Assembly (NCBI GenBank): GCA_021740905.1
Contig: JAIOYV010000004.1
Coordinates: 62,001 to 126,000, forward strand
Direction of reading: 5' to 3'
DNA from: Bacteroidales bacterium
GTDB taxonomy: Bacteria > Bacteroidota > Bacteroidia > Bacteroidales > M50B96
Length of the DNA stretch: 64,000 nucleotides
In this document: piece by piece, positions 1 to 64,000 of the stretch
Position numbering within the stretch: the stretch's first letter is position 1
How the letters are laid out: each line of letters starts with the position of its first letter
Notes under the pieces: generated by a model
Told to the model about the DNA's origin: nothing
What the model saw: the letters and a program-made list of their open reading frames with translations, nothing else
Database searches by the model: none
Program-made: the position numbers and the translations under genes

Positions 1-624
1 AAACATCAGGAGTGTGTAAATCAGGAAAATGGTAAATGCCGGATAAGCCGCCAATACCATGATCAATAAAAACAGAGCCGTTTTAAGGCTATCCAGCAAA
101 CCTCCACCGGAACTAAATTTCAGATAATAATACAGAACACAGGGCACAAAGGCACCACTGATAAAAAAGCTTATATCCTGGCCATGCCCGATAAAAAAGC
201 CAGATAGAATATAGGCTATTCCTACAACCAGGCCAATCTGCCGTTGCTTTGTGAGAAAGCCTGTGAGCTTATACATCCCCATGCCAGCCATTGTGAGATA
301 AATAATGGTGAGAAAGTGCATCGTGATGTTTGAATAACCACCAGCCAACCCGACAAGAAAACTCTCAGGGTTCCAGGCCGAGCGCATGTCGGCGTGGATG
401 GGATAGCCAAAATGTTGGTAGGGGTTCCAGAAGGGGATCTCTCCATTTTGCCAGCACTCGCCCACAAAATAGCGCCAGGGAAGGTAACAGTCGAGCATGT
501 CCCATTTAAGGCTGTATTGGAGAAACGAAACCTGCCAATAGGCAAGAACAGCTACCAATGCAAACAGCAGGAATGCAGTCGTATCAGGCCATTTCGTATA
601 TATGCCGACAAATTTTTTTTTCAT
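1..624 (-). CDS. YfhO-like multi-TM membrane protein, N-terminal part (truncated by window edge)
   Basis: Reverse-strand reading from ATG at 624 gives MKKKFVGIYTKWPDTTAFLLFALVAVLAYWQVSFLQYSLKWDMLDCYLPWRYFVGECWQNGEIPFWNPYQHFGYPIHADMRSAWNPE..., a YfhO-like N-terminus; open to position 1. Not in the supplied ORF track. Confidence 0.75.
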   Translation of the reverse strand, partial: MKKKFVGIYTKWPDTTAFLLFALVAVLAYWQVSFLQYSLKWDMLDCYLPWRYFVGECWQNGEIPFWNPYQHFGYPIHADMRSAWNPESFLVGLAGGYSNITMHFLTIIYLTMAGMGMYKLTGFLTKQRQIGLVVGIAYILSGFFIGHGQDISFFISGAFVPCVLYYYLKFSSGGGLLDSLKTALFLLIMVLAAYPAFTIFLIYTLLMF

Positions 625-731
625 TTTTAACAGCTGGTAAATATATTTATTTTCCCGCGCTGATAAATATTCTTGATAAGTTTTAAAAAGACATTAACTT
701 TGAACTCAATGGGTGTACGAAAATCGATTTT

Positions 732-1685
732 ATGAACGAAACAAAACCTAAGACCATTATATCTTTGTCGGTGGTAGTGCCACTTTACAACGAAGAAGAA
801 AATGTATCGGCCTTAACTGGCAAACTGATACTTGTTTTAGATAGCCTGGGCGAAGAGTACGAAATTATTCTTGTGAATGATGGGAGCAGCGACCAAACCT
901 GGAAACAAATTGAGCATGTATCGAAAAGCAACAAGCGGATAAAGGCGTGTTCCTTCTCGCGCAATTTTGGTCACCAACATGCCATTTATGCCGGATTGGT
1001 CCATTCCAAAGGCAACGCAATTGTCAGCATGGATGGCGACCTTCAACATCCCCCCGAAGTTATCCCCCAACTGGTGGCAGCGTGGAAAGAAGGCTTCAAA
1101 GTGGTTGTTACACATCGTGAAGATGCTGAAGAAACAGGGCTTTTCAAGCGGCTGACATCGAAATATTTTTATGGGATTTTCTCTTCCATGACAGGTGTGA
1201 GGATGTCTGCCCAATCGTCCGATTTTCGGTTGCTGGACAGGGCTGTTGTGGATAGCTTGTTACAGTTCAACGATGTTGATTTGTTTTTGAGGGGTGCTGT
1301 AAGTTGGCTTGGCTTCCCTTCAAAGACAATCCGTTTTAAGGCCGTAAAACGATTCAAAGGCGAGACGAAATACAATCTGCAGAGGATGCTCAAATTTGCC
1401 AATGGGGCAATCGTGTCGTTTTCGGTGAAGCCCCTTATTTATGCAGTTTGGATAGGTGTGGCAACTAGTACTTTGGCTTTTCTTGAGATTCTGTTTATCG
1501 TCATTCAATACATCAGGGGTGAAACAGTGCCAGGCTGGGCTTCTACGGTAGGGATAATCTCGCTGCTTTTCGGGATACTATTTATTATCCTGGGCATTAT
1601 AGGCATCTACCTTGCCCGTATCCATCAATCTTTACAAAACCGCCCACGGTTTGTTGTCAGCGACTCGATTAATTTGGAAGATTGA
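732..1685 (+). CDS. Glycosyltransferase family 2, dolichyl/undecaprenyl-phosphate sugar transferase-like with C-terminal TM helices
   Basis: VVVPLYNEEENV, VNDGSSDQTW, FSRNFGHQHAIYAGL, SMDGDLQHPPEVIP motifs; two C-terminal TM segments. Confidence 0.92.
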   Translation: MNETKPKTIISLSVVVPLYNEEENVSALTGKLILVLDSLGEEYEIILVNDGSSDQTWKQIEHVSKSNKRIKACSFSRNFGHQHAIYAGLVHSKGNAIVSMDGDLQHPPEVIPQLVAAWKEGFKVVVTHREDAEETGLFKRLTSKYFYGIFSSMTGVRMSAQSSDFRLLDRAVVDSLLQFNDVDLFLRGAVSWLGFPSKTIRFKAVKRFKGETKYNLQRMLKFANGAIVSFSVKPLIYAVWIGVATSTLAFLEILFIVIQYIRGETVPGWASTVGIISLLFGILFIILGIIGIYLARIHQSLQNRPRFVVSDSINLED

Positions 1686-1835
1686 GTATGTCTGGTGGAG
1701 ACTGTCAAAATAAATCAATCTATAGATTGATTTCTGAGAAATTGCCAAATTTGAAATTGTGCAAGTTATTTCGAGGGCTTCTCACGGTGAGAAATAGAAA
1801 AACACAATTTTGATGATTCTTTTAATGTCTCGCAT

Positions 1836-3092
1836 TTACCCCTCCAGCAACCAGTGCCAAACCGGGATCACTTCGATTGTTTTGCCCTCAAATTCGATTT
1901 GCTCTTTTTGGTCCATGGTAATGATCTTGGCATGATGGATGTCGGATTTCACCATCGCTTTTTTTATCGAATTAAGTTCGCGTTCACGTGTGGCAGTATC
2001 GTCAAGCGAGTAACAAACCTGGATGATCTCATCCTTTTCCTGTAAGTAAAAATCAATCTCGAACGAATTGCGCAGATAGAAAATTTCTCCATCGTAATTC
2101 CTGTACAGATGGTTGAACACCAAATTTTCGAGCAAGGCCGTCTCGGGCGAAATCAAAAATAAATTGAGTATGCCATTATCTACAAAATAGTATTTCTTCT
2201 TGCTTTCGCGACCAGAAATGTTCGCATAGAAATTAGTTGCCGTTGAAATAAGGAAGGCATCTTTCAAGTAGCCAATATATTCGATGACCGTGGTTGTCCC
2301 CATTTTTATACCAGTGGCAGTAATCAGGTTTTTTATCCGGGTAAACGAGCTTTCGTCGTGGATGCTTTCGCTTAGTTTTTTGATCAGGAATTTCAGAGCA
2401 AAATCGTTTTTGATTTTATTTCGGGTGATAATATCGCCGTACAAGACTTTCTGGTACAGGTTGCTCAGATATTCGCGCCTGTTTTTGAATTTTAGTGTTT
2501 CGGGAAATCCGCCATAGTAAAAATAGGTGTCGAATTGTTTTTTTATGGCAAACCTCTCTTCGGTGTACAAAACGTTCTTGCCGGGGGCAATTTCGTTAAA
2601 CCATAAATATTCGATGAACGAAAGGGGCGTAATTTCCTTCACCATAAACCTGCCGCCGAGTGTGCTTTGTATTTCGCGGCTCAACATTTTCGCATTGCTA
2701 CCTGTAATGTACACACGATATTCACTATCGGCCAACCGGCGGGCAAATTTTTCCCAACCCTCAATGTTGTGGATTTCGTCGAGGTACAGCACAGGCTTGT
2801 GCTCAAACAGATCTTTGTATGATTCTATCAGAAGGTTGAAATCGTCGGAAGTAAAGCCAAGAAACCGTTCGTCCTCGAAATTGATATATAATATTTCCTG
2901 AAAGTTAAGCTCTGCACCAGTTTTTCGATGGATCAAATCGTACATGAACCAGGTTTTGCCGGTGCGCCTCGATCCGGTAAACACATAGTTGGCATTTTCT
3001 TCAATCTCGTAATCCCTGCGGATTGGTTTTACAGTAGCTATAAACTCCTGCCTTTCAATTATTATACTTTTTATTATCTCTTTATTGGCCAT
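1836..3092 (-). CDS. AAA ATPase with C-terminal nuclease-like (DUF4143-type) region
   Basis: Walker A-like FTGSRRTGKTWF, VLYLDEIHNIEGWEKF, YITGSNAKML; likely start MANKEIIK at 3092 rather than 3143. Confidence 0.85.
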   Translation of the reverse strand: MANKEIIKSIIIERQEFIATVKPIRRDYEIEENANYVFTGSRRTGKTWFMYDLIHRKTGAELNFQEILYINFEDERFLGFTSDDFNLLIESYKDLFEHKPVLYLDEIHNIEGWEKFARRLADSEYRVYITGSNAKMLSREIQSTLGGRFMVKEITPLSFIEYLWFNEIAPGKNVLYTEERFAIKKQFDTYFYYGGFPETLKFKNRREYLSNLYQKVLYGDIITRNKIKNDFALKFLIKKLSESIHDESSFTRIKNLITATGIKMGTTTVIEYIGYLKDAFLISTATNFYANISGRESKKKYYFVDNGILNLFLISPETALLENLVFNHLYRNYDGEIFYLRNSFEIDFYLQEKDEIIQVCYSLDDTATRERELNSIKKAMVKSDIHHAKIITMDQKEQIEFEGKTIEVIPVWHWLLEG

Positions 3093-3305
3093 CGTTTTGC
3101 TGTTTAACTTCACACAAAGATACGGCTTTTGTCCTGTACGCAAAATAAAATAGCGTTATTATGTCTTGTGTACAGGACATAATAATCAAATATTGTCTTG
3201 TTTGTAGAATGAAATGGCAAAAAAACAGAACTGATACAATATTCTATGGGTGCGTGACAAAATCCACCCCCTCTTAGAGTTGATTTCCATTTTATTAATT
3301 TTTTC

Positions 3306-3380
3306 TGGAGTATTGGAGTAATGGAGTAATGGAGCGCAATTGACAAACCACTCCCCAGTACTCCAATACTCCATCACTCC
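3306..3380. repeat. 8-nt periodic TGGAGTAT/ACTCCAAT inverted-arm element, copy 1
   Basis: TGGAGTAT TGGAGTAA TGGAGTAA TGGAGCGC ... ACTCCAATACTCCATCACTCC. Confidence 0.85.
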
Positions 3381-3499
3381 GATATCAAACTTTGTTCAAA
3401 AAAATCACAGAACTATCCTCCTTGGAATTTGTCGCACACCCAATACCGCTTTGTGATTTAAAATTTATTATCTTCACTCCAAATTCTAATACCTCAAAC

Positions 3500-4264
3500 A
3501 TGAAAAAAAGAAACTTGATTTATTCATTTACATTGATCGTGTCCCTTTTGCTTTCTTCCTGCCTCATTACCACCGAAAACAAGAAGCAGACAAAAGAAAC
3601 TGAATCCAGCGAAAAGCATGAATATTCATCTTCGAATAAAAAACAAGGCTGGGTAGAATATGAGCTTCGGCTTGAATTGCCCAGCGACAAGGACGATAAT
3701 ATGCTCGAAGGGATTATTAAAGGAGCTGTTGAAGGGTTGGTGGAACATCTCGATCCACGCTTCACGGTAAAGTTCAAAAATGAGTATGCACGGATCGACT
3801 TCGATAAAGTTCATTTTATGCACAACGAATTTCAGTTCGACGATTCTATTCACTCAACATTCCGCCTATTCGATTTCGGAAAAATGAAAGTGACCGATTT
3901 TGAAAGCGACGAAAATGAAGAGAGAAGTGCAGTCTATCAAGATATTGATGAGGAAAAATACGAGATTGAAGAAACTGATCAACATAAAGAAATATTGGGC
4001 TTCGATTGCCAAAAGGTGTATTTGATCGATCCGTTCGATGAGGACACTATAATAATATGGTATACTTCGGATATTGAAATCCCTCTTTCACCTTTTGAAT
4101 ATGTACCTGTTGATGGTCTTAGCCTGGAAATGATTGTGGAGGGTGTGGTAATGCGGGCTGTGCAGGTTTCGTTTGAGGAAATGGAGGATGAACTTTTCGT
4201 GGTTCCTGATGATATTCCCCTAAGACGAAAAAGCGAGCATTCAAATTCGCAAAGAGAAATCTAA
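3500..4264 (+). CDS. Secreted lipoprotein, DUF4412-like
   Basis: Start MKKRNLIYSFTLIVSLLLSSCLI gives a lipobox; acidic body. Confidence 0.65.
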   Translation: MKKRNLIYSFTLIVSLLLSSCLITTENKKQTKETESSEKHEYSSSNKKQGWVEYELRLELPSDKDDNMLEGIIKGAVEGLVEHLDPRFTVKFKNEYARIDFDKVHFMHNEFQFDDSIHSTFRLFDFGKMKVTDFESDENEERSAVYQDIDEEKYEIEETDQHKEILGFDCQKVYLIDPFDEDTIIIWYTSDIEIPLSPFEYVPVDGLSLEMIVEGVVMRAVQVSFEEMEDELFVVPDDIPLRRKSEHSNSQREI

Positions 4265-4274
4265 GGAATAAGCT

Positions 4275-4715
4275 ATGAGCTACACTTACGAATACCCACG
4301 ACCTGCATTAACTGTGGATGCCGTTGTTTTTCGCAAAAAGGAATCGGGCTGGGAAGTCCTGTTGATACAGAGGGGTAACGAACCTTTTAAAGGAATGTGG
4401 GCTTTCCCCGGTGGTTTTGTCGATATGGATGAAGAGCTGGATGCAGCAGTGAGACGCGAATTGTCCGAAGAAACAGGTTTGGGAAATATCGAACTACATC
4501 AACTTAAAACGGTGGGTACTATTGGTCGCGATCCTCGTGGGCGAACCGTATCGGTGATATATTGGGGTGTTGCTGATGCCCAAAACTCGCAAGTTAAGGG
4601 GGGGGATGATGCGGAACAAGCCCGGTGGTTTTCAGTCGAAAACGCGCCCGGGCTTGCATTTGATCACCATGAAATTCTCAAATTTTCTGTTGCTAAATTA
4701 GCAAATTTTATCTAA
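4275..4715 (+). CDS. NUDIX hydrolase
   Basis: Nudix box GGFVDMDEELDAAVRRELSEETGL. Confidence 0.95.
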   Translation: MSYTYEYPRPALTVDAVVFRKKESGWEVLLIQRGNEPFKGMWAFPGGFVDMDEELDAAVRRELSEETGLGNIELHQLKTVGTIGRDPRGRTVSVIYWGVADAQNSQVKGGDDAEQARWFSVENAPGLAFDHHEILKFSVAKLANFI

Positions 4716-4722
4716 AAAAGCT

Positions 4723-5508
4723 CTAAAGCTTGATAAATCTTTCTGTTCCATCTTCACTTTGAATGAAATAAGTCCCGCTTTCCAGATCTGAAATATCAAT
4801 TCTTTCAGAGGCACTTTTCATTTCAAATGACCTGACAATTTTACCACTAAAATCTAAAACATCCAAATGTTTTGCTTTGTTCATTACAACATTGATAGAA
4901 TTTGCAGCCGGATTGGGATATACCCTATTTTCGGTAAAGGCAGCCTGATTGATCGACAAAGTAGTATAATCGACAGAAGTTGAAGTAGTATAGATTACAT
5001 CGCCACTATTGTTCCCATTTCCGTTTGCACCATTTATTGCAGCATAAAAAGTAATGGTCCCTTCGTCCTGTGAAGGTGCAAGCCAACGCATATTCCATGT
5101 GTGAGAATCAGCAACTGGCGTAGTTCCATTCGCTGTATGGGTGATGGATGCACCACCGCTGGCCAATTGCGTTTCAACCGGATCAATTACCATCAATGTT
5201 CCTATCTTTTGTCCACTTGAATTTTCTGCTGTCAGTTCAAAACCAATTTTTCCAGCACCGGCATGTGTACCCGTTAAGGTAATAGCATACAAGCCATCAA
5301 CTTCGTAGCCTTCCACAGGAATATCTGTTGTAATCCAACCATTTACGGCGTTCGCAACTCCCGAATGACACTCAACACATGTACTGCCACCATCGCCAGG
5401 TGATCCAGTTTTCCCTCCGGGTGATCCATTTTGATAAGCAACAGATGCTGTTAATCCAATAAATGCCAGCGGGATCGCCAGCAATAAAATCAATGTAGAA
5501 TTCTTCAT
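4723..5508 (-). CDS. T9SS-sorted secreted protein with Reeler/choice-of-anchor-V-like domain and a CxxCH motif
   Basis: GGSTCVECHSG near N-terminus; C-terminal VYPNPAANSINV...ISDLESGTYFIQSEDGTERFIKL. Confidence 0.85.
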   Translation of the reverse strand: MKNSTLILLLAIPLAFIGLTASVAYQNGSPGGKTGSPGDGGSTCVECHSGVANAVNGWITTDIPVEGYEVDGLYAITLTGTHAGAGKIGFELTAENSSGQKIGTLMVIDPVETQLASGGASITHTANGTTPVADSHTWNMRWLAPSQDEGTITFYAAINGANGNGNNSGDVIYTTSTSVDYTTLSINQAAFTENRVYPNPAANSINVVMNKAKHLDVLDFSGKIVRSFEMKSASERIDISDLESGTYFIQSEDGTERFIKL

Positions 5509-5646
5509 AATTATTATTTTAAGGTTAATAGGTTTTCAAACAGACAACTTTGAAAATTGTTTAGACAAATTCTAAAGAAAAATGTATTGCATACTATTTT
5601 TGATTTTTATTCTTTTGCGAGCGATATGAAAATATTTGCATAACGA

Positions 5647-6582
5647 GTGCATATTGATATGAAAAACTGGCCATATTTCCTGATAACAAATATTTTAGTT
5701 TTGTTTCTTCATTCCTCTTGTAAAAAAGAGAAAGTGGAAAATCCACCTACTCTATACCTCAAGGCTGGTGATAATTATACATCAGATAGTTCCTTTGTGG
5801 CGATTGGCGGAAAAATTGTTTTTGGGATTGTAGCAGAAGGGATTGATGCCCCAATCACAAACCTAAGCATTAAGGCAGAAGGGAAAAATGGGATAACCAC
5901 AATGCTCGACACTGGGATTTATGAAGATAATTTTGAATGGAGCAAAGTTTTTTATCAGGGTGTGGACGACACGCTAAATTGGATTATCGCAGTGATGGAC
6001 CACAACCGGCAACAGGTCAGTGTTAGCCGATGGATATTTAAAGACCCCAACTCCAGTTTTGGAGGCCTCCGGTATTATCCTTCCATAAAGCTTGGGTATC
6101 AGGGGAATTTAGAATATGGACACTATTTCGATCCTGTGACCGGAAAAGTTTTTTTTGCCGATTCAGCACAGCTTTTTCAGGAAAGCATCGATATGCTATG
6201 TTATTTCAAGTATTCTGAAGACAACGGCGTGAACCTTCCCTCCCCTACTTTCTCATCACCTGGTGAAAATACTGCACTTACCGGCGAGTTGTACGAAGAT
6301 TTTTATCCTGAACTAGCATCTTGGACCACAGTGAATTACACAAAATGGGACATCTCGGCTGACAACGGAATTACTTCTGATGAATTTACCAATGCGCACA
6401 ACGACAGTCTTTTAATAGTTTCATATAATGATGTTTGGGGCAAGAAAAAATACAAATGGGCAATGCCCGGACTATTTATTCCATTTCAAACGACAGCCGG
6501 AAAAAAAGGAATTTTAAAGGTGCTTGCTGCCGATACCACAGAAACCGGGATCATCGAATTTGCAATGAAAATTCAATACTAA
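5647..6582 (+). CDS. Hypothetical secreted lipoprotein
   Basis: Signal peptide ending LHSSCKK; no recognised domain. Confidence 0.65.
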   Translation: MHIDMKNWPYFLITNILVLFLHSSCKKEKVENPPTLYLKAGDNYTSDSSFVAIGGKIVFGIVAEGIDAPITNLSIKAEGKNGITTMLDTGIYEDNFEWSKVFYQGVDDTLNWIIAVMDHNRQQVSVSRWIFKDPNSSFGGLRYYPSIKLGYQGNLEYGHYFDPVTGKVFFADSAQLFQESIDMLCYFKYSEDNGVNLPSPTFSSPGENTALTGELYEDFYPELASWTTVNYTKWDISADNGITSDEFTNAHNDSLLIVSYNDVWGKKKYKWAMPGLFIPFQTTAGKKGILKVLAADTTETGIIEFAMKIQY

Positions 6583-6597
6583 CTTAAAATTAGACAC

Positions 6598-8040
6598 ATG
6601 AAGAAGATTTACATTTTATTTTTTGCAGTGTTTTTGTTTGCGCAAGTATATGCACAACTCGACACAATAGCAGGTTGGACATTCCAGACAGATTCGGTCG
6701 AATTATCAGTATTGGCCGATTATGGTATTACAGGAAATGTGGGTAATTATGACATCCGTGCGGAAGTTGAATCGACTGCAGGACAATTGGCTATCACTAT
6801 GACCAATGGGGTGAACGCCCCCGGTGATTTTGCTGCCACTGCCACTGGTTGGGAAGATGGGGCTATTGACAAATGCTGGTCGGTGAAATTTAAAGCCGAT
6901 GGATATCAGAATTTCGTACTTTATTCCAAGCAACGCTCGGGCGGAAACCAGGCAGGTCCAAGGGATTGGCAAGTTCAATATAAATTGAGTGGGGGCACGT
7001 GGACCGATGTTCCAAATGGCGCAGTAACCAGTGCCAACGACTGGACCACAGCAAGCATTGAAGCACTCGCACTACCTGCCGATCTGAACGACCCTGGCTC
7101 GACTTCCATTTATTTACGCTGGATTATGACCTCCAATATAGATATAAACGGCGATACGGTTTTAGCTACAGGTGTTGCTAAAATTGATGATATTTTTATT
7201 TTGGGTGAAGCCATTCCGCAGGAGGGCACAGTAATTACCGGCTGGACTTTCCCCGACGTGAACGACACCGAGTTCAATGCTAATTTAGGATTAGCCGATA
7301 ATTTGAACTACGATTTACGCGCAGAAGTGGAAAGTACATCTGGACAGTTGACCATTGAATTGACAAACGGGGCAGCCGGGACCGGCGATTATGCAGCTAC
7401 TGCCGCCGGGTGGGACAATGGCGCCAATGATAAGTTCTGGTCGATAAAATTTAAAGCCGATGGATACAGCGATTTCAAGGTTTCTTCAAAAATGCGATCG
7501 GGAGGCAACACACCCGGGCCAAAATTCTGGCAACTTCAGTATAAACTTAGTGGTGGGGTTTGGGCCGATATTCCCGGCGGCGATTTTACCATTGCCAACG
7601 ACTGGACAACCGGTGTGGTCGATAATTTGCCCATCCCTTCGGATATTAACAATCCGGGGACTACCTCCATTTATCTTCGCTGGCTGATGACCTCAAACGA
7701 AAGCATTGATGGGGTGGATGTTCTCTCCGATGGGATCTGCAAAATCGACGATATCCTTGTAACTGCCCTCAACTACAACGATGTTGAAGAAATTCTATTC
7801 GACAGCAGATTGAATGTCTATCCAAATCCGTCGAATGGCATTATCTCTATTGTTGCAAATGAGCAGGTGGAATGGATCAAGTTGGTAAACATGCAAGGCA
7901 GGATGGTTATGGACATTCAGCCTGAAACGATCATGATTTCAATTGACTTGAGCACTTTAGCTAATGGGATTTATTTCGTTCAAGTTAAAACAGCAAGGGG
8001 CAACCAGCTTATTTCAAGAAAAATTATTTTGGATAAATAA
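6598..8040 (+). CDS. T9SS-sorted secreted protein with two tandem homologous domains
   Basis: Signal peptide; duplicated GWTF...YDLRAEVESTxGQL...SGGxWxDVP...IYLRWxMTSN blocks; C-terminal VYPNPSNGIISIV...GIYFVQVKTARG. Confidence 0.9.
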   Translation: MKKIYILFFAVFLFAQVYAQLDTIAGWTFQTDSVELSVLADYGITGNVGNYDIRAEVESTAGQLAITMTNGVNAPGDFAATATGWEDGAIDKCWSVKFKADGYQNFVLYSKQRSGGNQAGPRDWQVQYKLSGGTWTDVPNGAVTSANDWTTASIEALALPADLNDPGSTSIYLRWIMTSNIDINGDTVLATGVAKIDDIFILGEAIPQEGTVITGWTFPDVNDTEFNANLGLADNLNYDLRAEVESTSGQLTIELTNGAAGTGDYAATAAGWDNGANDKFWSIKFKADGYSDFKVSSKMRSGGNTPGPKFWQLQYKLSGGVWADIPGGDFTIANDWTTGVVDNLPIPSDINNPGTTSIYLRWLMTSNESIDGVDVLSDGICKIDDILVTALNYNDVEEILFDSRLNVYPNPSNGIISIVANEQVEWIKLVNMQGRMVMDIQPETIMISIDLSTLANGIYFVQVKTARGNQLISRKIILDK

Positions 8041-8095
8041 TACTCCGAAAAGTAATTCTTACATTCTATCTCTGTTTGATCTTAGAGGTAGGATT

Positions 8096-9571
8096 TTATT
8101 GAATGACAATTTTCCCACTATAATTTATTTCCTGCCTGTCATTTACTATATGGTAAAAATACATTCCTGAAGGCAGGCTGTTTTTCATTAACGTAAATGT
8201 TTTTTGCGAAACAGGAAAACTTAGGATTTCTTTACCTGTAATAACAAAGAGCTTCAATGATAGATTATCTTTTTGATCGAAATTGTTTATGGTGATTGTT
8301 GTGGATTCGGAAAATGGGTTCGGGAATATTTCAACTCGAATTTCATTTTCCTGTAAATTAGCAATACCAATTGATGACGGATTGCAGATAAGAGGCGACC
8401 CCCATGTAAGCGATCCCTTTTTGTAATAAACCAACTGAAAATGGTTGTTCATTGGGCCTAAATCATAGTAGCCTCCACCTAATCCATCAATATAGGTCAA
8501 GGGGCTTGCTGGTGGATCGCTGAGTATTCCTTCCCAGCAACCATGGGAAGTTTGATTATAGAAATTGTACAAGGTTTTTTGTTTTCTATTGTGCGTTTGA
8601 TTTATAGAAAACTGGGAATAGCCACTATTGAATGTGTTTAGGTTTGTGTCGATAGGCTCGAAAGATAATGTATTTAACATCGTATAGTTGGATAGGATAA
8701 TTTGCTCTGTAATTGTATCCTGTATGGATGTTGTGTCGGGATTATTTGTTGAAGTTGAATTATTGATTTTGGTTTCGCATCTTTCCACTAAGTAAGTCAA
8801 AGTGTCTTGATTTACTGACACCATTTTTGAAAGGATTATTTTTATCCTATTGATATACGTGTACATCCAAGGGCTAAAAACACTTTGCGAATAATCCTCA
8901 TAATGAAATTCATCTCCGACATCATAATTAAAAATATCGGAAGCGCTTACATTCGTACTGTCTGCGTTTGGATCATGAAATCCTATTAACGAGTAGGTTG
9001 AAGTATCATCGGGGAAATTTTGCATGTTGAAAAACTGGACCAATCCATTGCTTTTTGAGAACATAATTTCTTTGCCATTTAAAGGGTGGGAGATGTTCAT
9101 ATTTCCACTGTTTTTTGCCTGAAGTGAAACCCTTTTAACACTGTCTAAACTGCCATTTACAGGTTCAGGGTTTATGGCCGCGAGAGTGGCTTCCAGGTAA
9201 TCTCCATTATTAAGCCTGAAACATGTCCAGTAGTCATTTACCTTGGAAAATGTTTTAACGAGAATACTATCATTCAGTTTGTTGAAAAAGAGATAGTCTC
9301 CATTACCCTTCGCTATGATCCTGTCCCCAATCCAGGAAGAGTCTGTTAAAAGTAACAAGCAGGAACCGGAACTGGTATGGGTTAAAACTTTATGATTGTA
9401 TAAAGTAGAACCAACCCCTGACACTGAGGCTGAATCTATCCTGATAGAATAAATGTCCGATTGATTGTTCAGGAAATGAGCTACTTTATCAGGATTGATC
9501 AATAGGTAGTTTTGGGAAAATGAAACACAAGAAATTACTATGCAGGATACTAAAAGTAGATACTTTTTCAT
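8096..9571 (-). CDS. T9SS-sorted secreted protein, otherwise unknown
   Basis: MKKYLLLVSCIVISCVSFSQ signal; C-terminal VEIFPNPFSESTTITI...LPSGMYFYHI. Confidence 0.85.
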   Translation of the reverse strand: MKKYLLLVSCIVISCVSFSQNYLLINPDKVAHFLNNQSDIYSIRIDSASVSGVGSTLYNHKVLTHTSSGSCLLLLTDSSWIGDRIIAKGNGDYLFFNKLNDSILVKTFSKVNDYWTCFRLNNGDYLEATLAAINPEPVNGSLDSVKRVSLQAKNSGNMNISHPLNGKEIMFSKSNGLVQFFNMQNFPDDTSTYSLIGFHDPNADSTNVSASDIFNYDVGDEFHYEDYSQSVFSPWMYTYINRIKIILSKMVSVNQDTLTYLVERCETKINNSTSTNNPDTTSIQDTITEQIILSNYTMLNTLSFEPIDTNLNTFNSGYSQFSINQTHNRKQKTLYNFYNQTSHGCWEGILSDPPASPLTYIDGLGGGYYDLGPMNNHFQLVYYKKGSLTWGSPLICNPSSIGIANLQENEIRVEIFPNPFSESTTITINNFDQKDNLSLKLFVITGKEILSFPVSQKTFTLMKNSLPSGMYFYHIVNDRQEINYSGKIVIQ

Positions 9572-9716
9572 AATACTTAGTTGTTGGGTTTGCAATGCTC
9601 TTAAACTGATACTTTTTGGGGCACTGTTTTTTTACCAAAGGTAAATAAAATCTCAATACTTGGGAGGTAAATATTTCATAAATTTGAACTTTAATAAGAA
9701 TACGAAAAGTTAGGTC

Positions 9717-9959
9717 ATGAAAGCTATTGAATTTGAAACTACTATAAAACACGGGCTGATTCATATACCACCGCGATATAAAAGCCTGAAGAACACACAT
9801 GCCAAAGTGATTGTGATGGTTAAAGAAAATAAAGCGGATGGGAATTACGATAAGACCCTTTTTTCAGAAATGATTGGCAAAGCCAATAAAATAGGATTAT
9901 TTAGCGAAATGATTGATTCTGTAAGCTGGCAAAAGCAACAAAGAAATAAATGGGAGTAA
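9717..9959 (+). CDS. Putative antitoxin (small, AbrB/DUF2281-like) of a PIN toxin pair
   Basis: 80-aa ORF immediately upstream of a PIN-domain reading frame. Confidence 0.6.
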   Translation: MKAIEFETTIKHGLIHIPPRYKSLKNTHAKVIVMVKENKADGNYDKTLFSEMIGKANKIGLFSEMIDSVSWQKQQRNKWE

Positions 9960-10338
9960 GGCAATACTTGATAGCAATGTAATTATTGACGCTGTCAATA
10001 GAATGATAGATATTGAGAAATCTATTTTCGTCTATCAACATATTTATATTTCATTAATAACTTATATTGAAGTACTTGGTTATAACTTCAAGGACGAAAA
10101 AGAAAAAGCTCTGACGACACAGATCATAGGATTGTTTGAGATTATCAATCCCGATCTTAAAATTGCTGATTTGACGATCGGTTATAGGAAAATCAAAAAG
10201 GTAAAAGTACCTGATGCCATCATCCTGGCAACAGCCCGAAGATTGGATGCAGAATTATTGACGAGCAATACCACTGATTTCATAAATATTGATGAAATGG
10301 TTCGGATTGTTGAACCGGTAAAACAAATCCTTCCATAA
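9946..10338 (+). pseudogene. VapC-like PIN-domain toxin with no canonical start codon ahead of the first catalytic Asp (annotated ORF 10003-10338 is N-truncated)
   Basis: Reading frame 9946-10338 encodes ...NGSKAILDSNVIIDAVNRMIDIEKS...PDAIILATARRLDAELLTSNTTDF; no ATG/GTG/TTG in frame between stop at 9922 and 10003. Confidence 0.6.
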
Positions 10339-10430
10339 ATAGATTCTCAAGAAAATCTTACCATCTGTGCCCGAAGAAAAAGATGGCGTGGCTTTTCGCC
10401 TAATTCCATCTGCCGATTTCTTTTCCGATA

Positions 10431-10537
10431 GGGCTGTAAAATCGGTTGATCGGATATATTATTCGTTGATGTAGGTTGGGGAGAATTATGTGTGTTCCCT
10501 AATAAGTTTTTCGATCAACCCAGCCCATTTTACAGCG
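10431..10537. repeat. Imperfect inverted repeat / stem-loop
   Basis: GGGCTGTAAAATCGGTTGATCGG (10431-10453) versus reverse complement of TCGATCAACCCAGCCCATTTTACAGCG (10511-10537); shares CTGTAAAAT and GGTTGATCG blocks. Confidence 0.6.
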
Positions 10538-10563
10538 AAAGGATTATCCTATTTCCCATGTTT

Positions 10564-10650
10564 TAGAGAACCGCCGTAAACGAGACCCGTACGTACGTGT
10601 GGTGTGAGAGGCACATCCCGGTTATTTTAGCCGGGACCGTCTACTCGATT
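10564..10650 (+). mobile_element. Degenerate group II intron 3' end (domains V and VI) without RT/maturase ORF
   Basis: AGAACCGCCGTAAACGAGACCCGTACGTACGTGTGGTGTGAGAGGC...TCCCGGTTATTTTAGCCGGGACCGTCTACTCGATT resembles bacterial group II intron D5 (GAACCGCCGTATACGAGACCCGTACGTACGGTGGT as I recall it) followed by a D6 hairpin and CTACTCGATT end. Confidence 0.7.
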
Positions 10651-10659
10651 ATGGCCTGG

Positions 10660-12000
10660 CTATATTTTTATCTTATTATCCTTTTGAATTTTCCATAAAA
10701 AGTAAAATTCATTCTTTCTAATTTCTTGGTTTTTTAACAAGCTTAACACATCTTGTCCAATATTCTTAGCAAATCCAAATCCACCAACTGAGGCAACAAT
10801 TTTATCAATATTTACTGGTAAAATCCCCGCAAAAAGAGTAGCACTTATATAAGTGGAGGCTAAGAATATATTTGATTTTATGTTTCCCCAAACAACCTTT
10901 TTATTATTTGACAATGTCAGGTTCATTTTATTTATTTCAGGCCTAATTTCTTCATTAAATAATTGTTTGGATTCTTTTGAAGATAAATTTTTCACTTGAA
11001 TAAGTTTACTCAACTTATCCCTATACACCTCGAACGACTCCCCCTCATCTTTTCTAATTTTTAATAATTTATTGATTGAAACTGAATCAATGAAAGGCAC
11101 CATGTGGTCTAAGTTTTTTAAAATCTCAGATTCTTTTGTGTGCTTCTCGTAAACATCATTATTAACCAATTTTAATAATTCAATGTCAAAGTTTCTGTCT
11201 GTAAGAAGATGACAATTATAATAAGCTGAATAATAATCTTGAAAATGAAGATTCTTTTCTATGTGGTTTAATAAATAGTAAAGCACTCCTGATTTTTCAA
11301 CTTCACTCTTTGAAAGCTTTACACTTTTACCCTTAACTGCAACTTTGTTTATGGCATCTGGAAGGTATTCAACAAAATTTACTACTTGAGAATGGCTTAA
11401 TAAATCACTTTTATCAATTATTTCAACTCCAATTGTATCGTATTTCCAATGTGCATAAAAGTCAATATTGCTTTGAAGATGTTGAAGAAGGTATGGTTCA
11501 ATAGTTTTTATATTTGAATTTAAAGTCTTTAGATATTTTTCTTCAAACTTTTTATAGCAGTCAGAACAGAAATGTACTTTGGTAGTAGCATACTCAAAAA
11601 TCCCCTCCTTTAATAACGGTTTAATTTTATTTAAAACAATTAAGTCGCCTATTATTTCAAGTCTAAGATTTTCATTAAATTCTTTGTATTCATAATAAGC
11701 TTCAAAAGGATTCTGTATGTAAACTTTATCGGCATACAATATTGCATTTCTTATCAGTGTATCAACGTTGCCCAATTTACACTCAACTTCTGAACAAGGA
11801 AAAGAATGACCACTTAATGTGTCATTTGTAATAAAACTAAAATTACTATGCTTTGACTTTGAAGAATAAGATTCTGAAATAATGTCATTGAGAACTTTAA
11901 TGAATTCACTCAACTCACTATTGTCTACATCAAGAATGTATTCATAAAAATCCTTGCTGTCTATTTTTGCCTCATCTATAAATTTAGTCAATAGTTCCAT
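10660..12000 (-). CDS. Orphan 446-aa protein of unknown function, AT-rich; CxxC motif and a C-terminal hydrophobic segment
   Basis: Long uninterrupted ORF; HFCSDCYKKF; IFLASTYISATLFAGILPVNI; no family recognised. Confidence 0.75.
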   Translation of the reverse strand: MELLTKFIDEAKIDSKDFYEYILDVDNSELSEFIKVLNDIISESYSSKSKHSNFSFITNDTLSGHSFPCSEVECKLGNVDTLIRNAILYADKVYIQNPFEAYYEYKEFNENLRLEIIGDLIVLNKIKPLLKEGIFEYATTKVHFCSDCYKKFEEKYLKTLNSNIKTIEPYLLQHLQSNIDFYAHWKYDTIGVEIIDKSDLLSHSQVVNFVEYLPDAINKVAVKGKSVKLSKSEVEKSGVLYYLLNHIEKNLHFQDYYSAYYNCHLLTDRNFDIELLKLVNNDVYEKHTKESEILKNLDHMVPFIDSVSINKLLKIRKDEGESFEVYRDKLSKLIQVKNLSSKESKQLFNEEIRPEINKMNLTLSNNKKVVWGNIKSNIFLASTYISATLFAGILPVNIDKIVASVGGFGFAKNIGQDVLSLLKNQEIRKNEFYFLWKIQKDNKIKI

Positions 12001-12248
12001 ATGAGTTCTGTCGTTCTTTTAGCTTGTCCATAACTAAAAACATTCACTCCTATTGCGTATCTCATTCCCATTTTAGGTATTTATCCACAGTAAACCTGTG
12101 GATATTTCGCCTTTGTAAAATATTTGCTTTTCTTTTCATCCATTGCCAAAGACCTCTTATTGAGTGAAATTTCTGATAGGGTAAAAATCTCTATTGGCTA
12201 AAAGTAAACATTCTTTCGATACCTCTGCCATTGATTGATTTCCAATCC

Positions 12249-12602
12249 CTACTTTTTACTATTCCGATAATAAATAACCTGGATTTTTTCCATTGTAACC
12301 AGCCCGCCATATTGCGAGCTTTCAAAATAGGGTTCGAGCAATTTTACAAATTGCTGGATTTTTTCCTCCTCGTCAACGATCTCAACAATAATGGGTAAAT
12401 CTTCGGACAAGGCAAATAATTTTGCCGAATGAATGGTGCTATTAGCCCCATACGACATCAGTCCCCGCAAAACAGTTGCCCCGGCCAGACCCTTGCGTTT
12501 GGCAAACAGAACAATGGCCTCGTACAAGGGCTTGTGTTTATACATATCAAGTTCACCAATAAAAATCCGCAATAGCGTGGCATTGCCAGTTAAATTTTTC
12601 AT
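12249..12602 (-). CDS. DUF190 family protein (CrcB-associated)
   Basis: LLRIFIGELDMYKHKPLYEAIVLFAKRKGLAGATVLRGLMSYGANSTIHSAK; adjacent to crcB. Confidence 0.88.
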   Translation of the reverse strand: MKNLTGNATLLRIFIGELDMYKHKPLYEAIVLFAKRKGLAGATVLRGLMSYGANSTIHSAKLFALSEDLPIIVEIVDEEEKIQQFVKLLEPYFESSQYGGLVTMEKIQVIYYRNSKK

Positions 12603-12604
12603 GC

Positions 12605-12988
12605 TTACAACGATTTAATGAACCATATCCCGGCAATGGTAGCCAAAATGCCGAGAACTACACTCGCAAAAATATAGACTGAAAAGTACAAATACTGGCC
12701 ATCCCTGAGCAGGCCAAAGCTATCGAGAGTGAAGGAAGAGAAGGTGGTAAATCCACCGCAGAACCCTACGGCCAAAAACATCCGCATATCGGGCGACATG
12801 ATTTTGGTTTTATCGGTCATGGCAAAAATAATCCCAATGAGGAAACATCCTACAATATTGATAATGAATGTCCCGTAAGGAAATGATACAGGTAAGTAGT
12901 GTGAGATTACCCGCTGGGATAAATATCGAAGGCCACTGCCCAGAAAGCCTCCGGCCCCGGTAATGAAAAACATTTTTAGCATGTTCAA
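12605..12988 (-). CDS. crcB: Fluoride ion exporter CrcB/Fluc
   Basis: GAGGFLGSGLRYL, PYGTFIINIVGCFLIGII, GFCGGFTTFSSFTLD. Confidence 0.93.
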   Translation of the reverse strand: MNMLKMFFITGAGGFLGSGLRYLSQRVISHYLPVSFPYGTFIINIVGCFLIGIIFAMTDKTKIMSPDMRMFLAVGFCGGFTTFSSFTLDSFGLLRDGQYLYFSVYIFASVVLGILATIAGIWFIKSL

Positions 12989-13093
12989 TTCGCATTATTC
13001 TTAATACATCAGAATTACTGATCTAATATATTAGAAAGTACATATTTTATTCTTCTCAAAATTAGCAATTATCTTTAAACTGTTGTCAATAGC

Positions 13094-15754
13094 CTACACC
13101 TCCACCTCTTCGGGCACAGCTACATTTTCCATTTCGCACAATTTTTTCAACTTGTCGAGCGACCAGGCTTGGCTATAGTCGTAGAAAAATCCGTAGGGCT
13201 TTTGAAGGGTTTCGATCAGTTCGATTATCAATTTGTCGGCCTCTTTGGATAAAGAATTAGTGATTTGAGACCAGTCGGGCTTGCTCAGTTTGAGTGGGGT
13301 GAATAATTTTAGATTGGTCAATGAAATATCGACCCGCGCCAGGCCTGAATCATTCAATAAAGTTTTTGCCTTGTTCAGGTTTCGTTCGCCCACTTCGTGC
13401 AACAGGTACAAGTATTTCTCGAAAAGGATGTATTCGTTCAATAAAAAGACAATTTCTGTTGCCGATAACGATTTCCACAGCAGAACCGGCTGCAGGTTAC
13501 TGATAAACCTTCCAAGCATAAACGACCCGGCCATATACCCCCATATATTTTGTTCGGCACAAAGCTGAATGGCCTTTCTGAAAAAAGCAATCTTCCGGTC
13601 GGAACTTAATAGGTCGAACAATTCGTGTTGGTCGCGGTGGGTGCCGAGGCTGCTTCTCAATACTTGATAAGCGTAATAATCCTCGTTCGCATCGTACCAC
13701 GAATTCATAAATTTGGCCGCTTTAAAGGGTTCGTCTTTCAGGTCGGTGCGGATAATCTTGATCAGGTCGTTCAGGTTCTTGATCTCGTCGAATTCGAGGT
13801 TGTCGACTATTTTATTGTACTCGGTGTATGCCTGGGCCATATCGAGAAAAACCTTTTCTTCTTTTGGCAGTAGTTCCAATTTTTCGCCATTCAGGTATCG
13901 CTGAAAACGGGCCGGGATAAACTTTGCCTTACCCAGGAATATCTTTTTGTTTTTGCTCGAAACGGTGATCCAGTCGCCTTCCGTTACTTTTACGCCCTGT
14001 GCATTGATCAGCGCATTCCCGATCATTTTTACATGGTGCTCCTCCAGGTTGAGAAACGCGGGCACCCCGTAACTCAGGCAGGCCGTTACCACATGGATGG
14101 CTGCCGGGTTAAGGCTTGCTATGGCATCCACCTCGCTCATTACAAGGGTGTCGGCAGGTACGAATTGCTCTTTGCAAAGGCACACCGATTCGCCTTCTTT
14201 TTTGGCCTGCAAAGCTTTTTCGGCAGAAAAGTATATTTTGCACGATACAGCCAGACGGGGTAGCACCGATACGCCCGAACAAAAAAACTGCATCGCCGAG
14301 AAAGAGCTATCATCGATGCTTTCCGAAAATATTTGTTTCAGATGATAGGGGTGCAACAGGTTCAAGACACGCTCTTTTTTAATCAGCCCTTTTTTGTACA
14401 TGTCGATGGCCGATAGCATGGTCGCCCGGCCTGTCATTTCCGAATTGTTGAGCTGGAGCAGGGCGAAGAAGTGCATGTTCCGAAACGATTCGGCAGCAAA
14501 TTCGATGGTGGCGGGCGATTCAAGCTTCCGCTCCAGGTTGGGTAGTTTAGGAAAAAAATGATACACTGCCGGAAAGCTGTCGTGGATTTCCTGCCGCGAG
14601 AAAAACTCATGGTCTTCGGCCTCGATGGCCCCTGTCATGATATCCTCTCCAAAAATACCCGGGAAGCTCTCAATTTGAAACCCCTTTCCGGTGCGCGAAT
14701 GGCGCGAATATAAAACCCCTGGGTAGGAATTTTGATCGCGCACAGTCCAAACCATTTTTTGCAGGATAAGGGAAGGGTAGCTTTTATCTTTAACAAAAAG
14801 CGATTGGAGCAGGTCGCGGTTCTTGGCGTAAAACTTATGCACTTCGTCGATAAAGAAAAAGATCTGGTAATACGGGTCGGTCAAAACCCGTGGGTCGATC
14901 TTGTAGATTTCGTCGTAATAAAACTGGATGCGTTTGTAGATATCTTTGAACGAATACCTCGAAATTTTATCGCCGAAAGAATGAGGCTCTGCAAGGGGAT
15001 AGAGCAGGTAATAAATATTCTGAAGGTTGTTCAGGTAGATTTTGCTGGCCACATGATAACCATACAGATTTTTTAAGGAGATAAATGTGTTTTGTGTTAC
15101 GCCCACATTTAAGTAGGTGGGCATCAGCCCAGGAACATATTTAGACATGGCGCAACGCATGGCAAAAACCAGCGGGGTTTCATCCGAGCCAAGCTTTTCG
15201 TTGGTCAATTTTTCGAGGTTCGAAATGGCATCTTCCACATGCTGCTTACGCTCCTTGTTCGATAAAGGAAAGGCTTCCGAGGTGAGGATGCAAAAATCGG
15301 GAACGGGGTAACCTTCCTGGCTCAACTCCAGCAAACTTGCCCCTTTGTGGCTGATTTCCTGGATGCCGTACAATTTTGATGTGGACGAGGGCACCACAAA
15401 ATCATTCTCGATAAAATGGTTCTGCTGATAGTATTTTTCCTTTTGTTTCAGAAATTGCAAACGCTTTTTTTCTATTCTTTCCTGACTGACCGTATCACCT
15501 GCCTTCGCTTTTAGCAAATCGGTAATATAAAGTTTTGCCTGCTCTATATTTTCGTTCGATATATAATGAACGTCTTCGAGAGCTAGATCCAGTGAACCAA
15601 AATCATTCGACCCCATCAACTTATAATCGACAATGGGAGCCACATAGCCCATCGGATCGGGAGCTATTTCATGTTGTAAATGTTTTTTTATGAAGTGTTT
15701 ATAAATCCTGAAATTGGGATAGTTGCCCCTGAGTGAAAACTGGTCTATCGTCAT
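13094..15754 (-). CDS. PEP/pyruvate-binding, pyruvate phosphate dikinase-like protein (ATP-grasp and swivelling-domain-like regions; no PEP TIM barrel recognised)
   Basis: KGASLLELSQEGYPVPDFCILTSEAF, VFAMRCAMSKYVPGLM, PGVLYSRHSRTGKGFQIESFPGIFGEDIMTG, SLNPAAIHVVTACLSYGVPAF. Confidence 0.8.
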   Translation of the reverse strand: MTIDQFSLRGNYPNFRIYKHFIKKHLQHEIAPDPMGYVAPIVDYKLMGSNDFGSLDLALEDVHYISNENIEQAKLYITDLLKAKAGDTVSQERIEKKRLQFLKQKEKYYQQNHFIENDFVVPSSTSKLYGIQEISHKGASLLELSQEGYPVPDFCILTSEAFPLSNKERKQHVEDAISNLEKLTNEKLGSDETPLVFAMRCAMSKYVPGLMPTYLNVGVTQNTFISLKNLYGYHVASKIYLNNLQNIYYLLYPLAEPHSFGDKISRYSFKDIYKRIQFYYDEIYKIDPRVLTDPYYQIFFFIDEVHKFYAKNRDLLQSLFVKDKSYPSLILQKMVWTVRDQNSYPGVLYSRHSRTGKGFQIESFPGIFGEDIMTGAIEAEDHEFFSRQEIHDSFPAVYHFFPKLPNLERKLESPATIEFAAESFRNMHFFALLQLNNSEMTGRATMLSAIDMYKKGLIKKERVLNLLHPYHLKQIFSESIDDSSFSAMQFFCSGVSVLPRLAVSCKIYFSAEKALQAKKEGESVCLCKEQFVPADTLVMSEVDAIASLNPAAIHVVTACLSYGVPAFLNLEEHHVKMIGNALINAQGVKVTEGDWITVSSKNKKIFLGKAKFIPARFQRYLNGEKLELLPKEEKVFLDMAQAYTEYNKIVDNLEFDEIKNLNDLIKIIRTDLKDEPFKAAKFMNSWYDANEDYYAYQVLRSSLGTHRDQHELFDLLSSDRKIAFFRKAIQLCAEQNIWGYMAGSFMLGRFISNLQPVLLWKSLSATEIVFLLNEYILFEKYLYLLHEVGERNLNKAKTLLNDSGLARVDISLTNLKLFTPLKLSKPDWSQITNSLSKEADKLIIELIETLQKPYGFFYDYSQAWSLDKLKKLCEMENVAVPEEVEV

Positions 15755-15850
15755 GCTGCGTATCGTTTATTAGCTTGAAAGGTCAAACTTAGTAAATGTA
15801 ATTTTCAATACGCAAAAATTTATGGATAGTTTTGGATCAATTATACTGGG

Positions 15851-16816
15851 CTAATTTGGCTCATGAAAAACAACTTCGTTTCCATCCCTGTCGAGGAAGA
15901 AGAATTTTCCATCTCGTTTTACTTTGGCCCATTTATCATCATTCTCACAAAAACTCCAAATTTTTTCATATTGCACTGGAACCACCTCTTTACCGGATCT
16001 GTCAATAAATCCATATTTTCGATTTCGTTTTACCTTACACCAGCTATCATCGTTGTAGCAAAAACATTCGTCCAGGTCATCGTATATGGGCTGCACTACA
16101 AAACTATTTTGTCTATCAATCATCCCATATTTACCATCCACCTTCACCATGGCCCAATTATCATCGTTGTAATAGAACCCATAAAATTTGTCGTAGCCCT
16201 TATAGGTACTGTTATTGAATTTTATTCCCGGATTTATTGGTTTTTCTACCAATCCTGATTTATTCGCATTTTCAATTGCTGGGTGTTGGGTTTCTATATT
16301 GTTCGTGTCCGAAAGGGCTTTATCAACTAATGTATCTCTTTCTTGTTTCAAATCCTCAACTACAATTGTGTCGTTTCCTAGTGTACCTGTTCCAATGGGG
16401 ATAATAGTTGGAGTTTTTGTTTTAGACAGTATCGCTTTTTCTTTGATTGGCTGATTGATCGGAATTGACCGATCAGCATCAGAAACTTTGAAGGCGAGCA
16501 GTTTATCTGTTTTGATTTCCTTCTCTGGTTCAATAACAGTAGGAGACCGTAATTCCCCCCTGTAGGTCAGGATAGTTGTTCCTGGTTCTGGTGTTTCGGA
16601 TGAAATAAGTAGAGAGAAAAGTGTGATAGAAGTTGTAATGATTATTCCTGAGATACTTGTCATAATGATATTGTTTTTAGTTAATAGTCTTTTGATTAGG
16701 GAAGTGTTTGGAGATATAACAAGCAATGCCAGACTGTTTTCAATCTGCTCCAACGAAATAGAAATCGGTTGTCGGCGGGCAATTTCAAAATATGTATCTA
16801 GCCTGTTTTTCATCAT
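15851..16816 (-). CDS. Single-pass TM protein with C-terminal WG repeats; putative anti-sigma partner of the upstream ECF factor
   Basis: TM IIMTSISGIIITTSITLFSLLIS; three WG-like units (WAMVKVDGKYGMIDR, WCKVKRNRKYGFIDRSGKEVV, WAKVKRDGKFFFLDRDGNEVV); overlaps stop of the sigma gene. Confidence 0.75.
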   Translation of the reverse strand: MMKNRLDTYFEIARRQPISISLEQIENSLALLVISPNTSLIKRLLTKNNIIMTSISGIIITTSITLFSLLISSETPEPGTTILTYRGELRSPTVIEPEKEIKTDKLLAFKVSDADRSIPINQPIKEKAILSKTKTPTIIPIGTGTLGNDTIVVEDLKQERDTLVDKALSDTNNIETQHPAIENANKSGLVEKPINPGIKFNNSTYKGYDKFYGFYYNDDNWAMVKVDGKYGMIDRQNSFVVQPIYDDLDECFCYNDDSWCKVKRNRKYGFIDRSGKEVVPVQYEKIWSFCENDDKWAKVKRDGKFFFLDRDGNEVVFHEPN

Positions 16817-17367
16817 TAAAAAAATAAAGTGTAAAGTACCTTCGAGCGAGTCTCAATTGTTTCTTTGTTAAGCTCTTTGTCACCCAGTAATAGAACCAAT
16901 TTTTGCCTGCCCCGCCTGAGCTTTTGCTTGACCGACGATTCGGAACAATTTTGCAGTCCCATAATTTCTTTTATGCTGAAACCACTGATCTCAAATAATA
17001 TCAAGGCTTTCTTTTGCTCATTGGGCAACAAATCCAGAGCTTTGTACAAATTGGCAACATCCAGTTTTCTTCCCGGGTCGTCATTGTGCGACTGCTGAAA
17101 ACTTGCCGGAATATCGTCCTGATAGAAAACTATCTTTTTTCTTCTGAATTGATTTTTGATTATATTGCTGGCCACGCTGAACAGATAGCTTAAAAAGGCT
17201 GTGTCCGATTTCAGCGAATCAAGATTTTCAAAAACCCTAGCAATTGTTTCGTTCACCAAATCATCGGTGTCCATTACGCCGTATCCCCTGGCTGTGCAAA
17301 ACCTGATAAAAGCTTCGTGGTGGGGCTTGTAAAGCGACATGAACCGGATTTGCTTTTCGTTTTTCAT
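16816..17367 (-). CDS. RNA polymerase sigma factor, ECF/sigma-70 family
   Basis: DTDDLVNETIARVFENL, FSVASNIIKNQFRRKK, LPNEQKKALILFEISGFSIKEIMGLQNCSESSVKQKLRRGRQKL. Confidence 0.92.
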   Translation of the reverse strand: MKNEKQIRFMSLYKPHHEAFIRFCTARGYGVMDTDDLVNETIARVFENLDSLKSDTAFLSYLFSVASNIIKNQFRRKKIVFYQDDIPASFQQSHNDDPGRKLDVANLYKALDLLPNEQKKALILFEISGFSIKEIMGLQNCSESSVKQKLRRGRQKLVLLLGDKELNKETIETRSKVLYTLFF

Positions 17368-17486
17368 TCAAATTAAATCATCTACACAAGTAAGTACCAT
17401 AAAGATAATAAAAGTTACAAAAATATTGACTATTATTGTACTTAGAACAAGAGCAATATTTCATTCATTACTAAAAAACTATAGCT

Positions 17487-18872
17487 ATGAGAAATTTGAT
17501 TTTTACTTTCTTGACCTTTCTGACTTTTTCAACAGTGGTTTTTGCACGGCAATCCGAACAGGTTGCTACCGGTGATGTAAACCAGGTGAAATCAGTTTCA
17601 TCAACAACGACAGTGCCCCCCGGTTGGTTTTTCTCAAACACAGGCAATAACCATGTTATCCTAATCCCAAGTGGAATCCCTTTGACCATTAATGGAATTC
17701 AAATATCCGTTGGCGATTACATAGGGGTGTTTTATGATTCCCTCGGAACTTTGGCCTGTGCCGGATACATTAATTGGCAGGGAGTTACTAATGCCATTAC
17801 GGTTTGGGGCGCACAATCTGGCTTGATCGATGGTATGGCGACCGGTGAAGAGTTTAAGTGGAAGATTTTCGATGTGTCGGAAGGTATTGAATATAATGCT
17901 GTTGCGATATATGATACCCAGACATTTCAGCAACCCTCAATTTATCAAGCCAATGGCTTAAGCGGGATACTCTCCCTGGCAGCCTATATGAATGCCCCAC
18001 AGTGGGACTTTATCAACACCGGCGATTTGCATATCATATTGATAACCTTCAACACACCTGTTACCATCGACAGTATCCCAATTGCCATAGGCGATTATGT
18101 GGGTGTTTTCTACGACTCGCTGGGTACATTGGTATGTGCAGGATATGAAGAATGGACAGGTCAGAATATCGCTGTAACGATTTGGGGCGACGATGTACTC
18201 ACTTCATCACCCGATGGATTTATCCTTGGCGAACCCTTTAAGTGGAAAATTTGGCGGGCCTCCAATAACACTGTTTTCAGTGCAACAGCCACTTATATGT
18301 CGCAACCCTCGTTTCCAAACTCTGGGACGTATACTTCGAATGGAATAAGTAGTATTGCCTCGCTCGAAGCCTTTACCATAGAATATCAATATATTGATTT
18401 GCCCCTTGGTTGGAGTTTGTTCTCGACTTATATCGAGCCATTTGAACCTGCCATCGACAGTTTATGCAATCCCTTCTACTCAAGTGTAATTATTGTTAAA
18501 GATGAAAATGGAAATACCCTCTGGCCTCAGTATGGAATCAATACAATTGGGGATGTGATGACCGGAGAAGCCTACCGGATAAAACTCAGTTTATCGCAAA
18601 CGATGATCGTGACAGGCTTGTCGGTACAGCCAGAAATAACCCAACTTGTTTTGCCCCAGGGTTGGAGCTTTCTGGGTTATCTGCGGAAAAATTCGGCTCC
18701 TATCCCAGCTCTGTTAAGCCCTTTGTCATCAGAACTGATTATCGCCGTAAACGGGGCAGGGGAAATCTACTGGCCTCAATGGCAAATCAACACCATCGGA
18801 AACATGAACCCGGGCGAGGGCTACCAGGTAAAGATGGTCACACAACAATTCTTCGCTTATCCACCTAATTAG
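17487..18872 (+). CDS. Secreted protein with internally repeated domains, function unknown
   Basis: Signal MRNLIFTFLTFLTFSTVVFA; repeated IGDYVGVFYDSLGTLxCAGYxxW...EFKWKI and LPxGWSxxxY...LWPQYxINTIGxxxxGEGYxxK. Confidence 0.8.
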   Translation: MRNLIFTFLTFLTFSTVVFARQSEQVATGDVNQVKSVSSTTTVPPGWFFSNTGNNHVILIPSGIPLTINGIQISVGDYIGVFYDSLGTLACAGYINWQGVTNAITVWGAQSGLIDGMATGEEFKWKIFDVSEGIEYNAVAIYDTQTFQQPSIYQANGLSGILSLAAYMNAPQWDFINTGDLHIILITFNTPVTIDSIPIAIGDYVGVFYDSLGTLVCAGYEEWTGQNIAVTIWGDDVLTSSPDGFILGEPFKWKIWRASNNTVFSATATYMSQPSFPNSGTYTSNGISSIASLEAFTIEYQYIDLPLGWSLFSTYIEPFEPAIDSLCNPFYSSVIIVKDENGNTLWPQYGINTIGDVMTGEAYRIKLSLSQTMIVTGLSVQPEITQLVLPQGWSFLGYLRKNSAPIPALLSPLSSELIIAVNGAGEIYWPQWQINTIGNMNPGEGYQVKMVTQQFFAYPPN

Positions 18873-18975
18873 TTGTGCTTGCTATTTTTCTTTGATGAAA
18901 TGTTGATTTCGGATGAGGAAGATGAAAGAAATATGGTAAAGCGTAGATAAATAATCAGATAGGTAAATTTGTGTT

Positions 18976-19030
18976 AAAATTCTTCCGTGAAAATCTCAAT
19001 TTCAAATTGAGATTTTCACGGAAGAATTTT
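18976..19030. terminator. 27-bp perfect inverted repeat between convergent genes (candidate bidirectional terminator)
   Basis: AAAATTCTTCCGTGAAAATCTCAATTT / C / AAATTGAGATTTTCACGGAAGAATTTT: 27-nt arms, 1-nt spacer, no mismatch. Confidence 0.85.
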
Positions 19031-19049
19031 ATTTTACAAGAGGAGTACT

Positions 19050-20228
19050 TTACTTATATGCTTGTATCCCAGTAATTTCAGCACCGGTAATCAGCAAATG
19101 CACATCGTGTGTTCCTTCATAGGTGATTACCGATTCGAGGTTCATGCTATGGCGCATCATGGGGTAATCGTTGGTTATTCCCATTGCCCCAAGCACCTGT
19201 CGCATTTCGCGGGCAATGTTAAGGGCTATTTCTACATTGTTGCGCTTGGCCATCGATACCTGGGCCGGGGTCGATTTGCCTTCGTTACGAAGAGTTCCCA
19301 ATCGCCATGCAAGTAGTTGGGCTTTAGTGATTTCCGTGAGAGCTTCGGCCAGTTTTTTCTGTTGTAACTGAAAGCCACCAGTGGGTTTGCCAAATTGTGT
19401 GCGCTCCTGGCTGTATCTGACAGCTGCATCGAAGCAATCCATGGCTGCGCCTATTACGCCCCAGGCAATTCCGTACCGGGCCGACGAAAGACAAGAAAGC
19501 GGGCCTTTCAACCCTTTCACCCCGGGCAATATATTTTCCTTTGGAATGATAACATCTTCGAAAACCATTTCGCCCGTAATGGAAGCGCGCAACGACCATT
19601 TTCCATGAGTTTCCGGTGCTGTAAATCCTTTCATCCCTTTCTCTACGATGAGGCCACGGACAACCCCTTCATCATCCTTTGCCCACACAATCCCAACATC
19701 AGCGATAGTCGAATTGGTGATCCACATTTTAGCACCATTCAACAGATAATGATCGCCCATATCTTTAATCCGGGTTTTCATGCTTCCGGGGTCCGATCCA
19801 TGATTGGGTTCGGTCAATCCGAAGCAACCTATTAGTTCGCCGGTGGCAAGGCGTGGCAGGAATTTCAATTTTTGCTCTTCGGTGCCATACGACCATATAG
19901 GGTACATTACCAGGGATGTTTGCACCGATGCCATTGACCGGATGCCTGAATCGCCCCGTTCGAGTTCCTGCATAATCAGTCCGTAGGAAATATAGTCCAT
20001 GTCGGCACCACCATATTGCGATGGGATGAATGGGCCAAATGCACCCATTTCCCCAAGCTCCTTCACCAGGTGCCTTGGAAATTCTGCCTTTTCGAAATAT
20101 TCTTCAATAATTGGCTTCACGCTACGGTTTACCCAGTCGCGAGTAGCATCTCTAACTATTTTGTGCTCATCGGATAAAAGATCATCTACCAGATAATGAT
20201 CGGGGGGATTATACTGAATGTTTGCCAT
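19050..20228 (-). CDS. Acyl-CoA dehydrogenase (glutaryl-CoA dehydrogenase-like)
   Basis: GCFGLTEPNHGSDPGSMKT, KMWITNSTIADVGIVWA, SARYGIAWGVIGAA, QERTQFGKP, TYEGTHDVHLLITG. Confidence 0.93.
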   Translation of the reverse strand: MANIQYNPPDHYLVDDLLSDEHKIVRDATRDWVNRSVKPIIEEYFEKAEFPRHLVKELGEMGAFGPFIPSQYGGADMDYISYGLIMQELERGDSGIRSMASVQTSLVMYPIWSYGTEEQKLKFLPRLATGELIGCFGLTEPNHGSDPGSMKTRIKDMGDHYLLNGAKMWITNSTIADVGIVWAKDDEGVVRGLIVEKGMKGFTAPETHGKWSLRASITGEMVFEDVIIPKENILPGVKGLKGPLSCLSSARYGIAWGVIGAAMDCFDAAVRYSQERTQFGKPTGGFQLQQKKLAEALTEITKAQLLAWRLGTLRNEGKSTPAQVSMAKRNNVEIALNIAREMRQVLGAMGITNDYPMMRHSMNLESVITYEGTHDVHLLITGAEITGIQAYK

Positions 20229-20383
20229 GCTTTTAAATTTAGTTCTATATCATACCTGCGGCAAAAATATTCATTATTCCTTTATCAATCGATTTTAATG
20301 ATTTCGAGGGGGGGGGCGACAAATCCGATAGTTATGGAATTCCCTTTTTGTTGAACCCTCTCAGGATTCGTTCTTCATAAATT

Positions 20384-23032
20384 TTAGAGATGAAGTTTGT
20401 GTCTTTTTTTATACCCAAAAAACAACATCCCTCCCACAAATACAATGATCAACACAGAACCTAAATTTGAAAGCCACCTTCCAAAGTAATACGATTCTGG
20501 CTCGAATTTAAACTCAATTGTATGTTTTCCGGCAGGGATATTCATGGCACGCAACAGGTAGTTGGCTTTGAAATAGTCTGTCTTTTTGCCATCGAGGTAG
20601 GCATTCCAGCCATCTTTGTAGTAGATTTCTGAGAATATTGCCAGGCCTTCTTGTATGCTTGAACTTTCATACGTCAAGTGATTGGGCCGGTAAGAAAGTA
20701 ATTGAATATGTGAAGTTGAATCGGCGTGGAAATATTTTGGGATTTGAGCTTTGTACCCTGAATTTAAAATTGCTGTGTTTTTATCCATTGATTTTAGTAA
20801 TAGCATTTCTTCATCGGCGCTGGCAGCAAATTTTATATCTTGCACAAACCATGCATTGCCATAATGGTAAGGATTTAGAATTGGAGGGCTGCCCGGGTCT
20901 GCAATAATGTATTTGGTGTTCAGCATATTTAAAACGGGGATCGGGATATCAGGAAGCTTCATTCCTTCCGAAATAGTTTCAACCTTACTAATAAGATTGG
21001 CTATTTGCGAATATTCTTTCGAGATATAAAACTCGATCAGTTCCTGGTAATTTTTAAGTTTTGCACCATGGTAACCACCAATAGACTTGTGGAAGTATGA
21101 GGTTCGGCTATTTGAGAAAGGGTCTTTCAAAGAAAAAACCCTGTAATTGGTAGCAAAATTCAATTCCTTAAAAAGGATCTTTTCTTTTTCAATATTGAAT
21201 TCTGTGGTTGGCATCTTTCTTTCTTTTTGCAAGGTGGCCAACCCCGCATTCAACTTTTGCTTTAGGGCGGGATTGAGATTGATTTCGTTGTTCAGGATCC
21301 CGGCATCGGCCACTGTAGCCTGAAAGGGATTATTATATTGGAACGAATCGACCCAATGATAATACTGCGATCCCTTCTTGTCGTTGTTCAAATAGCGTTT
21401 GTCCACTGTCCATAAATCAGCAATAATCACCACCGCCAACAGTGCCAAAAAAGCCGTTTGCTTCATCTTCCTCAACATAAAGAGATAGATAAGAGCTGAG
21501 GTGGCAAGAATATAGAACACGCTTCGCAAAACATCTTCCCGAAAAAGGACTTTTCGCGCAGCGATGATTCCCTGGTTTATTTCATTAATTTGAATTATTG
21601 TGCCAGGGTCACTGGCATATTTCATCAATTGATTCGCATAATTCTGAATTTCAGCATTGCTCTGAAAATCGAAGAAAACTCCAGGGATTATATAAAACAG
21701 GAGCATCAGTATTATCGCCCCACCAGAGATGTATAAAAACTTTTTCTTGTCAATCCCATTTTTCAATAGCTTGTTCAGAAAAAGGAAGCCCAGCAAGGGG
21801 AAAGAAATTTGAACCAGGATCAGCATCATTTTGGTGTCCCTGAATTTGCTGAATAAGGGAACATGGTTAATAAACCAATCGACCAGTGGGTTGTATTTCC
21901 AGGATAAAAGAATGGCTAAGGCTGAAACAGCCAGCAATGCCCATTTTATCCGGTCTTTCACAAAAAAGATGCTGAGCAGGAACAATAGAAAAATGCTTGC
22001 CCCAAAATAGAATGCCCCACCCGATGAATATTGCTCGCCCCAGTAGGAGTATTGCTGCGATACTGTTTGTTGATATTTTGCCGGCACTTTAGACATGGCC
22101 TCCTCGTGATTTCCCAAATAATCCATGCGCCCCCCTTTTACATTGGGGATTACCAACGACCAAGCCTCGCCATACCCCAAACTGTATTGCTTTATGTAGT
22201 CGGCATCCAACGCATCGGTTTCATTCGATTTATCGCTATTGGCATCAGCCGTAATGGTAAGCTCCGATTTTCCACGCGTGGTTTGCTTGCCATACTCATG
22301 GGTCACAATCAGGTTCGATATGGTGGGCAAAACCCCAATTAGACTGGCCACAAGCAGCACGGCTGAAATCTTAAAAAAGGTGGGCAGCAGTTTGTCTTTG
22401 TACGATTGATAAAATTCAAACAGGAGAACAGCCATCAACAGGTACAAAAAGTAATAGCTCATTTGAAAATGATTGGCCGACAAATGCAAGCAGGTGAACA
22501 CACTGAGCAATGCTGCACCTATCAAGAAGTTTTTCCGGTAGGCGTAGATAAGGCTGCCAAGCAATGGCGGGATAAACGATAGGGCAAGGGTTTTGGCATT
22601 GTGCCCGGTGGCCAAATAAAGCATATTGAAGGATGAAAAGCCAAAGGCCAGGGAACCAATGATTGCCAGCCATGGATTTACATTAAGACAAAGCAGCAGG
22701 ATGTAAAATCCGATCATCAGAAAAAATAAATAGCCCGTCGGCCTGGGGATAATATCGAGAAAAAGGTTTTTAATTGAGTTGATTATGTTTGAGCTAATGG
22801 CCGAAATCTGGTAGCTTGGCATACCCCCAAACATTGAGTTGGTCCAAAGGGTTTCTTCGCCGTATTGCTCCCGGAAATCCGTGATTTCCTTGCTCATGCC
22901 CAAATAGTTTTGATGGTCGGATTGACGGAGCAGATTGCCTTGCAATTGGGGGTAGAAGTAGGTTAAGCTAATCCCTATAAATAAGAGGATTGCTGAAATG
23001 TGTGGGATGGAATTTTTGAATTGTAGTTTCAT
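20384..23032 (-). CDS. YfhO family membrane protein
   Basis: Large multi-TM protein, YFYPQLQGNLLRQSDHQNYLGMSKEI..., C-terminal SEIYYKDGWNAYLDGKKTDYFKANYLLRAMNIPAGKHTIEFKFEPESYYFGRWLS. Confidence 0.88.
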   Translation of the reverse strand: MKLQFKNSIPHISAILLFIGISLTYFYPQLQGNLLRQSDHQNYLGMSKEITDFREQYGEETLWTNSMFGGMPSYQISAISSNIINSIKNLFLDIIPRPTGYLFFLMIGFYILLLCLNVNPWLAIIGSLAFGFSSFNMLYLATGHNAKTLALSFIPPLLGSLIYAYRKNFLIGAALLSVFTCLHLSANHFQMSYYFLYLLMAVLLFEFYQSYKDKLLPTFFKISAVLLVASLIGVLPTISNLIVTHEYGKQTTRGKSELTITADANSDKSNETDALDADYIKQYSLGYGEAWSLVIPNVKGGRMDYLGNHEEAMSKVPAKYQQTVSQQYSYWGEQYSSGGAFYFGASIFLLFLLSIFFVKDRIKWALLAVSALAILLSWKYNPLVDWFINHVPLFSKFRDTKMMLILVQISFPLLGFLFLNKLLKNGIDKKKFLYISGGAIILMLLFYIIPGVFFDFQSNAEIQNYANQLMKYASDPGTIIQINEINQGIIAARKVLFREDVLRSVFYILATSALIYLFMLRKMKQTAFLALLAVVIIADLWTVDKRYLNNDKKGSQYYHWVDSFQYNNPFQATVADAGILNNEINLNPALKQKLNAGLATLQKERKMPTTEFNIEKEKILFKELNFATNYRVFSLKDPFSNSRTSYFHKSIGGYHGAKLKNYQELIEFYISKEYSQIANLISKVETISEGMKLPDIPIPVLNMLNTKYIIADPGSPPILNPYHYGNAWFVQDIKFAASADEEMLLLKSMDKNTAILNSGYKAQIPKYFHADSTSHIQLLSYRPNHLTYESSSIQEGLAIFSEIYYKDGWNAYLDGKKTDYFKANYLLRAMNIPAGKHTIEFKFEPESYYFGRWLSNLGSVLIIVFVGGMLFFGYKKRHKLHL

Positions 23033-23181
23033 GGCAGACTATTTTTAAACAGCAAAGGTGATTAAATAACCAGGTGGTAAATTGACAAAGATTCCTCACT
23101 TCGTTCGGAAAGTCGTGGTGTTCAGAGTTTTTCAGGAATTATTTTCTTGTTCATGCTAAATCATTCAAACAATAATCATTT

Positions 23182-24747
23182 CTATTCCTGGTTTGCAAAG
23201 GTTGGCTTTATGACCTGAAATTCTTTGCGCTGCACTTCATGGCCATCTATGCTGACCGTGATGGTGGCATTCCCAGTTTCTTTTACCCGCACAACATAAT
23301 GATCATTCTTTCGGATAATGTTACCCTTGTTGATTTTTACATCAATGTTTTGCTTGTATTTTAAGACGGGAACCTCAATCAGGTTGTCAATCCCCGTATA
23401 TAGGATATTTGCACTGACCGGGATTTTATCTTTTTCGTAGGCCAGCGAATCGCTCACCCAGTAAACAAATTGCAGGTATTCATTTTCCGAAATCCCAAGG
23501 CTGTCGATCCATTGTTCTGGTTTTATTTTCTGATGTTCGTTGGCGAAATTTAGAGTGGCTAATTTTGAATGATTCCCGGGTGCTTTTACTATAAATTCTT
23601 TCTTTTGAATTTCTTTGCCATGACTTTTCACGGTAAGCAAAACCGTGCCTTCTTCTTCGACCCGGACTATGTAGCTTCCATTTTCTCCACTTACAGTTCC
23701 TTTGTCGATATCCACTTCAATGTCTGAATTATCGTAGCCCGAAACAGCAATCTTGATGGGATTGTTGATGCCCATGTAAAAAATATTCATATCCTGAATT
23801 TCGAAAGCTGCCACCACATCCTGTTCTTTTTGTCCATTCATGCACGAAACAGCAAGAAAAAGAAAAAGGGCAATGGGTACCAGGCTTAAGATTTTCAATT
23901 TAGACTGTTTGCGATCAAATCCTGTGTTCATCATAAGTATTCGTTTTTTTATAAGCGACTGGCTGAAACCTGAAGCAAGACAGATCAATTTTTCTTCTGC
24001 CACCTGATTGACCAATAATGTTTGGTAATGGACTTTGTTGGTTCCTTTTGCCAGTACATTTTCATCGGCCAGGAACTCGTGCACCAATTGAGTCTCTTTT
24101 TTCAACAGCCAAATAAAAGGATTAAACCATAAGCCTATGGAAAGTAGCTCCAGTAAAAGTAGGTCGATGTAATGATACTGAATTACATGTACTTTTTCAT
24201 GGGCTATTATTTTCTCAATTTCATTTTCCAGGCCCGTGGAATTATTTATAAATATCCACTTGAAAAATGAGAATGTGGATTGAAAGTGATTGTTATAGAT
24301 CATGGTGTAATGTTCGAAATATTCTTTCTTTGATTTGCGATAGCAAGAAAGGATCGACTCTATTTGAGAAATCTTTTTGATCAATAAAAAAAGAACGACG
24401 AATAAATAGAAGACCACAAGAATCGCCGTCCAATTTGTATCCGATATGGGTGTAGCTATTATTGCAGTAGATTTTTCTTTTTCCTGAATGATGAAATTGC
24501 TTTCGAGATTTACCGGAATGACGTCTGGTTTTTCCACGACTTCTTTTGAATTATTCTGTTGAATGGAAGGGGGTAATTTTATCTTTACCTGACTTAGGGG
24601 CAAAAGCAAAGAGACGATTATAGTGCCGAGTAAAAAAGCACGACGGGCACCAAAATTTCTATCCTTCCTAAAAATTAACAGGTATGCCAGCCACGAAAGA
24701 CCTAAACTCAACGAGGCTAAAACTATGTATTCCCAAAGAGCTTCCAT
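23182..24747 (-). CDS. BlaR1/MecR1-like M56 metallopeptidase sensor
   Basis: N-terminal TM helices, IIAHEKVHVIQYHYIDLLLLELLSIGLWFNPFIWLL (HExxH), followed by lipobox-like AVSCMNG segment; adjacent to blaI-type gene. Confidence 0.9.
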   Translation of the reverse strand: MEALWEYIVLASLSLGLSWLAYLLIFRKDRNFGARRAFLLGTIIVSLLLPLSQVKIKLPPSIQQNNSKEVVEKPDVIPVNLESNFIIQEKEKSTAIIATPISDTNWTAILVVFYLFVVLFLLIKKISQIESILSCYRKSKKEYFEHYTMIYNNHFQSTFSFFKWIFINNSTGLENEIEKIIAHEKVHVIQYHYIDLLLLELLSIGLWFNPFIWLLKKETQLVHEFLADENVLAKGTNKVHYQTLLVNQVAEEKLICLASGFSQSLIKKRILMMNTGFDRKQSKLKILSLVPIALFLFLAVSCMNGQKEQDVVAAFEIQDMNIFYMGINNPIKIAVSGYDNSDIEVDIDKGTVSGENGSYIVRVEEEGTVLLTVKSHGKEIQKKEFIVKAPGNHSKLATLNFANEHQKIKPEQWIDSLGISENEYLQFVYWVSDSLAYEKDKIPVSANILYTGIDNLIEVPVLKYKQNIDVKINKGNIIRKNDHYVVRVKETGNATITVSIDGHEVQRKEFQVIKPTFANQE

Positions 24748-25119
24748 CTATTTTTGTTTTTCGATTTCAGTTTCGATCATTTGTTTAAGCTCCTCCAATT
24801 CGTCGATGCCCACTTCTTTTCCTTTTACAAAATACGACACCATTTGGTTGAGCGAACTGTTGAAAAGGCCATTGAAGGCATCCTTCACCACATGTTGCCC
24901 ATACTCCTTTCTCGATACTATGGGGAAGTACACATTGGTTTTTCCGTAGGTTTTGTGCGATACATAGCCTTTTTTCTCCAATACTTTTATCACCGTAGCT
25001 ACGGTGTTGTATGCCGGGTGCGGCTGTGGCAAGGCGTTTAAAATATCGCCAATGGCACCATCGTCAATTTTCCATAATGCTTTTAAAATGTCCTCTTGTG
25101 CTTTTGTTATTTCCTGCAT
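24748..25119 (-). CDS. BlaI/MecI/CopY family transcriptional repressor
   Basis: ILKALWKIDDGAIGDILNALPQPHPAYNTVATVIKVLEKKGYVSHKTYGKTNVYFPIVSRKEY. Confidence 0.95.
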   Translation of the reverse strand: MQEITKAQEDILKALWKIDDGAIGDILNALPQPHPAYNTVATVIKVLEKKGYVSHKTYGKTNVYFPIVSRKEYGQHVVKDAFNGLFNSSLNQMVSYFVKGKEVGIDELEELKQMIETEIEKQK

Positions 25120-25134
25120 GAATTATATTTTGTG

Positions 25135-25176
25135 CAAATATACTATAATAATTCAAAATCTACTATGATTGTAGTA
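25135..25176 (-). promoter_or_regulatory. blaI promoter -7 element (TATATTTG, 25135-25142) with upstream operator palindrome TACTATGATTGTAGTA (25161-25176)
   Basis: Reverse strand TAnnTTTG matches Bacteroidota -7 consensus; 16-bp TACTA-N6-TAGTA palindrome overlaps the -33 region. Confidence 0.65.
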
Positions 25177-25262
25177 TGAAATTAATAATCTTATCATATT
25201 AATTAGGAAAGTGAAGTATATTATGTTGATCAATACCGTTTAGTTAACAATTGAAAAAAATA

Positions 25263-25366
25263 GAACGCGGATTATACGGATTTTCAAACGCGGATAAAAC
25301 CGGCTAATGATTTGTGAAATCAGCGTAAATCAGCGTTGCTTGCATCCGCGTTATCCGCGTTCCAAT
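25263..25366. repeat. Intergenic CGCGGAT/ATCCGCG inverted-arm repeat
   Basis: AACGCGGATTATACGGATTTTCAAACGCGGAT ... AAATCAGCGTAAATCAGCGTTGCTTGCATCCGCGTTATCCGCGTTCC. Confidence 0.75.
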
Positions 25367-25392
25367 CCTAAGCACTAATTAGTTTCTGGAGA

Positions 25393-26823
25393 TTAATTTT
25401 TCAAAATCCAATCCGCAATAATTTTCATCACTTCCTCAGAAAAGGTTTCTTCAATTTTGAAATATTCGGTAGGCGAGCCGGTTTCGCAATGCTGGAACAG
25501 ATGATTGACACCTTCTATTTCTTTTGTTGTGACATTTTTATTCCCAGCTTTTGTAAGAATCTCTTCAATCTTTTTCAGGTTCGGATCGGGCGGGACCTGC
25601 AAATCTTTGCTGCCATTGATAGCCAGAACCGGGCAGTGTACTTGTTGTAAATAGGGAGCCGGGTCGATTTTAAGGAATTCCCTGAACCAGGGCGACAATA
25701 CCTGTCGGATGGTCATCTCGCGAAAAGTCTCCCCCAGATTGTTGGCCTTTATTTTTTTCTTCGACATAAACCGGGTTTTCCTTTTATAGAGCTTTCTGAT
25801 TTGCACCACAGCCTCCTTGTAGCTTGCATCACTTATGGCAATGGCATAAATCTTTGAAACAAATTTTAGGTCTTTGGCAATCTGCTTTTCATCTTCCCCT
25901 TCTGCCAGCGAAATCAATCGGGTTTGCTGATACAGGATTTGCTCGCCAGAAGTGCCCGGGCCGGCCAATAGCACAATAAAGGCGAGGTCTTTCAATTTGG
26001 AAGCCACGATTGGTGCAATCAAACCCCCTTCGCTATGACCAACAATGCCAATGTTTTTACTATTGATCCCTTTGTGATTTTTAAGATATTCGTAGGCAGC
26101 CATCACATCTTCAGCCAGGTCGAAGGTAGTTGCAGTGGAGAATTTGCCTTCCGATTCCCCGTTGCCCCGATCGTCGTATCGGAGTACGGCTATCCCATGC
26201 CGGGTCAAATAATCGGATAGCACCAGAAAGGGTTTATGCCCTAATAATTCAGAGTTGCGGTTTTGAGGCCCTGATCCGGACACTAATATCACAGCAGGGG
26301 CTTGCCAGCTATTTTCTGGTATTGTGAGGGTTCCGGCCAGTTTTATTTTGGCTGAGGTGTTTTCAAAAGTCACTTCTTGGGAGCGGTAAGGAAATGGTTC
26401 TTTCGGCTCTTGTGGCCGGTTTACTTTTGGCTTGCTTTCTAATCTGGAAAGAACAAGATCATATTTCTGTCCACCTTGTTCCCATTTCCCTGTAATGGTT
26501 TTCTTATCTTCCGAGAAATTACCGGTATATGCTGCAGTAAAAGCTTTCAAGTTAAGCCAGAGGGTAGTCCCGCTTATTGAAATACTATCAAAGCTTTTAT
26601 CGTAAACTCCTTGCTCAGGAACGTCGAGCGTAGCCTTGAGCGAATCTGTATTTTCGTTCAATATACAGATCCAGACCAACAAGTCCTGCATATCGGTTTT
26701 TATTGTTCCTTCGTAGTAGCTATTGTTTGATGTATCTTGTTGAGAATTTGCCCTTCCTGCCATCAATATCAAAATGAAAAACAGGATTGCTGAAAAAAAT
26801 CGCTTTTGAAAAAGATGCTTCAT
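25393..26823 (-). CDS. Secreted alpha/beta hydrolase
   Basis: PAVILVSGSGPQNRNSE, VLRYDDRGNGESEG, IGIVGHSEGGLIAP, NGSKDLQVPPDPN, GVNHLFQ. Confidence 0.92.
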   Translation of the reverse strand: MKHLFQKRFFSAILFFILILMAGRANSQQDTSNNSYYEGTIKTDMQDLLVWICILNENTDSLKATLDVPEQGVYDKSFDSISISGTTLWLNLKAFTAAYTGNFSEDKKTITGKWEQGGQKYDLVLSRLESKPKVNRPQEPKEPFPYRSQEVTFENTSAKIKLAGTLTIPENSWQAPAVILVSGSGPQNRNSELLGHKPFLVLSDYLTRHGIAVLRYDDRGNGESEGKFSTATTFDLAEDVMAAYEYLKNHKGINSKNIGIVGHSEGGLIAPIVASKLKDLAFIVLLAGPGTSGEQILYQQTRLISLAEGEDEKQIAKDLKFVSKIYAIAISDASYKEAVVQIRKLYKRKTRFMSKKKIKANNLGETFREMTIRQVLSPWFREFLKIDPAPYLQQVHCPVLAINGSKDLQVPPDPNLKKIEEILTKAGNKNVTTKEIEGVNHLFQHCETGSPTEYFKIEETFSEEVMKIIADWILKN

Positions 26824-26840
26824 AATAATTCAGAATTAAA

Positions 26841-27548
26841 TTAAAGTCCAAGAAAATTAGAATCCTGTGGGCCAATGCCGTCATCCCGATAAATCGATTG
26901 TTCCGAAAGGCTTTTCATTTGTTTCAGGCCCAAATAAAAGAGCAGGCATATAAATGGGAAGAAGATGAACAAATAATAGTTGTAATCCGACATCAGGATA
27001 AAATCGTAAATGCCGTGCAAGACGAATGGTAGTAAAAATGCAAAGACGAGGTATCTTGTCCTGCGTACGGAGTAAAACCTGGCAAGGCCAAAATAATAGC
27101 CCATTGCAACACCAAACAAAGCATGGGCAGGAACGGCGGTAAATGCGCGAGCAATACCCACTTCGTACCCGTGATTGAAGACATACATGAGATTTTCGAT
27201 CCCGGCAAAACCCAGCGAGATAAAAACGGCGTACACAATGCCATCGAATTTTTCGTTGAAATTCCGGTTGTTCCAGATGAGAAGGAACAGGGCTGTCATT
27301 TTAAAAAGTTCCTCCGTAAAGGATGCTACTGCAAAAGCCCTGTAGGCAGCTTTTGAAAGAGAATTGGAAAATAGTGGCCCAAATTGTTCGATCCAGTTTT
27401 CAACATAAATGATTGGGATGGTAATCAAAGCGCCGACCAACAATGCACTCACAAGGATAGAGAAAGGTTCCTTGTCGTATTTGTCACGGATGTAAATGTA
27501 AATGGAGATGACAATTACCGGGGCCAGCGATATGAAAAAAAGTTTCAT
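26841..27548 (-). CDS. PrsW family intramembrane metalloprotease
   Basis: SFTEELFKM, GFAGIENLMYVF, AVPAHALFGVAMGYYFG, FVLHGIYDFIL. Confidence 0.92.
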   Translation of the reverse strand: MKLFFISLAPVIVISIYIYIRDKYDKEPFSILVSALLVGALITIPIIYVENWIEQFGPLFSNSLSKAAYRAFAVASFTEELFKMTALFLLIWNNRNFNEKFDGIVYAVFISLGFAGIENLMYVFNHGYEVGIARAFTAVPAHALFGVAMGYYFGLARFYSVRRTRYLVFAFLLPFVLHGIYDFILMSDYNYYLFIFFPFICLLFYLGLKQMKSLSEQSIYRDDGIGPQDSNFLGL

Positions 27549-27590
27549 GCTTTTCGCTCATATAGTAACTTACTATTCTTTATTGTGGAG

Positions 27591-28628
27591 CTATTTCCCA
27601 TTCAAACAATCATAATTTCCATTATAATCGGCAAAGCGAAGGTGACTGGTTATTTCGCCACACGATAACATGTCGACCGTCAAGCTGGTTAGGTCGACTT
27701 TTGGGACAGTTTTAGTGAAGAGGGAGGAAAAAACACCAATCCCATTGTTGATATTGGTAAACGATGGCTTTTCCTGGATAATCCCTTCCGATGGCCCATT
27801 TACATCGATGTAGGAAGCCAGTTCCTTTCCGGCCAGCGTGAACATAAAATCGATATAAAGTGCTTTGCGTTTGGTCCCTTCAATGCCCGGGGCAATTGCA
27901 CTTGCCACAAACTGATAGAATGCTTTGCCCGAGATATCCAGTTCGAGTTCTTTATCGGTGCCAAACTTCCGCTTCGATGGCTGTGCCCAGTCAACATAAT
28001 GATCGCTAACCTCAAGGGTCGGCGATATCTCCCTGTAGTGAAAACGGAGTGTGAGGTTGTAAATTTCGGCCACCTCGTTGGTTTTCCACTCTACCCTATA
28101 TGACAGGTAGCCTGTTGTCGTGGCTAAACTCACCTTGTCCCATGATGTTGGTTTGGTGACAGATAGATCCGTAACCAGTGTTGTTGTTGAACTTATTTTC
28201 TCCTTTCCTGGAATTTTTATGACCAAACCATAGTTGTCATAATCACTAATAGGTTCATTGGTATAATAAATTTTATTGTAGTCAAAGGCGAAAATGCCGG
28301 AATCCTTTTGAATATCTGTGGTTTCCTCCAACTTAAACCGTACTACTTTCCCATAATTATCATACACATGAGCGGTATCATTTAATGGTTCAAGAAAAAC
28401 TTCAGCTTCAGGGTAATAAAGCGAATCGGATTCTTGTGCCATAATGTAGGCATCGGCATCGCCCAGAAATGCTTTGTTTAGCTTTACGTATTGGGTTGGT
28501 GCAGTAGGGTCCAACAGGCTATATACCACGGCAATGTCTTTCCAGTCGGCATTTATGTCGAAATCGGTGCTGCAAGTGATAAATAAAAACAGAAGGGGAA
28601 AAATTAGGATTAGAGAAGATTTTTTCAT
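27591..28628 (-). CDS. DUF4249-like lipoprotein
   Basis: Lipobox FLFITCSTDF; DWKDIAVVYSLLDPTAPTQYVKLNKAFLGDADAYIMA. Confidence 0.75.
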   Translation of the reverse strand: MKKSSLILIFPLLFLFITCSTDFDINADWKDIAVVYSLLDPTAPTQYVKLNKAFLGDADAYIMAQESDSLYYPEAEVFLEPLNDTAHVYDNYGKVVRFKLEETTDIQKDSGIFAFDYNKIYYTNEPISDYDNYGLVIKIPGKEKISSTTTLVTDLSVTKPTSWDKVSLATTTGYLSYRVEWKTNEVAEIYNLTLRFHYREISPTLEVSDHYVDWAQPSKRKFGTDKELELDISGKAFYQFVASAIAPGIEGTKRKALYIDFMFTLAGKELASYIDVNGPSEGIIQEKPSFTNINNGIGVFSSLFTKTVPKVDLTSLTVDMLSCGEITSHLRFADYNGNYDCLNGK

Positions 28629-28719
28629 TTAATTTAGTCCGGGTTAAATAAAATACTCAATTTTGCATTTGAAAAACATGCAAAGGTATAGTTTTCTGTA
28701 CGAATAAAAAAAGCGGATT

Positions 28720-29535
28720 ATGTCGATATATGATAAGGTAAGAAAGGTCACAACGCACGTGCTGAACGAGATGAAGCTGCGCAACGAAAAAATAGCTATG
28801 CTGACGGCTTATGATTATAGCATGGCGCGCATCCTCGATAATGCTGGGATCGATGTGATTTTGGTGGGCGATTCGGCCTCGAATGTTATGGCAGGGTACG
28901 ATTCAACCTTGCCCATCACACTGAACGAAATGATCTATCATGCCAGTTCGGTAGTCCGAGCAACGAAGCGGGCACTGGTGGTGGTTGATCTTCCGTTTGG
29001 GACTTACCAGGGGAATTCCAAGGAGGCCCTTTCATCGGCCATTCGAATCATGAAGGAAACTGGTGCCCATGCCGTGAAAATGGAAGGAGGCCAGGAAATC
29101 AAAGAAAGCATCGAGCGTATCCTATCCGCCGGTATCCCTGTGATGGGCCATTTGGGGCTGACACCCCAATCGATCCATAAATTTGGGACATACGTAGTAC
29201 GTGCCCGCGAAGAGGCCGAGGCTCAAAAACTTGTGGAAGATGCACACATCCTGGAAGAAACAGGTTGTTTTGCCCTGGTGCTCGAAAAGATTCCTGCCAC
29301 GCTTGCAGGCAAAGTGGCCGGCGAACTAAAAATCCCGGTAATTGGCATCGGAGCCGGGTCGAAAGTCGATGGTCAGGTATTGGTTTTACACGATATGCTC
29401 GGCATCACCCAAGAGTTCTCGCCCCGCTTCCTGCGCCGATACCATAATCTTTTTGCCGAAATCAAAGGATCGGTTGAAAGCTATATCACTGATGTAAGGT
29501 CGGTGGATTTTCCGAATGAGAAGGAGCAGTACTAG
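28720..29535 (+). CDS. panB: 3-methyl-2-oxobutanoate hydroxymethyltransferase
   Basis: [88 protein letters not shown]. Confidence 0.97.
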
Positions 29536-29546
29536 TTTTATTCCAC

Positions 29547-29580
29547 AGACCTTGGAGTTTTTCGAAAAACTCCAAGGTCT
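29547..29580. repeat. 34-bp perfect palindrome between panB and the pseudouridine synthase gene
   Basis: AGACCTTGGAGTTTTTCGAAAAACTCCAAGGTCT equals its own reverse complement. Confidence 0.9.
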
Positions 29581-29592
29581 ATTAGACACAAA

Positions 29593-30282
29593 ATGAGCAT
29601 AACCCAATCCGACATCCTTTACGAAGACAATCACCTGATTGCCATCAATAAAAAACCTGGGCAGATTGTGCAGGGCGATAAAACCGGCGATAAGCCATTG
29701 GTTGAATTGGTGAAAGATTTCATTAAAATAAAATACAATAAACCAGGCGATGTATATCTGGGAATACCTCATCGGCTCGACAGGCCGGTGAGTGGCGTGG
29801 TTCTTTTTGCCCGTACCAGCAAAGCACTTACCCGGCTCAACAAGATGTTCAAAGAAAAAACCATCCACAAAAGCTACTGGGCAGTGGTAAAAAATGTGCC
29901 CCCCCACGAATCGGATACTTTGATCCATTATTTAAAACGCAACACTGAAAAAAACAAAAGCTTTGCCCACGATAAAGAAATGCCCGATTCCAAACAGGCG
30001 GAATTGTATTACCGGATAATTAACACATCGCAAAATTATTTTTTGCTGGAGGTGGTCCTGAAAACAGGCCGCCATCATCAGATCAGGGCGCAATTGTCGA
30101 AGATTGGCTGTCCCATAAAAGGCGATTTGAAATATGGCTTCGACCGTTCCAACCCGGATGGGAGCATCCATCTTCATGCGAGGAATATTTCTTTTATCCA
30201 CCCTGTGAGTTCGGAGGAAATTGAGATTATCGTCGAGCCACCAAAAGATGTACTGTGGGATTTGTTTAGGAAGTCGCTATAA
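29593..30282 (+). CDS. RluA family pseudouridine synthase
   Basis: ILYEDNHLIAINKKPGQIVQ, GIPHRLDRPVSGVVLFARTSKALTRLNKMF, KTGRHHQIRAQLSKIGCPIKGDLKYG. Confidence 0.95.
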   Translation: MSITQSDILYEDNHLIAINKKPGQIVQGDKTGDKPLVELVKDFIKIKYNKPGDVYLGIPHRLDRPVSGVVLFARTSKALTRLNKMFKEKTIHKSYWAVVKNVPPHESDTLIHYLKRNTEKNKSFAHDKEMPDSKQAELYYRIINTSQNYFLLEVVLKTGRHHQIRAQLSKIGCPIKGDLKYGFDRSNPDGSIHLHARNISFIHPVSSEEIEIIVEPPKDVLWDLFRKSL

Positions 30283-30394
30283 TCACCACAATAAATTGTG
30301 GCGTTGTCTCAAGGTCGTACTACATTTGGTTGAGGTATCATGCGAATTATTCGGGTGATTGTTTTGAAGTGTCCTTCCCTGTAAAAGATCAAGT

Positions 30395-30880
30395 CTACAG
30401 ACTAAGATGACTCTTGTTGAAGTGCATGGGCAAAAGGGATTGTACCCCGTTTATTAAAAACACTTTTTCGTCGCCAACAAGGAAGATTTTGATCTCCTTT
30501 TCGTAGCGTTGCTCGGTTTCCAGCATCACCTGACGGCAGCTTCCACAGGGGGCAATCAATTCGTTTAGGATACCTTTTTGATTTGCTGCCGCAATGGCAA
30601 TAGCACATACCGCTTGTTGCGGATATTTCGAATTAGCATAAAAAAGGGCTACCCGCTCGGCACACAAGCCCGAAGGATAAGCGGCATTTTCCTGGTTGGC
30701 ACCCAGGATTGTTTCTCCCGACTCCAACAGTACCGCCGCCCCGACATAAAAATTGGAATAGGGGGCATACGAATTTTTGGTAGCTTCTTTTGAAAGCTTT
30801 ATCAATCGTTGCTCATTTTCCGATAATTCATCCATCGACTCGATCTCGAAAAATTCAATCGCCAATTCAGTTTTTATCAT
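30395..30880 (-). CDS. cdd: Cytidine deaminase
   Basis: SYAPYSNFYVGAAVLLESG, ENAAYPSGLCAERVALF, APCGSCRQVMLE; start MIKTELAIEFF at 30880 (track ORF extends into repeat DNA). Confidence 0.93.
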   Translation of the reverse strand: MIKTELAIEFFEIESMDELSENEQRLIKLSKEATKNSYAPYSNFYVGAAVLLESGETILGANQENAAYPSGLCAERVALFYANSKYPQQAVCAIAIAAANQKGILNELIAPCGSCRQVMLETEQRYEKEIKIFLVGDEKVFLINGVQSLLPMHFNKSHLSL

Positions 30881-30928
30881 TCGAATGTTTTTTTTCAAAA
30901 ATAGTAAGAAAACCTGAAAGACCAATAT

Positions 30929-31258
30929 CAGTCCACAGCTCTCAGTCTTCAGTCTCCAGTCTGTCCATTCATCAGTCTTTAGTCCTCCAGACATCAGTCT
31001 TCAGTCTATAAATGATATTCAGTGAAAACTTGCAGGATTGGTTATTCATTTCTGAATGAAATTGGCATCGAGAAAAAGAAACAATCTCTGAAATATCGAA
31101 CATCGAATGACGAATATCCTTAGTGAGATGTGATATAATCAAAACTTCCTTCTTCATTTTGACCTTCATTCATTATTGAGTATTGGATATTTTTCACCTG
31201 CTTAATGCGGACTGCATGCTGCCACTGCTGACTGGAGACTGCCGACTGAAAACTGCCG
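30929..31258. repeat. 7-nt periodic CAGTCNN arm (30929-31018) facing an inverted ACTGNNN arm (31205-31258)
   Basis: CAGTCCA CAGCTCT CAGTCTT CAGTCTC CAGTCTG (30929-30963) ... ACTGCTG ACTGGAG ACTGCCG ACTGAAA ACTGCCG (31224-31258). Confidence 0.8.
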
Positions 31259-31315
31259 CAAAAGGATGTTAATAATTAATGAAAAGTCGATTGCCTGCTT
31301 CCAGACAGAAAGCCT

Positions 31316-31323
31316 TACTTTTG
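31316..31323 (+). promoter_or_regulatory. Candidate pyrB promoter -7 element TACTTTTG
   Basis: Matches TAnnTTTG 35 nt before the start codon; TTG 22 nt upstream. Confidence 0.45.
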
Positions 31324-31357
31324 GATTCAGTATTTTATTTCCAAAACAATTGTGTAG

Positions 31358-32266
31358 ATGAAAAATAGAAGTCTCGTTTCTATCGAAGATTATTCAAAAG
31401 ATGAAATTCTGAAAATCCTTGAACTGGCCGCTAAATTTGAAGCTAAACCTGTGCAGAAAATTCTTGAAGGCTATGTGGTTGCCTCACTTTTTTTCGAGCC
31501 TTCCACCCGGACCCGTTTGAGTTTCGAGAGCGCTGTGAATAAACTTGGCGGGCGTGTTATTGGATTTTCCGATTCAGGAAGCTCCAGTGTAAAAAAGGGT
31601 GAATCGTTGAACGATACCATCCTTACCGTGGCCAATTATAGCGATCTTATCGTAATGCGGCATCCGCTTGAGGGGGCAGCTAAATTTGCCAGCGAAGTTT
31701 CGCAAGTGCCCATTGTGAATGCGGGCGACGGGGCCAACCAGCACCCTACCCAAACGCTTCTCGACATGTATTCTATCCAAAAGACACAGGGGACTCTCGA
31801 AAACCTGAATATTTTCCTGATAGGGGATTTGAAATATGGTAGAACTGTACATTCCCTGCTCATGGCCATGTCGAAATTCAACGCCACGTTCAATTTTATT
31901 TCTCCCGACGAGTTGAAAATGCCCGACGAATACAAGATATACCTCGACAACCTGGGTCTTAAATATTACGAACACCGGGATTTTACCGGATATATTTCGG
32001 AAGCCGACATTATGTATATGACCCGGGTACAGCGCGAACGTTTTTCTGATCCCATGGAATATGAGAAGGTGAAAAACGTGTATGTGCTCCGAAACCACAT
32101 GTTGAAAAACACCAAGGATAACATGCGGATCTTGCATCCATTGCCACGGGTGAACGAAATAAACGAAGATGTCGACAAAAATGAAAAGGCCTACTATTTC
32201 ACCCAGGCTTTGAATGGGGTGTTCACCCGTCAAGCAATTTTGGCATCAATTATTGGGGTAGTATAA
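31358..32266 (+). CDS. pyrB: Aspartate carbamoyltransferase, catalytic chain
   Basis: [66 protein letters not shown]. Confidence 0.97.
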
Positions 32267-32302
32267 AATGTTCGATTTTAAAACAGATTAAGAGTTGTGA
32301 TT

Positions 32303-32761
32303 ATGAAGGATTCAAAAGAACTAAAAGTAAGTGCCATTAAGGATGGTACTGTTATCGATCATATCCCGGCCAGGGACCTTTTTACTGTAATATCCATTCT
32401 GGGGCTCGAGAACCTGGACAACCACCTTACCATTGGCAACAATCTCGATAGCAAAAAGCTGGGGCGAAAAGCGATTATAAAAATATCCGATAAGTTTTTC
32501 AAAGACGAGGATATCAATAAAATTGCCCTGGTAGCCCCGCAGGCAAAACTGAATATCATAAAGGATTATGAAGTAGTGGAAAAGAAAACGGTTGAGGTGC
32601 CTGAAAAGGCTGTTGGGATTGCCAAATGTGTGAACCCAAAGTGCATTACCAACAACGAAAAAGTTTCCACCAAATTCAAGGTAATCGTAGGGAAAGAAAT
32701 TTCGTTGAAATGTGAATATTGCGAAAAAATTACAGACCGTGCAAACATGGTGATCTTGTAA
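32303..32761 (+). CDS. pyrI: Aspartate carbamoyltransferase, regulatory chain
   Basis: GTVIDHIPARDLFTVISILGL, CVNPKCITNNE...KCEYCEK zinc site. Confidence 0.96.
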   Translation: MKDSKELKVSAIKDGTVIDHIPARDLFTVISILGLENLDNHLTIGNNLDSKKLGRKAIIKISDKFFKDEDINKIALVAPQAKLNIIKDYEVVEKKTVEVPEKAVGIAKCVNPKCITNNEKVSTKFKVIVGKEISLKCEYCEKITDRANMVIL

Positions 32762-32792
32762 TTTGCAGTACTGCCTTTTTTTTTGAAAGTGC

Positions 32793-32834
32793 CAGTCCTC
32801 AGTTCTCAGTCCTCAGTCACCAGTTGGCAGTAGA
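32793..32834. repeat. Six tandem 7-nt CAGTNNN units
   Basis: CAGTCCT CAGTTCT CAGTCCT CAGTCAC CAGTTGG CAGTAGA. Confidence 0.8.
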
Positions 32835-32838
32835 CAAT

Positions 32839-32910
32839 GTAGAGACGCAATTTATTGCGTCTCATTAGTAAGCAATGACCAGTTTAAGACGCAATAAATT
32901 GCGTCTCTAC
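32839..32910. repeat. Palindrome-pair element, copy 1 (24-nt inverted arms)
   Basis: GTAGAGACGCAATTTATTGCGTCT (32839-32862) and AGACGCAATAAATTGCGTCTCTAC (32887-32910). Confidence 0.92.
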
Positions 32911-32974
32911 AATAAACACGAATCATTACCATCATCCTATAAAGAGTTGGATAACCTAGAAAAAACACCCAAAA

Positions 32975-32998
32975 CACGAAACCCGAAACGCGAAACCC
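32975..32998. repeat. 7-nt periodic CACGAAA/CCCGAAA/CGCGAAA words
   Basis: CACGAAA CCCGAAA CGCGAAA CCC. Confidence 0.55.
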
Positions 32999-33094
32999 AG
33001 TTTCAACGAAACAAAAATACCTTGAGACATGAAGGGGGGCTTCGGGTCAGTTGTAAAATTGCTGTTTTATAGTAATACCCTGAAAATAAATGAC

Positions 33095-33102
33095 TACCTT
33101 TG
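33095..33102 (+). promoter_or_regulatory. Candidate promoter -7 element TACCTTTG, implying a ~120-nt 5' UTR for the RRM gene
   Basis: TAnnTTTG match; no clear -33 element. Confidence 0.4.
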
Positions 33103-33227
33103 CCCTGATTTTGAGATTTGAGAATTTGCGCAATTGTTTGCTAATATTTTTCATGTTATTGGTTTTGTCACTGCTCACCTTTTTAAATCCTATTGTTAAA
33201 AAATTAACAATTTAACTTTATTGAGAT

Positions 33228-33488
33228 ATGAATATTTATGTAGGAAACCTTGATTTTAAGGTGAATGAAAGTGATTTAGCAGGAATTTTTGAAGACTATG
33301 GAACCATAAGTTCTGCTAAAATTATTACCGATAAATACAGTGGCAGAAGCAAAGGCTTTGGTTTTGTGACAATGGATAACGATGAAGAAGCAGCAAAAGC
33401 AATCGCCGAATTGAATGGTGCTTCATTCGAAAACCGCGTGATAGTAGTAAATGAGGCTAAGCCTAAGAAAGACAATTATAGAGGTTAA
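33228..33488 (+). CDS. RRM RNA-binding protein
   Basis: MNIYVGNLDFKVNESDL...GRSKGFGFVTM (RNP2/RNP1). Confidence 0.95.
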   Translation: MNIYVGNLDFKVNESDLAGIFEDYGTISSAKIITDKYSGRSKGFGFVTMDNDEEAAKAIAELNGASFENRVIVVNEAKPKKDNYRG

Positions 33489-33502
33489 TAGGAAGCACAA
33501 TT

Positions 33503-33703
33503 ATGACAAACGGAAAAGTTAAGTGGTACAACGCAGTGAAAGGTTTTGGCTTTATTGAATCGGAAAACGGAGAGGACATATTTGTTCACCGCTCTGGATT
33601 ATCTGATACCTATATCCGACTTCAACCCGAACAGAAAGTTGTTTTCGAAACTAAAAATGGCGATAAGGGCCTTGTTGCAGTAAATGTAAAAGCAGCCAAT
33701 TAA
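33503..33703 (+). CDS. Cold-shock domain protein
   Basis: NGKVKWYNAVKGFGFIESENGEDIFVHRSGL. Confidence 0.95.
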   Translation: MTNGKVKWYNAVKGFGFIESENGEDIFVHRSGLSDTYIRLQPEQKVVFETKNGDKGLVAVNVKAAN

Positions 33704-33726
33704 AGAGATAAATTATAAAAATTTGA

Positions 33727-34593
33727 ATGCGGCAACTTAAAATTTCAAAACAAATAACCCATCGGGCCGATGAATCGATAAGCCGCTATTTTCAGGAGAT
33801 AAACAAATATTCGATGATTTCTGCTGAAGAGGAGGTCGAATTGGCTTTGCGTATCAGAGAAGGGGATGATGAGGCCCTCGAAAAGCTGGTCGTGGCCAAT
33901 CTCCGTTTTGTGATTTCAGTAGCCAAACAATATCAAAATCAGGGACTATCGTTCTCCGATTTAATCAACGAAGGGAATCTCGGTTTGGTAAAAGCCGCCA
34001 CAAAGTTTGACGAGACACGGGGTTTTAAATTCATCTCGTATGCAGTTTGGTGGATACGCCAATCAATAATCCAGGCTATTTCGGAGCAAACAAGGATTGT
34101 ACGTTTGCCATTGAACAGGCTTTCATCGATCAATAAAATCACAAAAGCAATCCCTTACCTCGAACAGGCATTCGAACGCGAACCAACCGATTCGGAAATT
34201 GCAGAATATCTCGAATTGAGCGACGACGAAGTAAAAATTGCCAACAATATCAAGAAACGTCAGTACTCTTTTGATAAACCGCTGACGAATGATGGCGACA
34301 GTGATTTCAGTTTGTACGATGTAGTGCAGAATGATGTTATCCCGGCCACCGATAACAATACGATGATAGAGTCGCTATTGACCAATATAAAGAGGGCGTT
34401 AAACAAGCTATCGAAAAGAGAGGCAGCTGTACTTACAATGTCGTTTGGCTTGTTTAGTACGTCGAGCTATTCGCTGCATGACATAGCCTTAAAATATGAC
34501 ATGTCATCGGAGCGAGTAAGGCAAATACGAAGCACTGGTCTCCTTAAGTTAAAGACTATGCTTAAAGGTAATTACACCCTCTTGGAGCATTAA
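33727..34593 (+). CDS. RpoD-family (SigA-like) sigma factor, divergent paralogue
   Basis: MRQLKISKQITHR...YFQEINKYSMISAEEEVELALRIR, NLRFVISVAKQYQNQGLSFSDLINEGNLGLVKAATKFDETRGFKFISYAVWWIRQSI; divergent region 4 SLHDIALKYDMSSERVRQIR. Confidence 0.93.
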   Translation: MRQLKISKQITHRADESISRYFQEINKYSMISAEEEVELALRIREGDDEALEKLVVANLRFVISVAKQYQNQGLSFSDLINEGNLGLVKAATKFDETRGFKFISYAVWWIRQSIIQAISEQTRIVRLPLNRLSSINKITKAIPYLEQAFEREPTDSEIAEYLELSDDEVKIANNIKKRQYSFDKPLTNDGDSDFSLYDVVQNDVIPATDNNTMIESLLTNIKRALNKLSKREAAVLTMSFGLFSTSSYSLHDIALKYDMSSERVRQIRSTGLLKLKTMLKGNYTLLEH

Positions 34594-34644
34594 GATCAAT
34601 CGGGTGATCAATAGAATAATTAATAATAATATAAACAAGAGTAA

Positions 34645-35202
34645 ATGGGTAGATCGCAAGAATCGTTCAACAAAAAAGAAGTAAGGAACAAAAAAGAGAA
34701 AAAGAGAAAAGACAAAGAAAAAAAGAGGATTGCCAGAAAGGATACCGAAAAGAAAGGAAGCCTCGACGACATGATTGCTTATGTGGATGAGAATGGGGTA
34801 ATTTCTTCAACACCTCCCGATCCCAGCAAGAAAACTGTGATCAATGCAGAAGATATTGAAATAAGTAGCCCAAATCGCGATTCGATGGATAAACCTGATC
34901 CGATCCGCAAGGGGGTTGTGACCTTTTTTAACGACTCGAAAGGATATGGTTTTATCAAAGATTTGGTAACACAGGAAAGTGTATTTGTGCATATTAACAA
35001 TTTGCTCGAAGATATTAAGGAGAACAACATTGTAAACTTTGAAGTTGGGATGGGGCCCAAAGGGCCTGCCGCCACACAAGTAAAGTTGTTCAAAGAAGTA
35101 GTCACCAAGATAGAACCGGCACCTATAAAAGAGGTCACAGAAACAAGAGAAGCGACCGAATCAAAAGAAGTGACTCCTAATATAGAAGAAGCCACAAATT
35201 AA
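34645..35202 (+). CDS. Cold-shock-domain protein with basic N-terminal tail and acidic C-terminus
   Basis: KKEKKRKDKEKKRIARKD tail; GVVTFFNDSKGYGFIKDLVTQESVFVHINNL. Confidence 0.9.
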   Translation: MGRSQESFNKKEVRNKKEKKRKDKEKKRIARKDTEKKGSLDDMIAYVDENGVISSTPPDPSKKTVINAEDIEISSPNRDSMDKPDPIRKGVVTFFNDSKGYGFIKDLVTQESVFVHINNLLEDIKENNIVNFEVGMGPKGPAATQVKLFKEVVTKIEPAPIKEVTETREATESKEVTPNIEEATN

Positions 35203-35213
35203 AATTTTATAAT

Positions 35214-36296
35214 TTACATCTTGTAAATCATTGTATTGATATTCATTCCTGCCCCAACCGATGCAAAAACAAGTGAGTCGCCTTCGCCAATATGGTAGCC
35301 CTCCATTTTGCCTTTCAGAATAAGATCAAACAATGTAGGCAAGGTTGCCACGGATGTATTGCCGAGCCACGAAATGGTCATGGGCATAATGTTTTCAGGT
35401 GTGTCTACAATATCGTAAAGTTTATACAACCTTTTCAAAATGGCATCATCCATTTTTCCATTGGCTTGATGGATAAGAAGTGTCTTAATTTCACTTAGAT
35501 GAGTATTGCACTTATCAAGGCAATCTTTAATGGCCTGGGGCACCGTTTCGAGTGCATATTGATAAAGCTTTCGCCCGTTCATCTTTAAAAACAGATTGTC
35601 CTTTATGGGATAGTCGGGATTGTATGATTTCTCCATGTGCAACATTTTGGAATGAAGCAAAGTATCGGAACGTGTTTTATGTGCAAGTATCCCAATTGGT
35701 TTACTACTTTCCCTGGCTTCAAGGATAACAGCTCCGGCTCCATCGGCATACAACATACTGTCGCGGTCGTGCGGGTCGGAAACCCTGGATAATATCTCTG
35801 CCCCGATCACCAATATTTTTTTGGCATCGCCCGACTTAATATAATAATCAGCCTGTATTACACCTTGTAACCAACCCGGGCAGCCAAAAGTCACATCGTA
35901 AGCTACAGTATTCGGGCTTTTAATCCCTAATTTATATTTCACCCGGGCAGCCAAACTAGGCACTATGTCCGACCGGTTATTGTCGCTCCTTACATCGCCA
36001 AAATTATGTGCAACAATAATATAGTCTAATTCTTCTTTGTTGATTTTTGAGGTTTTGATAGCATCCTCTGCAGCAAAACAGGCAATGTCTGAGGTCACCT
36101 TTGTACCAGTAACATGCCTTCTTTCAGCAATTGTTGTAATTTCCAGAAACTTATCAATTATTTCCTGATTTGTTTTATTTAACTTGATTCCGTCTGTTTC
36201 ATAAAAATCGTTCCCAAGAAAATCCTCGTTTCTAACACGAGTAGGGGGAATGTAATTTCCCGTTCCAGTGATCACACTGTAGATTGTTTCGCTCAT
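35214..36296 (-). CDS. 3-oxoacyl-ACP synthase III (FabH)-like thiolase-fold enzyme
   Basis: YSVITGTGNYIPPTRVRNEDF, AYDVTFGCPGWLQGVIQAD, LIHQANGKMDDAILKRL, SWLGNTSVATLPTLFD. Confidence 0.88.
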   Translation of the reverse strand: MSETIYSVITGTGNYIPPTRVRNEDFLGNDFYETDGIKLNKTNQEIIDKFLEITTIAERRHVTGTKVTSDIACFAAEDAIKTSKINKEELDYIIVAHNFGDVRSDNNRSDIVPSLAARVKYKLGIKSPNTVAYDVTFGCPGWLQGVIQADYYIKSGDAKKILVIGAEILSRVSDPHDRDSMLYADGAGAVILEARESSKPIGILAHKTRSDTLLHSKMLHMEKSYNPDYPIKDNLFLKMNGRKLYQYALETVPQAIKDCLDKCNTHLSEIKTLLIHQANGKMDDAILKRLYKLYDIVDTPENIMPMTISWLGNTSVATLPTLFDLILKGKMEGYHIGEGDSLVFASVGAGMNINTMIYKM

Positions 36297-36513
36297 ATTT
36301 AAAATTATTTCGAATGACAAAAATAACAAAAAAGCCGATTTGATGAAAATGTGTCTTAGTTGAACGAGACAATTGGCCATCTGCTTCTGTATAGAAATAC
36401 CGATAAGTCTTTCTACAAGATAAATAACAAGTATTCAATTTGTTTTTTAAGGCTAAATATCAAACAAAAATGAAATGGATTATAGGGTAGGTTTTATGTG
36501 CCTTTACCTATTA

Positions 36514-37173
36514 TCAAGCATATTTCGCGTCCTTAAACCCCAATACATAATCGATATATACCGGGAACCATTTGCCTATTATGGGCAAAAGGTATCCTTT
36601 TTCAAAAATAGTAAAATTGCTTTCCAGAAATTTTGAAACATGTTTCCTCGATTCGCCAAATTCCTCCTTGGCTTTCTTTTTCGAATACATCGAAACCACA
36701 CTGTCGAGCAGCTTGCTTTCCATAGGGCATATCGTAATAAATACGCCATCGGGTTTTAATATCCTTTTGATTTCATCGACAGCCGCATCCAAATCATCGA
36801 CAAACTCCAAAACGCTTACTGCCACGATAGCATCAAAAGAGTTTGAGCCGAAATTTGTTTTTTCGATGCTTTGTGTGCTATAGCTGCAATGCGAAATATT
36901 GAAGTGCTCACATATTTTATTTATCGGATCAACATAGGAGTGAATATCGCATGTGGTAAGGGTGTCGCAATATTTTGAAAGTTCAGGTATGAATACCCCA
37001 CTCCCGGTCCCAATTTCGAGGAGGCTGACGTAGTGTTTGCCAGCCAGGTGAGGAAGAATCCGCTTGAAACGATATTGCTGGATGTATTTTATCGGGAACT
37101 TATAATTCCAATCGTAATAATCAACCTTGCCGGTTTTCGAAAGTAAGTCTTTTGGGGGCAAATCAAGTTTCAT
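36514..37173 (-). CDS. Class I SAM-dependent methyltransferase
   Basis: SLLEIGTGSGVFIPEL, FDAIVAVSVLEFVDDLDAAVDEIKRILKPDGVFITICPM. Confidence 0.9.
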   Translation of the reverse strand: MKLDLPPKDLLSKTGKVDYYDWNYKFPIKYIQQYRFKRILPHLAGKHYVSLLEIGTGSGVFIPELSKYCDTLTTCDIHSYVDPINKICEHFNISHCSYSTQSIEKTNFGSNSFDAIVAVSVLEFVDDLDAAVDEIKRILKPDGVFITICPMESKLLDSVVSMYSKKKAKEEFGESRKHVSKFLESNFTIFEKGYLLPIIGKWFPVYIDYVLGFKDAKYA

Positions 37174-37214
37174 CCTAATAGTTTATTTGTTGAATACACT
37201 TTCTACTTAGTTGT

Positions 37215-38726
37215 TTATTGTAAGGTTTCGTTTGTACGGAACTTTCTTAATCGGTAAGTCTGGAATGTGGTATCTGAAAGAGGGGTGAAGTTTCGGTTCA
37301 GATAGAGATCTAATTCGTTGTGTTTGAAATCTACATTTAAGAGATTGCTTACATTTTCTTCGAGTATGTAGAAATATTTATTGTTTGTGGCGTAATTTGC
37401 CATAAAAAACGAATCAAGTTGATTGCCGCCTTTCAAGACCCAACTTTTTAGCTTAAAGCCCTGGTCGTAATCAATGTTTCCGGGTATCCCCAAGAATTTG
37501 TTTTCTCCTTTGTATTGAAACTGGAAATTATCCTGATAAATATTTGGATAAATATAAATGTTTTCGCCAGGTTTTTCAATCGATTCCAAATAATTGGTAA
37601 GCTGGGCAAATTGTTGGTTAGGCTTAAAATAGAATATGGCAGAGCTAAGGTTTACTACAATCAGTATAGATAATATTATTGCGCCCCAGCTTTGCTTAAG
37701 AGATATAATGCCAAAAAAACTAAGTAGCAGGATGATGGTGAAGAAAAATAAGGTATGCCAAAAATTGATTAAATGGGTGTCGACAATGAAATACAAGGTT
37801 ACCAATCCAAGCAGGGAAATCAGAAAAAGTAGTGCCAGTTGTTTTGTTTGCGCAATTAGTTTCTTTCGTGAATAAAAAATGGCAATGGCCACAAGTATGT
37901 AAAAAGCCCTTAACAAATATCGTCCAATTTTAATATTTTGAAGATAGTTGTTAGCTACAATGGAATTTTCTGTTTTTACAATGGCAAAATTTATGGCTCC
38001 CAGAAAACTTGGTGATGAGTTATCGAGTTGCAAATAAGTGTTGAACTGTGTAAATATGACATTGGCCAAGGCACTTAAAGCAAGGATGGGCAACAACATG
38101 TCGGTACAATATGTTAAAAACCTTTTAAAACCCTTATCAAACCAAACAGCTGTTCCAAAAGCCAATAGTAAAATTGACAGGTAGTACTGGGTAATTACAG
38201 CCAGCGTGCTTAGTAGGATAAAAAGTATACGTACCTTTGTAGGAGGCGGGTCTTCTTTCAGGTATTTGTCCAGGAAAATATAAATCAACATGGCGGTCAA
38301 TAACAATACTAATGCATAATATCGGATAGTAGTTGCTGCAAAAATGGTAAAGTTGGCAGTGGCCACCAGGATCATAAACAGGCTAAGGATCAACTTCGAT
38401 TTTTCGTATTTACGAACGGTCAGGTATATGAAAACCATAAATACGATGACCAGGATCAAGGCCAATATCCTGGCAAAAAAATAGGATGGCGACAGGTGCA
38501 TCCAAAGCGAAAGGAGGAAAAAATACAAGGGGGCTTGTGTTTCCCAATTCAAAGCCCTGGTTATTACTTCACCCACAGGTAAGGATGAAGTAATCAAGCT
38601 GGATGCCTCGTCAATCCAAACATCGTTAAAAACGATACGAGAAATGCTTACCCCAAGTAGAGCAAGAATGCCCAACAGAAGAGGAAAGTGTTCGATGAAA
38701 AAACGATGATTATTTCTTTTCAACAT
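37215..38726 (-). CDS. Multi-TM glycosyltransferase-like membrane protein (GT39/ArnT-like), paralogue 1
   Basis: NDVWIDEASSLITSSLPVGEVITRALNWETQAPLYFFLLSLWMHLSPSYFFARILAL. Confidence 0.75.
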   Translation of the reverse strand: MLKRNNHRFFIEHFPLLLGILALLGVSISRIVFNDVWIDEASSLITSSLPVGEVITRALNWETQAPLYFFLLSLWMHLSPSYFFARILALILVIVFMVFIYLTVRKYEKSKLILSLFMILVATANFTIFAATTIRYYALVLLLTAMLIYIFLDKYLKEDPPPTKVRILFILLSTLAVITQYYLSILLLAFGTAVWFDKGFKRFLTYCTDMLLPILALSALANVIFTQFNTYLQLDNSSPSFLGAINFAIVKTENSIVANNYLQNIKIGRYLLRAFYILVAIAIFYSRKKLIAQTKQLALLFLISLLGLVTLYFIVDTHLINFWHTLFFFTIILLLSFFGIISLKQSWGAIILSILIVVNLSSAIFYFKPNQQFAQLTNYLESIEKPGENIYIYPNIYQDNFQFQYKGENKFLGIPGNIDYDQGFKLKSWVLKGGNQLDSFFMANYATNNKYFYILEENVSNLLNVDFKHNELDLYLNRNFTPLSDTTFQTYRLRKFRTNETLQ

Positions 38727-39765
38727 TCGTGGCCCTCAATATACGTGTACTTAAATGAAACGACTCCTCAAAATATCGCTTATTTTGCAAAGCTATAAAC
38801 CCCAGGCTAAGAAACTGGATGGCGATTACCAGATTAAAGCCCCCTATAAAGAAAGAATAGGGCCGCTCCTTGAAAACCTGTGCGATTGCCACCGTAAATT
38901 TGTCGTCGAAGAATTGGGTCTCCATCACAATATCGGGGTAAATCTGAAAGGTGTTGTAAAATATCCAGGCCAAGATATAGAGCGATGTAATCATGGTAAT
39001 TATACCAATCCCTATAAAAAAAATGTAAGGCCGGAAAATAAATCCAGACATAAGGCCCGACATAACCCCTTTCAATACCCTGATGCTCGATGTACGTTTA
39101 GCACCCACCTGGTTTTGCAACTGCCAGTTCAGGTGGGCAGGTATTTCTTCTATCCTGGCCCGCAGGATCATTGCTTTGTACATGATCTCAGGGTTTATTT
39201 CATAGTCCTTGGTTTTTAGGTTCAGGTTTTTGATGAAGTCAGCTTTATAGGCCCTCACCATCCCTGTAAACGTGTAATACTTTTCCTGCGAAGCAAAACG
39301 CATGAACCGGTTTACGAAACGGCTCATCAAAGCCCTGGTAAAGGGTACGTTCGAAACTTTCCCGCCTGGCATGTAACACGAGGCATTAACAATGTCGGCC
39401 TGGGTTTCTATTTGCTTGTCGACCAATACTTCGATGTGCTCGACCGAATAGCTCAAGTCAATGTCGAGCACGACTATAATTTCACCTTTGGCATTTTTGA
39501 AACCGGTTTGCAGGGCACGTCCCAGGTTCAAGTTTATGGGGTGGTGGATTACCCTTACTTGTGGGATCCGTTCCTGGCATTGGTTGGCCAGAGCTTCCGT
39601 GTTGTCTTTGCTACCATCGTTCACAAGAAGTATTTCCCAATCGTATTTGCCCAAGTTTTCCATGTAGTCAACAAGGGTTTGGATATTGTCCACCAGAATA
39701 GCTTCCTCGTTATAGGCCGGGAGCACAAGGGAAACGAAATACTTCTTTTCATTCATAGTTGTCAC
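38710..39765 (-). CDS. Glycosyltransferase family 2, polyprenyl-phosphate sugar transferase-like
   Basis: VLPAYNEEAILVDNI, LLVNDGSKDNT, NLNLGRALQTGFKNAKGEIIVVLDIDLSYSVEHI. Confidence 0.92.
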   Translation of the reverse strand: MTTMNEKKYFVSLVLPAYNEEAILVDNIQTLVDYMENLGKYDWEILLVNDGSKDNTEALANQCQERIPQVRVIHHPINLNLGRALQTGFKNAKGEIIVVLDIDLSYSVEHIEVLVDKQIETQADIVNASCYMPGGKVSNVPFTRALMSRFVNRFMRFASQEKYYTFTGMVRAYKADFIKNLNLKTKDYEINPEIMYKAMILRARIEEIPAHLNWQLQNQVGAKRTSSIRVLKGVMSGLMSGFIFRPYIFFIGIGIITMITSLYILAWIFYNTFQIYPDIVMETQFFDDKFTVAIAQVFKERPYSFFIGGFNLVIAIQFLSLGFIALQNKRYFEESFHLSTRILRATNVEKK

Positions 39766-39840
39766 TTTTTTAGTCCATCAAATCAGTTAACCTTAAAGAG
39801 ATTATCTCTCTTATTGTTTACGCTAAAATAGATAATTATT

Positions 39841-41337
39841 TCAATACCGAAATTTCCTTAAGCGATAAATCGTAAAAGTTGTATCGGAAATAAGGTTGAA
39901 GTTTTGATCTAACCAGGAATCAAATTGCTGGAACTTAAAATCGACATGCGATAGGTTATGAACCCTGTTTTCAAGTAAATAAAAACTTTTTTGGTTTCTG
40001 TCCCTATTCATGGTGAAAAACGAATCAAGCTGGTTGTCTCCTTGTAGTGCATACAACTGCAGATTGTAGCCCAAATCGTAGTCAATCGCTTTAGGCAGGG
40101 GGATTAACTCATTTTTTCCTGAGTACTGAAACTGAAAAATATCTTCGAATATATTCGGATAGATATAAATATTCTCATCGTAGCTTTCATCAGCTTCTAA
40201 ATATTGATTCAGATTGGCTAAGTATCTGGCCGGTTTACTGAAAAATATTGCTGAGTATAGGTTTACAAGTACTAAAATAGAGAATATTATCAGACTCCAC
40301 TTTTTCTGTAATGCAGTGATGGCAAAAAACAGAAAGAGCAGGATAATTGTGTTGAAGAAAAGAATATGCCAGAACTGGATGAAATTTGAATGGATTAGGA
40401 AATACAACACAAATAAGCCAATGGTATTAATCAGAATCAAGATTAATAAATAGTATCCCCACTTGGGGATATTCTTCCTATAAATCAAAAGGGCAATCCC
40501 AACCACGAGAAAAAATCCTCTTAATGTGTGTCTTACAATCTTGGAATCATGAAAATAATTTAGATTTATGATGGCACTTTCGATATTCTTTATCCCGAAT
40601 TTTAAAGCCCCCAAAAGACTTGGTCTTGCTTCTTCAATGGTAACAAACACATTATACTGCGAGCAGATAATATTAAACAAGGCGAATAAAGTAAGGACGG
40701 GCAAAACCATATCGACGCCATATTTTATAAATCGTTTAAAACCCAAGTGTATCCATATTGTTATCCCGAAAGCCAAGAGAAATATGCTCAAATAATATTG
40801 GGTAAGCACAGCTAATATGCTTAAAACAATAAACAGAAGCCGTATTTTTACTGAGGGTGGATCGTTGTTCAGGTATCTGCGAAGGAAAATATCGATTAAC
40901 AATACAGACAATAGCAAAGCCACACTATAGTATCTCACTGTTACAGCCGACAAAATAACAAAATAAGCACTGGCTACTACAGCCAAGTAAAGGCTCTGGA
41001 TAAGCTTCGATTTTTCATATCGATAAATAATTTTATAAATGATGAAGATGAATAAAGAAACCAGAATCAAGGACAATACCCTCGCAAAAAAATAGGAAGG
41101 ATAGATTTGCATCCAAAGATAAAGAATGAGATAATACAGAGGTGCTTGTGATTCCCAGATCAATGCTGTATGAAATACTTTTTGATAAGGCATTGTTGCT
41201 GTCACTAAACTCGAAGCCTCGTCAATCCAGACATCATTTAAAACGATGCGATAAATACTTACCCCCAGCAGTACAAGTACTCCCAGAAAAAAAGGAAGGT
41301 GATCGATGAAAAAAGATTGATTATTTCTTTTTATCAT
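39841..41337 (-). CDS. Multi-TM glycosyltransferase-like membrane protein, paralogue 2
   Basis: MIKRNNQSFFIDHLPFFLGVLVLLGVSIYRIVLNDVWIDEASSLVTATMP; aligns end to end with 37215-38726 product. Confidence 0.75.
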   Translation of the reverse strand: MIKRNNQSFFIDHLPFFLGVLVLLGVSIYRIVLNDVWIDEASSLVTATMPYQKVFHTALIWESQAPLYYLILYLWMQIYPSYFFARVLSLILVSLFIFIIYKIIYRYEKSKLIQSLYLAVVASAYFVILSAVTVRYYSVALLLSVLLIDIFLRRYLNNDPPSVKIRLLFIVLSILAVLTQYYLSIFLLAFGITIWIHLGFKRFIKYGVDMVLPVLTLFALFNIICSQYNVFVTIEEARPSLLGALKFGIKNIESAIINLNYFHDSKIVRHTLRGFFLVVGIALLIYRKNIPKWGYYLLILILINTIGLFVLYFLIHSNFIQFWHILFFNTIILLFLFFAITALQKKWSLIIFSILVLVNLYSAIFFSKPARYLANLNQYLEADESYDENIYIYPNIFEDIFQFQYSGKNELIPLPKAIDYDLGYNLQLYALQGDNQLDSFFTMNRDRNQKSFYLLENRVHNLSHVDFKFQQFDSWLDQNFNLISDTTFTIYRLRKFRY

Positions 41338-41369
41338 TGGTTTATTGTCTTCGATAAAATTAATAAATA

Positions 41370-42302
41370 TCAACTGCCAGCCGTTCGCGCATGTTCTTCC
41401 ATTGTAACAAGCCGAAATTTGCTTTTCAGTTTTTTTATCACATACTTGAAAACCCTGGATTTTGTTTCACTATCGATGTTCATCCCTGGAAAAAAAGCAA
41501 GCTGTGTTACTTTGTCGCCACCAATCAAATCAAGGGGGTGGAGCAAAAAGCTTGGCGAGGTGCGGGTGATTTTGCACATAAACAGGGCAATGCCTATATA
41601 GGATTTCATCAACAGGGGGGAAATGCCGCTCAAGTATAACAAGTAGCTTAAATGAAAGGGGGTTTTGATAATGGGGATGGTAGTTACGGGTATTTCCAGT
41701 AATTTTTTGCTATCACGAAGCTGGTGGTAGTAGGGTCTTAGAGGCCGCAGGCCATCTCTGAAGGTGCCAAATAATTCGCTGCGATCCTTTTTTTCTTCTT
41801 TGCTTAAATCCGATTTCCAGAAATAATATTTGCGGGCAATAGGGCCAATGTATGTTGGTAAGGTGGAGGCATCGAAAATATAATCGCGATCGTTTAACAC
41901 TTCCAGCAATTCCATACTCCAGCTAAAGCCCGGCCCTCGAAATCCACGGGTTTTGTAGCCGGTGGCTTTTTCGATGGCCTTTTCAGCATCGTCGATTTCC
42001 TTTTCCAATTCCTGCCTGGAATATTTTTGCAGCCACGATTCGTGATGGAAGGAATGATTCCCGATTTCGTGCCCCCGATCGGTGATCATTCTTAGCCAGG
42101 GAATATTCTCTTCGATTGAAGCATCCTTGCCTACCACAAAAAAGGTGATCCTCAATTCCAGTTCATCCAGCAAATCGAGGATGTAGGGTACAAAAATCGA
42201 AAGGTACGAAGGGTATTTGTCCCAACCTTCATCGCCATGTATTTTCATGTACGACCATTGGTTGTCCAAATCGAGCGATATGCTTGCAATCCTGTTTTTC
42301 AT
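41370..42302 (-). CDS. Polysaccharide deacetylase family protein
   Basis: ISLDLDNQWSYMKIHG, LRITFFVVGKDA, GHEIGNHSFHHESW, RGFRGPGFSWSMELLEVL. Confidence 0.92.
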   Translation of the reverse strand: MKNRIASISLDLDNQWSYMKIHGDEGWDKYPSYLSIFVPYILDLLDELELRITFFVVGKDASIEENIPWLRMITDRGHEIGNHSFHHESWLQKYSRQELEKEIDDAEKAIEKATGYKTRGFRGPGFSWSMELLEVLNDRDYIFDASTLPTYIGPIARKYYFWKSDLSKEEKKDRSELFGTFRDGLRPLRPYYHQLRDSKKLLEIPVTTIPIIKTPFHLSYLLYLSGISPLLMKSYIGIALFMCKITRTSPSFLLHPLDLIGGDKVTQLAFFPGMNIDSETKSRVFKYVIKKLKSKFRLVTMEEHARTAGS

Positions 42303-42434
42303 TCATCAAAATTTAGCCACAAATTACACAAATTACACGAATGAATTGATTGGCACTAATTTGCATCCATAATTGCATCCAAATCTTTTAATCATTCTAC
42401 AGTGTATTAAATGGTTTATCATGGTTGTTTTATG

Positions 42435-43730
42435 TTAAAAATACCGGGCAATAGCTTTTTCAGCCAGTTGCACTGTGTCGTTTACGTTTAAGGTACTGTT
42501 GGTGATGTACGATGAATTGATGATGTACAATCCCTCGATTGTAGTTTTCATGTCCGTCAGTTTTTTGGAATACCCCAATGTGGGCAAGGCAAACACATTG
42601 GCAGCCCGCGTGGTTTTTATCGCCACCACATCGTCGGAAGAAAGGTGAGGGTACATTCGGAACAGGGCATCGAGAAAGATATTTTCGACTTCTTCGTTCG
42701 TTTTTTGAAAAAAGGGATCGATGGCTTTCACATACTTTGGCAAATAGATGAGCGAGTGCCCCTTAAAACTTTTCTTGTCGACCAATGCCCCCATCTCGAT
42801 GATGCCCGTAAAAGGGTTGTCCTCATCGGTTATATTGGTCACATAATAAGGCGAGATTTGTTTGCGCAAGAGGAGCGAGGTACAGACAACGCCTACATAT
42901 TGAACCTCATTCAACTTGTTGTATTCCACTTCCTGCAAGCCCTCGGTAAGTCCGGCAAACAAACTCGAAGGGATGGTAGCAATGACTTTGGGGAAGGTCT
43001 CTGTTTTTCCATTTTTAAATTGAACTTCAACTTCCTTGCCTGCCCGTCTGATTTTTTCGATAGGGTGGAAGATATGGATTTTTACCCCTTTTTTGATCAA
43101 GAGTTCCTGAAATTTTTCAAGGATGCTGGCATAACCCCCTTCCACATAGCCAAACATTTCTTTTTTCAAACCTGTGCGCCGTGCGGCATACATCCGCTGA
43201 ATGGTGGCCCAAATAAAGGATGCCGAGGTTTCTTTATAGTTGTCGCCCAATTTCGATTTCAAAAGGGGCAACCATATTTTGTTGAAAGTATTTTTACCAG
43301 ACCATTTTCTCAGCCAATTTTCGACTGGTATTTTTTCGAGCCGTTTCCAATCTTTTATTTTTGAAGCTACAAAAATAGTAAGGCCCAATCTGAATTTATC
43401 GATCAGGTTGATGGGTGGGAACTTGAAGAATTCGATCAGGTTCGACATCGAATGAAGTTTCCCGCCCGAATAAAAACCCGATTTCGTTTCTACCCACCGG
43501 GCCTGGTCTTCAAGCCCAGTTTCGCCAATTATTTTTCGGGTGAAAGTATCGGACAGCAACACCACATGGTAAAACTTATCCCAGGTAATATCGTCGATTT
43601 GCCAAACCGAAGTCAAGCCCCCAAGCGATTCGGAGGCTTCGTATAAATTGACGGCATAGCCTTTCTCTGCCAGTCGCAAAGCCACTGTCATGCCCATTAT
43701 CCCACCGCCTATGATTGCTATTTTTTTCAT
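42435..43730 (-). CDS. FAD/NAD(P)-dependent oxidoreductase (protoporphyrinogen oxidase-like fold)
   Basis: KIAIIGGGIMGMTVALRLAEKGYAVNLYEASESLGGLTSVWQ. Confidence 0.88.
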   Translation of the reverse strand: MKKIAIIGGGIMGMTVALRLAEKGYAVNLYEASESLGGLTSVWQIDDITWDKFYHVVLLSDTFTRKIIGETGLEDQARWVETKSGFYSGGKLHSMSNLIEFFKFPPINLIDKFRLGLTIFVASKIKDWKRLEKIPVENWLRKWSGKNTFNKIWLPLLKSKLGDNYKETSASFIWATIQRMYAARRTGLKKEMFGYVEGGYASILEKFQELLIKKGVKIHIFHPIEKIRRAGKEVEVQFKNGKTETFPKVIATIPSSLFAGLTEGLQEVEYNKLNEVQYVGVVCTSLLLRKQISPYYVTNITDEDNPFTGIIEMGALVDKKSFKGHSLIYLPKYVKAIDPFFQKTNEEVENIFLDALFRMYPHLSSDDVVAIKTTRAANVFALPTLGYSKKLTDMKTTIEGLYIINSSYITNSTLNVNDTVQLAEKAIARYF

Positions 43731-43814
43731 TTAGTTCTGAGTTGAAAAAGTTCTGAGTTCTATTCTACACAACCTTGTTACTATAAAGGGTGAAAAATAT
43801 TGGGTGTTGCGCAA

Positions 43815-43883
43815 GTAGAGACGCAATTTATTGCGTCTGGTCAACCTGCAATCACATAAAGACGCAATAAATTGCGTCTCTAC
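43815..43883. repeat. Palindrome-pair element, copy 2 (24-nt inverted arms)
   Basis: GTAGAGACGCAATTTATTGCGTCT (43815-43838) and AGACGCAATAAATTGCGTCTCTAC (43860-43883), identical arms to 32839-32910. Confidence 0.92.
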
Positions 43884-43939
43884 AATCCGCCAAATTTCTA
43901 ATTTCTATTTTCCAATTCCTTAAATCCCTAATTTCCTAT

Positions 43940-45001
43940 TTACAATGAATTAATAATCTCCACCATACTTTGCGTCACCTCGCTCCCAAAAATATTGCTC
44001 TGTTCTTTCCTAGGGATAAAGTCGATAATTTTCTGTGCATCCAAATCCGTCTCTGGGTTCATCAAAAGGTTCCAACCTTCCTTCACGGTTTCCACCCATT
44101 CGGTTTCGGGCCGCAAGGTGATGCAGGGCTTTTTCAGGGTATAGGCTTCTTTCTGGATGCCCCCCGAATCGGTAATTATCTTTTTCGATTTCGATTGCAG
44201 GTAAAGAAAATCCAGATAACCACAGGGATCGATCAAATGAATTTTATGGTTTGAGGGGATATTGAATTGGGCAATCATTTTGCGGGTGCGTGGGTGAACT
44301 GGGAAGATCACGTCATGGTCGAGTGCTGCCAGGGTCTCCATAATTTTGGACAATACTTCCGGCCTGTCCACATTGTAAGGTCGGTGCAAGGTGACCAGGT
44401 AGAACTCCCCTTGAATATCCGATAAAAGTTTTGGATCCGCTTTTTGTTCAGCAAAGGAAATATTCCGATTCACAGTATCAATCATAATGTCGCCGGTCAA
44501 AAAGGATTTGTCGGCAAGACCTTCCTTCTTTAAAATATCCATTGCCGTTTGAGTTGGGGCAAAAAGGAAATCTGAAACGTGGTCAGTGGCAATCCGGTTT
44601 ATTTCTTCGGGCATCGAGCGGTTGTAACTGCGCAAGCCTGCCTCGATATGCAACACTTTTATGTGAAGCTTGGCGGCTGCCAAAGCACCGGCAAGAGTCG
44701 AATTTGTATCACCAAAAACAATGATCATATCAGGCTTTTCTTTCAGTAGGATGTTCTCGATTTCTTCCATCATCCGGCCCGTTTGTGCACCGTGGTTGCC
44801 CGAACCGATGTTCAAATTGTATTTTGGCTTTTTAATTTTCAAATCCTCGAAAAAGGAATCCGACATTTGCTTGTCGTAATGCTGGCCTGTGTGAAGGATA
44901 ATTTCTTCGTGGTAAAGGCTCAGTTTTTCCGATAAAGGGGCAAGCTTAATAAATTGAGGCCGTGCCCCGACTACGGATATTATTTTCTTCGATTTAATCA
45001 T
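43940..45001 (-). CDS. wecB: UDP-N-acetylglucosamine 2-epimerase (non-hydrolysing)
   Basis: VVGARPQFIKLAPLS, HTGQHYD, VFGDTNSTLAGALAAAKLHIKVLHIEAGLRSYNRSMPEEINR, DSGGIQKEAYTLKKPCITLR. Confidence 0.95.
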   Translation of the reverse strand: MIKSKKIISVVGARPQFIKLAPLSEKLSLYHEEIILHTGQHYDKQMSDSFFEDLKIKKPKYNLNIGSGNHGAQTGRMMEEIENILLKEKPDMIIVFGDTNSTLAGALAAAKLHIKVLHIEAGLRSYNRSMPEEINRIATDHVSDFLFAPTQTAMDILKKEGLADKSFLTGDIMIDTVNRNISFAEQKADPKLLSDIQGEFYLVTLHRPYNVDRPEVLSKIMETLAALDHDVIFPVHPRTRKMIAQFNIPSNHKIHLIDPCGYLDFLYLQSKSKKIITDSGGIQKEAYTLKKPCITLRPETEWVETVKEGWNLLMNPETDLDAQKIIDFIPRKEQSNIFGSEVTQSMVEIINSL

Positions 45002-45125
45002 TTTCTTCCTAAAAAAATTAATGAATCCTTAAAAGTATCAATAGGAATAGATCAGCAAACTGTACGGGTATTTGATATAAAAAGTTCGGCATTTTTCAAT
45101 TTCAGGGTATCACAAATAATGAAAA

Positions 45126-45304
45126 AACCTTATTCCTTTGTTCTTAAACCTTAGTGGCAAACAGGAAACTATATGAACTTCAACCTTATTACCTCATTAA
45201 TCAAATGCTAACAAGGTAATATTTATGTTGAGCACAGTCGAAATAAGGTTTATTTCAAGGTGGCCACATTAGGCTACTAAGGTTGAAGAAAACAAATAAG
45301 GTTT
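45126..45304. repeat. Imperfect inverted element with three AACCTTA words facing three TAAGGTT words
   Basis: AACCTTA(T/G) at 45126, 45147, 45182; TAAGGTT at ~45244, 45278, 45298. Confidence 0.6.
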
Positions 45305-45419
45305 ATAAACGCTTTGAAAAATTCTCTCACTATTTTCCACTATCAAGGGTGACCTATTGCAACCTCAAATGATTATCTGAATGTTTTATTCATCGGATTA
45401 TCACCATAAAATCTAAAAA

Positions 45420-47150
45420 CTATTCCTCTTTTGCTGCATCAAAAGCATTTTTTACCAATCGCAGCACTTTCCCTTTGTAATCTGGCATTTCGGTTATTGC
45501 GCCGGTATTGGCTATCTCGCATCCTGTGGAGCAAGATCCTGCCAGGCGTTGTACTTCGGTAAAATCGACTTTATTGAAATCGGTGTGGGCGTATTTTTTG
45601 TTGAGGAAGGTACAGATTGCCATAACCTCGTTGGCCAGGCCACGTTCCATTATCCTAAACGACTTGTACACAAAATCGACAAAATCCTTTTTCGGAGCTT
45701 CACTGCCGCGGCCAATTCCCGTATAGGCAATACCTTTATCTTCCACTTGCTTGCGGCTGTATATGTTCGAGGCATCAATAATGGCCTTCAACTTGGGCGC
45801 TTTTTTTATAATATCCTCAAAGCCATCGATGTATGCCTTGTGGGCCGTGCCGATAAAAATATATTCAGCCTCGGTGATGGCTTTTTCCAGATCGCGTGTG
45901 AAAATATCGTTTAATTTGAAATGAAGCAGGTTCTGATCGTCGGGCTTCACATACGGATCTTGTAGGATAATTTCTGCATCTCTCTCCTGAAAGCGCAATG
46001 CCAGCTGAATGGACGGCGAGTTGCGCGTATCTTCTGAGTTGAAACGGTAAGCTGCCCCTAATATCGCAACCTTCTTCCCCCGGAAAAACCCAAAACTTTT
46101 TTCAGCCAGGCGGATGGTTTCGGTGGGCGATTCATCGTTGATAAAACGCGAGTTGAGGATGAGGCTGTTTGAAGTGTCGGCCTTGCTGTCGATTCTGCGC
46201 CACCACAAAAGGATGCCATCTTTTGGCAGGCAATGACCGCCAACGCCCAGCATGGGTATCAAGATGCCACCACTAGGCACAGCATTTGGATCTGCAGAGG
46301 CATTGTCTTCTTGTGCCAATTTCTTGTTTACTTTGTTGCGGAGGGCATAAAAGTCGATGTCATTTTCGTCGCAATAGCGCACCACATCGGCCGAAAATGC
46401 AATCCGCACATCGCGGTAAGCATTTTCGAGGGTTTTCACTACCTCGGCGGTCATGCTATTGGTGGCAAAGAGTTCGGCCTTCAGTACAATGTGTTTGTAA
46501 AGATGTTGGATCATTTTTGGGGTCTCGGGGTGCAAACCAGCCACCAGTTTATCCGAGCTGGTGACCCGTTCGACCAATCGGCCCGGCATTACCCGGTTGG
46601 GGCTATTGCCAAGCAAAATATCGCGTCCTTCAACGAGGCCAAATTTGGCAAAATGATCGCTGATAACCGTAGCCATCGACGATGGTGCGAGTGTGGATTC
46701 AAAAATGATCAAGGGAATTTTTCCTTCAGGTTTGTTTTGAAGTGCCCTTGCCAAACTCGAAAGCCCACCCAATAAAGGCCCATAATCAGGGGCATACCCG
46801 TCCTTGTCGGTTTGGATCGAGACTAAAACCACATCGGCATCGGTAAGCTCGTTGAAATCGCTGGTGGCCGATAAAAGTCCTGCCTTTACTGCTTTCTCCG
46901 TTATTGTGTTCAAATCGGGTTCGATGCCCCCGATCACAGATTTGCCCGAGTTGATGGCATCGACCTTCCAACCCGAATTTTCTGATTTCCGTTGAACAAC
47001 CAACACTTTTGCAGGCCTAGTGGTCCCAATTTTTATTTTTGCCGATGCCAGCAAGCTTGCCATTGGCATGCCTACAATCCCAGGGCCTATCACAGCTATT
47101 TTTTCTACCTTCCAATCGAAGGAATAATCTTTGTTTAGCTTAATTGTCAT
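45420..47150 (-). CDS. Nucleotide-sugar (UDP-sugar) dehydrogenase with ~100-aa C-terminal extension
   Basis: VEKIAVIGPGIVGMPMASLLAS, ENAYRDVRIAFSADV, GVGGHCLPKDGILLWW, AILGAAYRFNSEDTRNSPS; extension with RLAGSCSTGCEIANTG. Confidence 0.85.
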   Translation of the reverse strand: MTIKLNKDYSFDWKVEKIAVIGPGIVGMPMASLLASAKIKIGTTRPAKVLVVQRKSENSGWKVDAINSGKSVIGGIEPDLNTITEKAVKAGLLSATSDFNELTDADVVLVSIQTDKDGYAPDYGPLLGGLSSLARALQNKPEGKIPLIIFESTLAPSSMATVISDHFAKFGLVEGRDILLGNSPNRVMPGRLVERVTSSDKLVAGLHPETPKMIQHLYKHIVLKAELFATNSMTAEVVKTLENAYRDVRIAFSADVVRYCDENDIDFYALRNKVNKKLAQEDNASADPNAVPSGGILIPMLGVGGHCLPKDGILLWWRRIDSKADTSNSLILNSRFINDESPTETIRLAEKSFGFFRGKKVAILGAAYRFNSEDTRNSPSIQLALRFQERDAEIILQDPYVKPDDQNLLHFKLNDIFTRDLEKAITEAEYIFIGTAHKAYIDGFEDIIKKAPKLKAIIDASNIYSRKQVEDKGIAYTGIGRGSEAPKKDFVDFVYKSFRIMERGLANEVMAICTFLNKKYAHTDFNKVDFTEVQRLAGSCSTGCEIANTGAITEMPDYKGKVLRLVKNAFDAAKEE

Positions 47151-47350
47151 TTTATGTATTTTGATAATTAGTCCGCAAGTAAACTTTTATTTTTCAAATG
47201 TGGAAAAAAAGTTCTAAAAAGCCATCCACAATAAATAAAATTCATGGTCAAAATTTTCAAATCCGAAAAAATTGTATTTTGATATTCACTATTTGTCTGA
47301 CAAAATCGACGGGCAGGATAAATCTGTGGTTTTTTGAATCAATTATGATA

Positions 47351-47426
47351 TTGGAGTAATGGAGCGTTGGAGTATTGGGTGAGAAATTATTAAGTTCCTC
47401 CCATTACTCCAGTACCCCATCACTCC
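47351..47426. repeat. 8-nt periodic TGGAGTAT inverted-arm element, copy 2
   Basis: TGGAGTAA TGGAGCGT TGGAGTAT TGGGT ... ACTCCAGTACCCCATCACTCC. Confidence 0.85.
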
Positions 47427-47484
47427 TGCTTGCCAATTCTGGCCCCATCGGTTTAATCCTGTCCTGGTTTGGATTTCCATCCCT

Positions 47485-49365
47485 TTATTTATCAATGAAT
47501 GTATTGAACCATAACTCTAGGCTCAACATGCCCCATATCTGCCGGCCAAAGGGTTGTTCCGATTTAATGATCTGGGCTACCTTGTCGCAATTGAAGATAC
47601 CCCGGTCGCAACATTTCTTCGAGAGCAGGATGTCAGAAATAAATTCTTGAGCTCCATTTTTTGCCCATAAATGCAGGGGCACAGGAAAACCCATTTTGTC
47701 TTTTCGGTTGAGGATTTTTTCTGGCAATAAGTGTCCTACCGACTTTTTTAGGAAATATTTTAACTCGCCCCCTTTGAATTTCATGGCGGGGGGCATGCTG
47801 GCCACCAAATCCACAATCCGTTTGTCGAGCAAAGGTACCCGCGACTCGATGGAGGCTGCCATGCTCACCCGGTCTTCAACCTGTAACAAGGCGGGCAAAC
47901 TGCCAAACATATCAAAATGGGTCATTTTGTTGTAGAACGACTGGGTGTTGGGGTTGTTGAAGGAAGAGCTAAATTTTTTGAATACCTTATCGGAATCGTA
48001 GCTGGCAGCAAAACCTGGGGTGAAATAATTGCTGTTTCCATGCATCCGGTCAATAATGTCGAAATAGCGCCGGTCCATTGGCCCGAAGCTGTTGTTGCCC
48101 ATAAAACTTTTCAGCATGGGTATGTATTCTTTTAACGAAGGCAGGTTTGGTAAAATCGATTTCAACGACACAATGTGCTCGCCCTCGTCGGTGGTTTCCA
48201 TGATGCTGCCTTTTATGGCCTGTTCCAAATAGGTTACCATATAGCGGGCATAACCACCAAAAATTTCATCGCCGCCCTGGCCTCCCAGCACTACGGTCAC
48301 ATTTTCGGCTGCCAGTTTCGAAACCATATATTGTGGGAAAACCCCTGGCCCGGCCACTGGCTCGTCCAAATGGTAGATCAATTTTGGCATGTTTTCGACA
48401 AAATCTTTTGAAGTAGGGAATATCTCGAAGGCTTTTGCTTTGGCCATTTTTACCACTTCCCGCGAATATTCGGTTTCATCGAACTCGGGGCCTTCTTTAA
48501 ATGCGCCACTGAAAGTGGAGATAGGATGATCCACCAAACCTGCACTAAGCATAGTGACAAGGCTGGAATCGAATCCGCCGCTAAGATAAGTGCCCACGGG
48601 GACATCGCTGCGCATTTGCATTTTTATGGTGTCGCGTAACAATTTTTGTAGTTCGAACTCGAAATACTCCGAAGTATGGAATTTGTCGATCGAAAAATTG
48701 GGTTCCCAGTACTTGACTTCCCTGCTGTTGAAACTGTTCAGATCGATGCAAAGGTAGTGTCCCGGGTTCAGTTTATAAATATTTTGGAACAGGGTGTTTT
48801 GTCCTATAATAAATTGAAACGTGAGGTATTCGTATAGGTTGTCGAAATTGGCCTCGGCCTTTACCTTTGGGTGGACAAGCAAAGCTTTTATTTCTGAGGC
48901 AAAAAGAAAACAGTCGTTGTCTTTATAAAAATAGAGTGGCTTAATGCCAAAATGGTCGCGGGCTGCCAATATTTTATTCCTGATCTTATCGTAGATCAAA
49001 AAGGCAAACATGCCGTTCAATTTATGCACAAATTCGGTCCCATACTCCTCGTACATCCGAAGGATAACTTCCGTGTCGGAACGGGTACGGAAATGGTATC
49101 CTTTGGCGATCAACTCTTCGCGCAATTCGACATAATTGTATATCTCCCCATTAAATGTGATGGTGAGATTTTCGGTTGACATAGGCTGCTGGCCGGTTTT
49201 CAGGTCAATAATCGATAGGCGTTTATGATAGAAACCAATCCCTTTTTCAATAAAATGACCTTCTGCGTCAGGCCCTCGGTGGGCAATGGTTTCTGCCATT
49301 TTTTTCAGAAGCTCATATTCCGGGTTTACATTTCCCTTGTTTACTATCCCAACAAATCCACACAT
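47485..49365 (-). CDS. asnB: Asparagine synthase (glutamine-hydrolysing)
   Basis: MCGFVGIVN, HRGPDAEG, FNGEIYNYVELREEL, YLSGGFDSSLVTML, GGQGGDEIFGGYARY. Confidence 0.95.
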   Translation of the reverse strand: MCGFVGIVNKGNVNPEYELLKKMAETIAHRGPDAEGHFIEKGIGFYHKRLSIIDLKTGQQPMSTENLTITFNGEIYNYVELREELIAKGYHFRTRSDTEVILRMYEEYGTEFVHKLNGMFAFLIYDKIRNKILAARDHFGIKPLYFYKDNDCFLFASEIKALLVHPKVKAEANFDNLYEYLTFQFIIGQNTLFQNIYKLNPGHYLCIDLNSFNSREVKYWEPNFSIDKFHTSEYFEFELQKLLRDTIKMQMRSDVPVGTYLSGGFDSSLVTMLSAGLVDHPISTFSGAFKEGPEFDETEYSREVVKMAKAKAFEIFPTSKDFVENMPKLIYHLDEPVAGPGVFPQYMVSKLAAENVTVVLGGQGGDEIFGGYARYMVTYLEQAIKGSIMETTDEGEHIVSLKSILPNLPSLKEYIPMLKSFMGNNSFGPMDRRYFDIIDRMHGNSNYFTPGFAASYDSDKVFKKFSSSFNNPNTQSFYNKMTHFDMFGSLPALLQVEDRVSMAASIESRVPLLDKRIVDLVASMPPAMKFKGGELKYFLKKSVGHLLPEKILNRKDKMGFPVPLHLWAKNGAQEFISDILLSKKCCDRGIFNCDKVAQIIKSEQPFGRQIWGMLSLELWFNTFIDK

Positions 49366-49614
49366 AGTTGTTTTCTTTATTTTGCAAATATCACACAAGT
49401 TCCAAACCAGCTAAAAATTCCTTATTACAAATAGCCGGAAGTCACCAGTTTTCAAACAACACCGACCACCTCATTAAACTGGAAGTATAAAAATTGCCGA
49501 TATTGAAGCCATGCCTGTTTTACAGGGGATAGATAAAAAGGTTGCAACAAATAGAATCTTTTCTGGATAACAAAATAAAGAATATGATCGCTCGAACATT
49601 TCTAATCATTCTTG

Positions 49615-50241
49615 CTATCTGTATACTTGAATGAAATCGATGGCCACTTTTCCTTCATTTTGAATTTTGAATCCACATTTCGCCCCGGTAATTATTTCTG
49701 CTTCATAATTGTAAACTTCTTCACCATTGATGTAAAAGGTTAAATGATTGTCAACTTTGCTAATTTTCAGGGTGTCCTGTACCCCGTTCCCATGAAGGCT
49801 CCCCGAGTTCACATTACTTGCAATTTTGTGATAGAAATAATTATAGAAATACCCAATTTCAAATCCATTGTCTTGAAGGTACATTAAATATTGGTTGTAC
49901 GAATCTTTTCGTAAAATCTGGAGGCCATATTTAAAATGTTCATTTCCTTCGAGTTTTGTAAAGGATGACTCAATGGTATAATCCCTTATCATATCATTGT
50001 GGTAGGTATAATCGGACCATGATAAAGGAAAAGACCCATTGTTTTCAAAAATGAAACATCCATTTTCGACTTTGCCAGAACCATATTCATCTTCAAACAC
50101 ATACCAATCCTTCTCTTCTTCGAAATCCTCATCAATCACCATGGTGATATTGGGTTGTGGGTCTGAATTGTCATCTTTATTGCAGGATTGAAAAGAAAGG
50201 AAAAGAACAATAAGTAAAAAGGCAGAAGTGCAAAATCTCAT
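49615..50241 (-). CDS. Hypothetical lipoprotein, laminin G/DUF1080-like fold
   Basis: Lipobox FLSFQSCNK; concanavalin-like pattern (LTFYINGEEVYNYEAEII...GFKIQNEGKVAIDFIQVY). Confidence 0.6.
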   Translation of the reverse strand: MRFCTSAFLLIVLFLSFQSCNKDDNSDPQPNITMVIDEDFEEEKDWYVFEDEYGSGKVENGCFIFENNGSFPLSWSDYTYHNDMIRDYTIESSFTKLEGNEHFKYGLQILRKDSYNQYLMYLQDNGFEIGYFYNYFYHKIASNVNSGSLHGNGVQDTLKISKVDNHLTFYINGEEVYNYEAEIITGAKCGFKIQNEGKVAIDFIQVYR

Positions 50242-50418
50242 AATTGTGGATTTTAAGAATCGCAAACAAAAGTAGGAAATTATTCATTTCGACGGTTGCA
50301 CATTTTTTTTGGATGTATCCTAAATTCAAGATCACAAATTTCAAAATTTTGGAAATCCCCTTGTAATTTTACCAGCTCTAAACAGTCATCCACCCAAATC
50401 AATTAAAAAAACAAGAAA

Positions 50419-51339
50419 ATGGAAAACAGTATGGCTATTTTTTATGTAATCGCAGGCATCGTCCTGTTTGTTTTGCTCCTCCTATCAATTGTAATAGTAA
50501 AGCAAAAGGAGGCTAAAATTATCGAACGCCTGGGTAAATTTCACAAAATATGTCAGGCAGGTATTAACTTTAAAATCCCTTTTATCGACAATGTGGCCGG
50601 TAAACAAAGCCTGAAGTATCAGGAATTGAAGGTGGATGTGGACACCATTACCAAAGATAAGGTGTCGATCCGCGTTGAAGTGGCTGCGCAGTACGTGGTT
50701 CAAAACGATCTGAAGAGCATCGAAAATTCATTCTATGAACTCACCGATCCAATTGGCCAGATTTCTTCCTACATATATGATGAAGTACGTGCACAGGTTC
50801 CCACACTCGAACTGGATGATGTGTACGAAAAGAAAGATGACATTGCCAGTGCCGTGAAAGAGGGCCTCGATTCGGCCATCAGCCAGTTTGGTTTTAATAC
50901 CTTGAAAGCCCTGGTTACCGACATCGACCCGGACCAAAAAGTAAAGAACGCCATGAACGAGATAAACGAGCAAAAGCGTTTGCGCATCGCTGCCGAGGAG
51001 AAAGGGGAAGCCGACAAGATACTACGCATAAAATCGGCAGAGGCCGAAGCCAAAAGCAAGGAATTGCAGGGCGAAGGGATTGCCAATCAACGCAAGAAAA
51101 TTGTGGAAGGTTTCCAGGAATCCATTTCAGCCTTTGCTACCGACACCGGCATCAATTCAAAAGAAGTAATGGAATTTGTGTTGATCACTCAATATTTCGA
51201 TACCCTGAAAGAAATGGCTGAGGCTAACAACAATGTGATTTTTATGCCCCACTCGCCGGACGGTTTTACCGGGAAGCATGAAATTTTGGGGGATCTTTTG
51301 GCAAGCCAGAAAATCCAAAAAGAAAGTTTGCAGGGGTAG
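50419..51339 (+). CDS. SPFH/band 7 (stomatin-like) protein
   Basis: IVKQKEAKIIERLGKFHKICQAGINFKIPFID, VRAQVPTLELDDVYEKKDDI, AEEKGEADKILRIKSAEAEAKSKELQGEGIA. Confidence 0.92.
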   Translation: MENSMAIFYVIAGIVLFVLLLLSIVIVKQKEAKIIERLGKFHKICQAGINFKIPFIDNVAGKQSLKYQELKVDVDTITKDKVSIRVEVAAQYVVQNDLKSIENSFYELTDPIGQISSYIYDEVRAQVPTLELDDVYEKKDDIASAVKEGLDSAISQFGFNTLKALVTDIDPDQKVKNAMNEINEQKRLRIAAEEKGEADKILRIKSAEAEAKSKELQGEGIANQRKKIVEGFQESISAFATDTGINSKEVMEFVLITQYFDTLKEMAEANNNVIFMPHSPDGFTGKHEILGDLLASQKIQKESLQG

Positions 51340-51459
51340 GAAGGATGAAGTAAAACATTTGCGGTGTGGAACGCAGAGATTTCACACTGCGTTCGGAAGG
51401 TCCTCCATCTTTGCTGATAGAACGACGGAACCGTCAATTATAAAGCACTCTCAATAAAG

Positions 51460-51492
51460 AAGAAGAGCACCTCATTTTGAGGTGCTCTTCTT
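51460..51492. terminator. Bidirectional intrinsic-type hairpin between convergent genes
   Basis: AAGAAGAGCACCTCA TTT TGAGGTGCTCTTCTT, 15-bp stem, 3-nt loop. Confidence 0.85.
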
Positions 51493-51543
51493 TATAAAAT
51501 CTATCCATCGAAAACCGATGAACATTGGGAATATCTTTATTTG

Positions 51544-52917
51544 TTATTTTTGAATATTTGGCATTTCAAGTCCATAGCCTTTGCGTTTGTCTTCGTATTT
51601 AAGCCAGAATGCAATACCCAGGGCCAATACCGTACAAGCAATAAAAATCAACCATGTTGTTTCATAGTCATAAACTACATCACTGCCCTCCTTTATTTGC
51701 TGGGCAATTCCAGGGTTGGTATTCTTAAGGACAATTCCTACTAAGAGTGGGATGCCCCATAATCCAAAGTTTTGAATCCAGAAAATAATGGCAAAAGCAG
51801 AACCAATTTGTTTTTCAGGAATAATTTTAGGAACCGATGGCCACATAGCGGATGGAACCAATGAGAATCCAATTCCCAATAAAATAGCATTAGCAAATGC
51901 CAGATACATGTTTGTGATGGAAGGTAGCCAATAGATAACATGAACAACAACCAATAAAGCAGCACCAATAATCATAATGGTTGCGCCTTTTCCTTTTTTG
52001 TCATAGATGCCACCAAAAAATGGGGTTAAAAAGATCGTTCCAAAAGGAACAATACTGGGGATTAACCCCGCCCACTTATCGGAAACCCCAAACTTATTGA
52101 CCATTAAATCGGGGCCATATTTGTAAAATGGGAACACTGCCGAGTAGAACAATACACATAAAACAGCTATCAACCAGAAACCTCTGTTCGAGATTATCAC
52201 TTTTAAATCGGAAAGTTTGAAAAGTTCTTCAGGTTCGTCGTTGGCAGCCGCGGCCTTATCTTCCTTGTCGAGTTTTACATCCATGATGTTGTAAACCAGG
52301 AATCCGATAAATCCAATAATCAGAATAAGAACCCCCATGAAAACGGTTGTAGGAATACTGGTAATGGTGGCAAAATAGGCACCAAACATCAGGGGGACAA
52401 AAGATCCCAAACGGGCAATTGCAACCTGCATACCCATAGCCATAGCCATTTCTTTCCCTTTAAACCATTTTACAACAGCTTTCGACACGGTAATACCTGC
52501 ATATTCCACACCTACACCAAACAAGGCATATCCAAAACAAGCAGTCATTAACCGGGCACCAAATCCAAAAATTTGGGCGTCTCCCATATCGGTTTTAAAT
52601 GCATAGTACTTAATTGCAGCTCCAATTACCATGATGGCCGCAGAAGAAATAGTGCTAAACCGGATGCCAAACTTGTCCAATAGGAAACCCACCACAAGAA
52701 GCATGAGGAAAAACACATTGAACCAACCGTAGGCACTGAAAAACATACCAAAATCGGAACCATCCCAACCAAAGCTGGGGTCTGCATCTATCAAAGGTTT
52801 AAGAGGAGAAATTATCTCATTAAACATGTAGCCGGCAAACATGGTAAAAGATAAGATTATCAATGCAGTCCACCTCGCCTTTTTAGAATCTCTCAATGAT
52901 TGTTTAATTGCGTTCAT
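51544..52917 (-). CDS. MFS transporter
   Basis: 12-TM pattern; FDKFGIRFSTISS (motif A-like), GMFFSAYGWFNVFFLMLLVVGFLLDKFG, MAMGMQVAIARLGSFVP. Confidence 0.9.
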   Translation of the reverse strand: MNAIKQSLRDSKKARWTALIILSFTMFAGYMFNEIISPLKPLIDADPSFGWDGSDFGMFFSAYGWFNVFFLMLLVVGFLLDKFGIRFSTISSAAIMVIGAAIKYYAFKTDMGDAQIFGFGARLMTACFGYALFGVGVEYAGITVSKAVVKWFKGKEMAMAMGMQVAIARLGSFVPLMFGAYFATITSIPTTVFMGVLILIIGFIGFLVYNIMDVKLDKEDKAAAANDEPEELFKLSDLKVIISNRGFWLIAVLCVLFYSAVFPFYKYGPDLMVNKFGVSDKWAGLIPSIVPFGTIFLTPFFGGIYDKKGKGATIMIIGAALLVVVHVIYWLPSITNMYLAFANAILLGIGFSLVPSAMWPSVPKIIPEKQIGSAFAIIFWIQNFGLWGIPLLVGIVLKNTNPGIAQQIKEGSDVVYDYETTWLIFIACTVLALGIAFWLKYEDKRKGYGLEMPNIQK

Positions 52918-53149
52918 TTAGATATTTTTAGATTATTTGCGTCAAAAATAAGATTTAATCCTTCACCAACAATAGGATTTATTAGACCGAACTATAAATT
53001 ACTGAAAGTCATATTAAAAGATTTTGATAATCAGATGGCTGATCAAAATATCTTTTTCAGTATGTACGTGCTCTATATACGCTAAGGTCAATATTTGACA
53101 AAGATTCCTCACTGCATTCTAACACCAACTTATTGAGCACAAAAACCAT

Positions 53150-53530
53150 TTACATCTCTGCAATAACAAAAGGTGCAACCACCAAAAGCAGCACGATCAG
53201 CAACAATGAAAAAAGTGCAACTGCCGGATGGAGTTTGTTGAAAACCGGGATGGGTGCCATCCATCGTTCCACTTTCAGCCAAAAGTCTTCTGCATTTTCG
53301 TATTCTTTTGAAATATATCCTTGCTCTTCGAGAATAGCCATTGCCTCCACAATCTTTTCTTCCCTTACCTGAATTTTCACCCCGTTCAATGCGGGTGAAA
53401 GTAAATTGTCCGACTGGATGGTCAACTCATCTTTCAGGTATACTTCAATATCGCATGACTCCAGGAGCGACTTGATTAAATAAGCATCCTGGGGTAGGTT
53501 TACAGTATAAATTGTTTGAAAGCTTTCCAT
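53150..53530 (-). CDS. DUF2007-like signal-transducing protein with C-terminal TM
   Basis: MESFQTIYTVNLPQDAYLIKSLLESCDIEVYLKDELTIQSDNLLSPALNGVKIQVREEKIVEAMAILEEQ. Confidence 0.8.
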   Translation of the reverse strand: MESFQTIYTVNLPQDAYLIKSLLESCDIEVYLKDELTIQSDNLLSPALNGVKIQVREEKIVEAMAILEEQGYISKEYENAEDFWLKVERWMAPIPVFNKLHPAVALFSLLLIVLLLVVAPFVIAEM

Positions 53531-53678
53531 TTCAACCTCCTTATTTGGAATAAATATAAATAAATTTTGCGTACTCAAACAAAGATAGTATTTTTACAGC
53601 CGATTCACCCTGGATCATATTAGTGGGTGTTTGACAAGTTTTTATAAGTTTGAAATAGTTGGATTACTCGGAATATTT

Positions 53679-53754
53679 TGGAGTATTGGAGTATTGGAGT
53701 GTTGGGTAAATGATAGCAAATTCCCTCCCAATACTCCACTACACCATCACTCCA
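53679..53754. repeat. 8-nt periodic TGGAGTAT inverted-arm element, copy 3
   Basis: TGGAGTAT TGGAGTAT TGGAGTGT TGGGT ... ACTCCACTACACCATCACTCC. Confidence 0.85.
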
Positions 53755-53802
53755 GATCACTGACAATGATTGAAAGCATCCAATTCCAATAATTGAGTAA
53801 GC

Positions 53803-53833
53803 TTGTTTGTAACACTTCCAAAGTCTAGGTTTG
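53803..53833 (+). promoter_or_regulatory. Promoter of the SAM riboswitch-metH transcript
   Basis: TTG (53803-53805) - N20 - TAGGTTTG (53826-53833), Bacteroidota -33/-7 arrangement directly before the riboswitch. Confidence 0.65.
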
Positions 53834-53942
53834 AATTATTAAGAAGAGTGGAGAGAGCAGGCTCTGCGAAACTCTAGCAACCATCTGATATCAGAAAGGT
53901 GCTAAGACCTGGCCCGAAAGGGAATGATAACTTAAACCGGAA
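53834..53942 (+). ncRNA. SAM-I (S-box) family riboswitch upstream of metH
   Basis: AAGAAGAGTGGAGAGAGCAGGCTCTGCGAAACTCTAGCAACCATCTGATATCAGAAAGGTGCTAAGACCTGGCCCGAAAGGGAATGATAAC; conserved GCAACC and AAGGTGCTAA..CC core. Confidence 0.88.
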
Positions 53943-54035
53943 ATACAATGACAAAAATAGATGGCAATATATGGATGGAGTGGACAAACTTATCCTTAAT
54001 TTTACCCATAATTATTTACCCAAATTTAGATTGAA

Positions 54036-57000
54036 ATGAATATGCATCATATAAAAACCAAACTACTAAAAAACTTACTCACAAAGCGGATACTTGTGCT
54101 TGATGGAGCCATGGGCACTATGATCCAACAGTACAAGCTCGAAGAAAAAGACTATCGGGCCGAACGGTTCAAAGACTTCCCGATGTTGCAAAAAGGCAAC
54201 AACGATTTGCTTTGCCTAACTCAAGAGAGTATTATCACTGAAATCCACGAGAAGTACCTGGCTGCCGGGGCCGATATCCTGGAAACTAATACGTTCAATG
54301 CCAACAAAATTTCGATGGCCGACTATGGCATGGAAGCCAAGGTATTTGCCATCAACAAAAGGGCGGCAGAAATTGCCAGGGTAGCAGCCGACAAGTTTAC
54401 GGTACAGCAACCTGATAAACCCCGATTTGTTGCCGGCTCCATCGGGCCAACCAACAAAACGGCATCCATGTCGCCCGATGTGAACAACCCGGCTTTTCGT
54501 GCGGTTTTTTTTGATGATTTAGTGGATGCCTATTACGAGCAGGCCCTCGGCTTACTCACCGGAGGTGTCGATATTCTTTTGGTTGAAACGGTTTTTGATA
54601 CCCTGAATGCAAAGGCGGCCCTTTTTGCCATCGAGCAATTGTTCGAAGATACCGGCATTCGTTTACCTATCATGGTTTCAGGGACTATTACCGATGCCAG
54701 TGGACGGACTCTTTCGGGTCAAACCCTGAAAGCATTTTACTATTCCATTGCCCATATCGATTTGTTGAGCGTAGGACTGAATTGTGCCCTGGGAGCCGAA
54801 CAGCTTCGGCCCTACATGAAAGAGCTTTCAGAAATTTCCACCCACCATGTAAGCGCCCACCCCAACGCCGGGTTGCCCGACCAGTTTGGGAATTATACCC
54901 AATCGGCAGACGATATGGCCCGGATTACCGAAGATTTTCTCCAAAATAGTTTTGTAAATATTATCGGTGGATGCTGCGGCACTACCCCTTTGCATATCCA
55001 AAAACTGGCGGAGGTAGCCAAAAAATATCCGCCACGACAAATCCCAAACCTTCCACCCACAACTCGTTTCGCCGGACTCGAACCTGTTGAAATGTGGCCC
55101 AATAGCAATTTTGTGAATGTGGGCGAACGCACCAATGTATCCGGATCGCGCAAGTTTGCCCGACTTATTCGGGAAGAAAATTACGAGGAAGCCCTTACGG
55201 TTGCCCTTCATCAGGTAGAAGGTGGTGCGCAGGTGATAGATGTTTGTATGGATGATGCCATGTTGGATGCAAAATCGGCGATGGTCATTTTCCTCCATAC
55301 ACTTGCTTCAGAACCTGAGATCGCCAAACTTCCCTTCATGATTGATTCATCGAAATGGGAAATAATTGAGGCTGGACTGAAATGTACCCAGGGAAAATCC
55401 ATTGTCAATTCCATTTCCTTAAAAGATGGCGAAGAAGATTTTCTGAAGAAAGCTCGATTGGTCAGACGATATGGGGCTGCCTGTGTGGTGATGTTATTCG
55501 ATGAAACCGGCCAGGCCGATAGTTATGAGCGGAAAATTTCCATAGCCCAGCGATGCTATACTTTGCTTACCGAAAAAGCCTCGTTCCCACCACAGGATAT
55601 TATTTTCGATCCCAACGTCCTGGCTATTGCCACCGGAATTAAGGAGCATAACAATTATGCAGTCGATTACATCAATGCTACACGATGGATTAAGGAGAAC
55701 CTGCCCCATTGCCGGATTAGCGGTGGGGTCAGTAATTTGTCTTTTTCTTTTAGGGGGAACGACAGGGTGCGCGAAGCCATCCATTCGGTTTTCCTCTATC
55801 ATGCAATCCAGGCAGGGATGGACATGGGGATTGTGAACCCCGCTTTGCTGGAAGTATATGATGAAATCCCAAATGACTTGCTTCATTTGGTTGAAGATGT
55901 GGTGCTGAACCGGCGCATGGATGCCACCGAAAGATTGCTTGCTTTTGCCGAACAGGTAGTTTCGACCGCAGCATCGGAAAAGGCAGCCGAAGAGTGGCGC
56001 AGTTATCCGGTGAAAGAACGATTATCACACTCGCTCGTGAAAGGCCACACTGCCCATATCGAAGAAGATGTGGAGGAAGCCCGTCAACAATCGGCCTTTG
56101 CTTTGGATGTGATTGAAGGCCCACTGATGGACGGTATGAATATAGTGGGCGATTTGTTTGGGTCGGGAAAAATGTTCCTGCCACAGGTGGTAAAAAGTGC
56201 CCGGGTTATGAAAAAAGCTGTGGCTCATCTCATCCCTTACATCGAGGCTGAAAAGGAAGAAGGAAAAAAGGGAACATCGGCTGGAAAAGTGTTGATGGCT
56301 ACCGTAAAAGGCGATGTCCACGATATAGGTAAAAACATTGTTGGTGTAATCCTGTCCTGCAATAACTATGAAGTGATTGACCTGGGGGTGATGGTGCCCA
56401 CCGAAAAAATCCTCCAGACCGCCATTACTGAAAAAGTAGATGTGATCGGGCTTAGCGGTTTGATTACCCCATCGCTGGAAGAAATGGTGTATGTGGCCAA
56501 AGAAGCCGAGCGTTTGGGTTTAAAAATCCCCATACTTATTGGCGGTGCAACTACTTCGCAAATTCACACTGCCGTGAAAATTGCCCCTCATTATTCAGCT
56601 CCAGTGGTGCATGTAAAGGATGCTTCGAAAGCTGTGCAAGTTGTGGCAGCCCTTCTCTCTGATAAAACAAAGAGTTTGTATGCCGAAGAAATCCGAACTG
56701 AATACAAAAACCTGCGAGATCAACACGCCCAGCGGATGATGAAAAACACCTATGTTTCGTTGGCTGAAGCCCGAAAGAATAAACTTAAGATTGATTGGAA
56801 GAAAGATGAAATATATGAACCAAATAAAAAAGGGTTGCAGGTTTTTGATGATATGCCACTTGATGAACTGATCCCATTTATCGACTGGACTTTCTTTTTC
56901 TTTTCGTGGGATATAAACGGAAAATATCCTAATATCTTTGATGATCCCATCAAAGGCAAGGAAGCCAAAAAGCTATTCGATGATGCACAGGAGTTATTGG

Positions 57001-57716
57001 CTACAATCAAAAAAGAAAAATGGGTAAAGGCAAAAGGAGTGTGCCAGATTTTCCCGGCAAACTCCGAGGGCGATGATATTCTTATTTTTGATGAAAAAGG
57101 AAACGAACTGAAACGATTCATCCATCTCCGGAATCAGGAAAGTAAAAGCACCAGCCCCAACCTATGCCTGGCCGATTTCGTAGCACCCAAAGAATCCGGA
57201 TTCACTGATTATGTTGGGGCTTTTGCCGTGACTGCCGGTCTTGGTATCGAAGAATATGTGGTCCGTTTCGAAAAGGACAACGACCAGTACAATGCCATCA
57301 TGCTGAAAATCCTGGCCGACCGCCTGGCCGAAGCCTTTGCCGAATACCTCCACGAAAAGGTGAGGAAACAAATCTGGGGCTATGTCCCAAACGAAAAGCT
57401 GGACTGGCACGACATGTTGTTGGCCAAATACCAGGGTATCCGCCCGGCCATTGGCTACCCGGCTTGTCCAGACCATCAAGAGAAAATTCCTTTGTTTGAG
57501 GTAATAAATGCCACCGAAAAAGCAGAAATCATACTCACCGAAAACCAGGCCATGTACCCTGGTGCATCGGTTAGCGGCTTATACTTTGCCCACCCGCAAT
57601 CGCAATATTTCAATGTAGGCAAAATATCGAAAGACCAGGTAGCCGATTACGCCAAACGGCGCGGAAATTCGGTGGAAGAGATAGAACACTTTTTACCGGC
57701 CAATTTGAATTATTAG
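54036..57716 (+). CDS. metH: Cobalamin-dependent methionine synthase
   Basis: [69 protein letters not shown] (B12 domain), [15 protein letters not shown] (activation domain). Confidence 0.98.
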
Positions 57717-57733
57717 AAGGATGCGCTTGCCTT

Positions 57734-57768
57734 TACCGTCGGCGTCGCTTTGAGCGACACCGACGGTA
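57734..57768. terminator. Hairpin downstream of metH
   Basis: TACCGTCGGCGTCGCT TTG AGCGACACCGACGGTA, 16-bp arms, one non-Watson-Crick (G-U type) position. Confidence 0.7.
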
Positions 57769-57941
57769 GTACCCCCGCAGCCGCTCCAAGTGGTGGCACG
57801 GCTACTCATGTTTATTTTTGTTAATCCATCCCAACCCTTCTTTAAAACAAGGAAGGGCTTGTCTCTGTAGCAATTTGCATTGTTTTTCTGACGCGGATCA
57901 ACGCTGAAAAGCGCGGGTGATTAATAAGTAGTTCTCAATAT

Positions 57942-57972
57942 TTTGAAAAACGGCCATGTTGAACTACATTTG
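57942..57972 (+). promoter_or_regulatory. Consensus Bacteroidota promoter for the toxin-antitoxin cassette
   Basis: TTTG (57942-57945) - N19 - TACATTTG (57965-57972), exact TTTG/TAnnTTTG spacing, 22 nt before the ORF at 57995. Confidence 0.8.
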
Positions 57973-57994
57973 TGAGAGATTAAAAATTTAATGT

Positions 57995-58219
57995 ATGTTG
58001 AGTATACAAGGAACTTACGATGGCAAAGTGTTGCGGATTTTTGACAAGATTCAGATAAATTCCCCCAAGAAGGTAATCGTGACTTTTTTGGAGGACCCGG
58101 ATGAAGATTTTACTTCAGAAGAACTACACATGATTGCACAACAGGGCGGTGCATTCGATTTTCTTGACAATGAAGAAGAAGATATTTATTCCGATTCCGA
58201 CTTAAAGATAAAATACTAA
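57995..58219 (+). CDS. Putative antitoxin 1 (DUF104-like)
   Basis: MLSIQGTYDGKVLRIFDKIQINSPKKVIVTFLED; small, acidic C-terminus. Confidence 0.65.
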   Translation: MLSIQGTYDGKVLRIFDKIQINSPKKVIVTFLEDPDEDFTSEELHMIAQQGGAFDFLDNEEEDIYSDSDLKIKY

Positions 58220-58225
58220 AATGAA

Positions 58226-58444
58226 ATGACTACACTATCAGGAACATACCATAATGGTAATCTAACATTAGACAGACCTTTCAGGACAAAAAAGCCAGTC
58301 AGGGTTACAATTATGTTTGACGAGGAAGAAAAAACCAGCCTTACTCTTTCCGACTTTTCATTTACGGAGACACAGGAATTGTTAAAAGATTGTGAGACTT
58401 CGTTTTCCGACGAAGTAATAGAAGAAAGAAGAAATGCATTATGA
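58226..58444 (+). CDS. Putative antitoxin 2 (paralogous N-terminus to antitoxin 1)
   Basis: MTTLSGTYHNGNLTLDRPFRTKKPVRVTIMFDEE; stop overlaps toxin start (ATGA). Confidence 0.7.
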   Translation: MTTLSGTYHNGNLTLDRPFRTKKPVRVTIMFDEEEKTSLTLSDFSFTETQELLKDCETSFSDEVIEERRNAL

Positions 58445-58869
58445 GAATTTTCTTTGATACATCTTCTCTATTCAAACTATACCACAAGGAGTCTGGTACA
58501 GAGGAATTAATGAAATTTCTTAGCGAGAATCCTATTGAATCGCTGTATCTGGCTGAGATTACAAAAATTGAATTTGGTTCGGTTGTTTGGAAGAAATGCA
58601 GGAAAGGAGAAATTAATGAAAAACAAGCAGTGATTTTAATTGAAAAGTTTGAGATGGATTCTATTAAATTCAGTTTTGTACCTGATACAATTCAACTTAA
58701 AATTCAAGCCATTTATTTGATTGCAAAACATTGGAAACGAGGATTGAGAACATTAGATTCAATTCAACTGGCTTCAGCACTGGCTGTGAAATCAGAGATC
58801 GGGCATCTTTTTACATCAGACAATATCCTTTCTGAAATCGCAGAAGCTGAAGGATTGAAAACTCATTAA
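58441..58869 (+). CDS. VapC-like PIN-domain toxin
   Basis: MRIFFDTSSLFKLYHKESGTEEL, LYLAEITKIEFGSVVWKK, LRTLDSIQLASALAVKSEIGHLFTSDNIL. Confidence 0.9.
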   Translation: MRIFFDTSSLFKLYHKESGTEELMKFLSENPIESLYLAEITKIEFGSVVWKKCRKGEINEKQAVILIEKFEMDSIKFSFVPDTIQLKIQAIYLIAKHWKRGLRTLDSIQLASALAVKSEIGHLFTSDNILSEIAEAEGLKTH

Positions 58870-58870
58870 C

Positions 58871-59003
58871 CTTTGCCCAACCCTAATCCCAGTATTTCAA
58901 CGTAGGCAAAATCTCGAAAGACCAGGTGGCCGATTACGCTAAACGACAAGAAAATTCGGTAGAAGAAATAGAGCGTTTTTTACCTGCGAATTTGAATTAT
59001 TAA
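58871..59003 (+). pseudogene. Duplicated 3'-terminal fragment of metH
   Basis: In-frame [38 protein letters not shown] versus met[39 protein letters not shown]. Confidence 0.95.
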
Positions 59004-59012
59004 GTGCAACCC

Positions 59013-59046
59013 GGCCACCCGTGCCACCGCTCCAAGCGGTGGCATG
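59013..59046. terminator. Hairpin after the duplicated metH tail
   Basis: CCCGTGCCACCGC TCCAA GCGGTGGCATGGG, 13-bp stem with one G-U; related GCCGCTCCAAGTGGTGGCACGG follows authentic metH. Confidence 0.7.
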
Positions 59047-59074
59047 GGTAAAAGCAGAGGACTTTTCCTATTTT

Positions 59075-59190
59075 GACGCAGATCAACGCTGAAAAGCACG
59101 GATCCTTTCATTTTAGAATGAGGATGCGGATTTTTTCAATCTTATGTTTTTCTTGGAAAAAACAATCCGCGTAATCCGCGAAAACCAGCG
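59075..59190. repeat. Intergenic CGCGGAT/ATCCGCG inverted-arm repeat, second locus (half-copy also at 57890-57918)
   Basis: GACGCAGATCAACGCTGAAAAGCACGGAT ... AATCCGCGTAATCCGCGAAAACCAGCGTTC. Confidence 0.7.
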
Positions 59191-59274
59191 TTCAAACTCT
59201 TTCGAATTATTGTCTTTTCATTTTACCCTGGCTGTAGCAGAGGGATTTTGGATATTGGCCATTGCATTCGTTAA

Positions 59275-59718
59275 TTATTTTGCTTTTACAAGATAATCAA
59301 ATCCTTTGCGAGGATTTTCTCTTTGGGGAGAATCGTACATTGTAGTTAACTTGAAGAGATACCCGTTTTCAATTTTCATGGCAAAGGGCCTGTCAAGAAT
59401 TTCGGGCCAAGTTCCATTAAAACCGTTTTCTTGCAAACTGTCATTTCTCCACCTGTTTGTTTTTGTTATAATGTAAAGTGAGTCATCCTTACAAAACCAG
59501 TTTCCTGCCATGATATTTCCACAGGTGGTCATTTGAAATGTAGAATCGTCTTTAATTACAAGTTCAAGGCCAGAAAAATATCTATAACCCTTTAACTTAT
59601 ATCTATGGTATGTAAAGTATCCCGGCTTAGCCGAATGATAAGTACCAACCACCTCCACTTGCTTTGCACAGGCTGAAAAAATTATCATTCCCACGAATAT
59701 GATTATCAGTTTTTTCAT
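59275..59718 (-). CDS. Hypothetical lipoprotein
   Basis: MKKLIIIFVGMIIFSACAK lipobox. Confidence 0.65.
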   Translation of the reverse strand: MKKLIIIFVGMIIFSACAKQVEVVGTYHSAKPGYFTYHRYKLKGYRYFSGLELVIKDDSTFQMTTCGNIMAGNWFCKDDSLYIITKTNRWRNDSLQENGFNGTWPEILDRPFAMKIENGYLFKLTTMYDSPQRENPRKGFDYLVKAK

Positions 59719-59831
59719 TTGTAAAATCCGGGTTTATTCTTTAATCTGTAAAAATAAACTAATTATGGAATTGACAATCTAATTTATCTTTGAAGTATTG
59801 ATAATATATATTGAAAATCACTTAAAATAAT

Positions 59832-60242
59832 ATGAAACTCGATTCCCTTTCCTACAGATATTTTACTTTTATCATTTTGATAGCTGGCTTATTTTTCAGT
59901 TCATGCTCCTTGATTGACAATATCGGGTTTAAGTATTTCCCTGATGATTATGTTTTTACCAGAGCCGATGGGACTACCTACCAAACCTGGAACATGGCCA
60001 AGGACGGGAAGGGTTTTAAAAACCGGACATCATTGCGCATGAGGGAATTCAATAAGGAGGATATCAACAAAAATTACAACAACCTTGATTCTATGGTCCT
60101 TCAGGAATTGACTGTTGAAAACCTGAAATCGGATTTCAATGAATTTGAATATGATGAAACCACTTGGAAAAAAAAGATGATTGACTTTGAGAAAGTAAGG
60201 GACGAATTGATTTCATTGGTGGGAGAGAAGTCCTGGCCCTAA
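59832..60242 (+). CDS. Hypothetical lipoprotein
   Basis: IILIAGLFFSSCSLID lipobox; charged body. Confidence 0.6.
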   Translation: MKLDSLSYRYFTFIILIAGLFFSSCSLIDNIGFKYFPDDYVFTRADGTTYQTWNMAKDGKGFKNRTSLRMREFNKEDINKNYNNLDSMVLQELTVENLKSDFNEFEYDETTWKKKMIDFEKVRDELISLVGEKSWP

Positions 60243-60737
60243 TCAATACAGCTCAATAAACTCATAAGAGTTTCCACACCATTGCAGATATTTCATAAAA
60301 TCATCGAACGAAATAACCAGAGTAGCCTGGTTATCGTTCGGATGAAAGCTAAGGTTTTTCGATTGCTTTAAGGTTTGATCGATAAAAAGATGAACATGCT
60401 TTTCGGCATCGTTTACCAGTCCAAATGGCGAAACGGAACCAGCCTTCAAGCCCAGATATTTATCCATCCTTTTTTCGGAAGCAAAGCTGATTTTTCCCTG
60501 TTTAAGTCGTTGTTCCAAATCGCGCACGGCCAGGTTTTGGGAATAGTGCAGCAAAACTAGATAATGCCGGTTCCCTTTGTGGTTGCGGAAAAACAGGTTT
60601 TTGCAATGGGTCGAATAGTCAATGTCCTTCCAGTGTTCCATAGCAATTTCGATGGTAGGCGAAGGCGGATGCTCGTAATATTCAAATTTGATGTTCAGTT
60701 CCTGCAATGCCTGATAAACTTTTGAATCTCCGATCAT
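60243..60737 (-). CDS. Prolyl-tRNA deacylase ProX / YbaK-EbsC family
   Basis: MIGDSKVYQALQELNIKFEYYEHPPSPTIEIAMEHW, CKNLFFRNHKGNRHYLVLLH, YLGLKAGSVSPFGLVND; start at 60737 rather than 60803. Confidence 0.93.
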   Translation of the reverse strand: MIGDSKVYQALQELNIKFEYYEHPPSPTIEIAMEHWKDIDYSTHCKNLFFRNHKGNRHYLVLLHYSQNLAVRDLEQRLKQGKISFASEKRMDKYLGLKAGSVSPFGLVNDAEKHVHLFIDQTLKQSKNLSFHPNDNQATLVISFDDFMKYLQWCGNSYEFIELY

Positions 60738-60798
60738 GTTCTTTCTGCCAGTTAATGTGTTAGTTTTATACTTTTGGTTGTTCTTTGCCTCATTGGGA

Positions 60799-61031
60799 GT
60801 CATTTGCTTTGCGTCATTCGCTTTGCGTCATTTGCTTCACGTCATTTATCCTTCGGATGTCATTAGTGCTTCGCACGTCATTTGCACTTCGTGCGTCATT
60901 TATCGTGCTTCCCGATTGCGACCTCCCACCAACGCCAAGGCTTCGGTGGGTAAAAATGACAACTTAATGACAACGTAATAACTACCTAATAACGCGAAGC
61001 GAATGACCATCGAATGACTAAATAAAATGAC
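60799..61031. repeat. Array of GTCATT words separated by variable mini-hairpins, facing an inverted AATGAC arm
   Basis: Units of 14,14,14,18,18,18 nt starting at 60799; AATGAC at 60955, 60966, 61002, 61013, 61026. Confidence 0.9.
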
Positions 61032-61053
61032 AAAACAACCAGCACCTGTCCCA

Positions 61054-62484
61054 CTAAGTCTTTTGATACCCCGTCTCTTTCACAAAACCCCACAAAAAGG
61101 TTGAGATGGCAAGCGAAATACCAGAAACAAGAAAGACAATCCAATTATACTCTTCGATATAGGCATTCACCAAAATGCCGATTATAAAACTAGCCAAAAG
61201 CTGGGGCAATACCACCGACAGATTGAAAATGCCCATGTACAAGCCAATTTTTTCTTTATTGATTTTCTCGGTCATGATGGCAAAAGGCAGACTTACCAGC
61301 GACGACCAACCCAGGGAGAGGACTACCATCAATGCGTAAAAAACATATTGGTTTGAAGCAAAAAAGGCAATGCCAAAATACCCGATCGCCATCAACCCGA
61401 TTGAAATAATATGTGTTTTTACCCGGCCAATTTTCTTTGAAAGGGGTTCGAGAAAAAATATGGGGAACAGGGATCCAAAAGCATTCAATAAAAAGAAGGC
61501 CCATCCGATCATTTTTCCGGCAGCATCGTTATCGTCACTGTATTTATGTAGCACAAAGAAAAAACCATAGACAAACATGGTTTGCACCCCCAGCCAGGTA
61601 AACGAATGGGCCGCCAGCAATTTCCGAAAACTTCGCTCATTGGCGACATCGCCCGTCTGGCCCGATTCTTTCGCCATGAAAGTGGACAGCATCAAAACAA
61701 CCCCAATGCCGATAAGGATATACATGACCGTTTGGCTTTCGGGGAACATGCCCAATTTCAAGCCAATGCCATACATGGCAAATATCAGATAACCATACAA
61801 AGGTGTCAAGGTCAATAGTACTTCTTTTGTCGAAACACGGACTTTCGGTGTATCTGTTTTCTCAAGTGAAAGTGACCGGGGCTCTTCGATCATAAATACC
61901 GGAATAATGGTAAAAACAAGGATAAGCGCAATGCCAATGTTCATCAATAAATAATTGTCGAGCAACGCACTGATGAGGTAGGCACCTGCCCCGAAAAAGT
62001 TGGAGATGGCCTGCATCCACGCGAAACCCCTGGTCCGGGGAGCACCTTCAGGAGTAACATCGGCAATGATCGAGCGAGTTGGATTGAACCCCACATTTAT
62101 TGACAGATCGAGTGTCAGGGCCACTGTAATTGCTACGGCCATTATATTTCCAATACCCAGAGCATGGTCAATCAGATCGAGGCGGGGAAGGCAATAGATC
62201 ATTATTGCTGCCAATATTCCGCCAATAATGATAAATGGTTTGCGCCGTCCGCCCCAGAACCAAACCTTATCGCTGACCACCCCAATGATGATCTGTCCCA
62301 GAATCCCGGCAATTGGACCTGCTGCCCAAACTATACCTACTTCATGGATGTCGAGTCCGTATTTCGAGGATAGGATCCAGCTCAAAACGGCTATCTGGAT
62401 TGATAAGCCAAACCCCATGGCAGTGGCTGGTAGGCTGAGGATTACGTAAAAAAGCTTGCTTAATTTTTTTTGGTATGCGAGCAT
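61054..62484 (-). CDS. MFS transporter, SLC45/sugar-proton symporter-like
   Basis: 12-TM pattern; GIVWAAGPIAGILGQIIIGVVSDKVWFWGGRRKPFIIIGG, RGFAWMQAISNFFGAGAYL. Confidence 0.88.
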   Translation of the reverse strand: MLAYQKKLSKLFYVILSLPATAMGFGLSIQIAVLSWILSSKYGLDIHEVGIVWAAGPIAGILGQIIIGVVSDKVWFWGGRRKPFIIIGGILAAIMIYCLPRLDLIDHALGIGNIMAVAITVALTLDLSINVGFNPTRSIIADVTPEGAPRTRGFAWMQAISNFFGAGAYLISALLDNYLLMNIGIALILVFTIIPVFMIEEPRSLSLEKTDTPKVRVSTKEVLLTLTPLYGYLIFAMYGIGLKLGMFPESQTVMYILIGIGVVLMLSTFMAKESGQTGDVANERSFRKLLAAHSFTWLGVQTMFVYGFFFVLHKYSDDNDAAGKMIGWAFFLLNAFGSLFPIFFLEPLSKKIGRVKTHIISIGLMAIGYFGIAFFASNQYVFYALMVVLSLGWSSLVSLPFAIMTEKINKEKIGLYMGIFNLSVVLPQLLASFIIGILVNAYIEEYNWIVFLVSGISLAISTFLWGFVKETGYQKT

Positions 62485-62511
62485 AGTCTTGGAGCTAAAG
62501 TTCTATTAATA

Positions 62512-62559
62512 TGTTGTGCTATTTCTCTATTATTGTGTTGTGCTATTTCTCTATTATCG
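62512..62559. repeat. Two tandem 24-bp direct repeats upstream of the MFS gene
   Basis: TGTTGTGCTATTTCTCTATTATTG / TGTTGTGCTATTTCTCTATTATCG, one mismatch. Confidence 0.85.
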
Positions 62560-62636
62560 TGCAAAAATAATATAGAATATTGAATTTCAAGAGGACATAT
62601 TTTTGTTGTGGGAGGATGCTTTATAAACGCGATAAA

Positions 62637-63338
62637 CTATTTCGCACCCAGTCCACTTTCCACAACCGGCCAAACATTATTCATATTCCAAAGGATCCAT
62701 TTTTGGCGGGTACTGAGATATTCGGTGGGCTGGTTTGGTTTGCGTTTGAGGGGGCTGGGCAAACAGGCTGCAATCATAGCTGATTCCGATTTGCTTAATT
62801 TCGCTGCACTCTTATGGAAGTATTTTTGGGCAGCCATGTCAACACCATACATATCCGGGCCGGTTTCTAGAATGTTTAGGTACACTTCCAATATCCGGGC
62901 TTTGTCCCAATAGAATTCGATCAAAAAAGTAAACCAAACCTCCAGCCCTTTTCGCAAATAAGTTCGGTGTGGCGACAGAAAAAGGTTTTTGGCTGTTTGC
63001 TGCGAAATGGAGCTGCCCCCTTTCAATCTTTTGCTTGTTTTGTTTTTCTCGCGTGCCTCCCGGATGGCCTTCCAATCGAAGCCATGATGCTCGAAAAAAA
63101 GATTGTCTTCCGAAGCCACTACTGCCACAGGCATTGCCAAAGCAATATTTTCGATGGGCATCCAGTTTTTTTCGGGTACATGGAACCAACCCCGGTCGTT
63201 TTGGATGTTTCTTGTTATCATAAATGCGCTAATAGGAGGATTCAAAAAGCGGAACACCAAGACCAGCGTGACACTCAAACCTATAAAAACAAGGATCGAG
63301 AGCAATAAGTATTTTAGAGTTTTCTTTAGCCTAGGCAT
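62637..63338 (-). CDS. mtgA: Monofunctional biosynthetic peptidoglycan transglycosylase
   Basis: VASEDNLFFEHHGFDWKAI, KGGSSISQQTAKNLFLSPHRTYLRKGLE, WDKARILEVYLNILETGPDMYGVDMAAQKYFHKSAAKLSKSESAMIAACLPSP. Confidence 0.95.
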   Translation of the reverse strand: MPRLKKTLKYLLLSILVFIGLSVTLVLVFRFLNPPISAFMITRNIQNDRGWFHVPEKNWMPIENIALAMPVAVVASEDNLFFEHHGFDWKAIREAREKNKTSKRLKGGSSISQQTAKNLFLSPHRTYLRKGLEVWFTFLIEFYWDKARILEVYLNILETGPDMYGVDMAAQKYFHKSAAKLSKSESAMIAACLPSPLKRKPNQPTEYLSTRQKWILWNMNNVWPVVESGLGAK

Positions 63339-63395
63339 TTTCTTATGGAATTCAACTGTTGAACTAAATTCTCGTCAAAAGATAACTTTCGGGAG

Positions 63396-63596
63396 TTAAG
63401 ATGCGAATATCGCTTTTTCATGGCTGGCTGTTTTTCGGATAAGATAATAAACATTGCTGAGTATAACAGGTGTCACAAATCCCTCAATTTTTTCGCTCTC
63501 ACAAAGTGAAAGAATCTGAGCTGCATGTTCGGAAAATGGTTGCCGATTGAAAAAAAAATCCAGGATAACATCGGTATCAATCAATATCCTTTCCAT
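63396..63596 (-). pseudogene. C-terminally truncated PIN-domain toxin
   Basis: MERILIDTDVILDFFFNRQPFSEHAAQILSLCESEKIEGFVTPVILSNVYYLIRKTASHEKAIFAS*: only the first half of a PIN domain. Confidence 0.75.
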
Positions 63597-63597
63597 G

Positions 63598-63846
63598 TTA
63601 TAAGTATTTAGCTGATAAACTATCAGATAATTCCTTTTTATAATCAAAATCAGCCGGGGCTTTAAACGAACCTTTTAATGACCTGACAATTGGCGTGATT
63701 TCAATTTCTGGTTTTTCTTCCTTCCTTGCAATTATTCTTAGATAGTTTTCAATAAAGTCAGACAAACTTCGTCCCTGTCCTTTAGCATATTGTGTAGCCT
63801 TTTCGAGAATTGTTTGCTCAATTGTCAATGTCAACTTTGTGTTCAT
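63598..63846 (-). CDS. DUF6364-like antitoxin
   Basis: MNTKLTLTIEQTILEKATQYAKGQGRSLSDFIENYLRIIARKEE, ribbon-helix-helix-like; immediately upstream of the PIN gene. Confidence 0.75.
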   Translation of the reverse strand: MNTKLTLTIEQTILEKATQYAKGQGRSLSDFIENYLRIIARKEEKPEIEITPIVRSLKGSFKAPADFDYKKELSDSLSAKYL

Positions 63847-64000
63847 AACAAGCTTGTAAATTTATTTCCTATCAACAAAGATAGATAGAAAAATATTGCT
63901 TCCCCAAGAATCTTCGTCTATCTTCATGTCCCTTTGCTTATTCCCCGCCAATCACTAATTTTGGCGAAAATAGCTTTGTTATGCGCACCGAGAAAGATTT

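Follow-up and report, generated by a model that had tools for sequence, protein, structure and literature searches.

A GTCATT/AATGAC hairpin array of a Bacteroidales genome: an apparently mobile REP-like repeat that changes quickly and seems to take its shape in single-stranded DNA

The array and its genomic neighborhood

The array lies at positions 60799-61031 of the window, by which we mean the whole 64,000-nucleotide stretch of DNA analyzed, taken from a 6.54 Mb draft genome of a Bacteroidales bacterium. Its left arm consists of GTCATT words and its right arm of AATGAC/AATAAC words, on either side of a centre. The array stands between two genes of the reverse strand, directly past the stop codon of the second:

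60243..60737, reverse strand: gene coding for an aminoacyl-tRNA editing (YbaK/ProX-like) domain; its start is probably near 60737
60799..60916, forward strand: hairpin arm, seven GTCATT units of 14, 14, 14, 18, 18, 18 and 22 nt, from sequence inspection
60841..60894, forward strand: three successive 18-nt units with 4-bp stems ATCC/GGAT, GTGC/GCAC and GCAC/GTGC, from the sequence and the genome-wide vocabulary
60917..60954, no strand: centre between the arms, with a hairpin of 6-bp stem, CCCACC (60925-60930) / GGTGGG (60945-60950)
60955..61031, reverse strand: ladder arm, AATGAC words and degenerate AATAAC words, mostly at 11-nt spacing
61054..62484, reverse strand: MFS transporter gene

The seven left units, the three variable stems and the central hairpin were all described in the initial annotation and are present in the sequence as claimed, as are its five AATGAC words (60955, 60966, 61002, 61013 and 61026). 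The TTC loop is common to the three 18-nt units and reads GAA on the opposite strand; read on the reverse strand, the hairpin arm is a series of AATGAC words with mini-hairpins, for example GCACGAAGTGC. In the ladder arm the degenerate words at 60977 and 60988 keep the 11-nt register, and one hairpin unit, GCGAAGCG, is found at 60994-61001. Taken alone, the word is no more frequent in the window than expected (43 observed, 43.5 expected); what is unusual there is its clustering and the pairing of the sequences between words. A 251-nt region folds far better than its shuffles, both as RNA (z -6.1) and as DNA (z -5.0), and an Rfam search with the array matched no family.

Central hairpins nearly identical to the one at 60925-60950 are found in at least three further arrays of the same genome (C29, C66 and C56), and together with ACGCCAAGGCTTCGG this hairpin recurs as a separate module. 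A longer version of the tRNA-editing reading frame extends to 60803 and begins at an ATG within the first repeat word; this in-frame ATG adds 22 codons (60737-60803), and the array may provide an alternative start for the gene.

A dispersed family with fixed polarity

A genome-wide search for such units, as the initial annotation had proposed, shows that the array is not unique. BLAST of the array against its own genome gave 127 matches in about 39 clusters, from which our set of loci, possibly incomplete, was derived, and a pattern of three words at array spacing gave 381 matches genome-wide and 0 for the reversed control pattern. Over 33 loci, 493 of 495 words follow the order GTCATT and then AATGAC, with 2 words breaking it. 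At 22 of the 33 loci short spacers abound in one arm and hairpin spacers in the other. The parts of the element are a hexamer with short spacers (the ladder arm), the same hexamer with G-N-A mini-hairpins (the hairpin arm) and, between them, an AT-rich centre. The short spacers are mostly 5 nt long (n=240) with the form N-A-Y-Y-K, while hairpin spacers measure 8 nt (n=85), 9 nt (n=24), 10 nt (n=17) or 12 nt (n=20) and include GCGAAGCN, ACGAAGTN, GGCGAAGCCA, GCGCGAAGCGCA, ATCCGAAGGATA, GTGCGAAGCACT and GCACGAAGTGCA, among others. Within this genome, no more than a short motif, AACAATA, recurs beside the hairpin arm.

The copies are not identical, differing from one another in the number and the order of their units, and on this point the claim of a constant word with interchangeable stems holds. 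The arrays also contain higher-order tandem repeats of units, which means that plain tandem duplication clearly takes part; the earlier view that plain slippage would not be expected to yield such units is supported insofar as more than slippage is involved. These duplications are what would be expected if the arrays were purely mutational, with a seed word beside a mini-hairpin growing by slippage and template switching perfecting the stems, free of movement or selection. Such a process does not account for a word that recurs with its spacers and its polarity unchanged at about 39 loci, nor for its recurrence in distant phyla.

All inspected loci in the genome are intergenic, between genes that are tandem in 24 cases, convergent in 11 and divergent in 6, and most sit after a stop codon. 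This dominance of sites past stop codons, like the strong RNA fold of the region, favors a reading of the arrays as transcribed 3' structures whose arms would pair with each other in the RNA and serve as terminators or stabilizers, with the stems kept by selection on RNA pairing. The divergent loci speak against it, as does a terminator scan of the region that found a single weak terminator-like site, no more than in shuffled sequences, a result on which a simple terminator was rejected. The orientation of the hairpin arm relative to transcription was distal in 10 cases and proximal in 4, which is not significant (p 0.18).

Pairing and loop rules

For the stem counts, units were anchored on C-RNA-G and only pairs outside the anchor were scored. 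In the own genome, Watson-Crick pairs were found in 171 of 180 units at pair 2, 48 of 89 at pair 3 and 29 of 32 at pair 4, and wobble pairs numbered 1, 2 and 0, against 18.8, 7.0 and 2.3 expected if the columns were independent. Summed over pairs 2-4 this gives 248 Watson-Crick to 3 wobble pairs, and the corresponding figures for other genomes are 485 and 18. At pair 2, two-sided changes (A-T or C-G in place of G-C) number 25 and unpaired or wobble states 9. In a test that uses no anchor, 40 of 44 stem positions were paired in the distinct 12-nt spacers of the own genome, a count that none of 20,000 shuffles reached (mean 28.3, maximum 39), so the stems exceed the shuffled controls that the initial annotation had named as its test, and for distinct 8-nt spacers the same procedure gave p = 0.017. 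The constant word with compensatory variable stems that it had described is therefore supported both by the genome-wide spacer vocabulary and by the pair counts.

The loops, too, follow a rule, and the conserved loop of the initial annotation is supported. Among the 30 perfectly paired 12-nt spacers of all genomes, read unanchored on the AATGAC strand, the loop is R-N-A in 29 and G-N-A in 23, and the closing pair is C-G in all 30. Among the 180 anchored units, for which the anchor itself demanded C-RNA-G, 147 have a GNA loop and 146 have GC at pair 2. The constant polarity of the loop assigns the structure to one strand. DNA mini-hairpins of extra stability follow this rule, with a GNA loop set on two or more G-C pairs, and GCGAAGC melts at about 78 C (PMC4686876).

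Helices of RNA tolerate G.U-type pairs, and their near absence here, together with a loop that obeys the DNA mini-hairpin rule, weighs against selection on RNA pairing; a DNA structure or DNA templating fits the scarcity of wobble better. Of the origins that the initial annotation had offered, a transcribed structure is accordingly disfavored, whereas a single-stranded DNA structure and DNA templating are favored, and these two readings are both compatible with the data. Selection on pairing need not be the sole source of compensatory stems, since a single template switch during replication can produce a perfect stem, compensatory changes included (PMC8794818). This documented route is also a point for a purely mutational origin.

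Distribution and turnover in other bacteria

A scan of a genome collection with the unit pair AATGACGCGNAGCNAATGAC gave, among the matches listed, Mucilaginibacter, Prolixibacteraceae, Spirosoma, Flavobacterium and Calditrichaceae, as well as metagenome-assembled genomes (MAGs) labelled Deltaproteobacteria, Nitrospinia and Amesbacteria, such labels being sometimes wrong. The relatives have convergent arms as in the own genome and are sporadic in Bacteroidota, Calditrichaceae, Nitrospinia and CPR. Any match at all was found in 27 of 393 sampled genomes of the phylum, and many matches in only a few. The three genomes of the same family that were searched contain no arrays, and inheritance within the family was rejected on this ground. 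In Mucilaginibacter, 67 of 121 genomes have matches, again sporadically within the genus, which a purely mutational origin does not explain. Carriage by phages or plasmids was likewise rejected, as no match was found in phage or plasmid records by BLAST, which may partly mask such repeats; viral contigs with arrays number only two.

The spacing of the words varies across genomes (1, 2, 4, 5 and 8-12 nt), and ladders with repeats of 7, 8, 10 or 11 nt are seen. Such ladders, with a fixed word and variable spacers, could be the binding sites of a DNA- or RNA-binding protein with AATGAC repeats as its target, on the model put forward for TAACTGA heptamers (PMC4679880). Spacing that differs between genomes rules out helical phasing of the words, and binding does not need self-complementary spacers, so we regard this explanation as very unlikely.

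In the Bacteroidales MAG Tobar18m-G2 the array is contained in a larger element, about 430 nt long, that occurs more than once (L079, L083, L104, L110, L128, L155, L165 and L174), several of which have TTTCATATG at both ends, possibly a target duplication. Arrays of several Mucilaginibacter species (L127, L179, L180, L183, L188 and L203) are found at like junctions, after a gene with a shared …NPVKSLRSE-like C-terminus; these are apparently tandem ABC-transporter permease genes.

Presence, absence and replacement of arrays were observed at orthologous sites. Loci L114 and L139 have both flanks and the array borders in common, while the units between are reshuffled and nearly all hairpins are paired. 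The two contigs, one labelled Deltaproteobacteria (PRO9) and the other Calditrichaceae, are 92.7% identical over 4 kb, and for this reason one MAG label is probably wrong. In Mucilaginibacter genome G445 the ladder arm of the elements repeats GTCATTA or GTCATTG and is joined through a centre to the hairpin arm, and the centre recurs at different loci, which is a further difficulty for a purely mutational origin. At one site (L277) this element is found in G445, convergent arrays of another word occupy the site in G519 and G520 (flanks 91-99% identical), and in G436 and G439 there is no array and a short terminator-like hairpin is found instead. This last observation is a point in favor of transcribed 3' structures. 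A second site (L231), followed in more than 10 species, contains GTCATT arrays, arrays of other words or head-to-head dimers of the GTCATTGCGAG type, which from their sequence look like CGTC REPs. At a third (L186) the element is retained with 15, 18 or 14 ladder units and with different hairpins. The words of the convergent ladders at L231 and L277 are, depending on the species, GTCATT, GTTCATT, CAGTT, AGTATCAAG and AAGTCTGAAG, as if words replaced one another in place. Units turn over fast, as a purely mutational process would also have it; having weighed it on all these points, we consider that process quite unlikely. In the orthologous loci compared, the 'empty' sites differ at the insertion point and yielded neither a target-site duplication nor a clean excision footprint.

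Comparison with known repeats

Of the repeats described so far, the super-family of CGTC-tagged REPs (Di Nocera et al. 2013, PMC3733652) comes closest. The arrays resemble it in the GTC(ATT) head, in the predominance of convergent (head-to-head) pairs, seen here as 493 of 495 words in order, in intergenic locations mostly after genes, in a wide but patchy range of phyla that includes Bacteroidetes, and in having no dedicated transposase, none of the 15 Y1 loci checked here being flanked by arrays. CGTC-tagged REPs, however, have stems of 8-9 bp that start with AT pairs, loops of 4-5 nt and negligible head-to-tail units (PMC3733652), whereas the arrays have stems of 2-4 bp with ATT outside the stem, a 3-nt R-N-A loop, arms in which many units follow one another head to tail, and one arm that is a ladder. 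Because of these differences in stem length, first pairs, loop length and head-to-tail rarity, we do not class the arrays as members.

GTAG REPs or BIMEs with their RAYT (TnpA-REP) are likewise dispersed intergenic hairpins with a constant tag by the stem and inverted pairs, but have GTAG or GTGG at the hairpin foot where the arrays have the constant word AATGAC/GTCATT, and their cognate RAYT is flanked by copies, while at 15 Y1 loci the RAYT/Y1 genes here are without flanking units. MITEs are also non-coding and dispersed, with inverted arms and a size of 200-400 bp; their terminal inverted repeats are fixed, whereas the arms here are arrays of variable units whose number and order differ between copies. 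The TAACTGA heptamer ladders (MacGregor 2015, PMC4679880) share a short constant word in intergenic tandem ladders and a scatter over distant phyla including Bacteroidetes; the word is different, and the portion of that article cited here describes no hairpin arm or convergent arms.

GCGAAGC, the spacer core found most often, and the variants of it with GCA and GTA match exactly the d(GCGNAGC) mini-hairpins of Hirao and colleagues, as cited in PMC4686876, and the arrays follow the rule given there, in which C-G closes the GNA loop and the stem has two or more G-C pairs. The mini-hairpin is known as a stable oligonucleotide; here its sequence lies in genomic arrays. In the literature searched we found no report of natural genomic d(GCGNAGC) arrays, nor the tested array sequences in the context of bacterial repeats.

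Association with Y1 transposases

In Mucilaginibacter, arrays and strong Y1 matches go together, in 39 of 78 genomes against 3 of 43 (odds ratio 13, without phylogeny correction). The array count correlates with the number of Y1 genes (Spearman 0.52, and 0.44 after genome size, also without phylogeny correction) and not with that of rve transposases, used as a control (rho 0.09, p 0.33), so that general transposon load was rejected as the source of the Y1 correlation. No arrays flank Y1 genes within about 1.5 kb at 15 Y1 loci of the own genome and Mucilaginibacter, and a linked RAYT was rejected. The RAYT/TnpA-REP-like enzyme that the initial annotation had suggested looking for is therefore not found beside the arrays, although their REP-like nature is supported.

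Several Y1 genes bear their own, different inverted repeats. Two in Mucilaginibacter (L212 and L216) have a variable-stem hairpin (GCCCC/GGGGC and GCTCC/GGAGC) with a AAAAGGTTTGTAG-like tail, likewise a constant tail with a changing stem. Among the protein sequences read, two strong-match Mucilaginibacter proteins and one Y1 of the own genome have the Y..NQ..HH motif of subclass 1.2. This IS200-like subclass is described as generally lacking the typical IS200 end structures, and no REP partners were reported for it (PMC6006769). We take the Y1 link as a lead and not as a demonstration.

Discussion

The array has the look of a mobile, REP-like repeat that changes quickly and takes its shape in single-stranded DNA. 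The explanation that we favor, with modest confidence in it as a whole, is a non-coding, dispersed and rapidly evolving repeat of the REP/MITE type in which fold-back copying of stems, slippage and seeding by a Y1/HUH enzyme act together. The hairpins would form while the AATGAC strand is single-stranded. Folding back on the very stable C-GNA-G turn, DNA synthesis would copy one half of a stem into the other by template switching, and the stems could in this manner drift in sequence and yet stay perfect, while tandem slippage would alter the number of units. A model of hairpins only fails for the ladder units because these have none. Dispersal is probably the work of a trans-acting single-strand (Y1/HUH) transposase, which would read the fixed word and the shape of the hairpin rather than the stem sequence and would probably seed new loci. 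Where the array is in transcripts it may serve as a 3' structure as a by-product; with the evidence given above, RNA pairing as what maintains the stems seems to us unlikely. Only tentatively would we go further and propose a class of single-strand DNA mobile repeats that are recognized by shape (the C-GNA-G turn and the fixed word), have stems that are free and renewed by fold-back, and are moved in trans by Y1 enzymes, perhaps of the IS200-like subclass 1.2.

The arrays form a family related to CGTC-type REPs, which have long been puzzling for want of a known transposase. Mapped orthologous sites in culturable Mucilaginibacter differ in their arrays, which opens a direct way to search for the agent that moves them. 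The arrays would be natural genomic examples of the extra-stable d(GCGNAGC) mini-hairpin. They are also a natural record of paired-stem change almost without wobble intermediates, and this record bears on whether compensatory changes require selection at all.
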